Shown piece after piece: positions 1 through 64,000 of a stretch of 64,000 bases of DNA. The stretch is taken from contig FMBT01000300.1 in NCBI GenBank assembly GCA_900095095.1, forward strand, positions 310,001-374,000, given 5' to 3'. The notes beneath the pieces were generated by a model. The model saw only the letters and a program-made list of their open reading frames with translations. It did not search any database and was not told the origin of the DNA. A program made the translations under genes and the position numbers. The number at the start of each line of letters is the position of its first letter. The stretch's first letter is position 1. Source of the DNA: Fragilariopsis cylindrus CCMP1102. Its lineage: Eukaryota > Bacillariophyta > Bacillariophyceae > Bacillariales > Bacillariaceae.

Positions 1-84
1 TTTCTATTTCTATTTGATCTTACTGCTCCCACCAAGACAGTACAGTAGAAGTAACATACAGTACTAATCATCAACACAACAACA

Positions 85-1215
85 ATGTCGAAGACACTCC
101 AACGTAATCTCAAGTCGAAAATCCCCAATGCATTGGCAGGTACGTGTTAAAAATAAAAAGAGCGGGAACAAATTTGCTGTACAGTAATAGTATCTATCAC
201 CCGCCGTTCTTTCATCTATTTCACTTGCTTGGTTTGGTATTTGTTTGTTGGATGCACGTACTATTGGTTGGTCGAGTCGTTAGTTGCTAGGCTTTTTGCT
301 CATTTTTATGTTTTTTCTTGTCACGTAAATCCATAATTGTTTTAATTAATATTGATATATTGATATATTAATACAGGGCCGGAATGGGACAGTAGTGATG
401 AAGAAGATAATGAGCCGGCAACGAAGAGCACGTCTCTAGTCGTGAAAAAAACTAAAACTACCAAGAGTAGTACTAAATCTGCAAAGGCAGGGACGAAATA
501 CGATGGCAAAATAGAAAAGAAAGAAGACGATGACAATGAAGGAAAGGATCTTGTTCTATATGTTGGTCATCTGCCAAAAGATTTTGAAGAAATAGATCTT
601 CGTAGGTTTTTGTCTCAATTTGGTAAGGTTTATAATTGTCGTGTTGCACGTAAAATTGAAACGGGAAAAACAAAAGGATTTGCCTTTGTTAGATTCGGAG
701 ACGATGAGGTGACACAAATCGCATGTGAGACACTTCATGGTTATTTCCTTGAAAAGCAACGATTAGTCTGTCAGGTCCGACCGGCTCATCCGGGTATGTT
801 TTTTGACACTGATAAGATGATTGATAAGCGACAAAAAAAGTTGGCATTGGAAACGAAACAACGGAATAACAATCTTGCCAATTCAGATAAATTGAAGGCT
901 ATCACATCCAAATTGGTAACTCGAGAAATGAAAAAAAGAGAAAGACTTGCGGCCCTAGGAGTTGACTATGACTTTCCTGGGTACAAATCGAATCAAACTG
1001 ATTTCGAAGAACAATTTGTACCCGAAGAAGATATAGATACAGCAGCATCGAATGGTGACAATGGGAGTGCTAAAAAGACTACATCATCGGCGGAGAAAAA
1101 GAAAAAAAGAAAGTCTATCGACAAAAAAGAGGAGCCCGTTGAAAAAACCCCTGAAAGGCTAACTAGATCTGCCAAAAAGTCACCGAATACCAAGAAGAGA
1201 CGAACTTCTTCATAA
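85..1215 (+). CDS. Nucleolar RRM protein, NIFK/Nop15-like (2 exons)
   Basis: Exon 1 is 85-139 and exon 2 is 377-1215, with a 237-nt GT-AG intron (140-376). The joined frame gives 297 aa. One RRM lies at about residues 75-150, with RNP2 'LYVGHL' (79-84) and RNP1 'KGFAFVRF' (118-125). After the RRM comes a segment 'RPAHPGMFFDTDK' that resembles the NIFK/Nop15 family, where the protein acts in 60S pre-ribosome maturation (Nop15) or binds Ki-67 (NIFK). The C-terminal third is Lys/Glu/Ser-rich with basic clusters ('KKKKRKS', 'KKSPNTKKRR') that fit nuclear or nucleolar import. The start at 85 is chosen because it is the first ATG and its short exon joins in frame. Family assignment is by remembered similarity; RRM is certain, the subfamily likely. 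Confidence 0.85.
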
Positions 1216-1408
1216 AAATTTATAGTCTCCGTTTGTTCTAGACACAGAACATACATCTATCTAAACAGGAAAATAGTTCATATATTTGATATGTAATTTG
1301 TGTGTAAAATGTAGAATACCTTCCCTTTTTTAATTGCATTCCAGTTTTATAGAGTGTAGCTCTACTAGAATCATCGACTCCGCGAAACATATTTCTCAAT
1401 ATATCACA

Positions 1409-2281
1409 TTACGAAACCCACTGACCTTCATAGTTGTTCCAACCAGACAGTGGATCGATATATTGGGGCAACACGGTTGCTTTTCTAAGTAGTTCAATAA
1501 GTGATCCATCTGCGTCGTAAATAAAGGCCCGTTCATATACAATATTACCAACCATGAATTGTTCTGCTTCTAGGGCAATGCGTAAGCTTTTCTGAGATAG
1601 TTTCAAGCTTTTTTCGTTGAGAGATTCCATCCATACAGAAAGGAGTAAGTTGTTGTTGTTATCCTTATCCTTATCCTTGTCCTTGTTGTTGTTATTATCA
1701 TCAGCGACGTTGGTAAGACTACTGTTTTGTATCGAGTTGGTAACATCTAATGCCAAATGATTCATACCGAGATATTCCTGGAACTTGAACAAGTCCAAAG
1801 CACGTCGTTTCAGGCCTTCCGGTTCGTTCAAAAGAAACGATGGGACTTCTATAAGTTCAATACGTGATTTTGGTAACGTTTTAGTCATCATCCAGGCAGC
1901 TTTAGCAGGTCCTGCTTTGAATTTTGCGGTAGGTTCAAACCCTAGTAGGCTATAGAATTCGATTGCCAAGGTTATGTTCCGTGTCTTCATAGCTGTGTGA
2001 TGTATATACCCGACGACGTCATCGTTGATATCCGTACAGTCGACTTCTTCATCGAAACCGTCGTCGTCGATAGATAGAGACAATTGTAGCGAATTCCTAT
2101 TGTTTTCCTCGTTGGATGATTTGCGGTGATATGGTATCGTTCGTCGTGATGCTGTGAAACTAAAACACACCAGCCTAGTTGCTAACAGAAAGAAAAAAAT
2201 CGTTATGATAAGAAGATGAATGATAATATTCTTGGCAACAACCACCAGATTGCGTTTTGAATCTTTTGAATAGCATCGCAT
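1409..2281 (-). CDS. VOC-superfamily (glyoxalase-fold) protein, probably plastid- or secretory-targeted
   Basis: Single exon, 290 aa from the ATG at 2281; the frame stays open further upstream but without an earlier ATG. A hydrophobic segment at about residues 20-36 is followed by 'CFSFTASRRT', which looks like a diatom signal-peptide/transit-peptide junction. From about residue 89 the protein has a vicinal oxygen chelate fold signature: 'YIHHTAMKTRNITLAIEFYS' with the first metal-ligand-like His, then 'GMNHLALDV' and the C-terminal 'ERAFIYDADGSLIELL' with the usual Glu. Similar proteins include glyoxalase I and dioxygenases. The substrate cannot be read from the sequence. A low-complexity insert of Asp/Asn/Lys repeats (about 1655-1705) sits in the middle of the domain. 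Convergent with the RRM gene, with under 200 nt between them. Confidence 0.75.
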   Translation of the reverse strand: MRCYSKDSKRNLVVVAKNIIIHLLIITIFFFLLATRLVCFSFTASRRTIPYHRKSSNEENNRNSLQLSLSIDDDGFDEEVDCTDINDDVVGYIHHTAMKTRNITLAIEFYSLLGFEPTAKFKAGPAKAAWMMTKTLPKSRIELIEVPSFLLNEPEGLKRRALDLFKFQEYLGMNHLALDVTNSIQNSSLTNVADDNNNNKDKDKDKDNNNNLLLSVWMESLNEKSLKLSQKSLRIALEAEQFMVGNIVYERAFIYDADGSLIELLRKATVLPQYIDPLSGWNNYEGQWVS

Positions 2282-2613
2282 GACCAATAACACAGTATAG
2301 GCTTGAATATCCTATAAATACTACAACAGAGCGGTAACTATTTGTACCGATCGAGCATCGTCGGATGATCATTGTAACGTACATCTTGTCCTTCTGCTCT
2401 TTACTTTGCAATTATGTTTTACGTTGTTCGTATTTTTTGACATTCGACACATGACTGAAATTTTTAATCACGCGTTGATGTCGAATTTTTTATCCTTCGA
2501 CCAGAATAAGAGCCGCTGAACAACATCGCAAAACAGAACAAAGAGATGAAATATTGAAAGCGAAGCGGTACTTATGACACGACGTGGATAGATAAATTAT
2601 ATTGATAAATTAA
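2282..2613. other. Intergenic gap, probable 5' region of the VOC gene
   Basis: About 330 nt, AT-rich. I see no gene, repeat or clear regulatory motif. It lies upstream of the minus-strand VOC gene and upstream of an unassigned plus-strand ORF. Confidence 0.5.
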
Positions 2614-3117
2614 AAGATAAATTGGTTCCAAGATAAGAGGGATCCTTCAACTACAACATGGTTCTTACTTCCATATTATTCTATTGCAATTGAATGCTCC
2701 TCAACAACCTACATCAGCTGGGATGGTACAAAACAATTGCATTGCTCTTGTACAACCGAGGGTAAAGGTAACATTTATTCTTTATTCTATTCTACGTATG
2801 AAAATGTGAAGAAACATAAAGCTATCCTTGCATCATGCATATTACCAAAGACACGCAAATTTAAAGTGAACAACTTGTTGTATGTACGTATTATGCAAAA
2901 AGACTTCAGTAAACTTGAACTACAACAACAGGACTACTTCTTACACAACAATAAGTGGTCTGTATTGATAGCAAATGTTGTTGATGTTGATAAAAAGGGA
3001 AATCCGTTTATTATGTTTGTGTATAGCAACCTTTCAAATACTGTATTGAAAACAAGTATTAAAAAACATGATTGTGTCTTAGTGGAATGGTTTATTACAA
3101 TGTACAGTAACCAATAG
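2614..3117 (+). CDS. Orphan open frame of unknown status, no ATG at its start
   Basis: The frame is open from 2614 to the stop at 3115-3117 (about 167 codons). It lacks an in-frame ATG until 'RIMQKDF' (2893), so it is either the last exon of a gene whose earlier exons I cannot find, or a gene remnant. The peptide contains 'TYISWDGTKQLHCSC', 'KVNNLLYVRIMQKDF' and 'HNNKWSVLIANVVDVDKKG'. Its residue mix (Tyr, Lys, Asn, hydrophobics) looks protein-like rather than random, but I recognise no family. No overlapping gene on the other strand explains it. Confidence 0.3.
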   Translation, partial: KINWFQDKRDPSTTTWFLLPYYSIAIECSSTTYISWDGTKQLHCSCTTEGKGNIYSLFYSTYENVKKHKAILASCILPKTRKFKVNNLLYVRIMQKDFSKLELQQQDYFLHNNKWSVLIANVVDVDKKGNPFIMFVYSNLSNTVLKTSIKKHDCVLVEWFITMYSNQ

Positions 3118-3777
3118 TGTTGTACGAATACAGCTATTTTTGCTATTGTCATAGCTAATGATCATTGGTATAAAATTATTTATTTATTCAATTACTAAAT
3201 TATTTACAGTATGTTTGATTTTGAAATGCACTTCATCATCGTCGCCGTCGTTGTCATAATGACGATATCTACGATGATGAAGAATCATCATCATCATCAC
3301 ATCTTTCTTCTTTCCTATTATTATCTAAAATAATATCATTACCTCGTCCTCCTGTTTCTTATTATTATCGTTATTATTATTATTACTACTACTACTACTG
3401 CTACTGCGTCGAACAATAATATTACCGAATTGACTTATTGGAATCATTATTATTCTTACTTATTACTATCTATCGTCGATCGTTTCAGTCGTTTTCGTTT
3501 ATAATTATCCATGAATACATCGTCGTTGTAATATCATTATTCCTTGTTGTAGTAGTATTCGAATCCATATAGTACTTGTTGCTGTTGTTGTTAATGGTTC
3601 GGTTCGCTGACGCTAGCGAACAAAAGAATTAAATAAATAATTGTATACAATTGTCTAAGTTTCTAATTTACAGATTTACAAACAACAACATCAGTAGAGA
3701 GTAAATTTTAAGTTAAATTATGTATTCCTATACTAATGTATAGATCCGACTTCTGTTTTCATTATACCTGTATAATA
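3118..3777. repeat. Low-complexity trinucleotide-rich intergenic stretch
   Basis: Positions about 3225-3600 are dense in ATT, ATC, CGT and TACTAC runs, for example 'ATTATTATTATTA' near 3374 and 'CTACTACTACTACTGCTAC' near 3388. No gene was seen. This is the 3' side of the minus-strand helicase-associated-domain gene. Confidence 0.6.
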
Positions 3778-5594
3778 TTACCATACCGCTGCAGGCTTTC
3801 TATCACCATCATCATCGTTGCTGTTGTTGGTAGTAGTCGATGTACCGTCATCGGTAGTCGATGTATCGACATCTATTGGAATGATTTCCCTTTTCATGCG
3901 CCATCTGAAACCAATCGCATCGAGTAAATTGATTCGTTCTGGTGTCATGTCACTTTTCCCTTTATGTAACCACAACTTGTATTGTGTCCGTTGGGTATTA
4001 ACCCATCGTCCAAGTTGAGGGTTCCTGGTGTAATCAAAAGGAACATTTGTATCTCTGTTTACTATCTCATACTCTACCAGCTCGGCATACATAAGTTGCC
4101 ATTTAATCGTCATCATATCACTACTCCATGCGAAACCAATCGCATCGAGTAAATTGATTCGTTCTGTTGTCAGTCCGCTTTCCTTTCCATTTAACAACAA
4201 ATTGTATTGTGTCCGTTGGGTATTAACCCATCGTCCAAGTTGAGGGTTCCTGGTGTAGTCTTTAGGAACATTTGTATGTTTGTTTAATGTGTTGTATTCT
4301 TTCAACTCATGATAGCGGCTTTGCCACTGAAGATCGAACGTCGTGGTGCTTCTTGTTGGATTGGTGCTTCTTTGAACACGTTGTGCCCTGTTTGCTGGGT
4401 AGGTGTGTCGGATGCGTTTCTTCTCGACTAAAATACTAATGAGACTGTTGTTGGTATCGGTACGAACCCTCATCGGAATGCGGTATCCGATATTATGTTT
4501 CAATATACGATTTTCTTCTTCAAGTTTCCTTATTTGTTCCTTCAACCTTTTGTTCTCTTCCCTAGTAGATTCCACACCGTCTAGTTGATTATTCGTACTT
4601 GTATCCGACATCTTCCAATAATTGATCGTAACAAGTCCTTTGTCGATGTCGTGACGAACTCCTTCCAATACTGTCACATAAACTTGGTATACTTTTGAAG
4701 ACACCTCGTACTTGACGCTGGATGTTGATAACTGATAGTACTTGTACCACGATTGAGAAGGTGGCCCGGAATAATTGATTGGAAATTTTGTTGGATCCAC
4801 AATTTGAGATGGGTGGCTGCTTGTTTTGAAAATGTAGAATAAATAACATACACCTTGGCTGTATATTTTTCCCTAATCGACGTAGTAAGTGGATTCTTCG
4901 TATCCGTTAACAAAGTAAGGCCGGTGTTACCATACTTATCGGAACAATGCCGACGATATAAGAATTGGTACGCTTCGTCATCCACGTTGTTTTGTCCAGT
5001 AAAACCAATGTATATCATATTTCCATCTTTCTTCACTGAATTGATCATGGTAATGAATTCTTGATGCATCGGATTATTGATGATGGACTTGAACAACACC
5101 TCGGAGGAAGCACTGGTGGGTGTGTTCGGATATGAACTTGGATGGGTGAGATAATCATCATAACGGAGGTGTTTGATCATCTCGTAATCGACAATCTTTT
5201 TGTAAAGTGCGGGATTTTGGAGATGAGTGATTGCCGTTGGAGATAGAGTAAAATATTTCTGTGATGGAGAAAGAATGTTTGACAAAGAATTTGTTCGTGT
5301 TGTTGTTGTTGATGTTGCTGCCATTGAATTATTCGACACTCCGACGCGGTCCCGCATCGATGGATCCATTTTAAGTTTGATTTGCAGGGGATAAGGAATG
5401 CTGCTAATACTAGCGGTGTCATTCATATCGTCGCCCTTGTTGTGGTCCCGCATCGATGGATCCATTTTAAATTTGATTCGCAGGGGATAAGGAATGCTGC
5501 TAATACTAGCGGTGTCATTCATATCGTCGCCCTTGTTGATATTGGATGACGTTGACGACGAGTAACGAGAGGTGGTAGAAGATATAGAGTTCAT
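3778..5594 (-). CDS. Helicase-associated (HA) domain protein with duplicated segments; frame change near 4730-4850
   Basis: Two overlapping minus-strand frames probably form one gene. The 5' frame (5594-4674) starts with Ser-rich sequence and two copies of a 32-residue unit ('KGDDMNDTASISSIPYPL'). It continues into a region with 'IYIGFTGQN' and 'LKLWIQQNF' that I cannot assign; a faint GIY-YIG look is not enough to name it. The 3' frame (about 4800-3778) has a short coiled coil ('ENKRLKEQIRKLEEEN') and two HA domains with 'YTRNPQLGRWVNTQRTQY' in each. HA domains occur in many copies in diatom proteins, often with unknown function. The frames can be joined by a 122-nt GT-AG intron (4853-4732), which removes plausible coding sequence; the alternative is a frameshift. 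Start 5594 is the first ATG. Confidence 0.6.
3981..4260 (-). repeat. HA-domain coding duplication, 225-nt period
   Basis: The blocks beginning ATTGTGTCCGTTGGGTATTA at 3981 and 4206 are nearly identical for about 55 nt. This gives a 225-nt (75-codon) period, one HA domain each. The near identity at DNA level points to a recent duplication or gene conversion between the two domain copies. Confidence 0.85.
5351..5543 (-). repeat. Coding tandem repeat, 2 x 96 nt
   Basis: Two copies of a 96-nt unit, starting at 5351 and 5447 with CCCGCATCGATGGATCCATT, differ at only a few bases. They encode the two 32-residue units near the N-terminus of the HA-domain protein. Confidence 0.9.
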
Positions 5595-5698
5595 TTTATT
5601 TATATGTGAATCAAAAAAAAGAATGGGAAATTCAATTCAATTCTCTCGTTTGTATTATTGTATTATGAGAGTTAAGAATGAATGAATGTGTAGACTTG

Positions 5699-5733
5699 TT
5701 CGAAACCACAAACTACTCTCAAGTGGTTTCGAA
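5699..5733. repeat. Inverted repeat, 11-bp perfect arms
   Basis: TTCGAAACCAC (5699-5709) and GTGGTTTCGAA (5723-5733) are exact reverse complements separated by 13 nt. It lies in the gap upstream of the HA-domain gene and could form a hairpin. No function is evident. Confidence 0.7.
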
Positions 5734-6000
5734 TAACTCTCAAGCTGTGTCTTGCTTTCGTCCATACATGTTCGGTCAATGAATATGGAGGTGTCTTGTG
5801 GGTGTCTTGTGTCTACCAATCCTACTGCCTCTCCTCTAATTAATTCGAACATTCTCAGCATTCCCATCGCCTCTCGTCTAAAATTCTTAACAAGAATTGT
5901 TAGTCACAGTTCAAAAATCTCTGAAAACTGCCTAGCTTAAGTAAAAATTGTATTGTATGTACATACAACAGTATCGAGGTCATCGATGACATACAATCCA

Positions 6001-6047
6001 TGACTCGATTTAATGGGACTGATTTCAGTCCCATGAGTTTCGAGTCA
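6001..6047. repeat. Two-tier hairpin (8 + 8 bp) in intergenic DNA
   Basis: TGACTCGA (6001-6008) pairs with TCGAGTCA (6040-6047). Inside it, TGGGACTG (6014-6021) pairs with CAGTCCCA (6026-6033) around an ATTT loop. Both tiers are perfect, separated by a small internal loop. The rest of 5595-6235 shows no gene. Confidence 0.7.
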
Positions 6048-6210
6048 CAGATAAAATACATCAGTCATAGTACAAGGATGAGTTGTATTGCGATGCTACG
6101 ACGTCTACTAGTACGTAAGGTATGATATAAAATAAGTTAGCAGTATAAAAAGAATTATGAACGTTGTGTATTGCAAAGGAACGAATATATGATTGGTTGG
6201 TTTGATATTT

Positions 6211-6251
6211 GATGAATGATCTGTTTCAAAAATGTGGAGATTAAAATCTCC
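6211..6251 (-). promoter_or_regulatory. Histone H2A mRNA 3' stem-loop and downstream element
   Basis: On the minus strand, GGAGATTTTAATCTCC (6251-6236) forms a 6-bp stem with a 4-nt TTTA loop, about 70 nt after the H2A stop. It is preceded by AAACC and followed by ACA, then GAAACAGA, which is also present after the other histone genes. The geometry matches the classic replication-dependent histone stem-loop that binds SLBP, and the second element sits where U7 snRNA pairs in animals. Its role here is inferred. Confidence 0.75.
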
Positions 6252-6321
6252 GGTTTGTTTTTTGTAATATGATGTCATGTGTAAAAAGTAAAAGACTTGT
6301 GTTGCAGGCAAGATATTGTAT

Positions 6322-6856
6322 TTATTTCTTGACAGACTTCTTTGGAAGTAAGACAGCGTGGATGTTTGGAAGAACACCACCAGATGCAATAGTAACACCA
6401 CCCAAAAGCTTGTTAAGTTCTTCATCATTCTTCACAGCAAGTGTGATATGACGTGGGACGATACGTGCCTTCTTGTTATCACGTGCAGCATTTCCAGCTA
6501 ATTCAAGGATTTCAGCACATAAGTATTCCAAGACAGCAGCAAGGTAGACAGGTGCACCAGCTCCCATACGGGTTGCGTATTTTCCTTGACGTAAGTATCT
6601 TCCGATACGACCAACAGGGAATTGTAATCCTGCCTTGGCAGAACTAGTAGTTGACTTCTTTTCGCCACGACCTAACGTACGTTAGAATTAGAATAAAGAA
6701 GGAAGGGAAAATATCGTTCGTTTCGTTAGAAAGAGACATGGCATGAATCAAATTTACAATTGTTTGTATCACGGAAGTGCATACATAGGGGACAAGGAAA
6801 CCAGGTTAGTGTACAAGCAACAAATTTGACATACCTCCTTTTCCTTTTCCAGACAT
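6322..6856 (-). CDS. Histone H2A (2 exons; exon 1 reads one base short)
   Basis: Exon 2 (6671-6322) encodes canonical H2A: '[20 protein letters not shown]', '[15 protein letters not shown]', '[20 protein letters not shown]' with the acidic-patch residues. A short exon 1 begins at the ATG at 6856 (MSGKGK...), with a GTATGT donor at 6835 and a TTAG acceptor at 6672-6673 (intron 164 nt). As written, exon 1 is 21 nt, while exon 2 needs a phase-1 partner, so the join is off by one base. The expected N-terminus would need one more A in the A/G-rich run at 6838-6848. This is most simply an assembly or sequencing slip. Divergent from H2B, with which it shares a roughly 480-bp promoter, as is usual for histone dimers. 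Confidence 0.9.
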
Positions 6857-7336
6857 GATGTTAGTTTTATTTGTTATAAGTTAAAATATTGATTTTGTGA
6901 GAGTGAATGAAGTGGAAGTAGTACTGTAGTGCTGTGTTTTCGAAGAGCGAGAAGAGAGAATTGGAATGCGTAATTTGTATCGTGCGTTTTCATCGTCTCG
7001 TTCTTTCCAAATTGCCGCGCCAGGAATTTTTATCGAAAAAAAAAAACACGTGTTAACCGCGCCAGGAATTGAAACGCCTGCCGTGCTCGAAAAAATTCTC
7101 CTTACAACACCGCGTTGTCTCGCTCAGTTTGCGTAGAGAAACGCGATTGAATTAAACATAGCGCGGCTAGTTGATACTAGGTACTGTATGGAAAAACAAA
7201 CGTGTTAAACCCGAGACAACGCGTGAAAGCACGAAAATCAAATGACATGAAAAAAAACAAGAGAAAAGAAAACATCAAGAAATCGACACGCTCAGCTCAC
7301 AATTTTTTTCAAACTCGAAAAATATAATATCCCAAA
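6857..7336. promoter_or_regulatory. Bidirectional H2A-H2B promoter
   Basis: The gap between the divergent H2A and H2B starts contains two copies of CCGCGCCAGGAATT (7015-7028 and 7057-7070, 42 bp apart) and a CACGTG E-box (7047-7052). A shorter form, GCGCCAGGATT, occurs in the H3-H4 promoter at 13523-13533. GCGCC-type sites resemble E2F-class S-phase elements, but the assignment is inferred. Confidence 0.6.
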
Positions 7337-7864
7337 ATGGTAAGGCGAAGATCCTTTTGCTCATCTCGTCTCTCGTATCTCGGTCGATATGTTTCGTCAT
7401 GTCGTCTTTCACATTACATCAACTGTACGCTCACGTCACTCACCTTCATTACTTCTTTCCTATCTCCTCCTCCTCCCATCCATCATTCAATTCAACTAAA
7501 GGCAAAAACTCCAAGTAAACAATCAAGCAAGAAGGCTGCACCAGCCAAGAAGACCGATGGTACCACCACCAAGCGTAAAAAAAAGCGTGTCGAATCTTAT
7601 TCCACATACATCTACAAGGTCTTGAAACAAGTCCATCCTGATACCGGTATCTCCAAGAAGGGTATGTCTATTATGAACTCCTTCATCAATGATATCTTTG
7701 AACGTATCGCAACTGAAGCAGGAAAGCTTGGAAAATACAACAAGAAAGCCACTCTTTCTTCACGAGAAATCCAAACTGCTGTCCGTTTAATGCTTCCTGG
7801 TGAACTTGCCAAGCATGCTGTTTCAGAAGGAACCAAGGCTGTTACCAAATTCAGTTCTGCCTAA
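7337..7864 (+). CDS. Histone H2B (first exon is only the ATG)
   Basis: Exon 1 is 7337-7339 (ATG alone) and the intron is 7340-7501 (GTAAGG...TAAAG, 162 nt). Exon 2 is 7502-7864, giving 121 aa starting M-AKTPSKQ. The intron happens to be stop-free and a multiple of three, so a naive reading adds 54 residues of non-histone sequence rich in Ser and Arg. The spliced product has the normal H2B tail and fold: '[20 protein letters not shown]', '[16 protein letters not shown]', '[20 protein letters not shown]'. Paired divergently with H2A. Confidence 0.93.
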
Positions 7865-7957
7865 ACAAATCAAAACAACAATACATATCTATATTGTATC
7901 ATTCGATTCGATTGATGTGATATACATTGTATAGTAACAAAAACAACAAAACAAACC

Positions 7958-7987
7958 GGAGATTTTAATTTCCACACTCTTAAACAG
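7958..7987 (+). promoter_or_regulatory. Histone H2B mRNA 3' stem-loop and downstream element
   Basis: GGAGATTTTAATTTCC (7958-7973) folds with one G-U pair in place of the G-C seen in the other three genes, so the stem is kept by a wobble pair. It is followed by ACACTC and TTAAACAGA. The stem begins 94 nt after the stop codon. Confidence 0.72.
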
Positions 7988-8914
7988 AAGAAAACCACAA
8001 CTCAATTCGAATGGGAAGCTATGAATTGTACTGTAGTTTTGACCCTATCTACGCTGTTGTCATCCCACTTATTAAACCATCTACAACAATTATATACAAA
8101 TTAGTTTGATACCATGAATGTAATAGACTTGCAAGATAAATCTCAACTCGCAATACCTTAAGGTATGAACAATAAATCTACTGACACTCACTTAAGATTT
8201 AGTAATTACTAGCTTAGCTACTGTAGTAGCAGTACGATTACAAGAATAGCGTCCAGCAACAACAACACTTACCTTACTGTGGTAATCATTGAATAATGAT
8301 AATGATAATAATAATAGTCAAAGCATACTAAAGAATAGTTATGGTGTTTGTAGAATTGTACTGTTGCAGGCTAGGCTGCAGAAGCTATGTCACTTTCAAT
8401 ATAAAATCCTAACCCTTAGCAATCATAGAGGTATATTGTACACAATGTAGGTGCCTTTATCTTGGTCAGCTTACTTATAGTAACATCTTGATTGACTGGT
8501 GCACATATCATTATGCACAGATTGGTTGGTCAGTTACATGCAGTCAAACTTCCTTTTTTCTGAGTTGGATCTCTGTTTGCCTACCGCTCTCTATTGATTG
8601 ATTCGATTCGACTCATTCGACTCGATTCGTTGATATGATTGCAAGATCGCAATCATGATTATTCTTGATGGCGCTGAATGAATTCGATATTCGACTTCAC
8701 TTTTACAAAATAAAATAAACAACAACACAACACAACTTCTCAAAGGTCCGAGAAAAGGAATGAATACGATTGATTTGATCGTACTTTTCACAAAACAAAA
8801 TAAACGACTACAGCACTCACCTTCGAAAGATCCGAGAAAGGGAATGCTACGATTGCCGCTTCCGTTCTCTACTACTAAGGTATCTGTTTCTCAAAAGATA
8901 ATACTTGAAAAAGG
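7988..8914. other. Intergenic gap between H2B and MMUT, with an 84-bp tandem duplication
   Basis: No gene is seen. Two imperfect copies of a roughly 73-nt block lie at about 8699-8771 and 8783-8855. Both contain ACTTTT(C)ACAAAA...AATAAAC, then TCCGAGAAA, then GGAATG and ACGATTG. They sit immediately upstream of the methylmalonyl-CoA mutase start and may be part of its promoter. Confidence 0.6.
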
Positions 8915-10193
8915 ATGATAGGTTTCAAACTTCCTTCGTTAGTCCTTCGTCGCTTTCGCAATGCTTCAGTTCAACCCTACTATCGATTATTTTCCTCGTC
9001 GACGTTTACCTTACCACCGTCGGTTCAACAATGGGAAAGACTTGCCAATAAGGAACTAGTTAAATCTCATGTAACGGTCGATTCACTTCGCACAGAACGT
9101 ATCACCCCCGAGAAAATCGAAATTCAACCTGTATACTGGGATTTGTCCGACAAGAACGAAGACGGTCCCGAAATGCCAGGGATTTTTCCTTTTACCAGAG
9201 GTCCATATGCTACCATGCACACGCATCGGCAGTGGACTATTAGACAGTACGCCGGATTTTCAACCGCCGAAGAAAGTAATAAATTTTATAAGAAAAATTT
9301 GGCAGCTGGACAACAAGGACTTAGCGTCGCTTTTGATTTACCAACTCATAGGTAAGGGAATGCGAATCTATACAATCATTCGGTATTTTGTTTCCAAAGT
9401 GCTTTATTTTCTAATTCTTTAATTTACCAATCATTCATTAATTTGTTAGGGGATATGATAGCGATCATGAGCGTGTAGTAGGAGATGTAGGTATGGCAGG
9501 CGTTTCGATAGACACTCTTAAAGATATGGAAATCCTTTTTGATGAGATCGATTTGACTAAAGTTTCTGTAAGTATGACTATGAACGGAGCTGTGCTACCG
9601 ATTCTTGCATTTTACGTCCAAGCGGCTATAGAACAAAGTCCCAACAAAGATCCAAGCGAGGTAATGGCTTCCCTGAAAGGGACGATTCAAAACGATATTC
9701 TCAAAGAATTCATGGTTAGGAATACATTTATTTATCCACCCGAACCATCAGTCAATAGAGTTATTGCAGATATCATGGGATACACAGCAGTTCATATGAC
9801 GAAATTCAATTCGATAAGTATATCAGGCTATCACTTACAAGAGGCAGGTGCTGATGCTGCAATTGAGATGGCATTTACGATTGCGGATGGCCTCGAGTAT
9901 CTCCGAACTGCTGTGGATGTTGCCAAATTGAATGTTGACGACGTAGCCCCGAGACTTTCTTTCTTTTGGGGTATCGGTCTTAATTTCTACACAGAGGTAA
10001 GGAAATGAAAAATGATGGTGCGAACGATCGATCATGACTGAGATAGATACTACATATTATCACTAATGGTCGTTTTGAACTGTTTTTGATATTGATATTG
10101 ATATTGATATTGTTATTGATATTGTTATTGTTATTGATATTGATATTGATATTGATATTGATATTGGTATTGATGTTGATTCTGACCTTGTTA

Positions 10194-10226
<33 letters not shown>

Positions 10227-11936
10227 CTATTGCTACTTAGATCGCAAAAATGAGAGGCGCAAGGTGAGAAAATAATTAGTGTTACTTCCCAAATTAAAAG
10301 TATCGTATTGTTACTCGTATCGTTCTCTTGTAGTGCGCTTCTCACTGATGTTGATTGCTACTACCGAAAATAGAAAGTTATGGGCCGAATCAGTTAAGGA
10401 AAAGTTCAATCCAAAGAATCGCAAATCTCTTCTTTTGAGAACACATTGTCAAACGAGTGGATATTCTTTGACGGAGACTCAGCCGATGAACAACATCATT
10501 AGAACCACTATCGAGGCTATGGCGGCCGTCCAAGGTGGAACGCAGAGTCTTCATACTAATTCATACGACGAAGCAGTTGGACTCCCGACTGAACAATCTG
10601 CTCGAATAGCAAGAAATACTCAGTTGATTCTTCAAGAAGAGACAGGGATATCGTCGGTCGCTGACCCTTGGGGAGGCAGCTACATGATGGAATCCCTTAC
10701 AGATGAACTGTACAACAAAGCGAAAGAAATCATGGTTCAGATCGAGAGCAAAGGTGGTATGACGGCTTTCGTTAACAACGGACATGCGAAACTTATGCTC
10801 GAAGAAAGTGCTGCGACAAAACAGGGTCGTGTAGATTCTGGTGCTGACGTCGTTGTTGGTGTCAATAAGTACCGACTGAACGCCGAAGATGAAGAATTAG
10901 AGAGAGTGGACGTCTTGCAAATCAATAATACCGACGTTAGGAAAAAGCAGATCGACCGAATGAATGAAATTAAAGCCTCTCGCGACGACGATGCAGTACA
11001 AGAGGCCCTAGCTAAGCTAGAAACAAGTGCTCGTAGCACTGAAAGTACTAGTACTGGAGATGACCCGAACAATCTAATGAGCCTCTGTATTGATTGTGCT
11101 AGAGTAAGGTAGGTTCGAACGACTTGTATTGAAACACGAATAGATATTTCTGAAAATTTTGACCTTGCACCATTTCTGATTACATCATTACCGTCATGGA
11201 TTTTACCTTATTTTACTGGGGACATCGAACAAAGGTGTACGCTAGGAGAAATGTCACAAGCTTTGGAAAACGCTTGGGGCAGACATGTTCCTAGTACATC
11301 CATGGTTCAAGGAGCATATGCTGCCTCCTTCAATTCAGGGAATTCTCAAGAAAACACAGAGAATTATCAATCGACCTTTAATATGGTCGAAGAATTTGAA
11401 GCGTCCGAAGGCCGACGACCTAGAATACTTATAGCTAAGATGGGTCAAGATGGACATGATCGTGGAGCCAAGGTTATTGCGAGTGGCTTTGCAGATTTGG
11501 GCTTTGACGTTGATATAGGACCATTGTTTCAGACCCCGAAAGAGGTAGCTCTACAAGCAATAGATTCTGATGTGCATATAATTGGTGTGTCAAGTCAAGC
11601 TGCCGGACACAAAACACTCTTACCCGCCCTGAAGAAGGTACGTGTTTGTATGAATATGTTTGTATGTGTTTGTGTGCGTATTCAGTTCTGTTGTTTTTGT
11701 ATTCGTTTCGATTTGATCCCATTTATATTTCTAACGTTTAATTTTATCATTAATAGGAACTCGAGGATCTTGGAGCTGACCATATGGTGGTTGTAGCAGG
11801 TGGTGTTATTCCTCATTCAGATTACGACTATTTGCTTAAGGAGACGAAGTCTTGCGCTGCTATATTTGGACCCGGAACAAGAATCGTTGATGCTGCCAAA
11901 GAAGTTTTGAATGTGATCCCTCGGAACCTTCAATAA
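8915..11936 (+). CDS. MMUT: Methylmalonyl-CoA mutase, mitochondrial (6 exons)
   Basis: Exons: 8915-9351, 9450-9996, 10241-10263, 10374-11108, 11235-11637 and 11757-11936, giving 774 aa. The enzyme converts (R)-methylmalonyl-CoA to succinyl-CoA with adenosylcobalamin, the last step of propionate, odd-chain and branched amino-acid breakdown. The N-terminus ([18 protein letters not shown]) fits a mitochondrial presequence. The TIM-barrel part has 'RGPYATMH', '[14 protein letters not shown]' and '[17 protein letters not shown]'. The C-terminal cobalamin domain has '[15 protein letters not shown]' with the base-on ligand His at about residue 655, then '[16 protein letters not shown]' and 'VVVAGGVIP'. 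Exon 3 is a 23-nt micro-exon encoding 'IAKMRGA'. Its presence implies the organism uses vitamin B12, taken up or supplied by bacteria. Confidence 0.95.
10087..10230 (+). repeat. Hexanucleotide array in MMUT intron 2
   Basis: The intron before the 23-nt exon is mostly ATTGAT/ATTGTT-type units followed by GTTGTC units, running nearly to the 3' splice site. It acts as a long T-rich, A-poor tract upstream of the acceptor TGCTACTTAG. Confidence 0.85.
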
Positions 11937-12711
11937 AGAGATCGATCAGAATTGGTCTATCTGATACATGATACACTAGAGTAGAAGATAAATACCCCAT
12001 ATATAGTATCATTTGATGTATAGGAACCAACTTTAATGTTTAACCCTACACATTTTCCTCATTACAATATGTTTAGCGCTACATTCTATCGATAGGAGCA
12101 GTATTAGTAATGACGATACATGTATAATTGATTATTTTCTTCCATCATTATGATGATGAACAATAGAATTAATTTCACAGGTGAGTTAATATTCTTCGTG
12201 TATTATTATTTGGTCGGAATACGCCAGTGCTTCGAAGGTTACTGTATACAATGAATGTAATGTTGCATGTAGAATTAAAATGCATACGCTATGTTCAACG
12301 AGATTCATCCCAACATCTTAGCAGCTTTGAGCTCCTAGGTTTATCTCTAGCAAATCTGATAACTGATCCTAATCCATGAATGAGAAGAATGAAACATGTT
12401 AACTACAGTACAAAAGCTTGAGACAATTGGTAAGGCCTAATCTAATGGTACGCATTTTACAAAAATCATTCTGGATATTTTGAGGAAAATAACCATTTTT
12501 AATTGAATGCGTTAGACTAGATCAGTCCTATCGTGCTTCATCGTGGTGAAATCGTTATCGTACTGTCGCGCAAATTTTGAATATTTCGACGATTTTATTT
12601 CCGACAAATGAACATAGAAAGCAGTATCGCAGAGCTACACTAAGTTACTACTGTATAAAAGAGGAGTCAGACGAAATAACGAATTGTTTGGTATGATATA
12701 TATGATTTGTT
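11937..12711. other. Intergenic gap, nothing recognised
   Basis: About 775 nt between the MMUT stop and the H3 3' element. AT-rich, without a convincing ORF, repeat or RNA gene. Confidence 0.5.
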
Positions 12712-12751
12712 TGATGAATTTCTGTTTCAAAATGTGGAGATTAAAATCTCC
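12711..12751 (-). promoter_or_regulatory. Histone H3 mRNA 3' stem-loop and downstream element
   Basis: On the minus strand, GGAGATTTTAATCTCC (12751-12736) lies 67 nt after the H3 stop. ACATTTTGAAACAGAAATTC follows directly. It is identical to the H4 copy in the stem and nearly identical in the downstream element. Confidence 0.78.
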
Positions 12752-12818
12752 GGTTTGTTTTTGTTGTTATGACACAACGCCCTAAACATCATTCACTTAC
12801 TCAGAAAGAGAGAGTTGT

Positions 12819-14344
<1,526 letters not shown>

Positions 14345-14421
14345 ACAGCGTCTTAAAACGTTGTTTGGCTATTGCATTTTCTGTAGGAAGATCGTTGATA
14401 ACAAAAACAAAAAAACAAACC

Positions 14422-14459
14422 GGAGATTTTAATCTCCACATTCTGAAACAGAAATTCAT
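14422..14459 (+). promoter_or_regulatory. Histone H4 mRNA 3' stem-loop and downstream element
   Basis: GGAGATTTTAATCTCC (14422-14437) is preceded by AACAAACC and followed by ACATTCTGAAACAGAAATTC. The 5' flank, stem, loop and downstream block are all shared with the H3 gene. Confidence 0.78.
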
Positions 14460-15363
14460 TCGCTCCGAGTATCATATATTTTGTTCTTTTTCCTCTTCCA
14501 ACTTAGATTCTTTACTATTTTTCTTTTTTTATCACAGTATATATACATTGAAGCTTCTATATTTCAAACTTTGAATTATGTGCTATTATGTGCTATAATA
14601 TCCATAATAATCCATACGACGTATCTTACGAATGATTGTACTAGCACAGTAACAGTAGTAACAAATCAATTTCTTCCTATCTTTAGTTCTCTATTTTTTT
14701 TTTTATGTGTGAGTTACATGTATGTGTTCCATTGTTTCGCTTCTCTTTTTGATATATGGTGTGTAATTGGAAACCCACCCAGTATTGTAGCTATGTTTAA
14801 TCTGATCATATTGTGAGATCAGCTGCACGAAAGTTAAACTTTGATGAAGCTGCACGAAAGTTAAACTTTGATGATGAACCACTTTATGGTGAACTTTCCG
14901 GCATATAGAATAGCATGCATATCATCCAATCTCATCTACAAATTTAGTCGGCACAAGCAAAGTAGCTCGCTAGGTATGCCCCGTCTTTTTTACGACATAC
15001 TGCACTAGCGGAGTTAGAAATCAGCTACATACATTGTATACAGAATTGTAGATTTAATAGACAATATGTTTTTTTACTCTTCGTTGGTTTAGCTTCACTA
15101 TTTCGTATTATTTAAAATGAGATTTTACACTTTTGAAGACGGAAAGGTTCTAGCAAATTAATGGTTGCATGCTTTTATCGTTTGTACTCTATTCCGGCTC
15201 GTCATCTCATTCACTATAAACTTCAAATCAAACCGTGACGTTCTCTGTGTAGACAACATTGTTTTGTTTCGTTCACTGAATGAATCTTTCTGTGCTACTA
15301 TTATCAACTGCGCTCAATGATCCTATACAAAGATACGTATAGCATTTTCTTTTTCAGTCAAGA
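14460..15363. other. Intergenic gap with a 27-bp tandem repeat
   Basis: No gene is seen. Two perfect 27-bp copies lie at 14821-14847 and 14848-14874; each includes the near-palindrome AAAGTTAAACTTT. The remainder is AT-rich. Confidence 0.6.
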
Positions 15364-16683
15364 TCAATTCTCGATATCTGACGGTGCTTTAACTCCATCC
15401 GAATCATCATCATCGTCGGCAGCACTATTATTTTCTTCGTCGTCACTTTCGACAACAATAACTGCATCGACGGTAGTATCATCTGCAAGCTCATCATCGT
15501 CATCGTCGTCAACGGCAAGCTCGTCATCATCAACGTCTTCTTCTTCTTCAACAACAGAAGCGTCAACCTTCTGGTCGTCTACTTTAACGAAAACACGAAT
15601 CTGTTCAACGGGACCAACCTTGCTACGACTAACACGAATTGATTCATCGAGGACGGTCGTTTCGAATGATCCTGCATTAAGAAATTCTCCAAAGGGGATG
15701 TTAATACCAAGGACATCTGCACCACTTGGCTCGAGCTGCTGAGATTTTCCCGCAACGTTGACTGAAAAACACAAAAAGGAATAGAATGAAGAAAATCAAG
15801 ATAATTAATTAATCAATGGTGAGTGCATTCAACCTAATGAGAATCAGCAAGAAGGAAAGATATAAATCAACCCACGTTTTTTTCGTCTAGAAAGCCAATT
15901 TCACTTCTCTTTCACACATGAAGACCATACTGAATGATTTTTGCAAGCATCTAAACAAAAACTCAAGTATCTGTACTTACTGACTACACTCTGAAGACTG
16001 AGCTTAGTTTTGATTACCGGTATCACAGCTTCTACCTCTGCCTTATGCTTTAATACGACCTTGGTATCACTAACTTTCAGGGGATTAATATCCAAATCTT
16101 TAATGGCATCAGGAAGATCTTTCAGAAATGATGACAATACATCAGGGGGTGTATAATTAATAATGTGATCGATGGAATCTATACTGTTTGAGGACTCCCC
16201 GTACTTAATACGTTGTACGACTTCGATAGAATCATTCAAGGTATCCTTAATGTCTTTGATAGGACCCTCATTAAGGAAAGGAATTTTACTTGTATCAATG
16301 ATGTTCGTCTTTTTGGGAAATGCACTACTATAACTGCACAGAAGGGTCCAATCTCCAACAAGTAAAGACGTATCGGTGGGAGAATCTGTCAAATTTTCAA
16401 GTTTCTCGACAGCTTCCCGAAAGGATTCTTTTGCTTTCGAATCGACAAGTAGAACACCATATTGTGATTTCAAATCTCTAGTTAACTCCATTAATTCTTC
16501 TTTAGCTATCGACTTGTCTGGATCGACGACTGAGACTACAACATCTTCGACTTCGGCGGCTACTGAGAAAATAGCAGTAGATGCAATTCGTCGGCTGCCG
16601 ACTGCGGAATGTGTGACGAAAGCTGACGACAAAGAACTTGGCGAAAATAGCACGGAGAACGTAGTAAGGAAGATGATTCTCAT
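15364..16683 (-). CDS. Plastid-lipid-associated protein / fibrillin-like (2 exons)
   Basis: Exon 1 is 16683-15981 and exon 2 is 15761-15364; the intron is 219 nt and the product 366 aa. The N-terminus [20 protein letters not shown] is a clear signal peptide ending in 'SSAFVTHS', a diatom plastid cleavage motif. The PAP/fibrillin domain is recognised from '[13 protein letters not shown]' (the conserved G-x-W-x-L-x-Y/S-T/S block) and the late '[20 protein letters not shown]...[10 protein letters not shown]' region. Fibrillins bind lipids or carotenoids in plastoglobules and thylakoids. The last 65 residues are a run of Asp/Glu/Ser ([19 protein letters not shown]), not typical of the family. The start is placed at the first ATG; the frame is open a little further. 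Confidence 0.78.
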
Positions 16684-17076
16684 ACTGTTAATGTGGTCGA
16701 TAGTCAATTGTAGTTGGAAATATTGAATATAATATTATGTTTGTGTCTCTTCTTTCTATTATATCTTGTGAATGAATGATGGATGGTACGGTACTATTTC
16801 AAGATTGTTCTTCATTTTGTGTTATGTCGATTTTTCCAGCAGTTTCAAGTTTCTGTTTGAAAAAAAATTACAAATGGTATATAGTATAGGTACACTAGTA
16901 GCTATTATACGTATATAGAATTCAGACTTACCACACCCGATGTTTTGTCGTAGTAAAATTGAGACACAACACAAAAATCTAACCCAAACACACAATTCGA
17001 GCCAAATAAGACAAGAAAACAAATTGCTTGTGCGTCGTAGACATCAACGTGCTTACATCTTCTATCTTACTGCACA
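16684..17076. promoter_or_regulatory. Shared promoter of divergent PAP and GPKOW genes
   Basis: About 390 nt between two divergent starts. I see no specific motif beyond AT-rich sequence. Confidence 0.4.
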
Positions 17077-19014
17077 ATGAGTAGAAATGACGAAAAAATA
17101 AAGAGTGCCATGGATCGGGAAGCTGGAGGAGGAGGAGTGAAGAAATTTGGCTTTTCGCTGACGGCCAACAAAAAGGGGGGCAAAAAACGAGGCACAACAA
17201 CAGCATCGTCGTCGTCGTCGTCGACGACCGCAGCAGCAGCAGCAGCAGCAGCGTTAGCATTTGATGATCCCGACGATGACGATTTGCGAAATGAAGATGA
17301 CATCAACCCTGACATTCCAAAGAAACCTCTTGTTATTCCTCTCCAACAAGATAAGAGAAAATCTCTACAGGAACAAGCAAGGTCGCGGCGACAAAATGAA
17401 CTCAATAGGATACAACAACAACAACCGGATGTTGTCCGAAGCAATGATGACCCAAAAAACATCAACGATAACGGCAGCAGCAATATAATAGTGAAAAATG
17501 AGCAGCAAAATGACAATGACGTTAGTACAACTAGTAATATCAACAGCAGCAACAATGACATATTGATGTCTGAGGAAGATCGAGCTGCTATACAGGCCTT
17601 GCAACGAGAGGCTTCGGCAGCTCAAGGGACGGGTGGGGATGATGATAATCGTAATGGTAACAATAAAAGAATTATCGCCTCGTCTAGTAATACATTTCAG
17701 CATAATAATCGAGATGACGATCAAAAACAGTTCGAAAACGATATTGAACAATTGCCCCCTGATATTTCTGTTGAGTCCCAAGTGTACAAGGCAGTTCCTA
17801 TAAGTGAATTTGGAGCAGCTATGTTACGGGGTATGGGTTGGAGTGGTGGAAATAACAATGATCGCAATGGAAAGAATAAGAAAAATAATGACTCGACTAC
17901 GATGCCAAGACCATCTCGGTTAGGATTGGGAGCGACACCGAAAATGAATGCTTCGGGAGATGCTCCCGATACGCACGCTCGTCGTCGACCACGACGACAG
18001 GATCAAGTACAACGTGAAGAAAAATTAAGGAGACAACAAGAAGATATGGAACGAGATCGACAAAAGCAATTCGCCATGGACAAACAAAGAGTGCTGCAAA
18101 TCGGGAGTATTGTTTTTGTGGTGGTAGTCACGGATAATACTGAAACGCGACAGCGACAGAGACGGGCCATTATTAAAAAATTAACAGGGGTTCCCGGGCT
18201 TAATATGATACTAGTAAAATACGAGGGAGAGGCTACGACAACAAAGGTGAAGAAGGGTAATATTGAAATGGTAGAACGTAGTGATATAGAAGAGAAACCG
18301 TTTCAAGAAGTAGATGAAAAAATTGAAAAGATGAAAGATAATGATAAAGAAGTATTAGTCAAAAGGGAAGATTCTGATCAAAGAAATCGTGATCGACGTC
18401 ATCGAGATGAAGGGAGATACGAAAGAAATGATCGCAAAAGAAATTCCGATGATCGACGACGAGATAAGAATAATGAGTACGATGAGAGAGATCGTGATCG
18501 TGATCATGACAATGATCGCCACAAACGAAGGCGTGACGATGACAAACGTCGTGACGATGGAAAACGCCACAAAAAAAGTTCAAGGGATATCCCATCTACT
18601 TCCAGGAAAATAGAATCCAACTACCATAATAGCAATCCTTCGGCGACTATGACATCGTGGTTGATTCCAAATATTCGAGTTCGTGTTATTTCGTCGAAGT
18701 ATGGGGGGTCCGTCTATAAAGAGAAGGGGGTCGTTGTCGATGTGACGAGGAGGGGAGTAGCGACCTTGAAGATGGGTAATGGACAGGTAATCAATGTGGC
18801 GGAACGACATTTAGAAACTGCCCTACCGAAAGCCGGAGGTAATTCCATAATATTAAGTGGAGACCAGCGACATTCCAAGGGACGTTTACTGGAACGAGAT
18901 TCTAAGAAAAATCGTGGTGTTGTACAGGTATTTGAGGACATGTCTGTTATTACTACCTCACTGGATGAAATGGCGGAATGGTGCGGCCCCTTAGATGACG
19001 ACTTGGAAAATTAG
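17077..19014 (+). CDS. GPKOW/Spp2-type spliceosomal G-patch and KOW protein
   Basis: Single exon, 645 aa. A G-patch starts at about residue 242 ('ISEFGAAMLRGMGWSGG') and continues after an Asn-rich insert to 'RPSRLGLGATP'. A KOW domain follows at about 340-395 ('IGSIVFVVVVTDNTETRQ'). A second KOW-containing C-terminal part begins at about 528 ('WLIPNIRVRVISSKYGGSVY') and ends 'DEMAEWCGPL'. This order is that of GPKOW (human), MOS2 (plants) and Spp2 (yeast), which bind the DEAH helicase DHX16/Prp2 in the catalytic spliceosome. Between the KOW parts lies an Arg/Asp/Lys-rich, RD-type linker ('RDRDRDHDNDRHKRRRDD'). The N-terminus has Ser and Ala homopolymer runs. Confidence 0.88.
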   Translation: MSRNDEKIKSAMDREAGGGGVKKFGFSLTANKKGGKKRGTTTASSSSSSTTAAAAAAAALAFDDPDDDDLRNEDDINPDIPKKPLVIPLQQDKRKSLQEQARSRRQNELNRIQQQQPDVVRSNDDPKNINDNGSSNIIVKNEQQNDNDVSTTSNINSSNNDILMSEEDRAAIQALQREASAAQGTGGDDDNRNGNNKRIIASSSNTFQHNNRDDDQKQFENDIEQLPPDISVESQVYKAVPISEFGAAMLRGMGWSGGNNNDRNGKNKKNNDSTTMPRPSRLGLGATPKMNASGDAPDTHARRRPRRQDQVQREEKLRRQQEDMERDRQKQFAMDKQRVLQIGSIVFVVVVTDNTETRQRQRRAIIKKLTGVPGLNMILVKYEGEATTTKVKKGNIEMVERSDIEEKPFQEVDEKIEKMKDNDKEVLVKREDSDQRNRDRRHRDEGRYERNDRKRNSDDRRRDKNNEYDERDRDRDHDNDRHKRRRDDDKRRDDGKRHKKSSRDIPSTSRKIESNYHNSNPSATMTSWLIPNIRVRVISSKYGGSVYKEKGVVVDVTRRGVATLKMGNGQVINVAERHLETALPKAGGNSIILSGDQRHSKGRLLERDSKKNRGVVQVFEDMSVITTSLDEMAEWCGPLDDDLEN

Positions 19015-19580
19015 TAAAAGTTCGGATCATCGCCTCATGGGAATTTTGTCCCGTCTAGCCATAATAATGGTCTACAAGGATTCATTCTTATATCAAAAAG
19101 TCTTAATTTTTTTTCTGTTACACTTCTTTCTACTTTAAGCTAGTTAAATGATTCATCCTTTACTGGCTGCAAATATCTAATACAAATACTAAGAAGGCCT
19201 ACTATTCAATAGGTAGCTAACTTTGCTAGTAAGTTTAAAGGTGTTGCCGTATTACGTATTACAGTAGCGACTTCTTTCGATTAAAAAAACCTTAACCCTA
19301 TTTTACATAAAATAGCGCGTAAAAACGAGAGGTTGCAATTGTACGTTGTTTATTTAAGCAAAATCTCAAACGCACACATCATTCAAATCATTTCATGCAT
19401 CCGTCATATGAGAAGAATACTGCTAGTAAGTAAATCCATCATCTCCGTCGTCTAATAACAATATAATGCCCACAGTTCAATGTACTCGTACCGGCAGCAA
19501 CTTTTGAATCAATCGTCTGTGGAACTCTCTCTCTCTCTCTCTCTCGCACAATAAAGCAAATACCTCCGTTCTAATAGACG
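19015..19580. other. Intergenic gap with a (CT)n tract before KEA
   Basis: No gene is seen. A CT dinucleotide run at about 19525-19545 lies about 35 nt upstream of the KEA start and probably in its 5' UTR or core promoter. Confidence 0.6.
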
Positions 19581-22488
19581 ATGAAAAACTTCCCCCGAGC
19601 TAAGGACAATTCTAGCAGAGACAATACCTCATCCCCAATGAAATATGGGTGTCTTTTCTTGATGTTGATCTGCACTTCTGGATTCCTGGTTGACAAATCT
19701 TTTGCCTTCAACAATGGCCCGAGTTTTAGTGTCTCGTCAAGAATACCATCGAGAAGTATCGCAGCGGTCACTTCCTATCGAAACGCTCCATCGGTATTTC
19801 TTGCACAGAAAACCTCTGTTCAATTAGAGGAAGAGGTGAGTTTTTATTTTGTTTTTGTATGTTGTCTGCTTACTGTAACGAAAATCTTAAAATGACTGTT
19901 AAGTTTATGCATTTGTATCTAACGATGACTTCGATTTCTCCTCCGTACATGTTTTAAAAAAAAATACACAGGATTTTTCCGGTCACAACAAAAACAATCT
20001 CTGTAATAATTGGACGAAACGAAGATTGCAGTCCTGCAAACACTTTGCAGCACGGACACGGATTTTGATGAGTCGGGTTGTGTTTTGGAAAACGACAAAA
20101 GGAAAAAGTCTCATAGCTGCAGCGGCCTTATCATTCGCGTTGATCTTTGGTTCGGGACAACAAATTAGCACGTACACACCGGTTCCGATAACTCCAACGA
20201 CGGAAGTTCATGTTTTGGCTAGTCGAGGTGGTGCAGATGCAGCATCAACTAGTGTCCAAAAGCAACCATTACGATCACGGACAAAGTTAATGACATTTAA
20301 TAAAAAAGAAAGCAACAGTAAGACAGTAGTAGTGAAGGAGGCTGTAGTGACGGCTGCAGATTCTACGTCCCGAACGTTTAAAGAAGCAATGGTTGAGTTG
20401 GGAAGATTTATGAAAGGTCCCAAATCAGATACATTATGGTTGCTATTGGCCACGGCGTTGATTACACCTTTATGTCAAATGGTTGGAGCTTCACCGATCC
20501 TTGGATTTTTAGCATCAGGTATGCTTTTAGGGCCGAACGGTTTCGGTTTAATTGGTGGTATTCACGCGACAGAAACATTGGCTGAACTTGGAATCGTCTT
20601 CTTTCTTTTCGAAATGGGACTCGAACTCAGTGTTGCTCGACTTTTGAGTATGAAACGGGACGTTTTTGGATTAGGATTATCACAATTTCTTTGCTCTGCC
20701 TTAGCGATTGCGGGTGTTGGAAAGATTTTGAAACTCCCAGCGAACGCCCTAGTAGTAATAGGAGGTGGTCTGGCATTGTCGAGTTCAGCCTTTGTTTTGC
20801 AGCTTCTCAAAGACAAAAACCAAATGGCCACCCGATTCGGAAAGGCTTCCTTTGGTGTTCTTCTCTTTCAGGACTTGGCAGTTGTACCGTTGTTAGTCGT
20901 CACTCCTATTTTGGCCGGAGGCGGAAGTGGCTTGGCAGCTGCCCTAGGAAGTGCTGTCTTGAAGGCCGGCATTGCCCTTGGAGCCATTACGCTTGCCGGT
21001 CGGTACGTTTTAAATCCATTGTTTAAGACTGTTGCATCGTCACAATCGCAGGAGGCGTTTCTTGGGGTTATCTTACTAACGGTTCTTAGTATGTCATTTA
21101 TGACAGAGGGATTAGGATTGAGTAATACATTGGGGGCCTTTCTTGCTGGTGTCCTTCTTTCGGAAACAAAATATCGATACCAGGTAGAGGCTGACATCGC
21201 GCCTTTCCGTGGGGTCTTGCTGGGGTTGTTTTTTGTGACTGTTGGTTTTGAAATCGATCTTGCTTTAATCTTTTCAAACTTGCCAGCGGTTTCCGCAATC
21301 GTTTTTGGGATCATGGCTATTAAAACAATTGTCTTGACTTGTCTGAGTTTAGCTTTTGGTCTTAGTCTGTCAGTTTCACAACAAACAGGTCTTGTTCTTA
21401 GTCAGGGTGGTGAATTTGCCTTTGTCGCATTTGGTTTAGCCAGGTCACTGGGTATTCTCGATACGCCAACAACCAAGCTATTGTTGACCAGTGTTAGTCT
21501 TACTATGGCCTTAACTCCTGCCATGGCATCGATTGGGGGAAAGGTTGCCAAGGCACTTGAAGAAAAAAGCGACTTCACTCACTATCTTGGTCAAGATCGT
21601 GATGCTAATGAAATTACACAAGGAGAAAGTGGGGATGACTTTGCCGTTGTAATTGGTTATGGAGCGGTTGGAAAAGTTGTCTGTGACTTGCTGGATCGCA
21701 AACTGATTAAATATGTCGGTATAGAAAATGATCCGAACAAGGCCATACAGGCACGAAATGCTGGTCTTCCAGTCTTTTATGGTGATATTGGTCGTCAGGA
21801 AGTTGCAGATGCTTTCAATGTTGGTAAAGCCAAAGCAGTGGTAGTGTGTATTTCGGACAAAGACCAGGCGAACCGTGCAGTGATTGCTTTGCGAAGATGG
21901 TATCCCGATATGAAGATCTTCAGTCGCGCAAAGGATAAGGATCACGCATATCGTTTGCAATCAACGCTAAATGTAGCTGCTATGGTACCCATCCTTCCCG
22001 AGGATAACTTGTTGTTGACACTTCCGTTCGGCGGAGCTGTTTTGAAGGCACTAGGGGGAACACCAGAAGAAGTGAATGCCATCCTAGAATCGAAGCGTAA
22101 GGAAGTTATGAGCGGAAGATCTCTAATCGAATCCGAAGAAGATATGGCACTGGCACAGTTAGGTATTGATCCAGAAGAGAGGAGGGCAGAAAGGAAGAAA
22201 GAAAGTAATAGTAATAACACCTCCTCTTCTGCTAAAAGCCGAATAGAGGAGACTAAGGAAAAGAGTCCTTTTGTTGCAGAGGTCATTGGAGATGTCTACC
22301 CAGAGGCCGAAGAGGATTTTGAACCTGAAATAGTTATCGAGACTATTTTCAATGAGGAGGAGGAGGAGAAGAAGAACGGCGACGTTGAAGTTGTGGAAGT
22401 AGTAGTATCTGCATTAGAAGTAGTATCTGACGAGGATGTGAATGGAGATGTTGCTGAATTAGAAGCTATATCTGACCCAAAGAAATAG
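19581..22488 (+). CDS. Plastid K+/H+ antiporter, KEA/Kef (CPA2) family (2 exons)
   Basis: Exon 1 is 19581-19835 and exon 2 is 19972-22488, giving 923 aa. The N-terminal signal peptide ('KYGCLFLMLICTSGFLVDKS') is followed by 'FAFNNGPSF', a diatom plastid-import motif. The transport domain (about residues 240-620) begins 'ALITPLCQMVGASPILGFLA' and contains 'LGIVFFLFEMGLEL' and 'GVLLFQDLAVVPLLV' with the conserved Q-D pair. A TrkA-N/RCK nucleotide-binding domain follows at about 640-770 ('FAVVIGYGAVGKVVCDLL'). This is the KEA1-3/KefB-C architecture, which exchanges K+ for H+ across plastid membranes; KEA3 adjusts photosynthetic proton motive force. The C-terminus is an acidic tail (EEEEEKKNGDVEVVE). 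Which KEA clade it belongs to cannot be told here. Confidence 0.92.
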
Positions 22489-22863
22489 ATGGAGACTACT
22501 GTATTGAATAGCTAGAACAGTAGGATAGCACACGTGTACCTAACATAGTAAATAATTATTAGAGCGTCTTAATTACAAAAATACAGTTGACAATGATTGA
22601 CTACAGTATGCTACTATTACTACTTATTGTCTGCATTGTTTGCTTTAGAGCTACTAGTACTAGTACGGTAACGTTAGCTACTGTAACTAAATTATTATAC
22701 AGTACAGTACAGTACAGTACAAGAAAATTTTCAATGCACGACTGGGGTCATTTTCAAGCTCGAAAAAAACTCTTTTATCCTTGTGTTTTTTTCAAATCAA
22801 AAATCCCCCTTTTGCATAAGTATATTTTTTCCATTCAATAATTCTTAATACCTTTATGTGACC
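22489..22863. other. Intergenic gap with an (ACAGT)n microsatellite
   Basis: About 375 nt without a gene. ACAGTACAGTACAGTACAGT repeats at about 22699-22721. Promoter side of the AP-1 mu gene. Confidence 0.5.
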
Positions 22864-24475
22864 ATGGTGGCTTCAGCTGTCTTCATAACAGACCTACAGG
22901 GGAAGGCTATCATCAGTCGAAATTACAGAGGCGACGTTCCTTTGACACAAGTTATCGAAACTTTTGCGAAGTATCTAGTGGAAGTTGACGATGAGGCTAA
23001 GAAACCTGTCTTTCATGTTGACGTGAACGGCGATGTCCAAAGTGGAGAAGATGTCGGGGCGACTGGTACGGGGGGAGAACATTTTGTTTACGTATCGGTA
23101 AGTACTGATCAACGCTATTCATCCCCCTTTTTAAATTACATTTCAGAGTTAGATTTGACTATTTTCAATTTTAGGCTTTAAATGCATCGGAGGTCATTTG
23201 AAGGTATTTGTTCCTATGCTTTCGTCTGTCGAAACTAACAGCTGTTCCAACCTTTGTTTCTTTTGTGGTTACCTACCGTACCGTCTTGTGTTGCTGCTAT
23301 GGCTTCGACCTCTGTACAATATTAATATTATCCGTGAAAATTAGCACCAAAATGTTTATCTTTGTGCAGTAACGACGAAGAACTCCAATGTTGCTTTGAT
23401 ATTTACATTTTTGTATCGTTTGGCACAAGTTTTTAAAGATTATTTTGGTTCGTTGGAAGAGGAATCGATTCGAGATAATTTTGTAGTCATTTATGAATTA
23501 TTAGACGAAACAATGGATCACGGTATGCCACAGTCGTTGGATAGTAACATTTTACGATCCTTCATCACTCAAGATGCTAATCGAATGTCAGAAGATTCTA
23601 AGAGTAAGCCACCGGTGGCATTAACCAATGCAGTTTCTTGGCGTGCTGAGGGTATTAAACACAAAAAGAATGAAATTTTCCTTGACGTAGTAGAAAAATT
23701 GAACCTTTTGGTTGCCGCCAATGGTACTGTTTTGCACTCTGAAATTAATGCGGCAGTTAAGATGAGATCCTTTTTATCGGGTATGCCAGAATTGAAACTC
23801 GGTTTAAACGACAAACTTATGTTCGAGGCGACTGGACGTTCCAACCAAGCTAAAGGAAAGTCGATTGAACTGGAGGATATTAAATTCCATCAATGTGTAC
23901 GACTGGCAAGATTTGAAAATGATAGAACGATTTCATTTATTCCTCCTGACGGTGAATTTGATCTTATGACGTATCGTCTCAATACGAAGGTAAAGCCATT
24001 AATTTGGGTAGAAGCTGTAGTCGAACCACATAAGGGATCACGTATCGAATACATGATCAAAACGAGATCCCAATTTAAATCGAGAAGTGTTGCCAATAAT
24101 GTTGAGATTATTATCCCAGTTCCACCGGACGTCGACAGTCCATCATTCAAATCTAGTGTCGGTAATGTAACATATCTTCCCGACAAAGACGCTATTGTCT
24201 GGAATATTAAGCAATTTCATGGAGGGAGAGAGTATCTGATGAGAGCTCATTTTGGATTGCCTTCGATCAGTGCTGCCGATGTCGATCCTGACGGTAAGAA
24301 GAAGGGAGAAAACTCATGGAAGAAACCGATTAGTGTTAATTTTGAAATCCCATACTTTACCGTTAGTGGTATTCAAGTACGTTATTTGAAAATAATTGAA
24401 AAGAGTGGCTACCAAGCATTACCATGGGTACGATACATTACGGCTAATGGTGATTATCAACTTCGAATGGCGTAA
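22864..24475 (+). CDS. AP1M: AP-1 clathrin adaptor complex mu subunit (2 exons)
   Basis: Exon 1 is 22864-23097 and exon 2 is 23345-24475; the intron is 247 nt and the product 454 aa. The join gives 'GGEHFVYVS' + 'HQNVYLCAVTTKNSNVALIF', matching the longin-type N-domain of mu1. The start MVASAVFITDLQGKAIISRN is the family start. The C-terminal mu homology domain includes 'VSWRAEGIKHKKNEIFLDVV', 'FHQCVRLARFENDRTISFIP' and 'IPYFTVSGIQVRYLKIIEKS'. It is very close to AP-1 mu rather than mu2-4. It recognises YxxPhi sorting signals at the trans-Golgi network and endosomes. A stretch between strands of the N-domain ('VNGDVQSGEDVGATGTGG') is longer than in animals. Confidence 0.95.
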
Positions 24476-24701
24476 GAATATAAAATATGTAATGTAATAT
24501 TGTCTATTTAAATTTTATAAATGAAACACTATGGGAGTAAAACAAATAAATGCTTCTATTTGTAGCCTATCGTAGATGTGCTTCGCTCGCATGTCCTTTC
24601 ATATATAGGCACCACTAAAATACCTCAAAATATATTCGTTTTGACAGAGGAAAATCATATATGAATATATTATTTGTCAATCGAAGCGCAAGAAGATGGA
24701 C

Positions 24702-26288
24702 TTATTTACTATACTCCATTAACTTGGGATTATCATACAAGCCTCGTTGCCTGTCGATACGAATCAACCCATTTCCGACAACCAAATCAAGGTGATCACT
24801 CCGTTCCTTCAACTTTTTCAACTTTCCATTGATGGATGGTGCGATGTCAACTATTACAGGGTCTGCTAAACCACCTTGATCTACCTGAATATCACGAAAA
24901 TGTTTCCAGTGAAGTTGATGAGAGAGTTTGGTGTCGACATCCCAATCGTGACCATCACCGTGTAAATATACGACAGGTAAATCTTGCCGATGAGTAATGT
25001 TGACAAAGTAATCAGCTACGGACAAGAAAAATGGTCTAGTCCTTGGAGAACGCAAGGCATGACCGAGAATGATAACACCCCGTATCTCCAATTTTTCAAA
25101 ATGCGATTCTATATTATATGCCACCCATTCTTTGTTCATCTTCATTCGTGCATTCCAAGAATCTATATCCTCATGATCTAGTGGAGCATTAATCAAATGA
25201 ATCCCTATAAACAAAATACCTTCCCTATAGAAAACAAATAATTCCTGATTTTCCGATGACCGTTCAATGCCTAAAGGTTTATAATCATTTTTATGCCATT
25301 TAGTTTCAAGGGTACCAAAATACTGAAGAAAAAAGTTGAAACTTTCGGTTCGATTCGGGCAGTCATACCAATCATTGTCTCCGGGTACTACAATCGTTGG
25401 TAGGGGGCTAGGAAAAATAAAAGTAATATCCAGTAATATTTCAAATGAGGAAAACATTATAGGTTACTAGTAGTGTGAGAATAGGCGATCGATCAAAAAC
25501 ATACATGTTTGGGATAAAAAATTTGATGTGAATACTGTATTCAATACACTGACTGTACTGTACAACTCACCCTTTGCGAAGCAAGGTAGAGATATTTTTG
25601 TAAGAAGATTCTTCACATTGTGTATTCGCAATTTTCTGAATATCGCCCACATGAACCGTAAATGATAGGTTACGTTCTGGATGTGTCTTTACATATTTCT
25701 TCATTTCAGACATTTGAATTCCCAGTCTACTTTCTTGCCAATCTCTGTACTGCCATAGTGTGATATGATATGATATGATATGATAGGACGATACAATATG
25801 ATATGATGTGTATTGGATATGAATAGATAAATAATAAGGAAAAAATGGTTCAGAACTATTCCAAATAGGAAATTAGCAGTTTTCATGGAACGAAAGGCCT
25901 CATTCAGACAGGACTCTCTCACTCGTTCCCTTATTTATTTGTGTATCAAAAAAAAAATCCTGTAACATACCGGTGTATCACCCATCAAATAAAAGCTAAA
26001 AGCATTGAACGTAGTCGTAGTAGCATCTTCTTTCTTCTTCAAATTGTAGTCTTTTGTGCCGTCAGGTTGAGGTAAAATCACCGTGCTTTCTAAGCTTATT
26101 TTCGTCAATATCGTTCCTCTTGCGTTGGATGTTGTTGATGTCGTTGTTGTTATTTTTATTATTCGGTGACTATTCAAAATTATAATAACGAAAGAACCGC
26201 CTCCAACAAATAATAACACCCATTTCAATATTCTACGTTGAGAAAAAGATAGGAGATCTGATCTCTCTTTAAGTCGGATATCCACCAT
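24702..26288 (-). CDS. Membrane-anchored metallophosphoesterase A (3 exons)
   Basis: Exons 26288-25971, 25749-25571 and 25407-24702, giving 400 aa. A single N-terminal membrane segment ('ILKWVLLFVGGGSFVIIIL') suggests a type II anchor. The calcineurin-like phosphoesterase motifs are 'YLMGDTP', 'HVGDIQK', 'VVPGDNDWYDC', 'IILGHALRS' and 'YLHGDGHDWDV', which supply the metal ligands of PF00149-type enzymes. It is a paralog of the gene at 28527-30041, with the first intron at the same codon (after GDTP). Exon 2 ends in 'LLRKG', and this gene has an extra intron there that the paralog lacks. Intron 1 carries ATATC/ATATG pentamer repeats (about 25757-25785). The substrate is unknown. Confidence 0.82.
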
Positions 26289-26869
26289 AATTAAATTTAA
26301 TATCAAAATGCTTGGTATTACCCTACTACTAGTTTTCTGTTGTTTTGTGTAATCACCTTTGGGATTAATTTCTTGGGCATCACGACAAGAGAGAAATCCG
26401 AATTCTAGAAACTCTCACTTGTTGCCATATCTCAAATTGATCGGTACAGTATGTATGATGATAGTATACGTAACTTCTCCGTCTCTTGCTAGGAGACTAC
26501 TAGTCTAGAAAGTAATGAAGGTGTTTTTTGACAGTTGGATCAAAAACTGACAGCTAGCGGTTGATGAGATGATTCTACCAGTATAAGTGGTTTTGTTGAG
26601 ACGAAAGTAGAATTGGTTCAAAATTAGACCGCCATGGTCAATTGCCTATTTATGGATGGAGGGAGTATGATGTTATTATTTTACTGATAAAACGTTGGCT
26701 TCACTTTCACGTCTCAAAATTTTATCGCGCAAAAAGCGTCTTGAAAAATCTCACAGATTTCTTGGAATTATCACTTTTCACAATAACAACACAGCACAAC
26801 AACGGTATCTGTTATCAGGTATATTAATCATTGCACATATCATCATTCGCTTTTATTGTTTGATATAAA
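26289..26869. promoter_or_regulatory. Divergent gap between phosphoesterase A and the ankyrin gene
   Basis: About 580 nt between two divergent starts. No ORF or strong motif was seen. Confidence 0.4.
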
Positions 26870-28144
26870 ATGGGCAATCGTTCGTCGACATCGATACAGC
26901 AAGCTCCTCCTACTGGACCGCCAGCGCTACTATCGGCTGCTGTTCGTGGTGACTTGAAAAAGTTTCGGGAGTCTTGGACAAACAATGAGGAAGCAGCTAT
27001 TATACATGTGAAAGACGCGCAAAAAAATAATTGTCTACATGCACTTTTCAGTTGCCGTAGCATTGAAAATGAAAATAATTGCTTCGAAATATTGAACGAC
27101 ATCCATAATTCGCTCTCGGATTTACAAGTCAAAGAAGCGTATCGAGAGAAAAATACCATAGGTTGTACTCCTCTTTGGATACTAGTTGCGTATGGGAATG
27201 TAAAATTATTGAAGAAAGTACAACAACTATTGTTTGCCGATGATAATGATAATGATGATGGTGATGGTAATGATATTGATGATGATCAGAAAAACAAGAA
27301 GAACAAGGATGATGATTTTCCTACAATGCTATGTATACCCAATAATCAGGGAGATACACCATTTTTAGCAACGTGTTCTCAAGGAAATATTGATATGATT
27401 CAATTTTTAAAAGAGGAGATATTGACGTCCGATCAATTCAATAGAGCATTGACTGAAGCAAACCAAAAAGGAACAACACCATTACAGATAATCGTTGGGA
27501 ATCATCATATCGAATTATTACAGTATGTACTTCAGGAACAAGGTAGTAATTCTGTTCTTCATGATCAACTGTTGATTTCTAATACAGCAGGATTGTCACT
27601 TTTCCATATATGTTCTGAACGCAATGCCCATGCAATACTTCAAAAACTTTTTACTTATAATATTGTTATTCAGAATCAGAAGACGACTACAATAAATAAC
27701 AATAATGAGGAAGAAGAAGACTATTATATCGCAGCATTGGAACAAATATTATCATTAAAAGATAAAAATGGTGCTAATGCATTACACGTTGCTGCATTCT
27801 GTGGAAATTTTGAGACTGTACAACTTTGGATCGATATGATTAATAGTAATAATAAGAGTGAATATTCTGATGATGTTACCAATAAAACGAGCAGCCAGAG
27901 CCAGAGCAGTAAGAAATCTACGATAGTTATTGATATGTTGGACAAATTAGATGGACAAGGAAGGACAGCATATTGGTTAGGAATGGTCCAAGGTCACGAT
28001 ACAATTGGAAAACTATTGGCAGAAGAAGGTGTTGATACGGTACATCCTAAAATGGTGAAAGAAATAACAGAGGCTAAAGAAAAACGATCGAATAAGCAAC
28101 AAACTCGGGCTGTCGATGGATCCGCATTGCTCAGTAAACAATAA
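26870..28144 (+). CDS. Ankyrin-repeat protein with predicted N-myristoylation
   Basis: Single exon, 424 aa. The start MGNRSSTS fits an N-myristoylation site (Gly2, Ser at 5-6), so membrane attachment is likely. Ankyrin-type repeats are visible as 'GPPALLSAAVRGDLKKFRES', 'GCTPLWILVAYGNVKLLKKV', 'QGDTPFLATCSQGNIDMIQF', 'KGTTPLQIIVGNHHIELLQY', 'GLSLFHICSERNAHAILQKL', 'GANALHVAAFCGNFETVQLW' and 'GRTAYWLGMVQGHDTIGKLL'. Asp-rich and Ser/Gln-rich linkers interrupt the array. No catalytic domain is seen, so it is probably a scaffold. It sits between the two paralogous phosphoesterases. Confidence 0.85.
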   Translation: MGNRSSTSIQQAPPTGPPALLSAAVRGDLKKFRESWTNNEEAAIIHVKDAQKNNCLHALFSCRSIENENNCFEILNDIHNSLSDLQVKEAYREKNTIGCTPLWILVAYGNVKLLKKVQQLLFADDNDNDDGDGNDIDDDQKNKKNKDDDFPTMLCIPNNQGDTPFLATCSQGNIDMIQFLKEEILTSDQFNRALTEANQKGTTPLQIIVGNHHIELLQYVLQEQGSNSVLHDQLLISNTAGLSLFHICSERNAHAILQKLFTYNIVIQNQKTTTINNNNEEEEDYYIAALEQILSLKDKNGANALHVAAFCGNFETVQLWIDMINSNNKSEYSDDVTNKTSSQSQSSKKSTIVIDMLDKLDGQGRTAYWLGMVQGHDTIGKLLAEEGVDTVHPKMVKEITEAKEKRSNKQQTRAVDGSALLSKQ

Positions 28145-28526
28145 CGACGGCTAGTAGGATTCACGACGCTTGATATCCGATCTTGCCATCAAAAACAAAA
28201 ACAAAATGAACGCGAGATCATTGTACTGCACTCGCGATCAGCAAGTTTATGAAAGAACACTTTATTCGACGATAAAGTATGTGGTGTTTGAAATCGCAAA
28301 TTTCAGCTAAGTCCTCTACTAGCTAGCTTATGTTGGAATAAGCCTAAAAACGTATTTTATTTGCAATGATTCTCAACATACCATTCGCTTTTACAAAGTA
28401 CGCAAGGTCGCTTAACTAAATTGAGCGAATGTATAATATTGCGTGAAAATAATTAAAATCCTTGGTTGAAACGTGCAAAATAGTAATAATTCTAAATTAT
28501 GATCAAATTAGCAGTAAAATATTACA
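28145..28526. other. Convergent gap, nothing recognised
   Basis: About 380 nt between convergent 3' ends of the ankyrin gene and phosphoesterase B. No gene was seen. Confidence 0.5.
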
Positions 28527-30041
28527 TCAAACAATGTCCATAGGATTTTCGTACCGACCTTGTCTTTGGTCGAGACGAAACAGGCCTTTTCCAAACGTAG
28601 TTATAATACCATCGCCTTTATCCTTTTGAAACCCCTGGACAGTACCTTTTCGTTGTGCTGCTACGTCAAAAATAACTGGATCAGCAAATCCAGATTGTTC
28701 AATTTGGACATCGTAAAAATAATCCCAATTAACGTCGTCAGGGAACGTTCGATCCACTACATATGTGAGCCCATCACCATGTAGGTACATTACAGGGACC
28801 TCACGAGTAGCAATGTTAGTAAAGTATTTCGCCATGTTTTTAAAGAACGGACGGTTGCGTTCTGATCGTCCAGCGTGTCCCATTATGAAAACGCCTCTAA
28901 TTACACGCTTTGCAAAGTTCGTTTCAACAGATTCGGCTAACCATTCCATACTCGATTTCATTCGTTTGTCTCTTGACGTTTTTGATTCTGTATTGAGTGG
29001 TGCGTCGATCATGTGAACTCCTATGAAAAGAATACCCTCGACGTAAAAGTTAAACAATTCTGGATTGTCCTCCGATCGTTGTATGTCTAAATTTACATAA
29101 TGTTCAGAATGCCACTTCGAGACGAAATTCGGACCAAAATTGTTCATAAAGTAACCAAAGGCTTCCTCACGTCGAGGACAATTGTACCAATCATTGTTCC
29201 CGGGAACAACAAACGTTGGACGTGGCCCTTTGGTAATAATGTAACTAACTCGTTCATATGCTGACTCGGCGCAGAGTGAATTCGAAACTTTTTGTGTATC
29301 TCCTAGGTGAAGGCCCAAACTAATATTACGTTGAGGATTATCTTTGCTATAATCCCTCAGATCTGCCATTTGAGATCGGAGTCTTTTTTCTTGCCAATCA
29401 GTATACTGTAGTTTTGAAAGTGATCCACCAAGAACGAGAGAGAAAAGAAAAAACTTAATGAGGAAGATATTTTCTTTTGGACAAATCTCTAAACCGAAAC
29501 GAAACTTTAAAATGGGAGGGGGGAAATTATATAATATGAAAGAGATAGCATAATTATCATATGTGTATTCTTTTATCCTTACCGGTGTATCCGTGATGAC
29601 GTAAAAACTGAATCCGTTGAAATCTGAAGAATTGTTTCCTGCTTTCGTTATATAATCCATTGACCCGTCACTTGGTTTGGGAAGTATACTATTTTCCAAT
29701 TTAGCCAAAAGAGCGGCATCTGTAGTTTTCGATTTCGACTTTGATTTCGTCCGAGAGGTATGTATCGATCCTCCGTACATGCTAGATCCATAATTGGCGC
29801 TCACAACATGTTGTTCAGCACCGGCACTATCATGGATTTCAAGACTGTCATTGTGTTCGCTTTCTGCGATCTTCGACTGGACGATTTTTTTTTGGTTTTC
29901 ATACGTCCGAACGGCATTCAAACATACTAGGATGAACAGAGCATAAATCGCAATAAGCCATACGGGTTTCCTTGCTGTCGACGTCGTCGTCGACGTCGAC
30001 AAAGTTGAACGTGATATAGCAGTATTGGATATTTCTACCAT
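28527..30041 (-). CDS. Membrane-anchored metallophosphoesterase B (2 exons)
   Basis: Exon 1 is 30041-29583 and exon 2 is 29405-28527, giving 445 aa. The 177-nt intron is stop-free and a multiple of three, so a naive ORF reads through it; the join 'ITDTP' + 'YTDWQEKRL' matches paralog A. A type II membrane segment lies near the N-terminus ('VWLIAIYALFILVCLNAV'), followed by a longer Ser/Lys-rich stem than in A. Motifs: 'VITDTP', 'HLGDTQK', 'VVPGNNDWYNC', 'IMGHAGRS', but 'YLHGDGLTYVV' where A has 'YLHGDGHDWDV'. The His-to-Leu change removes a residue that is normally a metal ligand, so activity may be altered or lost. Confidence 0.82.
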   Translation of the reverse strand: MVEISNTAISRSTLSTSTTTSTARKPVWLIAIYALFILVCLNAVRTYENQKKIVQSKIAESEHNDSLEIHDSAGAEQHVVSANYGSSMYGGSIHTSRTKSKSKSKTTDAALLAKLENSILPKPSDGSMDYITKAGNNSSDFNGFSFYVITDTPVRIKEYTYDNYAISFILYNFPPPILKFRFGLEICPKENIFLIKFFLFSLVLGGSLSKLQYTDWQEKRLRSQMADLRDYSKDNPQRNISLGLHLGDTQKVSNSLCAESAYERVSYIITKGPRPTFVVPGNNDWYNCPRREEAFGYFMNNFGPNFVSKWHSEHYVNLDIQRSEDNPELFNFYVEGILFIGVHMIDAPLNTESKTSRDKRMKSSMEWLAESVETNFAKRVIRGVFIMGHAGRSERNRPFFKNMAKYFTNIATREVPVMYLHGDGLTYVVDRTFPDDVNWDYFYDVQIEQSGFADPVIFDVAAQRKGTVQGFQKDKGDGIITTFGKGLFRLDQRQGRYENPMDIV

Positions 30042-30684
30042 GTTTTGCCTTGCCTTGCTTGCTTTTTTATCCCTTTATTTCTGTGCCCTGCGGATGTGAT
30101 ACCTTATAGAATTTCCTTCTGGATGTGATAGAAGGTAGGCGGATCCACGATTCACTCTGGCTAGCTAGCTCTATGCCTTATTGCTTGTAACAGTAAGGAA
30201 CAAGATCTCCAATAAAGTTTTCGCCATGGTCGTTTGTCGTCGTGAGCTAAGCGTGAAACTTTGTTCTTAGTAGCGTTCACACACACGTGATACGGGAATA
30301 AATTTAAATAATACTAGTAACTAACACCGTACGACTAATTTTCTATAATTTTGTCGCGCCATCCGTCCGATAAAGTATTGGGGGAAGGTGTGTTAATTTT
30401 TGGGGGGAGACGATTTCAAATTTCAGATCACTGACTCACTCCACAAATTTCGACATTTCGTAGAAAATGAATTACGCATTCATGATGATGATGTGATACA
30501 ATGATGTAGTGAGTTGTAGTGAGAGTATTATGAACAACGACAACGAAAGCCTGTTTGTCATCGATGGGAGAATCTCAGGACCAGAGCTAAATCGACGAGG
30601 ATTGAAGAAAGCAATAATATACATATAGTAACGAACATAGGTGTACCCCATAGCTCTCATAATTTGATATACACCGTTACAATA
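30042..30684. promoter_or_regulatory. Divergent gap between phosphoesterase B and the methyltransferase
   Basis: About 640 nt with divergent starts on both sides. No ORF of note; AT-rich. Confidence 0.4.
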
Positions 30685-31884
30685 ATGAAGTACGTTACGT
30701 TCCCATCATTCTCAATTCTTTCAGTATTGATCTGTCTTGTTTTTCTTGAAGGACGGTCAGTATGTTCCTTTATTGGTAACACGGGTTCTACAACCTCATC
30801 TTCTCTAAGATCGACGATGGCAGACTATGATTTAATGAAGAAAGAAGAATTGATGAAACAAAAAAAGAAATTATTGTCGTTGCTTGGTCCAAAAACATAC
30901 AAAGATCCTGTTTTGGCAGATCCGATCACAAAAGAAGGAATCCAAATCACCTCAAATGGTGGTACGTCATATAAAATACAATCCCCAACTGCTACGTATA
31001 AAGGAAGTGCTGAAACGTATTTGGATCTGCTGGAACCTGTTCCGGAAAGTACTTCTTCCGATAACAGTGCCTCATCATCGTCGTCATCACCCTTGTTGAA
31101 GGCCGTAATGCGTCAGGCTGTTCCATTTATTCCACCAAATCTTCGTGGACAATTTTCGTCACTTATGAGTGTGGATGGAGAAGAAGGAGGAGAAGATGAA
31201 TATGTTCCTATGAGAGATTTGTTTACAAACCCAACAGTGTCATTTGCATATGAACGAGGATGGCGACAGCAATTTGCGACTGCTGGGTTTCCTGGTCCAG
31301 ATACAGAGGCTGAGATGGCTATGGATTACTTTGCTCCTGTCGTTGCAATGGCAAGTCCACAAACATCTGTTGTAGTTGATATGTCGTGTGCTACAGGATT
31401 ATTTACTCGTAGATTAGCAACTTCAGGAAAGTACGGACGAGTTTTGGGTTGTGATTATTCACCATCAATGTTAACCGAAGCAAGACGAAGGATCAATGCT
31501 GACCCCAAGCTCTCGAATAATAACTCGTTAGATCTAGTTCGTCTTGACGTAGGACAGATTCCAATGAGGACAGATTCCGTAGATGCATTGCATGCCGGTG
31601 CTGCTATGCATTGTTGGCCTGATCTAAATGCAGCAATGTCCGAAATTCATCGTACACTCAAGCCGGGTGGAAGGTACTTCGCTACGACGTTTCTATCGAC
31701 ATTTTTTAAAAATGTAGCAGCAATGGATGGTCAAGCTGGAATGACTCCTTCACAACAGGCATTTCAATATTTTGATTCAGTTGATACACTACGAGATTTA
31801 TTGATTAGTGGTGGATTCGATGAGGACAAGATACTGATAGAAGTTTTGGGTTCTGCTTGTGTAGTTATCAGAGCCGAAAAGTAG
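30685..31884 (+). CDS. Plastid-targeted SAM-dependent methyltransferase (class I)
   Basis: Single exon, 399 aa from the ATG at 30685. The N-terminal signal peptide ('FPSFSILSVLICLVFLEG') is followed by 'SVCSFIGN', which fits plastid routing. The Rossmann methyltransferase domain has motif I 'VVVDMSCATGLFTRRL' (about residue 229), 'GRVLGCDYSPSMLTEARR' (acidic residue for SAM ribose), 'DALHAGAAMHCWPDLNAAMS' and 'LKPGGRYFATTF'. This matches the UbiE/methyltransferase-11 group, including plant plastid proteins of unknown substrate. The first about 120 residues, with a Ser-rich linker, contain a Trm112/PIG-style 'DPVLADPITKEGI' segment that is often found before this domain. Confidence 0.85.
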   Translation: MKYVTFPSFSILSVLICLVFLEGRSVCSFIGNTGSTTSSSLRSTMADYDLMKKEELMKQKKKLLSLLGPKTYKDPVLADPITKEGIQITSNGGTSYKIQSPTATYKGSAETYLDLLEPVPESTSSDNSASSSSSSPLLKAVMRQAVPFIPPNLRGQFSSLMSVDGEEGGEDEYVPMRDLFTNPTVSFAYERGWRQQFATAGFPGPDTEAEMAMDYFAPVVAMASPQTSVVVDMSCATGLFTRRLATSGKYGRVLGCDYSPSMLTEARRRINADPKLSNNNSLDLVRLDVGQIPMRTDSVDALHAGAAMHCWPDLNAAMSEIHRTLKPGGRYFATTFLSTFFKNVAAMDGQAGMTPSQQAFQYFDSVDTLRDLLISGGFDEDKILIEVLGSACVVIRAEK

Positions 31885-32346
31885 TACTAGTACGTGTAGT
31901 TGTAACGAATTCGATTCATTATAAAAGAGGGATTATACAATATTTTTTTACAATCAGTTTTACTATTTTAATACAATCTTTCGCACATATACACCATATG
32001 ACGATCATTATCTATCGTATGAACATCATAATGACGTTACTATTACTATTGTCAAGCTATTTCGTATCTCTTCTTCAAAAATCTGTAATTTATCACTATT
32101 GTAGATTTATTTTGCGTGGATCAGTTTATATATTATAATTTATTTACTTATTTTTTTCTTTGGGGGGGGGGGGGGGGGTATCTTCAATTCAGTCAGTGGA
32201 CAAAGGGAAAATCCGCACACCCACACACGTACACATAACACACCATATATATAATTAGTATTGTTAATTCATTGGACAACAACACCTCTATAATGGCTCA
32301 CACTAACAGTCACTTCATGCCTCGTCGTAATTGTTCGAAGATGAGA
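31885..32346. other. Convergent gap with a G17 tract
   Basis: About 460 nt. A run of 17 G lies at 32162-32178. No gene was seen. Confidence 0.6.
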
Positions 32347-33476
32347 TTATTTATTGCCACCAGTCAAAAACGCTGTTCCGACTGAATGACGTAGGGATGC
32401 GACCGTGGATGGATCATGCTCAACGATCAACGAGTTGGCTCCCACAGATGCAAGAGTATCAAAATATTGAGTCAATAACAAGATATCCATAACATCCTTG
32501 GGTGTGGCTCCTTCCACTTCACTGGAAAAGCTTCCAACAGATTCTTGTAAACCATGTACAATGGCCTTTCTTTGACGAGCGACACCCAAACCACTTAGGT
32601 ATCGAGCTTCTGCCTCAGCTTCTGCTGCCTTTACCTGTTTGACCTTATCGGCTTCAGCCTTGTGACTAGCAGCTACAGGAGGTGGAAAAATAAAACAAAG
32701 AAAATAGAAAAATGGAGACAAATAAATTAGTGTACCGTATTTTCCAAAACACGATTCACATTTTTTTTTTTAAATTAAAGATAATAAATAACGTGACGAT
32801 GATTGTATGTATAAAGTTTACATACCTTCTTTCAAACGTCTACTGGCATTAATTTCATTCATACTGGCCTTAACACGATTGTCCGGTGCTAGATCAGTTA
32901 CCAAAGTTTTCTTAATCTCGTACCCATAATCCTTCATAACATCTCTTAGTTGAGTTAAGACGGCGCTTCCGACCTCATCTTTCGATACGAATGCATCATC
33001 GAGGTCCATTCTTGGTACAGTTGAACGGACAACATCGAAGACTTGAAAAAGGAAAACAAAAATTTAATTGATTCAAGAAATAGAATAAAATTAGTCAAGG
33101 GAAAAAAGAATGAAAGAAAGAAGAAATAGAAGATAATAATAATTCAAAAAAGAATGAATTCTCTCGTTTTCTTACCATACGATTGAATCTGATTTCGAGG
33201 ATCAGTCAATCTGTAGTATGCATCATATGCACCATCCACCAACACACGGTATTGGACAGCAACACCTACTTGAACAAAAACATTGTCCTTAGTTTTGGTT
33301 TCGCAAACAACATCCAACTGTTGGATACGGAGCGACATTCGTCCTACAACATTACTGAGTGGATAAAAAATACAATGAAGGCCCGGATCAAGTAATTGTT
33401 TAAATTGGCCTAAATCTTCAACTACCCCCACCTCCTGGGTGCGGACGCAAACGAGACAGCAACAAGCATCGGACAT
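32347..33476 (-). CDS. Hypersensitive-induced-response (HIR) protein, SPFH/Band 7 family (3 exons)
   Basis: Exons 33476-33176, 33041-32826 and 32672-32347, giving 280 aa. It aligns by eye with plant HIR proteins throughout: 'LDPGLHCIFYPLSNVVGRMS', 'LRIQQLDVVCETKTKDNVFV', 'VFDVVRSTVPRMDLDDAF', 'MNEINASRR', 'EARYLSGLGVARQRKAIVHG' and 'KDVMDILLLTQYFDT'. In place of the MGNxxxC start of plant HIRs it begins MSDACCCLVCV, so the Cys cluster is a likely palmitoylation site for microdomain anchoring. HIR proteins form membrane-microdomain scaffolds; in plants they take part in immune cell death. The role in algae is unknown. Confidence 0.93.
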
Positions 33477-33960
33477 TTTTTTGTTAAATTAATTGATACT
33501 GTATAAGTTTATTGTGAGTGAGTGAGTGATGATCAAAATGGGCTTTTGGATCGTGTTTCGCTGTTTAGCTAGTTGTCTGTGTCGTTGTTGATGATTGATT
33601 GATTGCAAATTAAAAGACGGGATTGCGTGGTGTGTTGTACGTGCTAAAGAGTACAGCAGTGAGTAAGTGGCGCAATGAAAATCTTTCTTGGAAATTTTCC
33701 ATACAAGTAATAACAAGCGAACTCAAAAAGAATGGAAGATTAGGACTAAATCATGCTTCAAAACACTCTCAAATACCCTCCAATATATATAATATTTTCT
33801 CTCTCCTCTATCAATGATGTATATCTTACTTATCAGATTCAGCTAAGTTGACCCGCCTCCTACCTAGATGGGTAGTAGGTCCTGGTTGGGCGGCAGGCAT
33901 AAAAGAACATAAAAGCGGGCCTCATAGCGTAGCATAGCTAAGAATAAAAAAAGATGAGGA
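33477..33960. other. Intergenic, nothing recognised
   Basis: 5' side of the HIR gene. AT-rich, with no supported gene. Confidence 0.4.
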
Positions 33961-35280
33961 AGGATGGTAAGGTCATTGTGCAGTTAGGTTGTTGTGTGTG
34001 TTGTGTTCAAGAGCAGTGTAGTGTGTTGAAGGTCTCATGACAATGTTATATGGTGGGAGGACCATATGCTATATTTATAACACAAGAAGTGTAAAACAAA
34101 AGGTAAGTAGGCAGGGTCACTGAACAGTCTACAATTAGCTCCCTAGCACTACTTTATACATCATGCATAATTTGACTCCATGTTTTGTGCTGTGTTAAAC
34201 TGAGCTGTGCATTACTGATGTGATCCTGGAATCACTAGCAAGCAGGACTAACAGTAGTACTGTTACCCCATTACTAGCCAGCACAATAAAGACTACAGCC
34301 CAGTACAACAGTTGCAACCAGGCGAGCCATACCCAGTCACATATCATTCACTTGGTAAGAAAGATTGTCTACCCATCCAATAGACAAGTGTAATGGGAAT
34401 AGCCCCAGTTAGACGCTAGGATAGATAGCTCATAACAACTTTAGACATTAGTTTAATATCAAAGAACATTATACCGTAGCTTAACAGTCTAAAGTTGTAT
34501 TGTAGACAAGCAACAAGGAGACACTAAACAAGGTAAACATACCGTAAGTTCACAACAGACCGTAGAAGAAAAAGAAAAAAGAATAACAGATAGTAGTATA
34601 TCAAATCGAATACAGCAACAACAGAAAGGATCATGTTGAAAGAAGAAGAGGAAGAAATTGACATAACCAACATTACCTGTAACAACAATTCACCAACTCT
34701 AATTATTAGTACTATTAAAGCCAGGAGAGAAACCAGTCGACAGTTGTTACAGACAAGGGTATGTGCTGATCCACACACATATGACCATGGTCACTCCTAC
34801 ATAGTATGGAATGACAGTGACTAATCAAAAAAGAGGCAGGTCACAGATGAGATCATTCCACCAACCAACCCAGGAGCATACAGAGGAACAACACACAATG
34901 CGCTAGAAATCCACAGGGCGATGCAACTAGCATGGAAAAGATATAAGCTAGCCCAGGCAGCGACAAAGAAAATGATCATGCATGCATTTAAAGACAGCCA
35001 CTTCCTAGAATTGCAGGATGACAATGGAGACATTGTAGGATATATAGCAATTGAACTATTCAAACATCTAATGGACCAATATGCCCAGCCGGAAGATGTG
35101 GCGGATCAGGTGACAGCACTACACAAGCTGCTTGAACAAGACTTCGATCCGAATGAATGAAGAGCCCCAAGTGTACTACAAGGCAGCACAAGATGCAAAG
35201 AACACCCTTGAATCATTGAACCAAACAATTGATGAAGAGATGCTCATATGACATGGACTCAACCAGTAACTATACCATAG
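33960..35280 (+). mobile_element. Decayed Ty1/Copia-type retroelement fossil (gag part)
   Basis: Between about 34660 and 35240 the plus strand carries phrases typical of gag-like proteins of diatom Copia elements: 'CADPHTYDHGHSYIV', 'NPGAYRGTTHNALEIH', 'LAWKRYKLAQAATKKMI' and 'HAFKDSHFLELQDDNGDIVG'. It is broken, with several interruptions over about 0.6 kb. I recognise no pol region in the window and cannot identify a pair of terminal repeats, so the outer limits (about 33960-35280) are approximate. The base texture differs from neighbouring gaps (more CA and AG). It is probably an old, truncated insertion. Confidence 0.6.
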
Positions 35281-36037
35281 CTTAACAATTACTTCCAAGC
35301 ACAAACTTGTACCATAGAGGCAACTTCTGTGTGAATGTTGGTTTCTGCGTTACAATTGAGATCTTTGCACAGTCAAGCCTTGGATTGATAATATGATTTC
35401 ACATAGAAATGAATGTGCACTAATGTGACATTGGAAAGACTAGAATTCCCCATAGGATTTCAGCACATCATGTCATTGTTATCCTACTCTTAATCTTGCA
35501 CAACTATACCATATCAGCCCTTTTTAGCTCTTGTTGAACACATCAGTATTAGTAACTAGGAGGAAATATACCATAATACTGTAGTAGGCATGACACTGTA
35601 ACCCAACACAGCAAATAAATTGATTAAAGGTACAGATAATGTTGCTGATGATGATAGTATACATATTAGTTCACTTGCAAAGTTAGGTAGAGATACATGG
35701 ATGTTGAGAGGTGGTCAATAACAACAGTATCAACACACCATAGCTATCCATCTTCTTGGTGCACATTTAATTTAGTAAGAAATGGATCCAGCAAGTTCAA
35801 GACTGGTCTTATTCCAATTGGATGGATTATGCCAAGATTAACAAAACATAATTGTAGGATCATGTTCAAAATCTAAATAAAAACTTTCCTATTGACGCAG
35901 ATTTGTTTATAAATAGAGTATAGAATAATTTTAAAAAACAAGACAGTAGTAAACTTATCATTATTGTTTAAACATATATATATTTGCTTTCTATCCTGAA
36001 TCTCTAGTTTCTTGATTCAGTTATTCAATTTCTCCAA
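35281..36037. other. Gene-poor gap after the Copia fossil
   Basis: No supported gene. Scattered short phrases may be further fossil sequence, but I cannot assign them. Confidence 0.4.
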
Positions 36038-38673
36038 CTACTGTAGAACACACTTAGTACAGCACTCTGGGATTTCACATACAACACCAAAATCTTCTAC
36101 CCCAGTTGCACTTTCTATTTCGATAGGGCAATCAACAACGAAAACATCTAAACGGTCCTTGCGCAAATCACATATCTTATCTTCCACTCGATCTTCCAAT
36201 CGGTTTGCCTCTAGTTGCATGGTTTCTAAATTATAGAAGAAAAGAATGAAGTAAGTATAAGAAGAGGATCACATCTAGTTCCGTTTGACTTTCAATTAGT
36301 ACGATAACATTACCAAACATGCAACGAGACTCTCAGCATGCGTGTCATCAGAAATATTTTACTCACCTAAAGAGCTCAGATTACTAATTGAAATTGGAAT
36401 GCCGCCTTCGAGCAAGTTGTTATTTAATCTTATTTGCTGCAACGTCGAAATATTGCCTATAGCCTCTGGAATTGTGCCATCGAGAAAATTTTGTTCCAAG
36501 TTAAGAGTGACTAGGAAATCAAAAAGGAATCGGAAGACAATTAAAATCGAGAAAAAAATTAGTAAAAAATCGCAACTTTGCAAAGCTTTAAACACGCGTA
36601 TATATAGATGATAGCGCTTACCGAGATTCTTGAGATTTCCGAGCTCAGAAGGGATTGTACTTCGTAGCTGATTCTTACTGAATTCAAGTATTTCTAGATT
36701 TGGTAGCATCCCAAACGAAGTATCGATGCTCCCTTCAATACCTGTGTCAGAAATAATAATTTCTTGGAGATTCGTGAGCTTAAATCCGAATTCCGCAGGG
36801 ATGCGACCACTAAGGCCTCTGATTCCACGAGCAGATAGGTAGCTCAGACGGCTGAGAGAACTGATGGTCGATGGGATGGTTCCTGTAAACAAATTAGGAC
36901 CAAGAGTAAGCCTACTGAGCCCATTTAGCTTTGAAATATCCTCGGAGATTGTACCTATGAATTGGTTGTCTCCGATGTTGAGTTCTATTATTTGCTTCAG
37001 GTTGAATAATTCCATGGGGAGGTCAGATACGAATTGATTCGATTTCAAATTTAGATAACCCAGATTTTTTGCTTCACCAATTCTTTTTGTCAGGCGACCA
37101 CTCATGAAATTATTCTCTACATTCAACGAGTTTAGATATAAGGCATCGCCTACAGTTGGGGGGATTACACCAGTCATGCTATTGAAACCAACATCGACGG
37201 TTCCAATCATTTCTAACGAGAACAATGAGACTGGTATGGGCCCGTCAATTTTGTTCCGCGCTACCATCAGAAACTGTAATTTTTCCAACAAGCTTACTTG
37301 AGATGGAAGCTGGAAGAATGAAAGCGCAGAAAAGAGTACGTAAGGTGACATTCTATAAAACCATGAACAATTTCAATGATATTTATACTTACCATTCCAA
37401 CCAAGTTGTTTCCATCCAGGACTAGTTCTGTAGCAACACCCTCGGCACACGCCACACCAAACCAAGTACAACTATCGTCATATGTTAGCCAGTTTTCACT
37501 ATTGTTCCACTTAGTACCACCCAGAGACGCGTAAATAGTCGCAAGGGCGAATCTTTGTATCCTCTGGGTGGTGGTTAGCTCTGCATCGTCACCAGAAGAT
37601 ACCCAGACTAGAGCTTGATTTATTGGGCTACACGAACTGATATCATCGTCGTAATTTTCGAAATAAGTTTCTATAAAGCTTTCGAGGTTATAACGATATC
37701 GTTCCCTAATGTCTCTTTCGATAGTAGCAATCTCTCCAAAACAAATACACTGATCGATAGGATTAGGATTCGACGCACCATCAAAGTTACATTCTCCACC
37801 CTGAACATCATCGAAGTATGTAGAAACACCAACTGAAGGTGCCGCTGTTGGCGGTGCCGTGCGATTTGGTGACTGTAGGGTTGATAAATCATCTCCATCT
37901 CGCGTTGTTAGCCAATATCCACCTCCTGCAGCAGCTCCGATCAGTCCCAAAAAGATTATACACAAGATCCAGTACCAACATACACTGGGGGATGGTAAAG
38001 GTTTTTCGGGTTCCCTTTTCACTAAGATCTTGTTTGTTGGAGGTTGCTGCCTTCTTAATTGTTCTTGCTGATACTCAACTTGCTCCCTTCTTAGTTCTTG
38101 CTGGTTCTCAACTTGCTCCCTTCTTGGTTGCTGCTGGATAGGTGCATTATTATTCATTTTCTGAGTATGGGCTGATTCAGTAATATCTTCTCCAGTTTGT
38201 CGCGTTTGATTCTCGGGAGCAATCTGATAATTAGGTGCGTACTGTCTTTCCACATCTTCGTCGACGATTTCTTCCAAGATTTCTTCTTCAAACTCGTCAT
38301 CGTTATCATCATCATCATCATCATCTATAACCTCTTCTTCCATTAGATCATCATCTTCAATAAGTTCTTCCTCATAATCTACTTCCATTTCTTCTTCTTC
38401 TAGATATTCTCTCTCAGACATTGCATCAGTATTGGTAGGAGGGTCTGATCCAGATCCGTCTGATCCGTCTCTTAGAAGATTATCTGTCCTATTATGCCCT
38501 CCTCCATCAGTATTATTAGGGAGGGTATCATCTCCAGAAAGTACAGCATCTTGGATATTTTGTGGAACGCAACCTATCGCCATTCTCTGCATAACCGCTC
38601 CTTCTGGAAGTCCCATGTTTAACATCTTCCTATATTGGGATGCAATTTCCTCGTCATCTGGAGTAAGCGCCAT
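36038..38673 (-). CDS. LRR transmembrane protein A with CCDC53-like N-terminus (4 exons)
   Basis: Exons 38673-37393, 37309-36622, 36510-36367 and 36225-36038, giving 766 aa. The N-terminus has 'SQYRKMLNMGLPEGAVMQRM', which resembles the short motif of WASH-complex subunit CCDC53. A long acidic and Gln-rich region follows, with two 'REQVE(N/Y)QQE' repeats. One membrane segment at about 229-255 ('WYWILCIIFLGLIGAAAGGG') is followed by a Cys-containing cap ('GGTKWNNSENWLTYDDSCTW') and about 11 plant-type LRRs (LxxLxLxxNxLxGxIP). The C-terminal cap has 'VVDCP...VCEIPECCTKC'. This predicts a type II topology with LRRs outside the cytosol. No kinase domain. The start at 38673 is chosen as the ATG just before the conserved motif; the frame is open further upstream. 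Confidence 0.85.
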
Positions 38674-39301
38674 CGTATACAGACTTATGGTTTCGGGCCA
38701 AGCGTCAACACCACCAAAGTTTTTCTCACTTCTCAAAACTCTTGGAGATAGGGATGTGAGCTTTTGACCTTGAGCTTTGCGACAAATAATTATTCTATGA
38801 GAATTTCCTTTTACAAGATTGATCGACGATTTTAGTGAGCGTGATAAGACACGGAACCCAAGAATCTGAATCCTGGAACATCCTCGCTTTAAAAAAAATC
38901 GAAAAATCAGCGAAAATTCACATCCCCCAGCGCGCGCGCGATCATTTTGATGGCTACGAGTTGAATCAAATGAGTCAAATGGTTCAGACTCTAAATATTT
39001 GATCTTTTTATTACACAAGCCTGTTTAGAAGAAAATCTGACTATATTGTATGTCATTTAGTGCATTGACTACACCCAGTTGATCCTATGTACAAATGTAC
39101 TGCAAAATTGATGGTTGAAGAGTTTGTTCATCCATTTCTCAAAGTAATCACCTTTGCAAGTTGTAAACTAACTAACTAACTAACTACTTTAGTTCGTGAC
39201 AATAACTTCTTTTTCAGTAATTAATTGTTGATTGGCATTAGTATTTTTAACATTGGTTCTAAAAGAAGCTTCAGCAATAAGACGTTTACATTCTCGTTTT
39301 A
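38674..39301. other. Gap between tandem LRR genes
   Basis: About 630 nt, promoter side of LRR gene A and 3' side of LRR gene B. Contains an alternating GC run (GCGCGCGCG near 38931) and TAAC repeats (39169-39183). No gene was seen. Confidence 0.5.
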
Positions 39302-42165
39302 TCATATGCATTCAGTACAGCAATTAGGGACACTGCAAATTATTCCTACAACAATTTGAGACTCGCCCAAAAGAGAAGGGCAATCAACGATGAATTTGTT
39401 GAGCTCAGCATCTCTCAACGCGCACACTCCAATCGGTGCCCTGCCGTCCATGAAGTTTCCATCAAACGTAAGCGTCCCTATTGGTTGGAAAACAATTAAC
39501 AAATTAGAAAAATGATACATGACATAAGCATCAGACGAAGGATTTAAAATTCCATTCCATAGCAAATATTCTCTTTGTAGTCACTTTTCCCACAAATTTC
39601 AAATTTTCTTTAAAACTTAAAAATTTCTAAAATTTCCACTTACTTATGTCAACAAGATTACCGATCTCCTCAGGGATGGTTCCAATTAATCTATTGGAAT
39701 GGAGCTGAAGCTCTTGAAGTATAGATAGTGATCCCATTTCAGATGGCACTGTACCTGAGAAAGCATTCCCATTTAAATGGAGACTCTCTATAAATTTGAA
39801 TATGAAGAGCAAACCAAAAATCGTGGTAAGGAAACAGCAAACATGCATATCGATCGATCAACATTAGATGAGAGCATTGAATATATGCTTACCAAGATTT
39901 GTCAATAGACCCAAACTGGAAGGGATGTTGCGTGCAAGACTGTTATTGTTTAGTCGGAGAATCTCCAAATTCGTCATCAAAGAAAATTGTAATGGAATAT
40001 CCCCCTCAACGCTTGTTTCAGCTATAGAAAGTTCAACCAAATTAGTCAAAGATAGGCCAAAAGAAGCTGGAAGCCTCCCACCTAGGTCAGGAATCCCAAC
40101 CATGGATAATTGTACTAAGTTTGTGAGCTCACTAAGACTCGTTGCTATTTCTCCAGTGAAAAGGTTGGGACCTAACGAAAGTGAAGTTAGCGTAGATACC
40201 CCTGAAAGAGCTACAGGTGTCGTTCCAGTAAAAACATTTCCTCCAATAGCGAGGTCCGTTAGAGGCAAATCAAAAAGAGAATCTGGCAGTGTCCCAGAGA
40301 ACGCATTCGATTCAACATTGAAAATAGTCAGATCAGCGGCATTATTAATTGACCGCGGTACAGATCCCTTCAGGCTATTCATTGCAAGATTCATTTCAGT
40401 GAGCTTAGTGCGCTGGGAGAAAGAGGAAAGCTCGCCAGACAAGGCATTGTCACTAAAGTTTACGGAAAGCAAGCTCCCATTGGTAAAGTATGATTTAGGA
40501 ATGGACCCAAACAAGTTGTTACTTGCCACGTAATATCCTTCAATAGCGTTAAGTAGAGTAGGTGCATCGGAAAGCTTTACAACAAAGGTGTTAAAGGATA
40601 AAATCAATTGAGAGTGAGTAATCGTTAATCATTCTATCCGACAGCCCATAGTACTACTAACAAACACTACTTACTTGGCCTGTCAATCGATTCTGATTGA
40701 GATTCAAAGTACGAACGAATGAGTTATCGTTGCATTCGACACCTTCCCAAACGCATATGCTTTTTTCAGAAAGCCAATTTGTTGAGCGTCTCCATTCGGT
40801 TCCTCCTTGTTGGTAATATACGACAGCCAAAATATAACGTTGCAATCTATACAGATCGTTGATCTCTCCGCCATTGTTGATCCCCGATGACAACCACAAT
40901 AGAGCTTGATTTTCCGAAGAACAAGAATTTATAGGTTCATTCCATTGAGGATAAATGGATGGTATAAAATCTTCGACGTAGTAATTCCACCGAGAAATAA
41001 TGTCATCGGCAAGAATATCAACATATCCGTCATCACAATCGCATTGGTCAATAATGTTTGGTTGATTTACTGTATCAAAATCGCAATTCTTTTGAACTAG
41101 GTCAAATTCAGTGGTTGCGGCTGCATCGACGTTTCCGCTAGATGAAATTGTTGGGTCCATCGGTGGATACTTGGTCGGTGTTGGTGCCATTGTAGGGGTA
41201 AGAGGAGAAATGATCCTATCTTCGTTCAGAACAACAAAGAAAACAACCAGCAAGATAGCCGAAGCAAGTAAGAAAAAGACCAAGATCGGAATGACCCAAC
41301 TCATTTTACTTCGTTTTCCCTTTTCTGGGCTACGTAGAATCTGTTGTCGCTGTTGTTCAATATCGTATGCTGCTGCTGCCGCTTTTGATCGACGCATAGC
41401 TTGTTCCTTGTTTGCATCAATGCGAGTCACGTTAGTGGTGGTCTTAGTAACTCCTTCATTTCCTGACGTTGTGTAAGCAGGAATATTTCTATTATTATCA
41501 TTGCGTGATAAATAATCATCATCATAACCTCCTCCCATCACGACGGGAGTATTCTCCTCATACCGCTTACCGTCATTTTCACCACGTTGTTGAAGCTGAT
41601 GATGAGGAGGAACAATTTCGTTTCCATCCTCATCTTCAAATATTTCTTCCTCCGTCATGTAACTGCGTGGCATCGTCGTTTCTTCGTTTGATAACTTATC
41701 TGGATCAACGACCCAACTTGCACCAAAGTCTGATGTTTCTTGACCTTCCATCGCCTTGGAATCTGTCGAACCAAAACGCGGAACTTCTTCCGTCTTCTCT
41801 TCCTCTTCTTCTTTTTCTTTCAGTTCTTCATCATCGGAGAGTATTGGTATGTGCGTTGATACTTCCGTTTCAGATTGTTCCTCAGCAGCAGGAGGATCTT
41901 CTCCTCCATTACGAGTTGCAGCAGCAGCGTCACCATCATCGTCGTCGTTATTATCATCATTTACGACATTTCCAGCATTTTCCGTAGTAGTAGTAGCAGT
42001 ACTACTACGAGTAACTACTGGAGCGTCTGTATCGTCCAGGTCAACTCTTTTCGAAGGTTCAACTGTTCTCACAATTCCATCATTGACCACAACCGTCACT
42101 TCTTCTTCTTCCTTTTGACCAATTTCTTGGAATTTTGACATCCATTCTGGCTGAGTGGACGACAT
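39302..42165 (-). CDS. LRR transmembrane protein B (4 exons), paralog of A
   Basis: Exons 42165-40675, 40574-39893, 39787-39644 and 39477-39302, giving 830 aa. The order is: cytosolic acidic, Thr/Asp-rich N-terminus (MSSTQPEWMSKFQ); one membrane segment at about 287-312 ('WVIPILVFFLLASAILLVVF'); Cys-containing cap ('GGTEWRRSTNWLSEKSICVW'); and about 12 LRRs. The end is 'FIVDCPSLL...CSVPNCCTEC', the same cap as in A. Intron positions and phases match A, and exon 3 is exactly 144 nt (two 24-residue LRRs) in both. It lacks the CCDC53-like start of A. Ligand and partners are unknown; plant-like LRRs without a kinase suggest adhesion or recognition. Confidence 0.85.
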
Positions 42166-42906
42166 TATTTTTGCTAATAAATAACAACTGCGACGGCTAC
42201 AGTAGTACGGTACGGTATCAGTTACACAGCAAGCTTTTAAGGAAGACTATTTGACCTCTTCTATCTTACAAAATAAGATAGCCGAGACAATCATTTGAAG
42301 TTCATTAAAAGCTACTGTAGAAGAATAAATTCGGAAAGCACTCCTCATCAAATCAATGAAAAAACCTCCCGTCAACAAAATTCGCGGACATTTTTGTCGA
42401 ATAGAAAAAGAGAATAAAAAGATTTAAGAGAGTTTCCAAACCCGCAGAATTGAGAATGAATCTTGTGATGATGAAAAGAATGCAATTAATTTCTGGCCGT
42501 AAGTCGTAAAATAAAAGGAGGCGGAACCTTGATCTACGAGGACGGTCCATCTTTATGCATTGGCACCAAGAACAATCAACATACACGGTATAATAGAATG
42601 CAAGATTAATGCTTATTGCTACAACGTATCAACAATAACGCACAACAAGCAATAATTGTTCTACAACCACAAGTATCATCCTCCACGAAGATATTACTAA
42701 CCAGAAATCGTATGGGTACTACTCAACACTGATTTTGTCACCACATGACGGGTACCTACCTTGTAGCTTTGGTTTAGACAGACACACCCTTATTTATTTT
42801 TTGCTGTAGTAATCGAATTTGAAAACTCTTTTTTTTTTTGAAACTAAATTTTGACATTCGAATAATAATAGTGACCATTCCATTCCATTCATTACTATCA
42901 TTCATC
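42166..42906. promoter_or_regulatory. Divergent gap between LRR B and the TPR gene
   Basis: About 740 nt between divergent starts. No gene was seen; a T10 run ends at 42839. Confidence 0.4.
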
Positions 42907-45900
42907 ATGAATTCGGCCGAACACCCTCCAGATCTTATTAAAATTCATATCGATGATCCATCGTTCGGAAATCCGTTGCTAACGATTCCTCTACCGGATT
43001 CTCCGTTGTCAACCCCTCCAGACTCTCCTCGACGTGTGGATACTGATGATGACGATGACGATGATGACGACGACGACGATGAGGATGAGAAGAAAGAAAA
43101 GGAAGAAGAGAAAAAGGAAGAAGAAAATTCAAATAGTAATAATACGAGTAGTTCTAACAATAACGAAACGTATTCAAATGACGATTTACAAATAACTACT
43201 ACCAACAGTGATATGGTGGCACCGTTTGATGAAGCTGTAAAAAAGAAGAAAAAAATACGTAATAAGAAGGACGTGTACAGTATCGATGATAAAAACATGA
43301 CTAAAAGGAAAGATGGCGATGATGAGGAAGAAGAGGAGGAGGAAGAATCTGTTCCAGATGATGAAAAAAATGTCCGCGATCACGATTCGTCCTTACAAAC
43401 TTTACAAATAAATAATTTAATATCATCTTCTACTAGCAATAATGACGATTATGGAGACAATAATAATGACCTTGACCGTGATGAATTGATGAACTCGTCA
43501 ATACCGACCAACATCATCGATAGGAAGGAACTTGTACAAGTACCTCCGATAATAATAAGATCGACAACAACAACAACTACTACTACTATAACAAAGCAAA
43601 CAATAGAGAAGGATGACAACAATCATGATGATCTTACTAGCGAAGAAGAAGAAGAACCGCCACCGCTGGCGATTGAACAACCACCATCGTTGGCGATTAA
43701 AATCAGATCCAAGTCGTTACTATCGGTTGACAACGACAAGAATAATAACGACGCCAACGCCAACGCCAACGAGGCGCCACAGTTATCATCTCTATTAGTG
43801 AAAGAGGAAAAAATCAAGAAACAGTTATCATTCAGTGGACGACAGTCGGTGACGGCTGCAACTGCAGCTGCAGCCAAAACTTTGAGCTTTACTAGAACAA
43901 AATCGTACGACGAGGAACCACCATCACTCTCACGGATTGAAGAAGCAAAGAAACGTTCATTGAACAGATCATCCAATTATGTGGTAACGCGAGGACGAGC
44001 CAAGACAACACCGCCACGACCTACAAAACAAAAATCATCAACAACAACAACAACAACAGCAGCAGTTAATGTAAATGATGATTCCGGAGGAGCTGCTACT
44101 ACACTTACTGCTGATCAAACAACATCAAATAAGGGAAGTAGTAGCGAATCTAATCGATTAGCGAATCTGAAGCGAGATATTATGTCGTTGAAATCATCCC
44201 TATCCGACATGAACGAGCAACTACACAACAACGTTGGTGGAGGAATCGAGAATAATAAGATACAGAACGAAATTGATACAAAAACAAAAACAAAAACTAG
44301 CCCTGCTAATGACGTTGCCATCACGACAACTACTACATCCACAAAAGAAGAAGTTGATCAAGACGATCATGTGAAACCACCTAACATTAATTTAGAATCC
44401 AATGACAACAATATACACAATCATGATGAAAACAGTAATTTACATGATCCCAAAAAAGGCGGAAATCTTAAATCTGTGCCTGTGAATTCAGATCCCAGTA
44501 TGACCGCCGACCTTTTATCATCTTTAACGACGGCAACCAAGAGTGATATTGGTCAGAACGCGCAGACATCTTCTTCCCAGGACGAAGACGTGGTGGAGGT
44601 CCCAGCTATCGAGGTGGTACATGTAGAAGACGACGAGGACGACGAAATCATGCGCAAGAATAGCAGTTCAGTTTTGATACTCGATAAGAACAAGAAGAAG
44701 AAGAAGGAGACAATAGAGTGGACCGGTAGTGACACAAAAGATAGTGTCGCTATCAATGCTACGCAAGAAAGAATGACCAGTCAAAGCGAGTCGATAGCGA
44801 GAGGGAAGTCAACGACCGCTTCTTACCGAAAATTGACCCCAAAGAAGGACTTGCAGGGTTCAGATAATAGTGCAGCATGGCTTGAGGAAGAATTGCGACG
44901 AAGGGCCTTTATAAAGCGCGAAATCAACAATGCAATAGAATCAAAAGGACAACAACCGAAGAAAACAATTGAGGAAGAGTTGCCATCGTTCTATTCTAAT
45001 ACAAACCTACGAAATAGTCAGTCTACCATGGATGAAGAAGTTGCTGCTATCACAGCCCACGGAAGGACCTTATCGATCGAAGATCCAATAACGGATTATT
45101 TCTCTAATGATGACCAACCTTCGACTAACAATAATGTGGATGGACCAAATCCTCGAAAACTTGACTATGGCGATTTCAGGCAGACAGATCAATTTGCAAT
45201 CGACGCCAATGATGAAGGAGATACCAGTGGTTATGAAGGTTTCAAACCAGTAGCATTCGACTATGATGAAATTCAGGATGAAATGAAAAAATTTGCAAGC
45301 GACACAAGGGCAGCCTTGCGGGAGACATCTTTCACAGATATTGTACAAGATCCATTTTCAAGTGCTGTGCCAGTAGCATTCAGTAGTCCCATGTCTACGA
45401 ATCGTTCATTGGATGCTGAGAACCCCAATACTGATCCCGATTTCCAGACAAATGCTGTTTCTGATCCAAAAATAGAATCATATCCCAAGGGTACTTCTAC
45501 TAGTAACAGGACAATAAAAATCAATTTTTCCGATCTGCAGGCAAACGAGGCACCGGTTTTGCTAAATACCTTGGATTCTTTTGATGGTATCGCTCCGGGT
45601 GACATAACTCTATCGCTTTTGAGTGAAAATACTGGTAGAGCTGATACATCTGTTGCTGCCACTTGGGCAAATCGAGTACACGGAGCTACTTGGCGAGCGA
45701 GAAGGATGCGGCGGAATTTGATTCACCCAGGTGAAATCCGTCCATCAAATACTGATGATATTAGAGTCGGTGATGGTTTGCAGACTGTTTCCTGTATCCA
45801 GCAAGCTGCTCTTACGCACTTAAAACATGACGAAATGGATCAGTCTATCACCCTAATTGAGGGCGTTGTATTTTCGTACTATTCCTTCTTTGAAAGATCT

Positions 45901-47185
45901 CTCAATTTAAGGGAGAAGAACCCGACATCAGACATGGGCTTCGAGACGATTAATTTCAAAACTTATATCGGCGTTGGCTTGCATAATTTAGGTGTCTTGA
46001 ATCTCTTGAAAGGAGATTACGAGGAAGCTCTTTCTTATTTCAGTCGCGCAGTCGAGAGCAGGAAAGATCATTTGGGAGACAATCATCCAGACTATATTGT
46101 AAGTTTCAAATCGCAGTTATAATATTGAATTACTTTGTTGAACTTCTATTCCTCTTACAGCTGTTACCTACCTTATAGTCCTCCCTAGTCAGGCTAGCAA
46201 TATGTCGATATGCGCTCAACGAGTTCGCCGAAGCCCATGCACGGCTAGAAGAAGCATTGATATGTGCTAAAGTATCATGCTCGACATTAGAAGACCGTTT
46301 ACAGATGGCTGGTAAGTATTACAGTTCCATTTAGAATACCGATAAGAACTGTTGACTCGTACATGCACTCACTTTCTCTTCTTCTATATCATTTAAAGAG
46401 ATTCTCAATAATCTTGGATGCCTTGCTTATATGTCAGGCCAGCCAGTCGCAGCCAGCTCGTACTACAGAGATTCTATGGATATCCAATTTGGAGCATTGA
46501 GTGATAGTTTGTATATCGGAAATGCCATGTCTGGACAATCGATCTCTCTTAGTATATCGATCGTAAGAGCAAATATAGGATTCATCAAACTTGTGACGAA
46601 AGACCTCCCAGTCGCCATTACAGCACTAGAGAACGCACTCATGGAGCAGCAAATTTTGCTTAGAGGTGCACATGACACGATCATAGCAACCATGGATCAC
46701 TTAGCTTTGTCAAATCTATTAAAAGGAGACCAAGAAAAAGCTGCACTGGTAAGACATTGGAGTGAATATCTTTAAAAAGCAGTATTTATCATTATTTGCG
46801 TCGCTTACTTACGATTTTTAATTAAATTATATCGCATCTCTCTTTACAGATGTTCAATCGCATTTTGCAGCTACAGAAAAACGAATATGGACCTCATGAC
46901 AGACGCTGCTTTGTTACTATTGACAAGATCAACATGGTTCAGAGCAAAGGGGCTCAGTATGAAGATGCCATCGAGGAATTACGGAAAACGTTTTCAATGC
47001 CTTCGGCTCCTGCTTCAGTTAGCAGTAGTCCGTCGATTAGTTCGTCCATTGGGACGACGAAGGTCAAACAAAACCCTCGGAGGGATAAAAATGTTCAACC
47101 TCAAAGAAGTAGTAGAGGGAAAATTAAGAAGAAAAAGAATAAAGTTATGCAAGTCTTCAGTTCTATGAGAAAGACGAATCCGTAA
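42907..47185 (+). CDS. Large acidic protein with C-terminal TPR (kinesin-light-chain-like) repeats (4 exons)
   Basis: Exons 42907-46098, 46179-46311, 46399-46748 and 46850-47185, giving 1336 aa. The first about 900 residues are low-complexity: a D/E/K run near the start (13 consecutive Asp), then Asn-, Thr- and Ser-rich stretches. From about residue 1015 the protein folds: 'VGLHNLGVLNLLKGDYEEAL', 'LVRLAICRYALNEFAEAHAR', 'ILNNLGCLAYMSGQPVAASS', 'RANIGFIKLVTKDLPVAITA' and 'DHLALSNLLKGDQEKAAL' are tetratricopeptide repeats of the type found in kinesin light chains and related diatom proteins. The C-terminus is basic ('RGKIKKKKNKVMQVFSS'). No enzyme domain. Function unknown; protein-protein scaffold likely. 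Confidence 0.82.
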
Positions 47186-47613
47186 TGAAAGCCGATGCAT
47201 TCGTAGAAGGTGGAAGGTACAATAGGAAGAACTTTTCAATGAGTGAGGTTTGTAGGAAAGTTTGAGATATTGCTTATTTTACTACAGTAGTAGTATATAT
47301 TTATGATTCTTCTACTGTACAGTAGCTGTCGTAGCTATAGTAGTCGCGCAAAGCGAGCACCGCTGAATTAATCACAAAAATTGCATACCTCCTTAAGTAA
47401 AACTAAATAAGCCTCCGAGATATCACGATTTAAAAAAAAAATGATCTACGCGTGTAATGGATCTTCTGCATTAATAGAAATACGACATCAAACACCATCA
47501 TTCATCATTTCATCCGATCAACAACTCACCTCGCACCTCGCACCTCACACCAACCACCCAGCTAGCTGTCCACCTTGTAGCTGAAGTAGAACGACTTGCA
47601 TTAGTCTAACAAG
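47186..47613. other. Intergenic gap, nothing recognised
   Basis: About 430 nt; includes the 5' UTR of the next gene with 'CACCTCGCACCTCGCACCTC' short repeats (about 47527-47550). Confidence 0.5.
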
Positions 47614-48459
47614 ATGAGAGCTGATTTACTGAATTTTATCTACGTCGCGCTTGCTTTGACATGCGGTGTCATAGAGGAAGTCGAATCTTTTCGTACAGTA
47701 ATAAATCAAAATAATAATCCGTTATCATCTTCATTACAGAAAAGCTCGCCAATTATCCTACACTCTTCTGTCCAGAAATTCAGAGAGGATGACGAATGGA
47801 AGGGGGAGGTCACTACGGGGGGGACGATGCGTGGATGTACTGTTCAACAAGTACAAGATTCTGTAACTGAATTTACCATCCGTATTGATGGAGTAGAAGC
47901 TGATCTTGGACGGTTTTCTAAGGCTATTTTCACAAAAATGATAACTGATGCGAAACAAGAAAGATTCCAGGGCTTCCGTCCCGGAACTATTCCACCACAA
48001 TTATATAAAACATACAGAGCTTTCTCAATGGACGAGTGTGCGAGAGAAACAGTACTGGAAGCGATGCAGCAAAATAATATCCGGCCTTTTACTAATGCAA
48101 GAGAGGAAATATTAATTGAACAGGTTAGTATCCCACCACCGCCGCCACCACCACAGGCTAAGAAGAAGAAGAAAAAGTATCCTAAAAAGAAGAAGAAAAC
48201 TGATGAAGTACTCAGTAATAATATCGATGATGATGATACTGACGACAAGAATGAATCGACGATGAGCGAAGATGAAGTGTTAACGGATGAACCACCATCA
48301 ACACCGCAATGGCAGTCATTTGACACAATGGACGATGCGATCAAAGCTGGATGGGCACCCGGTCAAAGCTTTAGTTTTGTTGCAAAAAATGTTAATGGAC
48401 AGAACGTTCTTTCTGATACGTCAGGTGCGAAGCCACTTGGTACAAAAATTGTAGTATAA
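47614..48459 (+). CDS. Trigger-factor-type ribosome-binding domain protein, probably plastid
   Basis: Single exon, 281 aa. A signal peptide ('LNFIYVALALTCGVIEEVES') is followed by 'SFRTV', fitting diatom plastid import. The middle part has the trigger factor N-domain fold signature: 'VTEFTIRIDGVEADLGRFSK' then 'QERFQGFRPGTIPPQLYKTY', where 'GFRPGTIP' corresponds to the GFRxGxxP ribosome-binding loop. Bacterial trigger factor continues with a PPIase and a large C-domain, both absent here. Instead there is a Pro/Lys-rich and Asp-rich linker (PPPPPPPQAKKKKKKYPKKK) and a short C-terminal segment 'WQSFDTMDDAIKAGWAPGQS'. A chaperone role on plastid ribosomes is inferred. Confidence 0.72.
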   Translation: MRADLLNFIYVALALTCGVIEEVESFRTVINQNNNPLSSSLQKSSPIILHSSVQKFREDDEWKGEVTTGGTMRGCTVQQVQDSVTEFTIRIDGVEADLGRFSKAIFTKMITDAKQERFQGFRPGTIPPQLYKTYRAFSMDECARETVLEAMQQNNIRPFTNAREEILIEQVSIPPPPPPPQAKKKKKKYPKKKKKTDEVLSNNIDDDDTDDKNESTMSEDEVLTDEPPSTPQWQSFDTMDDAIKAGWAPGQSFSFVAKNVNGQNVLSDTSGAKPLGTKIVV

Positions 48460-50008
48460 CAAATAATAATATGCGAGTTACACTATCGAGTAGTCGAGCT
48501 ATTTGAAGTACTACTTCATCTGTATCGTACTAAGTGTATCCGCCCCTGAGCGAAGTACAAGGTATACGAAAAAAACACTTCCTACGAAAGTTATAATACA
48601 TGATATGATTTAGCTATCTAGCCTTCACAGATAGAAACTTTATCCTTGTTATCATAATTTGATATCAAATCATGATAATTGACACAAATTAATTTCCTGA
48701 GACCTTCACTTAAATTGTTCTGTACTAAAACATTCATAGGCTCAACAGCGAATAAATATCATGCTGCTATTTGCTGTTGTTGAAGTCGAAGTTGCTATTC
48801 ATTGGAAGTAGCGTTAAAATTGGTTTCTGTTTAATTAGGTAGATGACAAAAGATAGATTAGATCGTGACTTCATAGCATCACATAGAGAGGCTAACTTTC
48901 TAAGAAACTCGGCTTCTAGAAAATGATGTTTGCCCTTGTTTTCCATAATATCTTTCCATCCTTCAATTCGATGTCATGTGTTTAGTGTCCGTTCAGATTT
49001 AGGCCTTGACTGAATTTCATTCGTGGTATAAAACGATATAATTGTATTCATCATTAATCTCATTTTTTAATTTCAAACAATTTATTTTTAAACCTAACTA
49101 ATGTAGCTGCTGGGACTCAATTTTTCTAAAAATAGACGTTAAATGTCAGATTTATGTTCCCGTGTGAATCAAATTAGGCACGTGTATTTTCAAGAAGCTA
49201 CATGTGATTTGCATGTGTGAGGTGGTCACGCTATCGGCGTATATCTGAAAATAATAACCAAATTTGCACGATTGCACGAGGCAAAAAATGATCCTGCTGT
49301 CAAGCAACGGTCGTATTTGACGAACCGTGGACACGATAAAAATATAAAAACAGTGTTTGTGCCATGTTCCCACACACAAGCAAACGCATTTGAGCGAAGA
49401 CATCACTAACCATTATTAAATCAAATAATTATAGAAATAAAAATAAAGTAAACGCATCATCAATGGAGAAAGCTGATATTCATCTTTTACTTACTTATCC
49501 ATATATCGCATTTATTGAACCTCACCGGTAATAGATTGTTCTACTAAATCATTCCAGCAACAAGTAGATCATTGTCATTCGACAGAGTATTTGAACAGGC
49601 GATTGATTCGGTATCTACTTGCGTCATCGACACGACAAAATCATTCATTCAGGTTTTTTCTCGTTCCCGAGTTCCTATACTTATTGTTCCTACGATATTT
49701 CTACTCATCTAAGCCACAATTAAACAACAATTGAGAAATTAAAAAAAACACTCAGATTGGCTGTCTCGTTCCCGAGTTCTTATTGTTTCCATTATTATAG
49801 TCCTACTCATCTAGCTACAACACAATAGTTGAGAAGTAAAAAAGAAAAGAAGAAAAAGCAGATCGGGGAACAACAAGATACGACAACAACTTCGACGAGC
49901 GCGCTTTATTATTTAAGGGTGTGTTGCCACAACATTTTTGAGTTGGGACAACTATCAATAACGGGGAAGAACTTGTATTAAAACGATTAGTATATCTATA
50001 TTTTTGTG
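48460..50008. other. 1.5-kb intergenic stretch with a 105-bp imperfect duplication
   Basis: No gene is seen. CTCGTTCCCGAGTTC occurs at 49660-49674 and 49765-49779, followed in both cases by TATTGTT, TACTCATCTA and CAATTGAGAA-like blocks, so a block of about 105 bp is duplicated upstream of the next gene. Confidence 0.55.
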
Positions 50009-53000
50009 ATGCCCACTCAGTCTAGAGGCTTCTTTGCCTGCGACTATTGTGGCTTGCAGCACGACACTCTTGAGGAAGCGTCAGAACACGAGCTATCTCA
50101 ATGTCCACGTGCGGCAGCTCAACGACGGCAACAGATATTGCAATTTCCTCCTCAACAGCAGCAGCAGCATCAACAGCATCAAATATTGCCACAGCGTCAT
50201 CATAGTTATTTTTTACAACAACAGCAGCAGCCTCCTCAACACTACCAGCAGCGGTTTTCTGCGATGGGACCATTATCAGTCACAACGGGGGAAGGTACAG
50301 AAACTCATCCGCCATATCCATCTTCGCGAGTCACTAATTATCCAGGAGGATACAATCATGGCATTTCTCCCCTCGGTGGTGGCGGTGGTGGTGCCGAATC
50401 ATACCCGAAATCGGTGACAACAACAATTGGTGGAGTATCTTCGACGGGCCAACAAGGGCAATCGCGTTTTTTTTCCCTTGTAAATTATCCTCCCGATCAA
50501 GCCTCAAATAATCTCACCGTCTCGGACAGATTGGCATGTCAAAACATAGAAGTTTTTGAAGCATCTCGAGAATTTATTGCTGAATACGAACGAACGACGA
50601 GTAGAGATAATAGGGATATTGGTAGTGGGATTGTTCCCAAACAAATCGGTCTCCGATGTCGGAATTGTGGTTATGGAAGCAACAACAGCAACAGCAGCAA
50701 TCCTACACAATTCAGTTCGGACTTTCCGGTCGATCTTACTACTGTAGGGGACAGCGTGAGACGTATCGCTGATCGTCACTTAGTGTCATGTAGAATGACC
50801 GATCCGGATGTACAGGAGACTTGTCAAAGAGCTGCAAACAAAAGACAACAACGAAAACGGGGCTTGGGTATGACATTGGATGACGACAATGACGACAATG
50901 ACGACATCGAGCGAACTAGTAGAACTGTACTGGTCGATTACTGTGTTGGTATTTGTCAGCAAAAGGGGGCTGTAAACAAACCGTCGCGACCGCCACATAA
51001 TAATAAATCGGGGATTGAATTTATTACGGAAGGAGGTGTTCGTGGGGAGGGACCAATCGCCGCAACACCACTCCAACGAAGAGGTGATCGATTTAATGAT
51101 CAAATGACAACTGTGGAATCAGGACAGCAACAACAGTACGATCCTTCTACCAGCCTCCCCTTTTACCAAGAAAATGATAGAACATGGCACTGTAAGTTCT
51201 GCAGTTACGTGCCGCATCAATTTCGTGATTCCCAATCTATTTGGACTACTCCAGGAGGAGGTCCTCCACCAAATAGCTTTATCGAACAACACTTGAGTAT
51301 GTGTCGGGTCTACCAGCAGCAGCAGCAACAACAATATCAACAAAACTTTTCGATGTTTCCGTCAGCACAGGCCTCCTTCGGTAGGGCACAGTACGGTAAT
51401 CACCCATCATCATATGGTATGCAACCGCACGGACCGCCACCCGGAGGCTCATGGGAAGCAACAACAACTCATAACTCGCAGTATTCTTCGGCAGGGCTAT
51501 TACCACCGCAGCACCACGAATCCAATTATCTTTACGGGCATTCCCAATCCTTGCCTCCTGGTATAATGGAGAGAAGCATGGGGGGAAGATTCCTTGGACA
51601 AAGTGATCACGGGAGTGGATATCCGGATGGACGACCCCAAGGCATCGGCGGCAGTGGCAGCAGTAGAAATGTTTCGGGAAGGACAGCTTCAGCGCTGGGA
51701 AGTGCGAAAATGCCACCATTTGGTCTCAGCGGAGAAAATTCAACTGATGCGATGAATAATGCGATGAATTTTCTTGGCCAATTTGACAAGGAATACTACG
51801 CCCGTGATCCTGCCAATGCTGCAATTCCAAAGTTGGTGTTGGACGAGGACCATTTGCTCCTGACAAACTACTTCTTTTACCTTATGAAACAATTGCGTCT
51901 ATGTCGATTTACTGAGAACGATAGAAAGACGAGAGGCGGGAAGAGAGAAAAAATTAAGATCGGGTACGGAGGCTTGCAATGTATCCATTGTGCTGACCTA
52001 CCCATGTCACGTAAATTTTTCTGGAGCAATGTAGACCGTCTCGCTAACAGCTTTGCTGAAATTCCAGGTCATGTGCTGAAGTGTCGAAGATGTCCGCAAA
52101 AAAATAAGGATGCGCTAATGCGGTTGAAGCAGGGCCACCCAGATCAAATGTCAAAGCTTCCACGTGGTTCTCAAAAGATCTTCTTTCGAAGAATGTGGAG
52201 ACGTTTGCACGATGGTGATCCCCAAGATGAAGATGAAGATACCCCCACAATGCAAGTACCTTCTCCTCAGGCGGCTATGCTACCGTTGGAAAATCGTCGT
52301 CCACCGATTGCCGCCATAGCTACCAGTCCAGATAAAAGCATGGACGATCTCTCACATTCAGGTTCTCATTCAGGAAGTATTACAGTACTAAGCGACGAAA
52401 CTATCCTTGTCATGCAGCGGTCGGCAAAAGAATCAGCTATGGCCCTTGCGATTTCCACTGCGAATAAATCAGGACCATCGTCACCGTCTTCCAGAATCCT
52501 TGTAGCAATTCCAGAAGACAAGGAATGGTTATCGGACATCGATGCTTACGTTCGAAAGCAATTGGAGGTTTTCTCTGCAACCGAAGATGACGTAGCTGCT
52601 GCTCAGGCAGATCGAAAATATCCTATAGCTGTAGGTCAAGTCGGTATTCGATGCATCCATTGTTCAATCGCACAGGGACATGATGCTATTGGACATGCTA
52701 TCGCCTATCCATTTTCTATCAGCGGAATTTACGAATCTGTGAAAGAGTTCCATCGCTTGCATCTAGATTCCTGCCCAAATCTCCCTGTTACGACCAAATC
52801 TAAGCTCACCAGCATGAAGGGAGCCTCGTCATTGAGCTCTGTTCTTCGTAAATACTATACCTTGGCTGCCAAGGCACTTGGTCTGCGAGATACCAAAGAC
52901 GGGATTCGAACAGGGGGTGAATCTAATCCCATTGGCTCGATAGCTGCCTTTACTTTTGCAGAGGCTGAGGAATCAAGCCCAACCAAGAATAATGAAGGAA

Positions 53001-53161
53001 GTAAAGAAAAAAGAAAATTGTCCCCCAGAACAAAAGCATCAGCCGGGTTGAAACAAGAAAGTGACGAGATCGGTTTTGCTCAGCCCGATACGTCTGGTAG
53101 AAAACGCTCCGGATCACCATCCGAATCATCGAAACCTAAATCAGCTAAAAGGGAAATCTAG
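50009..53161 (+). CDS. Protein with five C2HC zinc-binding modules, unknown family
   Basis: Single exon, 1051 codons including the stop, starting at the ATG at 50009. Five modules of the form C-x2-C...H-x3/4-C are visible: residues 11-32 ('CDYCGLQHD...EHELSQC'), about 216-260 ('LRCRNCGYG...RHLVSC'), about 394-432 ('WHCKFCSYV...QHLSMC'), about 657-692 ('LQCIHCADL...GHVLKC') and about 882-921 ('IRCIHCSIA...LHLDSC'). Modules 2, 4 and 5 share G-[LI]-[RQ]-C-[RI]-[NH]-C. They are separated by Gln-, Gly- and Ser-rich linkers. The C-terminus is basic ('SSKPKSAKREI') and may be a nuclear signal. I recognise no named family; nucleic-acid binding is plausible but unproven. Confidence 0.8.
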   Translation: MPTQSRGFFACDYCGLQHDTLEEASEHELSQCPRAAAQRRQQILQFPPQQQQQHQQHQILPQRHHSYFLQQQQQPPQHYQQRFSAMGPLSVTTGEGTETHPPYPSSRVTNYPGGYNHGISPLGGGGGGAESYPKSVTTTIGGVSSTGQQGQSRFFSLVNYPPDQASNNLTVSDRLACQNIEVFEASREFIAEYERTTSRDNRDIGSGIVPKQIGLRCRNCGYGSNNSNSSNPTQFSSDFPVDLTTVGDSVRRIADRHLVSCRMTDPDVQETCQRAANKRQQRKRGLGMTLDDDNDDNDDIERTSRTVLVDYCVGICQQKGAVNKPSRPPHNNKSGIEFITEGGVRGEGPIAATPLQRRGDRFNDQMTTVESGQQQQYDPSTSLPFYQENDRTWHCKFCSYVPHQFRDSQSIWTTPGGGPPPNSFIEQHLSMCRVYQQQQQQQYQQNFSMFPSAQASFGRAQYGNHPSSYGMQPHGPPPGGSWEATTTHNSQYSSAGLLPPQHHESNYLYGHSQSLPPGIMERSMGGRFLGQSDHGSGYPDGRPQGIGGSGSSRNVSGRTASALGSAKMPPFGLSGENSTDAMNNAMNFLGQFDKEYYARDPANAAIPKLVLDEDHLLLTNYFFYLMKQLRLCRFTENDRKTRGGKREKIKIGYGGLQCIHCADLPMSRKFFWSNVDRLANSFAEIPGHVLKCRRCPQKNKDALMRLKQGHPDQMSKLPRGSQKIFFRRMWRRLHDGDPQDEDEDTPTMQVPSPQAAMLPLENRRPPIAAIATSPDKSMDDLSHSGSHSGSITVLSDETILVMQRSAKESAMALAISTANKSGPSSPSSRILVAIPEDKEWLSDIDAYVRKQLEVFSATEDDVAAAQADRKYPIAVGQVGIRCIHCSIAQGHDAIGHAIAYPFSISGIYESVKEFHRLHLDSCPNLPVTTKSKLTSMKGASSLSSVLRKYYTLAAKALGLRDTKDGIRTGGESNPIGSIAAFTFAEAEESSPTKNNEGSKEKRKLSPRTKASAGLKQESDEIGFAQPDTSGRKRSGSPSESSKPKSAKREI

Positions 53162-53878
53162 GAAATGCATGTCAAAGCAAACGGGAAAGCCTACCATGCA
53201 TATATATATATTATATTTACGGCGAAGAAAATTGCATCGTAGCAAATAATAATGAAATAGAAGATTATAATACAGAGCAACACTATAACAAAATTACCAT
53301 AGATAGACGTGTATTTTTCTTCACAGGAATGTCATAGAACAATTATAGTTTAGTTAGAACTTTGTTAGAGTGCTCTAAAATTTTAGTTACTTCGAATTCG
53401 AAGTAGTTTAAAAAACAAATTACCGTACGCCCCCGCAAGAAAAGCTGACTATTTTAGGGTAGTAATTAAATTGGGCACTAATAAAATTGCTTTTGTTGCA
53501 AATGCCTTGGGTATAACAATTCCCAATTGCAGCCTCAATTGGAGCAGAGATGATTTTGGCACTATATGCACTTTGTTTTGACTAGAATACACAAGAAAAT
53601 AAGCTGATATTTTGGGGGAGACGATTTTTTCTTTCTTTTTTTTCGACCCTTTTCCAAGTATTTATGGGTGATATTAGTCCTAAACTGCGCGGTTCACGGT
53701 TATCATATTTTTTATCTCCTCCGTTTCATTAAACAATAGTTGCACAACATAATTTGTTTAAGATGCATTGGACATAATAATAATAGTAGTAGTAATAATA
53801 AAAGTGAAACGGAAGAGATAAGCAGACGAAGACGAAAAATAAAAGGAAAACGAAATAATACAGTTGTTTGTTGCAGTT
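53162..53878. other. Intergenic gap, nothing recognised
   Basis: About 715 nt of AT-rich DNA before DPM1. No gene or clear repeat. Confidence 0.5.
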
Positions 53879-54588
53879 ATGCTATATTCCGTTATTCTAC
53901 CAACTTACAATGAGCGAGAGAATCTCCCTATAATATATTATCTCATCGACAAGGTCTTTAACGAAGCCAAACTTTCATACGAAGTCGTTATCGTTGATGA
54001 TTCCTCACCTGATAATACACTAGAGGTGGCACAGGCCATACAGAAGTCTTACGGAGACAAACACGTGCAGATCGTCTCCCGGAAAGGTAAACTCGGTCTC
54101 GGTACAGCATATATTGCAGGCTTAAAGGCCGCCAAGGGTGATCGTATCGTTCTTATGGATGCGGATCTTTCACATCATCCAAAATTCATTCCACAGATGG
54201 TTCAACTCATGGACGAGACGAAGGTTGAGATCGTAACAGGAACAAGATATGCACTTGGAGGGGGTGTATACGGATGGGATATGAAACGAAAATTGACTAG
54301 CAAGGGAGCGAATTTCTTAGCAGATTTTTACTAAATCCAGGTGTTTCGGATCTAACTGGATCATTCCGACTATATGAGCGTAAGGTCTTAGAGCAGGTTC
54401 TGCCTCAAATACAATGTAAAGGTTACGCCTTTCAAATGGAAATTATTGTTCGATCGAAGAAGGCCGGCTTCAAAGTTAATGAGGTACCTATTACTTTTGT
54501 TGATAGAATATATGGCGAATCGAAGCTGGGAACAAGAGAAATTATCATGTACATTCAGGGACTTATTCAACTATTTTTCACAACGTAG
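53879..54588 (+). CDS. DPM1: Dolichol-phosphate mannosyltransferase catalytic subunit, frame broken once
   Basis: Transfers mannose from GDP-Man to dolichol phosphate on the ER membrane for N-glycans, GPI anchors and O-mannose. The GT2 motifs are clear: '[17 protein letters not shown]', '[12 protein letters not shown]', '[16 protein letters not shown]' and '[14 protein letters not shown]'. The frame ends at 54332-54334 just after 'GANFLADFY'. The next frame over continues the family without a gap: '[20 protein letters not shown]', '[17 protein letters not shown]' and '[20 protein letters not shown]', ending at 54588. A single missing T in the T5 run at 54325-54329 would explain this. No GT-AG intron fits. 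The protein has no C-terminal membrane segment, so it is the human-type DPM1 that needs DPM2/DPM3. Confidence 0.9.
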
Positions 54589-54716
54589 CATGGTCATGCT
54601 TTTTCTGTACTAAAAAACACGATGAAAAAAACTTCCGCGATCGTCAATTTTATTTCAGGTATCAATCTATTTTCATTATCATTCTTATATTTTTTTAATC
54701 TACATGGTTTCATTCA

Positions 54717-56450
54717 TTATTTTTCGTTTATAGATATAATCGACTCCGTTTGTTTCGATGCGTTGCTCTTGTACATGGCATCGAGCACTGTGAATTTGTG
54801 AAGTATGTCGCATTAAAATAGAATGTATTGTTTAGAGATATGCAAAGTGAATAATCATGATATTGTAGCTCACCAACCACAAATAACATCGTTATCCGCA
54901 TCGGCATAAAATATAGAACATTATGTTAACTTCTGTGTTTTCATCTATCTTCTTGAACGTACCTTGTACTGAACGCAAGCCATCCATGACATTGGCACCT
55001 GCAGTCGGAATATCGTCACCGCCTGCACAACAAAGTTTGACGAAATTCTGCATTAAATTTTGTTAGATAATAATAATAAATATCGGGGGGGGGGGGGGGG
55101 TTAATATAAAATTTATGTAGAAAGTTAACGACTTACCTGTATTGATTCTGGTCCCAAGTTTAGATTGTCATATGCTTCAAACTCAAACCTATCATTCAGG
55201 ACTTCAATTGTCCCATTTGAATCTCGATATTCTAAGCAACCACTAGTCGGGGAAAGGTCATTACCTAAAAAGAGTTTTGGAATTTATTGGTTAGATTACG
55301 TATATCAAAATTAATAGAAAAGGAAAACGCTGATAATCGAATGAATCAATCACTGGCTTACCCGAGTAGTGCAAACTACCATCATCGCCGTACACTTCAA
55401 CTTGGACTAACTTTGCAATTGGTGGGTCAGCATATTGATTCCCTGGAAGCAAGGCCGTTCCTGACATGCTTATAATCACGAGATCTTTCGATGTCAAATC
55501 TAAACATTCGATTGTTGCAGAATGTGTAACATCGGCTCCCGTGATCTCAGAATGAGTCATACGACAGTACACGTTTTTTGGTTCTAGATCAGGAAGAATA
55601 TGAAAAATAAACGCTAGAAGGTGCTTGTGTGGCGTTGATAATAAAAACAGGTTTGGTGGTTAGTCAAACATACGGCATGAACGTAATTATGCTGAAATGC
55701 TGAATGTTTGTATGTCGCCTTGGTCAAATCAATAATAAACTCTAGTTTTTTTGTTTCTTCCATTTTTCTTACCGAAGACTGACCCCACCCAAAACCATTT
55801 CCAATCATATTTCCAGTGGGTTTATTCCATCCATCGTTTCCAGGATCGAGGAAGATCCATTTAAGTGGACTGGCAAAGTAGGCTGTCACATGTCGAATTT
55901 TACCAAGTCTCGATGATGAGATTGTATTTCGTGCTATTGTAGTTTGAGCTCGGTAGTTTGCGCTGTGATTGATCCAAAATTGTGAATCCCCATCTGCTTC
56001 TGCTTCAACCAAGTTAAACAAATTAATAGCATCCTCAATGTCAGTTGTAAATGGTTTTTCCATCAATATATGTAATGGCTTTTTATTTTCCTTCTTTCGC
56101 TGGTTGATTATTTCTAAAAGTTCTCTTCCGATTGCGTAATGTGTAGCGTGAGGAGTCGCAACGAGTACCCCATCAAGGTTAGGTCCGATATTTGAATCCT
56201 CCAATAAGTCTGTGACAGAAGTGAATGTTTTTGTAGTGTACTTTTTAGCTAGCTCCGATAATGGTTCAAGATTGGGATTGAGTTTGGATGTTGGATTGGA
56301 AGAAGAATCGACAATAGCCACTAGGTTCGACCTTGGGTTGTTATGTAGTACTGGCAGATGCCAACCTTGCGACCACCAACCAGCACCGATGACTGCAATA
56401 TTTGCTGTCTCGTGTTTAGCTTTTTTGGGAGTTGGCGTTGGCGATGACAT
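54717..56450 (-). CDS. Gfo/Idh/MocA-family oxidoreductase (5 exons)
   Basis: Exons 56450-55773, 55623-55362, 55264-55137, 55047-54963 and 54787-54717, giving 407 aa. The first intron (149 nt) is stop-free, so a naive ORF runs on past 55773; splicing gives 'GFGWGQSS' + 'HLLAFIFHILPDLEP', the usual family sequence. The NAD(P)-binding start is 'IAVIGAGWWSQGWHLPVL'. Then come 'VATPHATHYAI', the conserved 'MEKPFTTD' (EKP motif) and 'DPGNDGWNKPTGNMIGNGFG'. Substrates in this family are mostly sugars, inositols or biliverdin; which one applies here is unclear. Intron 3 contains a poly-C run on the sense strand (55085-55100). Convergent with DPM1, 128 nt apart. Confidence 0.85.
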
Positions 56451-57038
56451 GACTTGTTAATTTCGTACTCACCGAAATGGTGAAGATTCGTGCATAAAGC
56501 GTTTGTTTTGATTCTGTTTTAACACAATCCTGTGGAGCCCTTTTCTGTAATTATCTTTCCAAAGAGTTTATATTGTACTGCATGTATGTCGCTTCTCGCT
56601 TTACACTTTTGTTTGTTGTATCTTTTATTGTTGATCAGAGATCCACTTTGTCATGCAGCCTTCGAGAAAAATTGATACTAGTACGAAATAAATCAAGAAA
56701 ATCATCTCCCCCAAATTAAATCTTCGGAGAATATTTTTTTTATCTAAAAAATAATTATTACAGTAAAGCAATTTTATCGATTTTTTAGTTAGAAATTCAT
56801 AGAGCGCTAGCTAGAAAGGACTATTGCCTTTCACAGTTTTGATATAACACTCCATCGAGTAGTAAAATAGTAGAACAAACCGCACTGTACTAGATTTTTT
56901 CCAGTAGAAAGAAAAGAATAAAAAAGGGAAAGCATTTTCATGAAGTAAAATATAAACTTATAACCACATCAATCTATAACAGCTAGAATTATGAGCGACA
57001 GTATGCGTAAGGACGAGGAATATTTGCGACCATTGCCT
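56451..57038. other. Intergenic gap with the relic copy of the RBM5-like gene's 3' end
   Basis: Positions about 56990-57053 carry the ancestral last exon sequence of the neighbouring gene (tandem copy). The rest shows no gene. Confidence 0.6.
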
Positions 57039-57128
57039 CTATCCGATCCCATTCTTTGAGTTTGAGCGACCGTAAGGACGAGAATTGTTATTATTTGCGG
57101 CCATTGCCTCTATCCGATCCCATTCTTT
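56992..57128 (-). repeat. Tandem duplication across the end of the RBM5-like gene
   Basis: CCATTGCCTCTATCCGATCC and ATTCTTTG occur at about 57033-57058 and again at about 57100-57128. GTAAGGACGAG occurs before each (57007 and 57071). The unit is about 67 bp. The stop codon now used lies at the junction of the two copies. Confidence 0.8.
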
Positions 57129-59230
57129 GCGTAAGTTATCATTGTCAGAAGTATTGCGGTTTTGTTCTTGTTGCTGTTGAATTTGATCCGATGACGACGA
57201 AGCAGTAGTAGATGAAGATTTTTCTTTCCAGCCCATTCTTTGAAGCATTTGATGGCCTACATTAGTCTCATTTAAAGGATCACTTCCGGGTGCAGTCGTA
57301 GTAGTACTAATAGATTCCTGTCGTTGGGACGACTCTACAAATTGTAGTACGGATTTTTCATTGGGAAGCCGTCGTCGAAAAGATGGAATTCCATTTGCAG
57401 GAGCGCTCAAATCTGATCCATGAAGCCGTCTTCGTTTTTCCGCACGGTCTGTGTATCCAACGGAAGTTGTAGATGTATTTGTATTTGCTACGACCTTGTT
57501 ATCTGTCTTTCGCTTTGTGTCGTCGCCCTCCTCTTTTTTCTGTTGTTGTTGTTGTTGTAGTTGCTGTTTCTCTTGAAGTTTCAAAACATTTTGCTTGTGA
57601 AGATCGGAAGATTTTTCATGTAGTCGTAGCTTGTCCAGATTAGGAAATTTACGCTTACAAAGTATACAAATTGGTTTACCCTTAGCTGTAGTTCGAACTT
57701 TTGTTGCGCTTATCGTTTCAACGGCCTTATTAGTGGCTTTTTCTATACTATTACTACTTGTAGTGGTAACATTATTATTATTCTGTTTCGATTCAACCCC
57801 CTTTTTGATCCACTTTTCGATGTTTGCGATCTGCTCTTTCTTTACTTTAGAAATAGTCGTAGTAGCCTCTGCTGTAGAACAAGTACTACTACTAGCGGTG
57901 ACGACGGCGGTCAATGATGATGACTTGACTTTCTTAGTTTTTAATTTGATAGTTTTTAATTTGATCGCAATTTTCGGTTTGGACGTCTTCTGGTTGCTGT
58001 TATTATTTCCGTCGTTCTTTACAACTACTGCTCCTCCATTATCTTCGTGTTGTTCGAGTTGTTCAGTTGTCATTTTTTGTACTTGAACGAATGGTGGTTC
58101 CTTTGTTTCGTCGTATCGAAAATAACTAGATTCCTTATTACCATAATACAATTTACTTTTTGGATCATAAAAAAAATCAGATATTGATTCATAAAACATA
58201 GCAGAACGAGAATCGAAGACGAATGCAGAACCATCATTTTCAAATGATGGTGGCCATTCGTTTGGCTTTCGTTGTTGTTTATTATCTTTTTCAGTTATTC
58301 CTTTGTAATAATGGTTATTATCATCATTATTATTATCATCATCCTCGTAGTCACCGCCGCCACCGCCGCGTCTACCTTCATAATCATTTAAATTATTACG
58401 ACGATGGTCACGATCACGATCACGATTGCGATCACGACCACGATGAGGACTAGGAGATCTTCTACTTCGGTCATCCCTACTACTACCTGAATAATAATCA
58501 TCACGACGACGAGAAGATCTTTCCTCCGAATGACGAGAAGTGGATCTACTACTAGTAGGCTCAGAATAATATATATTTTTGTCATCATCATCATCGTCGT
58601 CGTTGTCGTCGTTGTACCGTTTTCTTCGGTTATTACTTCTTCTTCCTCTAACGTCGTAGTCATCGTTTGTATTACCATTATCGTTATCATAGAAAGGATA
58701 ACGATCATCATTATTATCATTATCGTCATAGTTATTGTTGGATTTTCTATGTGCGAATCGTTGAGAATCTCCTCTCCCATCTCGTGACATTGAACGATCT
58801 TTGTAAAAGGATAGGGTGGGGGGGGGGGGGGGGGAGAGAAGAGGAAAAAAGTACGACATTATTTTTGAAAAAAATAGTGATAATAATGTATGTAATGTAG
58901 TGATGATAAATAAATAAATGTCGTGAGAAATACTGTACAACAATTAATTCTTTCGTTTTTCAATGTTGTATGCCGACGACGGACGAATGCTAGTCTACCT
59001 GCTACTGTTATTTCTCCATTTCTAATATTCCGTGATGACGATGCGAATGACGATGCTGATGATGATAAGGACGGCTCACGCTTCGTTTGGTATCCTCTAT
59101 CTCTATTGTTGTAATTGTCCCTCCGGCGATTACTACTACTAGTAGTGGTAGTAGTAGTAGTATTAGTATCATCGACGACGATAACAGTGTCTTGCTGCTG
59201 GGCCTTAAGAATACATTCTCGATTCTCCAT
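57039..59230 (-). CDS. RBM5/RBM10-like splicing factor: OCRE, C2H2 finger, G-patch (2 exons)
   Basis: Exon 1 is 59230-58999 and exon 2 is 58798-57039; the intron is 200 nt and the product 663 aa. After an RS/RD-rich N-terminal half ('RGRDRNRDRDRDHRRNN') come an OCRE repeat at about 262-312 ('MFYESISDFFYDPKSKLYYG'), a C2H2 finger at about 455-477 ('CILCKRKFPNLDKLRLHEKS') and a G-patch at about 588-600 ('VGHQMLQRMGWKE'). This is the order in RBM5, RBM10 and plant SUA, which control exon choice. The RRMs of those proteins are not visible here. The C-terminus 'NNNNSRPYGRSNSKNGIG' is produced by a tandem duplication that shifts the frame. The intron holds a poly-C tract (sense strand) 19-36 nt before the acceptor. 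Confidence 0.85.
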
Positions 59231-59758
59231 AATGAACAACTAACGACAACTATGATATGTCAGTGATGATTACAGGTAAATTTTATTTTGTTGCGCTTGA
59301 TTACTTCTGTCTTTTCCAAGTATCGTAACAGTATGTCTTATTCATTGATGGTAGGATGCAGTATTTAACTTTTTTGTTTGTTTGATGTTGTGTCGATTGT
59401 TTCTCTTCTTTTTGCTTCAAATTTGTTTTTGAAGCTTTCTTGCTCTTCCATGGTATTAAAGGTACGTAATGATAGTATTTTGATAGAGTATTAAAGGTAC
59501 GATAGAAAAAGATACAAGCGCGCAATAAAGTAAACAGAATCTAAATAATAGCGAAGGAATTTAGTTGCACAATGATGCACTATTACTAGTATCGAACAAT
59601 CGAAGAATCGAAGAATGAAGAATGAAGAAGAGCAATAACCAAGAGGGCACACATACAATATTTGAATTTGGTAGAAACGGTACAAACAACGGTACATCGG
59701 CGACAATCTAGCTACAACAACAAGAACAACAACAACAAGTTCAGCAGCAACAACAACA
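59231..59758. promoter_or_regulatory. Divergent gap between the RBM5-like and DCC genes
   Basis: About 530 nt; CAA repeats (59715-59758) directly precede the DCC start codon. No gene was seen. Confidence 0.5.
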
Positions 59759-60415
59759 ATGCTTCCTATCGATTTTGATGAATCGACGAAGGATTTGTTA
59801 GGTGTAGATAAAAAGGGAAATCAACGTGCATTATTTTTATATGATGGTGGTTGTGGTGTATGAAAATTCTTAGCAAAATTCGTTATTGAACGTGATATAG
59901 TAGATCATATTCGATTTACACCAATACAAACGAATTTTGCACAAGAATTATCTAATACGTATGGTATGCCAGCAGACGTATCAACTGCAATATTATTCAC
60001 TGGTGGAAGAAAAACAAATACAGGAAGAACTAGGGTACCAGTAGTAGGAAATGGCGACGAAAAAGAATGTTCTGGCACTAGTGCTAGTGGTGCTGGTAAT
60101 GGCACTGCCACTACTGCATACATCGAATCTGATTCGATATTGGTTATGTTTACATATTTAAAATTTCCATATTTTATTTTAGGTTATATAGCATTATATA
60201 TGGTACCGAAAATAATACGTGATATAGGATATCGTTTATTTGCTAAAAATAGAGGAACAATCTGGATTTTTATTAAAAAAATAACCGGAATGGGTGATAC
60301 ACTTATGTATAAATATAAAGATAGTGTACTTGGTTTAGAAAACGACAAGGATAAGGATAGTATATTGGAAAGTTGGGGTTTCAACGAACCAACAACAACA
60401 AGTATTGGTTCTTAA
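59759..60415 (+). CDS. DCC-family thiol-disulfide oxidoreductase with in-frame TGA at the CxxC motif (candidate selenoprotein)
   Basis: Start ATG 59759, stop TAA 60413-60415, 219 codons in one exon with a single internal TGA at 59861-59863. The DCC family is defined by a thioredoxin-like D-G-x-C-x-x-C motif near the N-terminus. Here the frame reads 'ALFLYDGGCGV', TGA, 'KFLAKFVIERDIVDHIRFTP', so TGA falls exactly at the second Cys (residue 35), giving Cys32-Gly-Val-Sec35 if it is decoded as selenocysteine. The remainder is intact: 'IRFTPIQTNFAQELSNTYGM', a Gly/Thr-rich insert, then 'YLKFPYFILGYIALYMVPKI', the hydrophobic segment common in the family. CxxU is the usual selenoprotein form of a CxxC redox centre. 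I did not find a convincing SECIS hairpin by eye in the 440 nt downstream. A simple nonsense mutation remains possible. Confidence 0.8.
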
Positions 60416-60854
60416 AATAATAATTATATGGAAGATTATTATTGTTTTTGATCGAGTTTTATCATCGCTGCATACAAAATGATGTTGGAATGACATTCGT
60501 GACACCCCCCCCTAATCTTCTGACACATCCGACTATACTTACCGTATATTACATCCGTTTGTTTTTGGTGTAATAGTACTGTATACAGTCAAAAGATTTT
60601 TGTCAAACAAACACGAATTGATACAACACATTATGTAATTCACTGTGATACAACATTACATCAAAAAAACAACTGTAAGAACAGTTATTAGACATATTAT
60701 ATTAATAATATGCACTACGTTTATATATATCGGCAGTATTATTGTCTGCAGACTACTACACGTCTAGCAATTTGTACCTACAAAGAAACAATTACACAAA
60801 CGTACAGTCATTTTTTAACATTGACCATTTTATGTCAATAAGTGCTTTTAGCTC
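60416..60854. other. 3' region of the DCC gene; place to look for a SECIS element
   Basis: About 440 nt. Hairpins visible: AACTGT-AAGA-ACAGTT near 60668-60690 and ATTACATC with GGTGTAAT around a 11-nt loop near 60549-60575. Neither has the ATGA/AA/GA core of a SECIS. A weak stem GTTGGA...TCCGAC (about 60483-60533) encloses ATGA but no proper upper helix. No gene was seen. Confidence 0.5.
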
Positions 60855-61996
60855 TTAGGGAAAATTCTGTCGGGATTTCAGCTCTTTTCCCTCATAGTAT
60901 TCAACTGCAAACGGATCTAAAAAGTACGAATGCTTTAAGATGTGGTTTGGCTCTTCGATCTCCTCTGACGTCACATCGAATGCATCAATGTAATTCACGA
61001 AATCATCACGAGTGACATCCGGGCTTCTAGAATTCTTGAACCATCCATCGACCCATCCCAAACCCTTGGCCCCAATCCTGCTCTCAGAATTGGCCAGGAA
61101 ACTACCATTAAGGGCTACGTCGTCCTTATTCCAGAGGATGCAGATCTTACCATTGGGCGTACCGTCAGATTTCTTGGTGAGCATGCCAAAGAAATGGGTT
61201 GCCTTTTCATACTTGTTCCCGCTGACTTTCTTCTGCGAGGGGAAGCAATATCCTTCATTTGGCTCCTTGTGAAAAATGTCGTAGGGAACGTCCTGTAAAG
61301 AAAGAAAAAAGTTGGAGGTAGTATAATTTAGGTGTTAGCGTCGCATCCATCCATCCAAAAGTCAATTCGCAAACTTCCATCAGGTTTTCGTTATTAATCA
61401 AATTTATTACTTACAGCCGCAACCATGAAGATATTATCAAACGTAACATCTGGTGTCGCGCTAGCACAGGCACCGTTGAAGACGGCATGGTTGCCCATAC
61501 TGTGCATAAGCAACGACTTGCGAGAAAAGGTATCATTCGGAATAAAGTCCACGAAGGCCTTCATTGCATTACCCGCATTCATAGATTTATCCTGATCACC
61601 ATAATACGCCAAAGTATTTCCCTCGCTGGCCCAGATTACGGGGACGTGATAATATATATCTTTCTTCTGAAAGTTGGAGTAGTTGTACTCTAAATAATCA
61701 CTGGGCTCGACGTCGAAGCCATGCACGAGAAAAAGAGGGGAGCTTGTTGTGGAAGAAGCATCGATGATTTTTTTGGCCTCGTCGATGGATAACTTTGTGG
61801 CAGAGAATTTGCGCTTTCCCCTTCCAACTTGTTGGGGGTCGCTGATCTCTCTGATTTTGTGGAGAAAGACGGCTTCAACACCATTACCCTCGTATTCGTT
61901 GAAGGTTACCACATTGGATGAGCCGGCTTCAGCCTTGGTGATAATGGTCGTTACGATGAGTCCATCGTATTCTATGGCAACTCGTTCAGCGCTCAT
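60855..61996 (-). CDS. Alpha/beta hydrolase, DUF900-like (2 exons)
   Basis: Exon 1 is 61996-61415 and exon 2 is 61292-60855; the intron is 122 nt and the product 339 aa. Oxyanion-side motif 'PLFLVHGFDVEPSDYL' and nucleophile elbow 'SLLMHSMGNHAVFNG' (Ser about residue 167) are followed by 'NIFMVAADVPYDIFHKEP', where 'VAADV' is the usual strand after the elbow in DUF900 proteins and carries the acidic residue. A late 'HSYFLDP' provides a candidate catalytic His. No signal peptide or membrane segment. The substrate is unknown; lipase-like or esterase activity is inferred from the fold. Confidence 0.8.
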
Positions 61997-62124
61997 GATT
62001 GTTTGTCTCTATTTGTGTTTTATGCGATATTATTGTAGAGTAGTGAGACTTCAAGTAGTAGTTTTAGTTTATTAACACTACATTATGTGCTTTCATATTA
62101 CATAATATATTACACATACTAACG

Positions 62125-62178
62125 TTACTGTGCAGTACGCCTAGGACTATTCCCAGGCGTACTAGTACTGCACAGTAA
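62125..62178. repeat. Near-perfect inverted repeat
   Basis: TTACTGTGCAGTAC (62125-62138) pairs with GTACTGCACAGTAA (62165-62178), and CGCCT (inner left) with AGGCG (inner right), with TAGTAC looped out on one side. It could be a small foldback element or a hairpin. No gene overlaps it. Confidence 0.7.
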
Positions 62179-62328
62179 TTTATACTGTACGTAGATACAT
62201 GGTACAATGGTAGGACAGTATAAAATTGTAGTGCCCCTGATTTCTTCTCTTTTGCCGGGAGCAAAACCCGCGTCAACTTTACAAATAGTGACTGAATCAA
62301 TCACGAACTGAATAACAACCATGATGTA

Positions 62329-62594
62329 CAGTCTACGCTCGATAAGAAATACACTCATAATTTTCGGACTTGGTGTGTTTCTTATGGAGAGTGTGTTTCT
62401 TATGATTTCTCGTACGGCTAGGGTTAGGGCTAGGATTAGGGCGATCCAATGAGTTTTATCGCGATCCATTGAGTCAATCACTACACGGGATCCACTACAG
62501 GCTATTTAGTCACGAGTCCCGGTAAAACTGATCTGGTGTATTTCTTATAGAGCGTGTATTTCTTAAATGTGTATTTCTTATCGAGCGTAGACTG
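62329..62594. mobile_element. MITE-like 266-bp element with 26-bp perfect TIRs and TA duplication
   Basis: It starts CAGTCTACGCTCGATAAG (62329) and ends with the exact reverse complement (ending 62594). The perfect arms are 26 bp and a TA sits directly on each side. CAGT...ACTG ends with TA target duplication fit the IS630/Tc1/mariner/pogo superfamily. It has no coding capacity, so it is a non-autonomous MITE. Internal copies of TATTTCTTAT form subterminal repeats. Confidence 0.85.
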
Positions 62595-62618
62595 TATTAT
62601 TATTCATGTCTCGTAGTA

Positions 62619-62770
62619 CAGTATGCGCTCGATAAGAAATACACTCCCAATTTTCGGACTTGGTGTGTGTCTTATAGAGCGTGTGTTTCTTATGATTTCA
62701 CATACGGCCAGGGTTTGGGTGAATTCCAATGAGTTTTATCGCGAGTCATTGAGTCAGTCACTACACGGAT
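62619..62770. mobile_element. Partial second copy of the same MITE family
   Basis: It begins CAGTATGCGCTCGATAAG 25 nt after the first element and matches it through 'TTTTCGGACTTGGTGTGT', 'CCAATGAGTTTTATCGCGA' and 'TCACTACACGG'. The far end is missing or too diverged to see. About 150 bp remain. Confidence 0.75.
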
Positions 62771-63496
62771 GTTGCTATCTTCTGGGTCTACACGTTCCCA
62801 ATTGGGATCGTTGCATCTGTAGAGGACTATGGTAGGAGACATCTTGAAGAAGTTGTCTTTGCTGATGTTGTTGCTATTGCTATTGCTGTTGTTAAGGTCA
62901 AGGTCAAAGTCTTTGATATTGATTGTGTTGTAAAGGGTTGGCAATACAAAACAAACAATCGAAATGAAAATGATGTGATTTTTATGTTCACGATATATGT
63001 TTGTACAGTACATCCTTCAGCTAACGCTTAGTTCCTACATACGCGCTATGGCGAGGAATTATTACACGATAAAAGCGTGTTAAACCCTTCAAAATCTATC
63101 CACAAAATGCGAAATTTTATCTAATAATTCTTTTAAGAGAGCAAATTAAATCAATGATTGGTTTGAGCTGTTGGTTTTATTTAACTAAACACGACTAAAC
63201 GAAAAACGGAAAGATGTGATTTTTTTGTTACGATTGCTGAGATGAGATCGAAACAGACTAAAGAAACGTATAATATGTTTCTGTTTCTCTTATCATTCTA
63301 GAATGAAACCAACAGCAATGAAAACCAATTTCCTACGTAGTACTTACTAGTATGTAGTGACAGTCCTTCGTCGACTAGTACACTGATGCACAGGTTGTCA
63401 TGTTCATCCATTAATAAGGGTCATAACATAAAATTATCTCACTTGCAAAACAACAAATTCTTCACAACAACTCAATCTCGCAAAAAACAACGAACA
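62771..63496. other. Intergenic gap, nothing recognised
   Basis: About 725 nt. A short simple-repeat stretch (GTTGCTATTGCTATTGCTG near 62870) is seen. No gene. Confidence 0.5.
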
Positions 63497-64000
63497 ATGG
63501 ACTCTACTAACAATAACAATAACAATAACAATGACCGTGTAGTGATTGGTGTTACTTTAGATGACAAACACTGCATCACCTGTGTTAAGAGAGGTGGATT
63601 ATGTAGCCCCGTAAGACATGATTTTTTTTCACTGAAAACACGTGAAGAATGTGATATGAAAAAAAGAAACTATAAGAACAATAACAAAATCCTCATTGTT
63701 AATGTAGAAGATAAGCTCCCTATCAGCAAATTACATTCGGCTACAGCAACAGCTCCTCCGGCACCAACTCCTGCACCAACTCAAGCAACATCTCAAGCAA
63801 GAACTCAAGCAACGGCTCCATCAACAGCTCCACGAACTGCTTCACGAACTGCTCCACGAACAGCAGCAGCAGCAGCACCAACTCCTGCACCAACTCAAGC
63901 AACAATGGACGTCCTCATTTCTGGATTTGCAACATTGCGAATTACTACACCCGAGGAAGCAGCAGCTGCAGCAGCAGCGGCAGCAGCAGCAGCAGATTTG
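63497..64000 (+). CDS. Start of an Ala/Thr/Pro-rich protein, runs off the window
   Basis: ATG at 63497; the frame stays open for 168 codons to the window end. It begins MDSTNNNNNNNNDRVVIGV, then 'DDKHCITCVKRGGLCSPVRH', a short Cys-bearing segment (C-x2-C...C). Next comes a low-complexity block of 'APTPAPTQAT', 'APSTAPRTASRTAPRTA' and long Ala runs. The two copies of 'APTPAPTQAT' suggest internal repeat expansion. No family is recognised. The N-terminal Cys segment and the start codon context (AACAATGG) support a real gene. Confidence 0.6.
   Translation, partial: MDSTNNNNNNNNDRVVIGVTLDDKHCITCVKRGGLCSPVRHDFFSLKTREECDMKKRNYKNNNKILIVNVEDKLPISKLHSATATAPPAPTPAPTQATSQARTQATAPSTAPRTASRTAPRTAAAAAPTPAPTQATMDVLISGFATLRITTPEEAAAAAAAAAAAADL

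Follow-up and report, generated by a model that had tools for sequence, protein, structure and literature searches.

A DCC1-like thiol-disulfide oxidoreductase gene of the diatom Fragilariopsis cylindrus carries an in-frame TGA at the codon where its relatives encode the second Cys of the active-site motif. We put at about an even chance that this TGA is a recent nonsense allele (or marks a very young pseudogene) or an assembly base error. That it encodes selenocysteine (Sec) is a serious possibility, held here tentatively. The gene lies in a 64,000 nt stretch of contig FMBT01000300.1 (the window), and its features are collected in Table 1. The first-pass annotation had proposed a candidate DCC selenoprotein; the assignment to the DCC family, the CxxU position, the single lesion and the preserved downstream part are upheld, but a SECIS element could not be found on the genomic flank.

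Table 1. Features of the DCC1-like gene and its 3′ flank (window positions)
Feature	Position	Strand	Basis
DCC1-like thiol-disulfide oxidoreductase frame, 219 codons including the final TAA	59759..60415	+	ORF, PF04134 match, alignment, HMM
Active-site motif D-G-G-C-G-V-TGA, residues 29-35	59843..59863	+	Translation and alignment
In-frame TGA, codon 35, aligned with the second motif Cys	59861..59863	+	Translation and alignments
Post-TGA stretch, open to the final stop; family-conserved D46, Q57, L134, P150, Y158, A162, N164, R165	59864..60412	+	
3′ flank, ending at the probable last exon of a convergent minus-strand gene; no recognisable SECIS	60416..60854	+	

The interrupted reading frame

The frame starts with an ATG at 59759 and closes with a TAA at 60413-60415; the closest in-frame stop upstream is at 59672, with no in-frame ATG in between. 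Translation and alignments confirm the earlier claim that the sole internal stop of the 219-codon frame is a TGA on the second Cys of D-G-x-C-x-x-C, a motif that here reads D-G-G-C-G-V-TGA-K. The C-x-x-C redox motif of the family is therefore incomplete, with its first Cys retained. Over 59759-60415, this one internal stop compares with 14, 22, 12, 3 and 17 stops in the other five frames. Third-position GC is 0.206 before the TGA and 0.180 after it, and such low values on both sides indicate that the coding signal carries on past the TGA. Among 16 ORFs measured, this frame has the lowest value (0.183 across 59759-60412), the rest lying at 0.283-0.517. GC content is 33% for the gene and 39% for the whole window.

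When the TGA was read as Cys, the protein gave a single Pfam match, PF04134 (DCC1-like; E=2e-14), at 55.2 bits against a curated cut-off of 27.8. We take PF04134 to be the family formerly named DUF393, a name present in plasmid annotations. An HMM of 55 relatives, built without the window sequence, scored the first 34 residues at 14.2 bits and the post-TGA stretch alone at 66.0 bits, so that conserved sequence flanks the TGA on both sides, as is expected of a selenoprotein gene. An alignment of the window protein with nine plasmid-borne prokaryotic relatives (A1) shows no variation at D29, G30, C32, D46, Q57, L134, P150, Y158, A162, N164 and R165, and 9/9 relatives carry Cys at the position of the TGA. 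A C-terminal column is likewise Cys in all nine relatives and is Leu in the window protein. The assertion that family features are intact after the TGA thus holds for the downstream score and for the lack of any further stop, but not for this C-terminal Cys. The window protein also has a low-complexity insert of ~35 residues between two conserved blocks.

The Cys column was judged from A1 and from loci picked by the Pfam model rather than by the motif. These are the fairer tests, because a second alignment (A2) was gathered with a pattern demanding both Cys and its Cys columns prove nothing. The Pfam survey of 395 prokaryotic genomes of one phylum gave 41 PF04134 matches in 40 genomes, none with an internal stop. 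Forty loci were examined, one 28-position match being left out, and C-x-x-C was present in 35/35 loci alignable to the HMM; the other five were not counted (four have D-G-x-C-x-x-C in some frame, and one has none). Both sets therefore place the in-frame TGA on a column where homologs carry Cys, one mark of a selenoprotein gene. None of the PF04134 matches in these genomes was a Sec version.

Searches with the window protein gave no match in viral contigs, genome contigs or plasmids at E<=1e-3, and its 61-residue core matched 50 plasmid records at E<=10. At 1e-5, two phage records matched, each bearing the label Staphylococcus phage; their frame has Y-D-G-N-C-I-Y-C. A scan of viral contigs for Y-D-G-x-C-G-x-TGA returned 26 stretches, and none is a DCC gene by the HMM test, the best match in any frame having E=0.024. 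The pattern D-G-G-C-G-V-TGN-K was found in one viral stretch, which we rejected: its frame has several stops and reads W at that codon. A PDB sequence search and NCBIfam gave nothing convincing for the window protein.

An AlphaFold2 model of the protein has a mean pLDDT of 74.7, with block means of 86-91 over residues 21-60, and places residue 35 within a helix (33-45). A Foldseek search against the PDB gave no match at E<=0.001; the top match was a thioredoxin (E=0.079), as were many of the next ones.

Several observations concern the neighbouring sequence. The convergent minus-strand neighbour (60855-61996) has a weak match to DUF900, an alpha/beta-hydrolase, at E=2.1e-4 in ORF 61394-61996, which is presumably separated by an intron from ORF 60855-61184 (minus strand). 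Two further minus-strand ORFs of similar sequence, 24702-25457 and 28527-30041, lie ~3 kb apart in what looks like a local duplication. Among the window ORFs are N-termini resembling plastid presequences, and asparagine- and aspartate-rich runs, features that with the GC content of 39% point to a diatom. Upstream of the DCC1-like gene there is a run of nearly 20 G at 58816-58834. Long G runs are a frequent site of assembly error.

Search for a SECIS element

Eukaryotic SECIS elements were absent from an Rfam search of the window at E<=1 (one other match) and from an Rfam search in sensitive mode over 58900-61400 at E<=10 (seven other matches). Two custom scanners applied to the 3′ flank found zero SECIS candidates with AA or CC. 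The first of these is strict, with shuffled sequences averaging 0.22 candidates, so its blank is weakly informative. A forced-helix scanner gave candidates that were weak or misplaced, the best in the flank proper having -0.2 kcal/mol with AA and -6.8 kcal/mol without AA/CC.

We also recoded the published SECISearch rules, as given in the main text of PMC2375036, and checked them on synthetic elements only (200/200 recovered). Over 60416-61415 there were 14 sequence-level matches, and none passes. No plus-strand match passes between 37272 and the end of the window, which lies 3.6 kb beyond the final stop. Across the whole window, 19 entries on the plus strand and 27 on the minus strand pass, which is the background of the test. 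A permissive scan of 60416-60860 (445 nt) found zero candidates, compared with 66/100 shuffles that had one. Extended to 61300 from the same start, its best candidate had -2.2 kcal/mol, a value attained by 85/100 shuffles. The fold of the 3′ flank is somewhat more stable than those of shuffles (z -1.90; 4/100 as good) and contains no visible SECIS.

Individual structures were rejected as SECIS elements. The hairpin at 60449-60503 (TTGAT...TGAC, -6.8 kcal/mol) was found only when the AA/CC requirement was dropped, and TTGAT at 60619, which has AA, reaches -0.2 kcal/mol. Sequence-level matches at 60499 (AA at 11, GA at 60531) and 60490 (CC) have no usable helix. For GGA/AGA quartets the only flank case, with GGA, spans 60367-60456 (-10.2 kcal/mol), starts inside the coding frame and is branched. 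A bacterial-type hairpin after the TGA has -2.9 kcal/mol.

Two minus-strand hairpins were observed elsewhere. The hairpin at 19407-19364 passes the published rules (ATGAC, AA, AGAT or TGAG, upper stem -5.9 to -8.6 kcal/mol) and lies between two plus-strand ORFs; judged by this position, it is probably background. A SECIS-like hairpin at 61009-60955 (-12.9 kcal/mol) sits inside the apparent coding sequence of the convergent minus-strand gene and is probably due to chance.

A 3′ SECIS is the cis element that marks a eukaryotic selenoprotein mRNA, and the first-pass annotation had named its absence from the mature transcript as one ground for refutation. The searches here covered genomic sequence. 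On the genomic flank none was found by Rfam, the custom scanners, the published rules or the permissive scan. This negative is real for the genomic sequence; it does not extend to non-canonical elements or to a 3′ UTR that is longer or spliced.

Interpretation of the TGA codon

To gauge how surprising the place of the stop is, we assumed a Cys codon at position 35 and counted all single-base changes that create a stop in the frame. Two of 95 such changes hit the motif Cys pair, a fraction of 0.021 (0.017 if transitions are given 4x weight) that becomes 0.071 when only TGA-making changes are counted. The earlier argument that a random nonsense change is unlikely at that residue is right that such a hit is rare, but it comes to only ~1 in 50. 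The placement favours Sec over random nonsense by a factor of ~14 to 50, which is suggestive of more than chance and not overwhelming. Under neutral divergence, the probability that no other stop would have arisen is 0.53 at 2%, 0.21 at 5% and 0.04 at 10%, and the lack of other stops thus bounds the neutral age of the frame only loosely.

According to the nonsense or base-error reading, the gene would be nuclear and specify a DCC1-like oxidoreductase, with its frame interrupted at codon 35. If read as a stop, the TGA would leave a 34-residue fragment lacking the second motif Cys, and no working enzyme would come from this copy. We infer both that the TGA is read as a stop and that the change is young. 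A single nonsense change requires no additional event, and neutral divergence up to ~5% would leave the rest of the frame open at the probabilities just given. No scan of the genomic flank gave a SECIS, and a Sec version of the family is unseen in the one phylum surveyed. The Leu in place of the C-terminal Cys and the lowest third-position GC are two more departures that we count for this reading. Against it stand the location of the stop on one of two catalytic Cys, the 219 codons without another stop or frameshift, and the combination of a common Sec motif with a host group rich in selenoproteins.

The competing possibility is that the TGA is decoded as Sec and that this DCC1-like oxidoreductase, with its CxxU centre, represents a new family of eukaryotic selenoproteins; we regard this as plausible, though somewhat doubtful. 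A selenol would replace the second motif thiol, and the SECIS would be atypical, past an intron, or beyond the window or unusually far away. Such a CxxU centre would sit in a thioredoxin-like setting, and by analogy with known CxxU proteins its predicted partner in a selenenylsulfide would be C32. The TGA falls exactly on a strict Cys column, and coding signal and homology are intact beyond it; in the structure model, residue 35 falls at a helix start such as redox motifs typically have. In the main texts of PMC2398784 and PMC13188914 CxxU is a common motif for Sec, and that of PMC7539508 gives diatoms 20-44 selenoprotein genes.

Against decoding as Sec, there is the negative SECIS search, and the gene is one sequence with no second TGA-bearing homolog among the prokaryotic, plasmid and viral sequences searched. 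An algal survey describing 42 selenoprotein families, which screened for in-frame TGAs with a SECIS and with conservation on either side, does not have DCC in its main text or abbreviations, although its category 'Hypo' could hide one (PMC7539508). The term 'DCC' is likewise absent from the main texts of PMC2398784, PMC2375036, PMC13188914, PMC9312934 and PMC12013277. A literature search, thin on subscription papers, found no DCC, DUF393, DCC1-like or YuxK selenoprotein and no DCC oxidoreductase in diatoms. As for Sec machinery, the window contains no tRNA.

Since the RNA signal required for Sec was not found, a broken gene or a base error is no less probable than Sec. The TGA position and the missing SECIS roughly cancel, and prior expectation decides. 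The weights that we attach to the readings are a judgement rather than a computed posterior.

Other ways past the TGA are much less probable. Read-through of the stop by a near-cognate tRNA, or editing of codon 35 in the RNA, is improbable: the intact remainder of the frame is the one point in favour, no promoting feature was seen, and the context TGA-AAA is not known to be leaky. A short intron that takes out the TGA is very improbable. Although there are 36 in-frame GT-AG stretches (18 to 213 nt) across the TGA whose removal leaves no other stop, all of them remove the TGA codon and 0/36 products have C-x-x-C; the 18-nt stretch also deletes residues matched to the DCC1-like family. Equally remote is a code that assigns TGA an amino acid, either throughout this genome or in an organelle-derived copy: the gene is AT-rich, but reassignment is unlikely since TGA terminates 2/15 other ORFs examined (some possibly single exons), and the residue aligned with the TGA is Cys, not Trp.

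If the TGA does encode Sec, a redox family would be added beyond those in the main text of the 42-family algal survey (PMC7539508), one also absent by term from the main text of a review from 2026 that covers 119 prokaryotic families and subfamilies (PMC13188914), and either the SECIS would have to be non-canonical or the 3′ UTR unusual. If it does not, the gene is a useful caution for many-genome scans for Sec. With ~2/95 nonsense changes in this gene hitting a catalytic Cys, such scans will meet cases of this kind without selenium.

Comparison with known systems

SELENOW/T/H/M are CxxU selenoproteins of thioredoxin-like fold. The window gene resembles eukaryotic selenoproteins of this type in having an in-frame TGA on a redox Cys. 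Unlike them, it has no SECIS that we could find, and the DCC family is absent from the family lists in the main texts of PMC7539508, where the SELENOW/T/H/M names appear, and PMC13188914. It is also a lineage-restricted algal candidate, as are PDI_e, AhpC_b and SymSEP in the main text of PMC7539508; SECIS elements are reported there for two of these, PDI_e and AhpC_b, and both PDI_e and SymSEP comprise several sequences, whereas the window gene is one sequence with no SECIS found. The window protein differs from the DCC1-like family (PF04134) in its TGA for the second motif Cys, its Leu for the C-terminal Cys and its low-complexity insert, and shares with that family D-G-x-C-x-x, D46, Q57, P150, Y158, N164, R165 and both conserved blocks.
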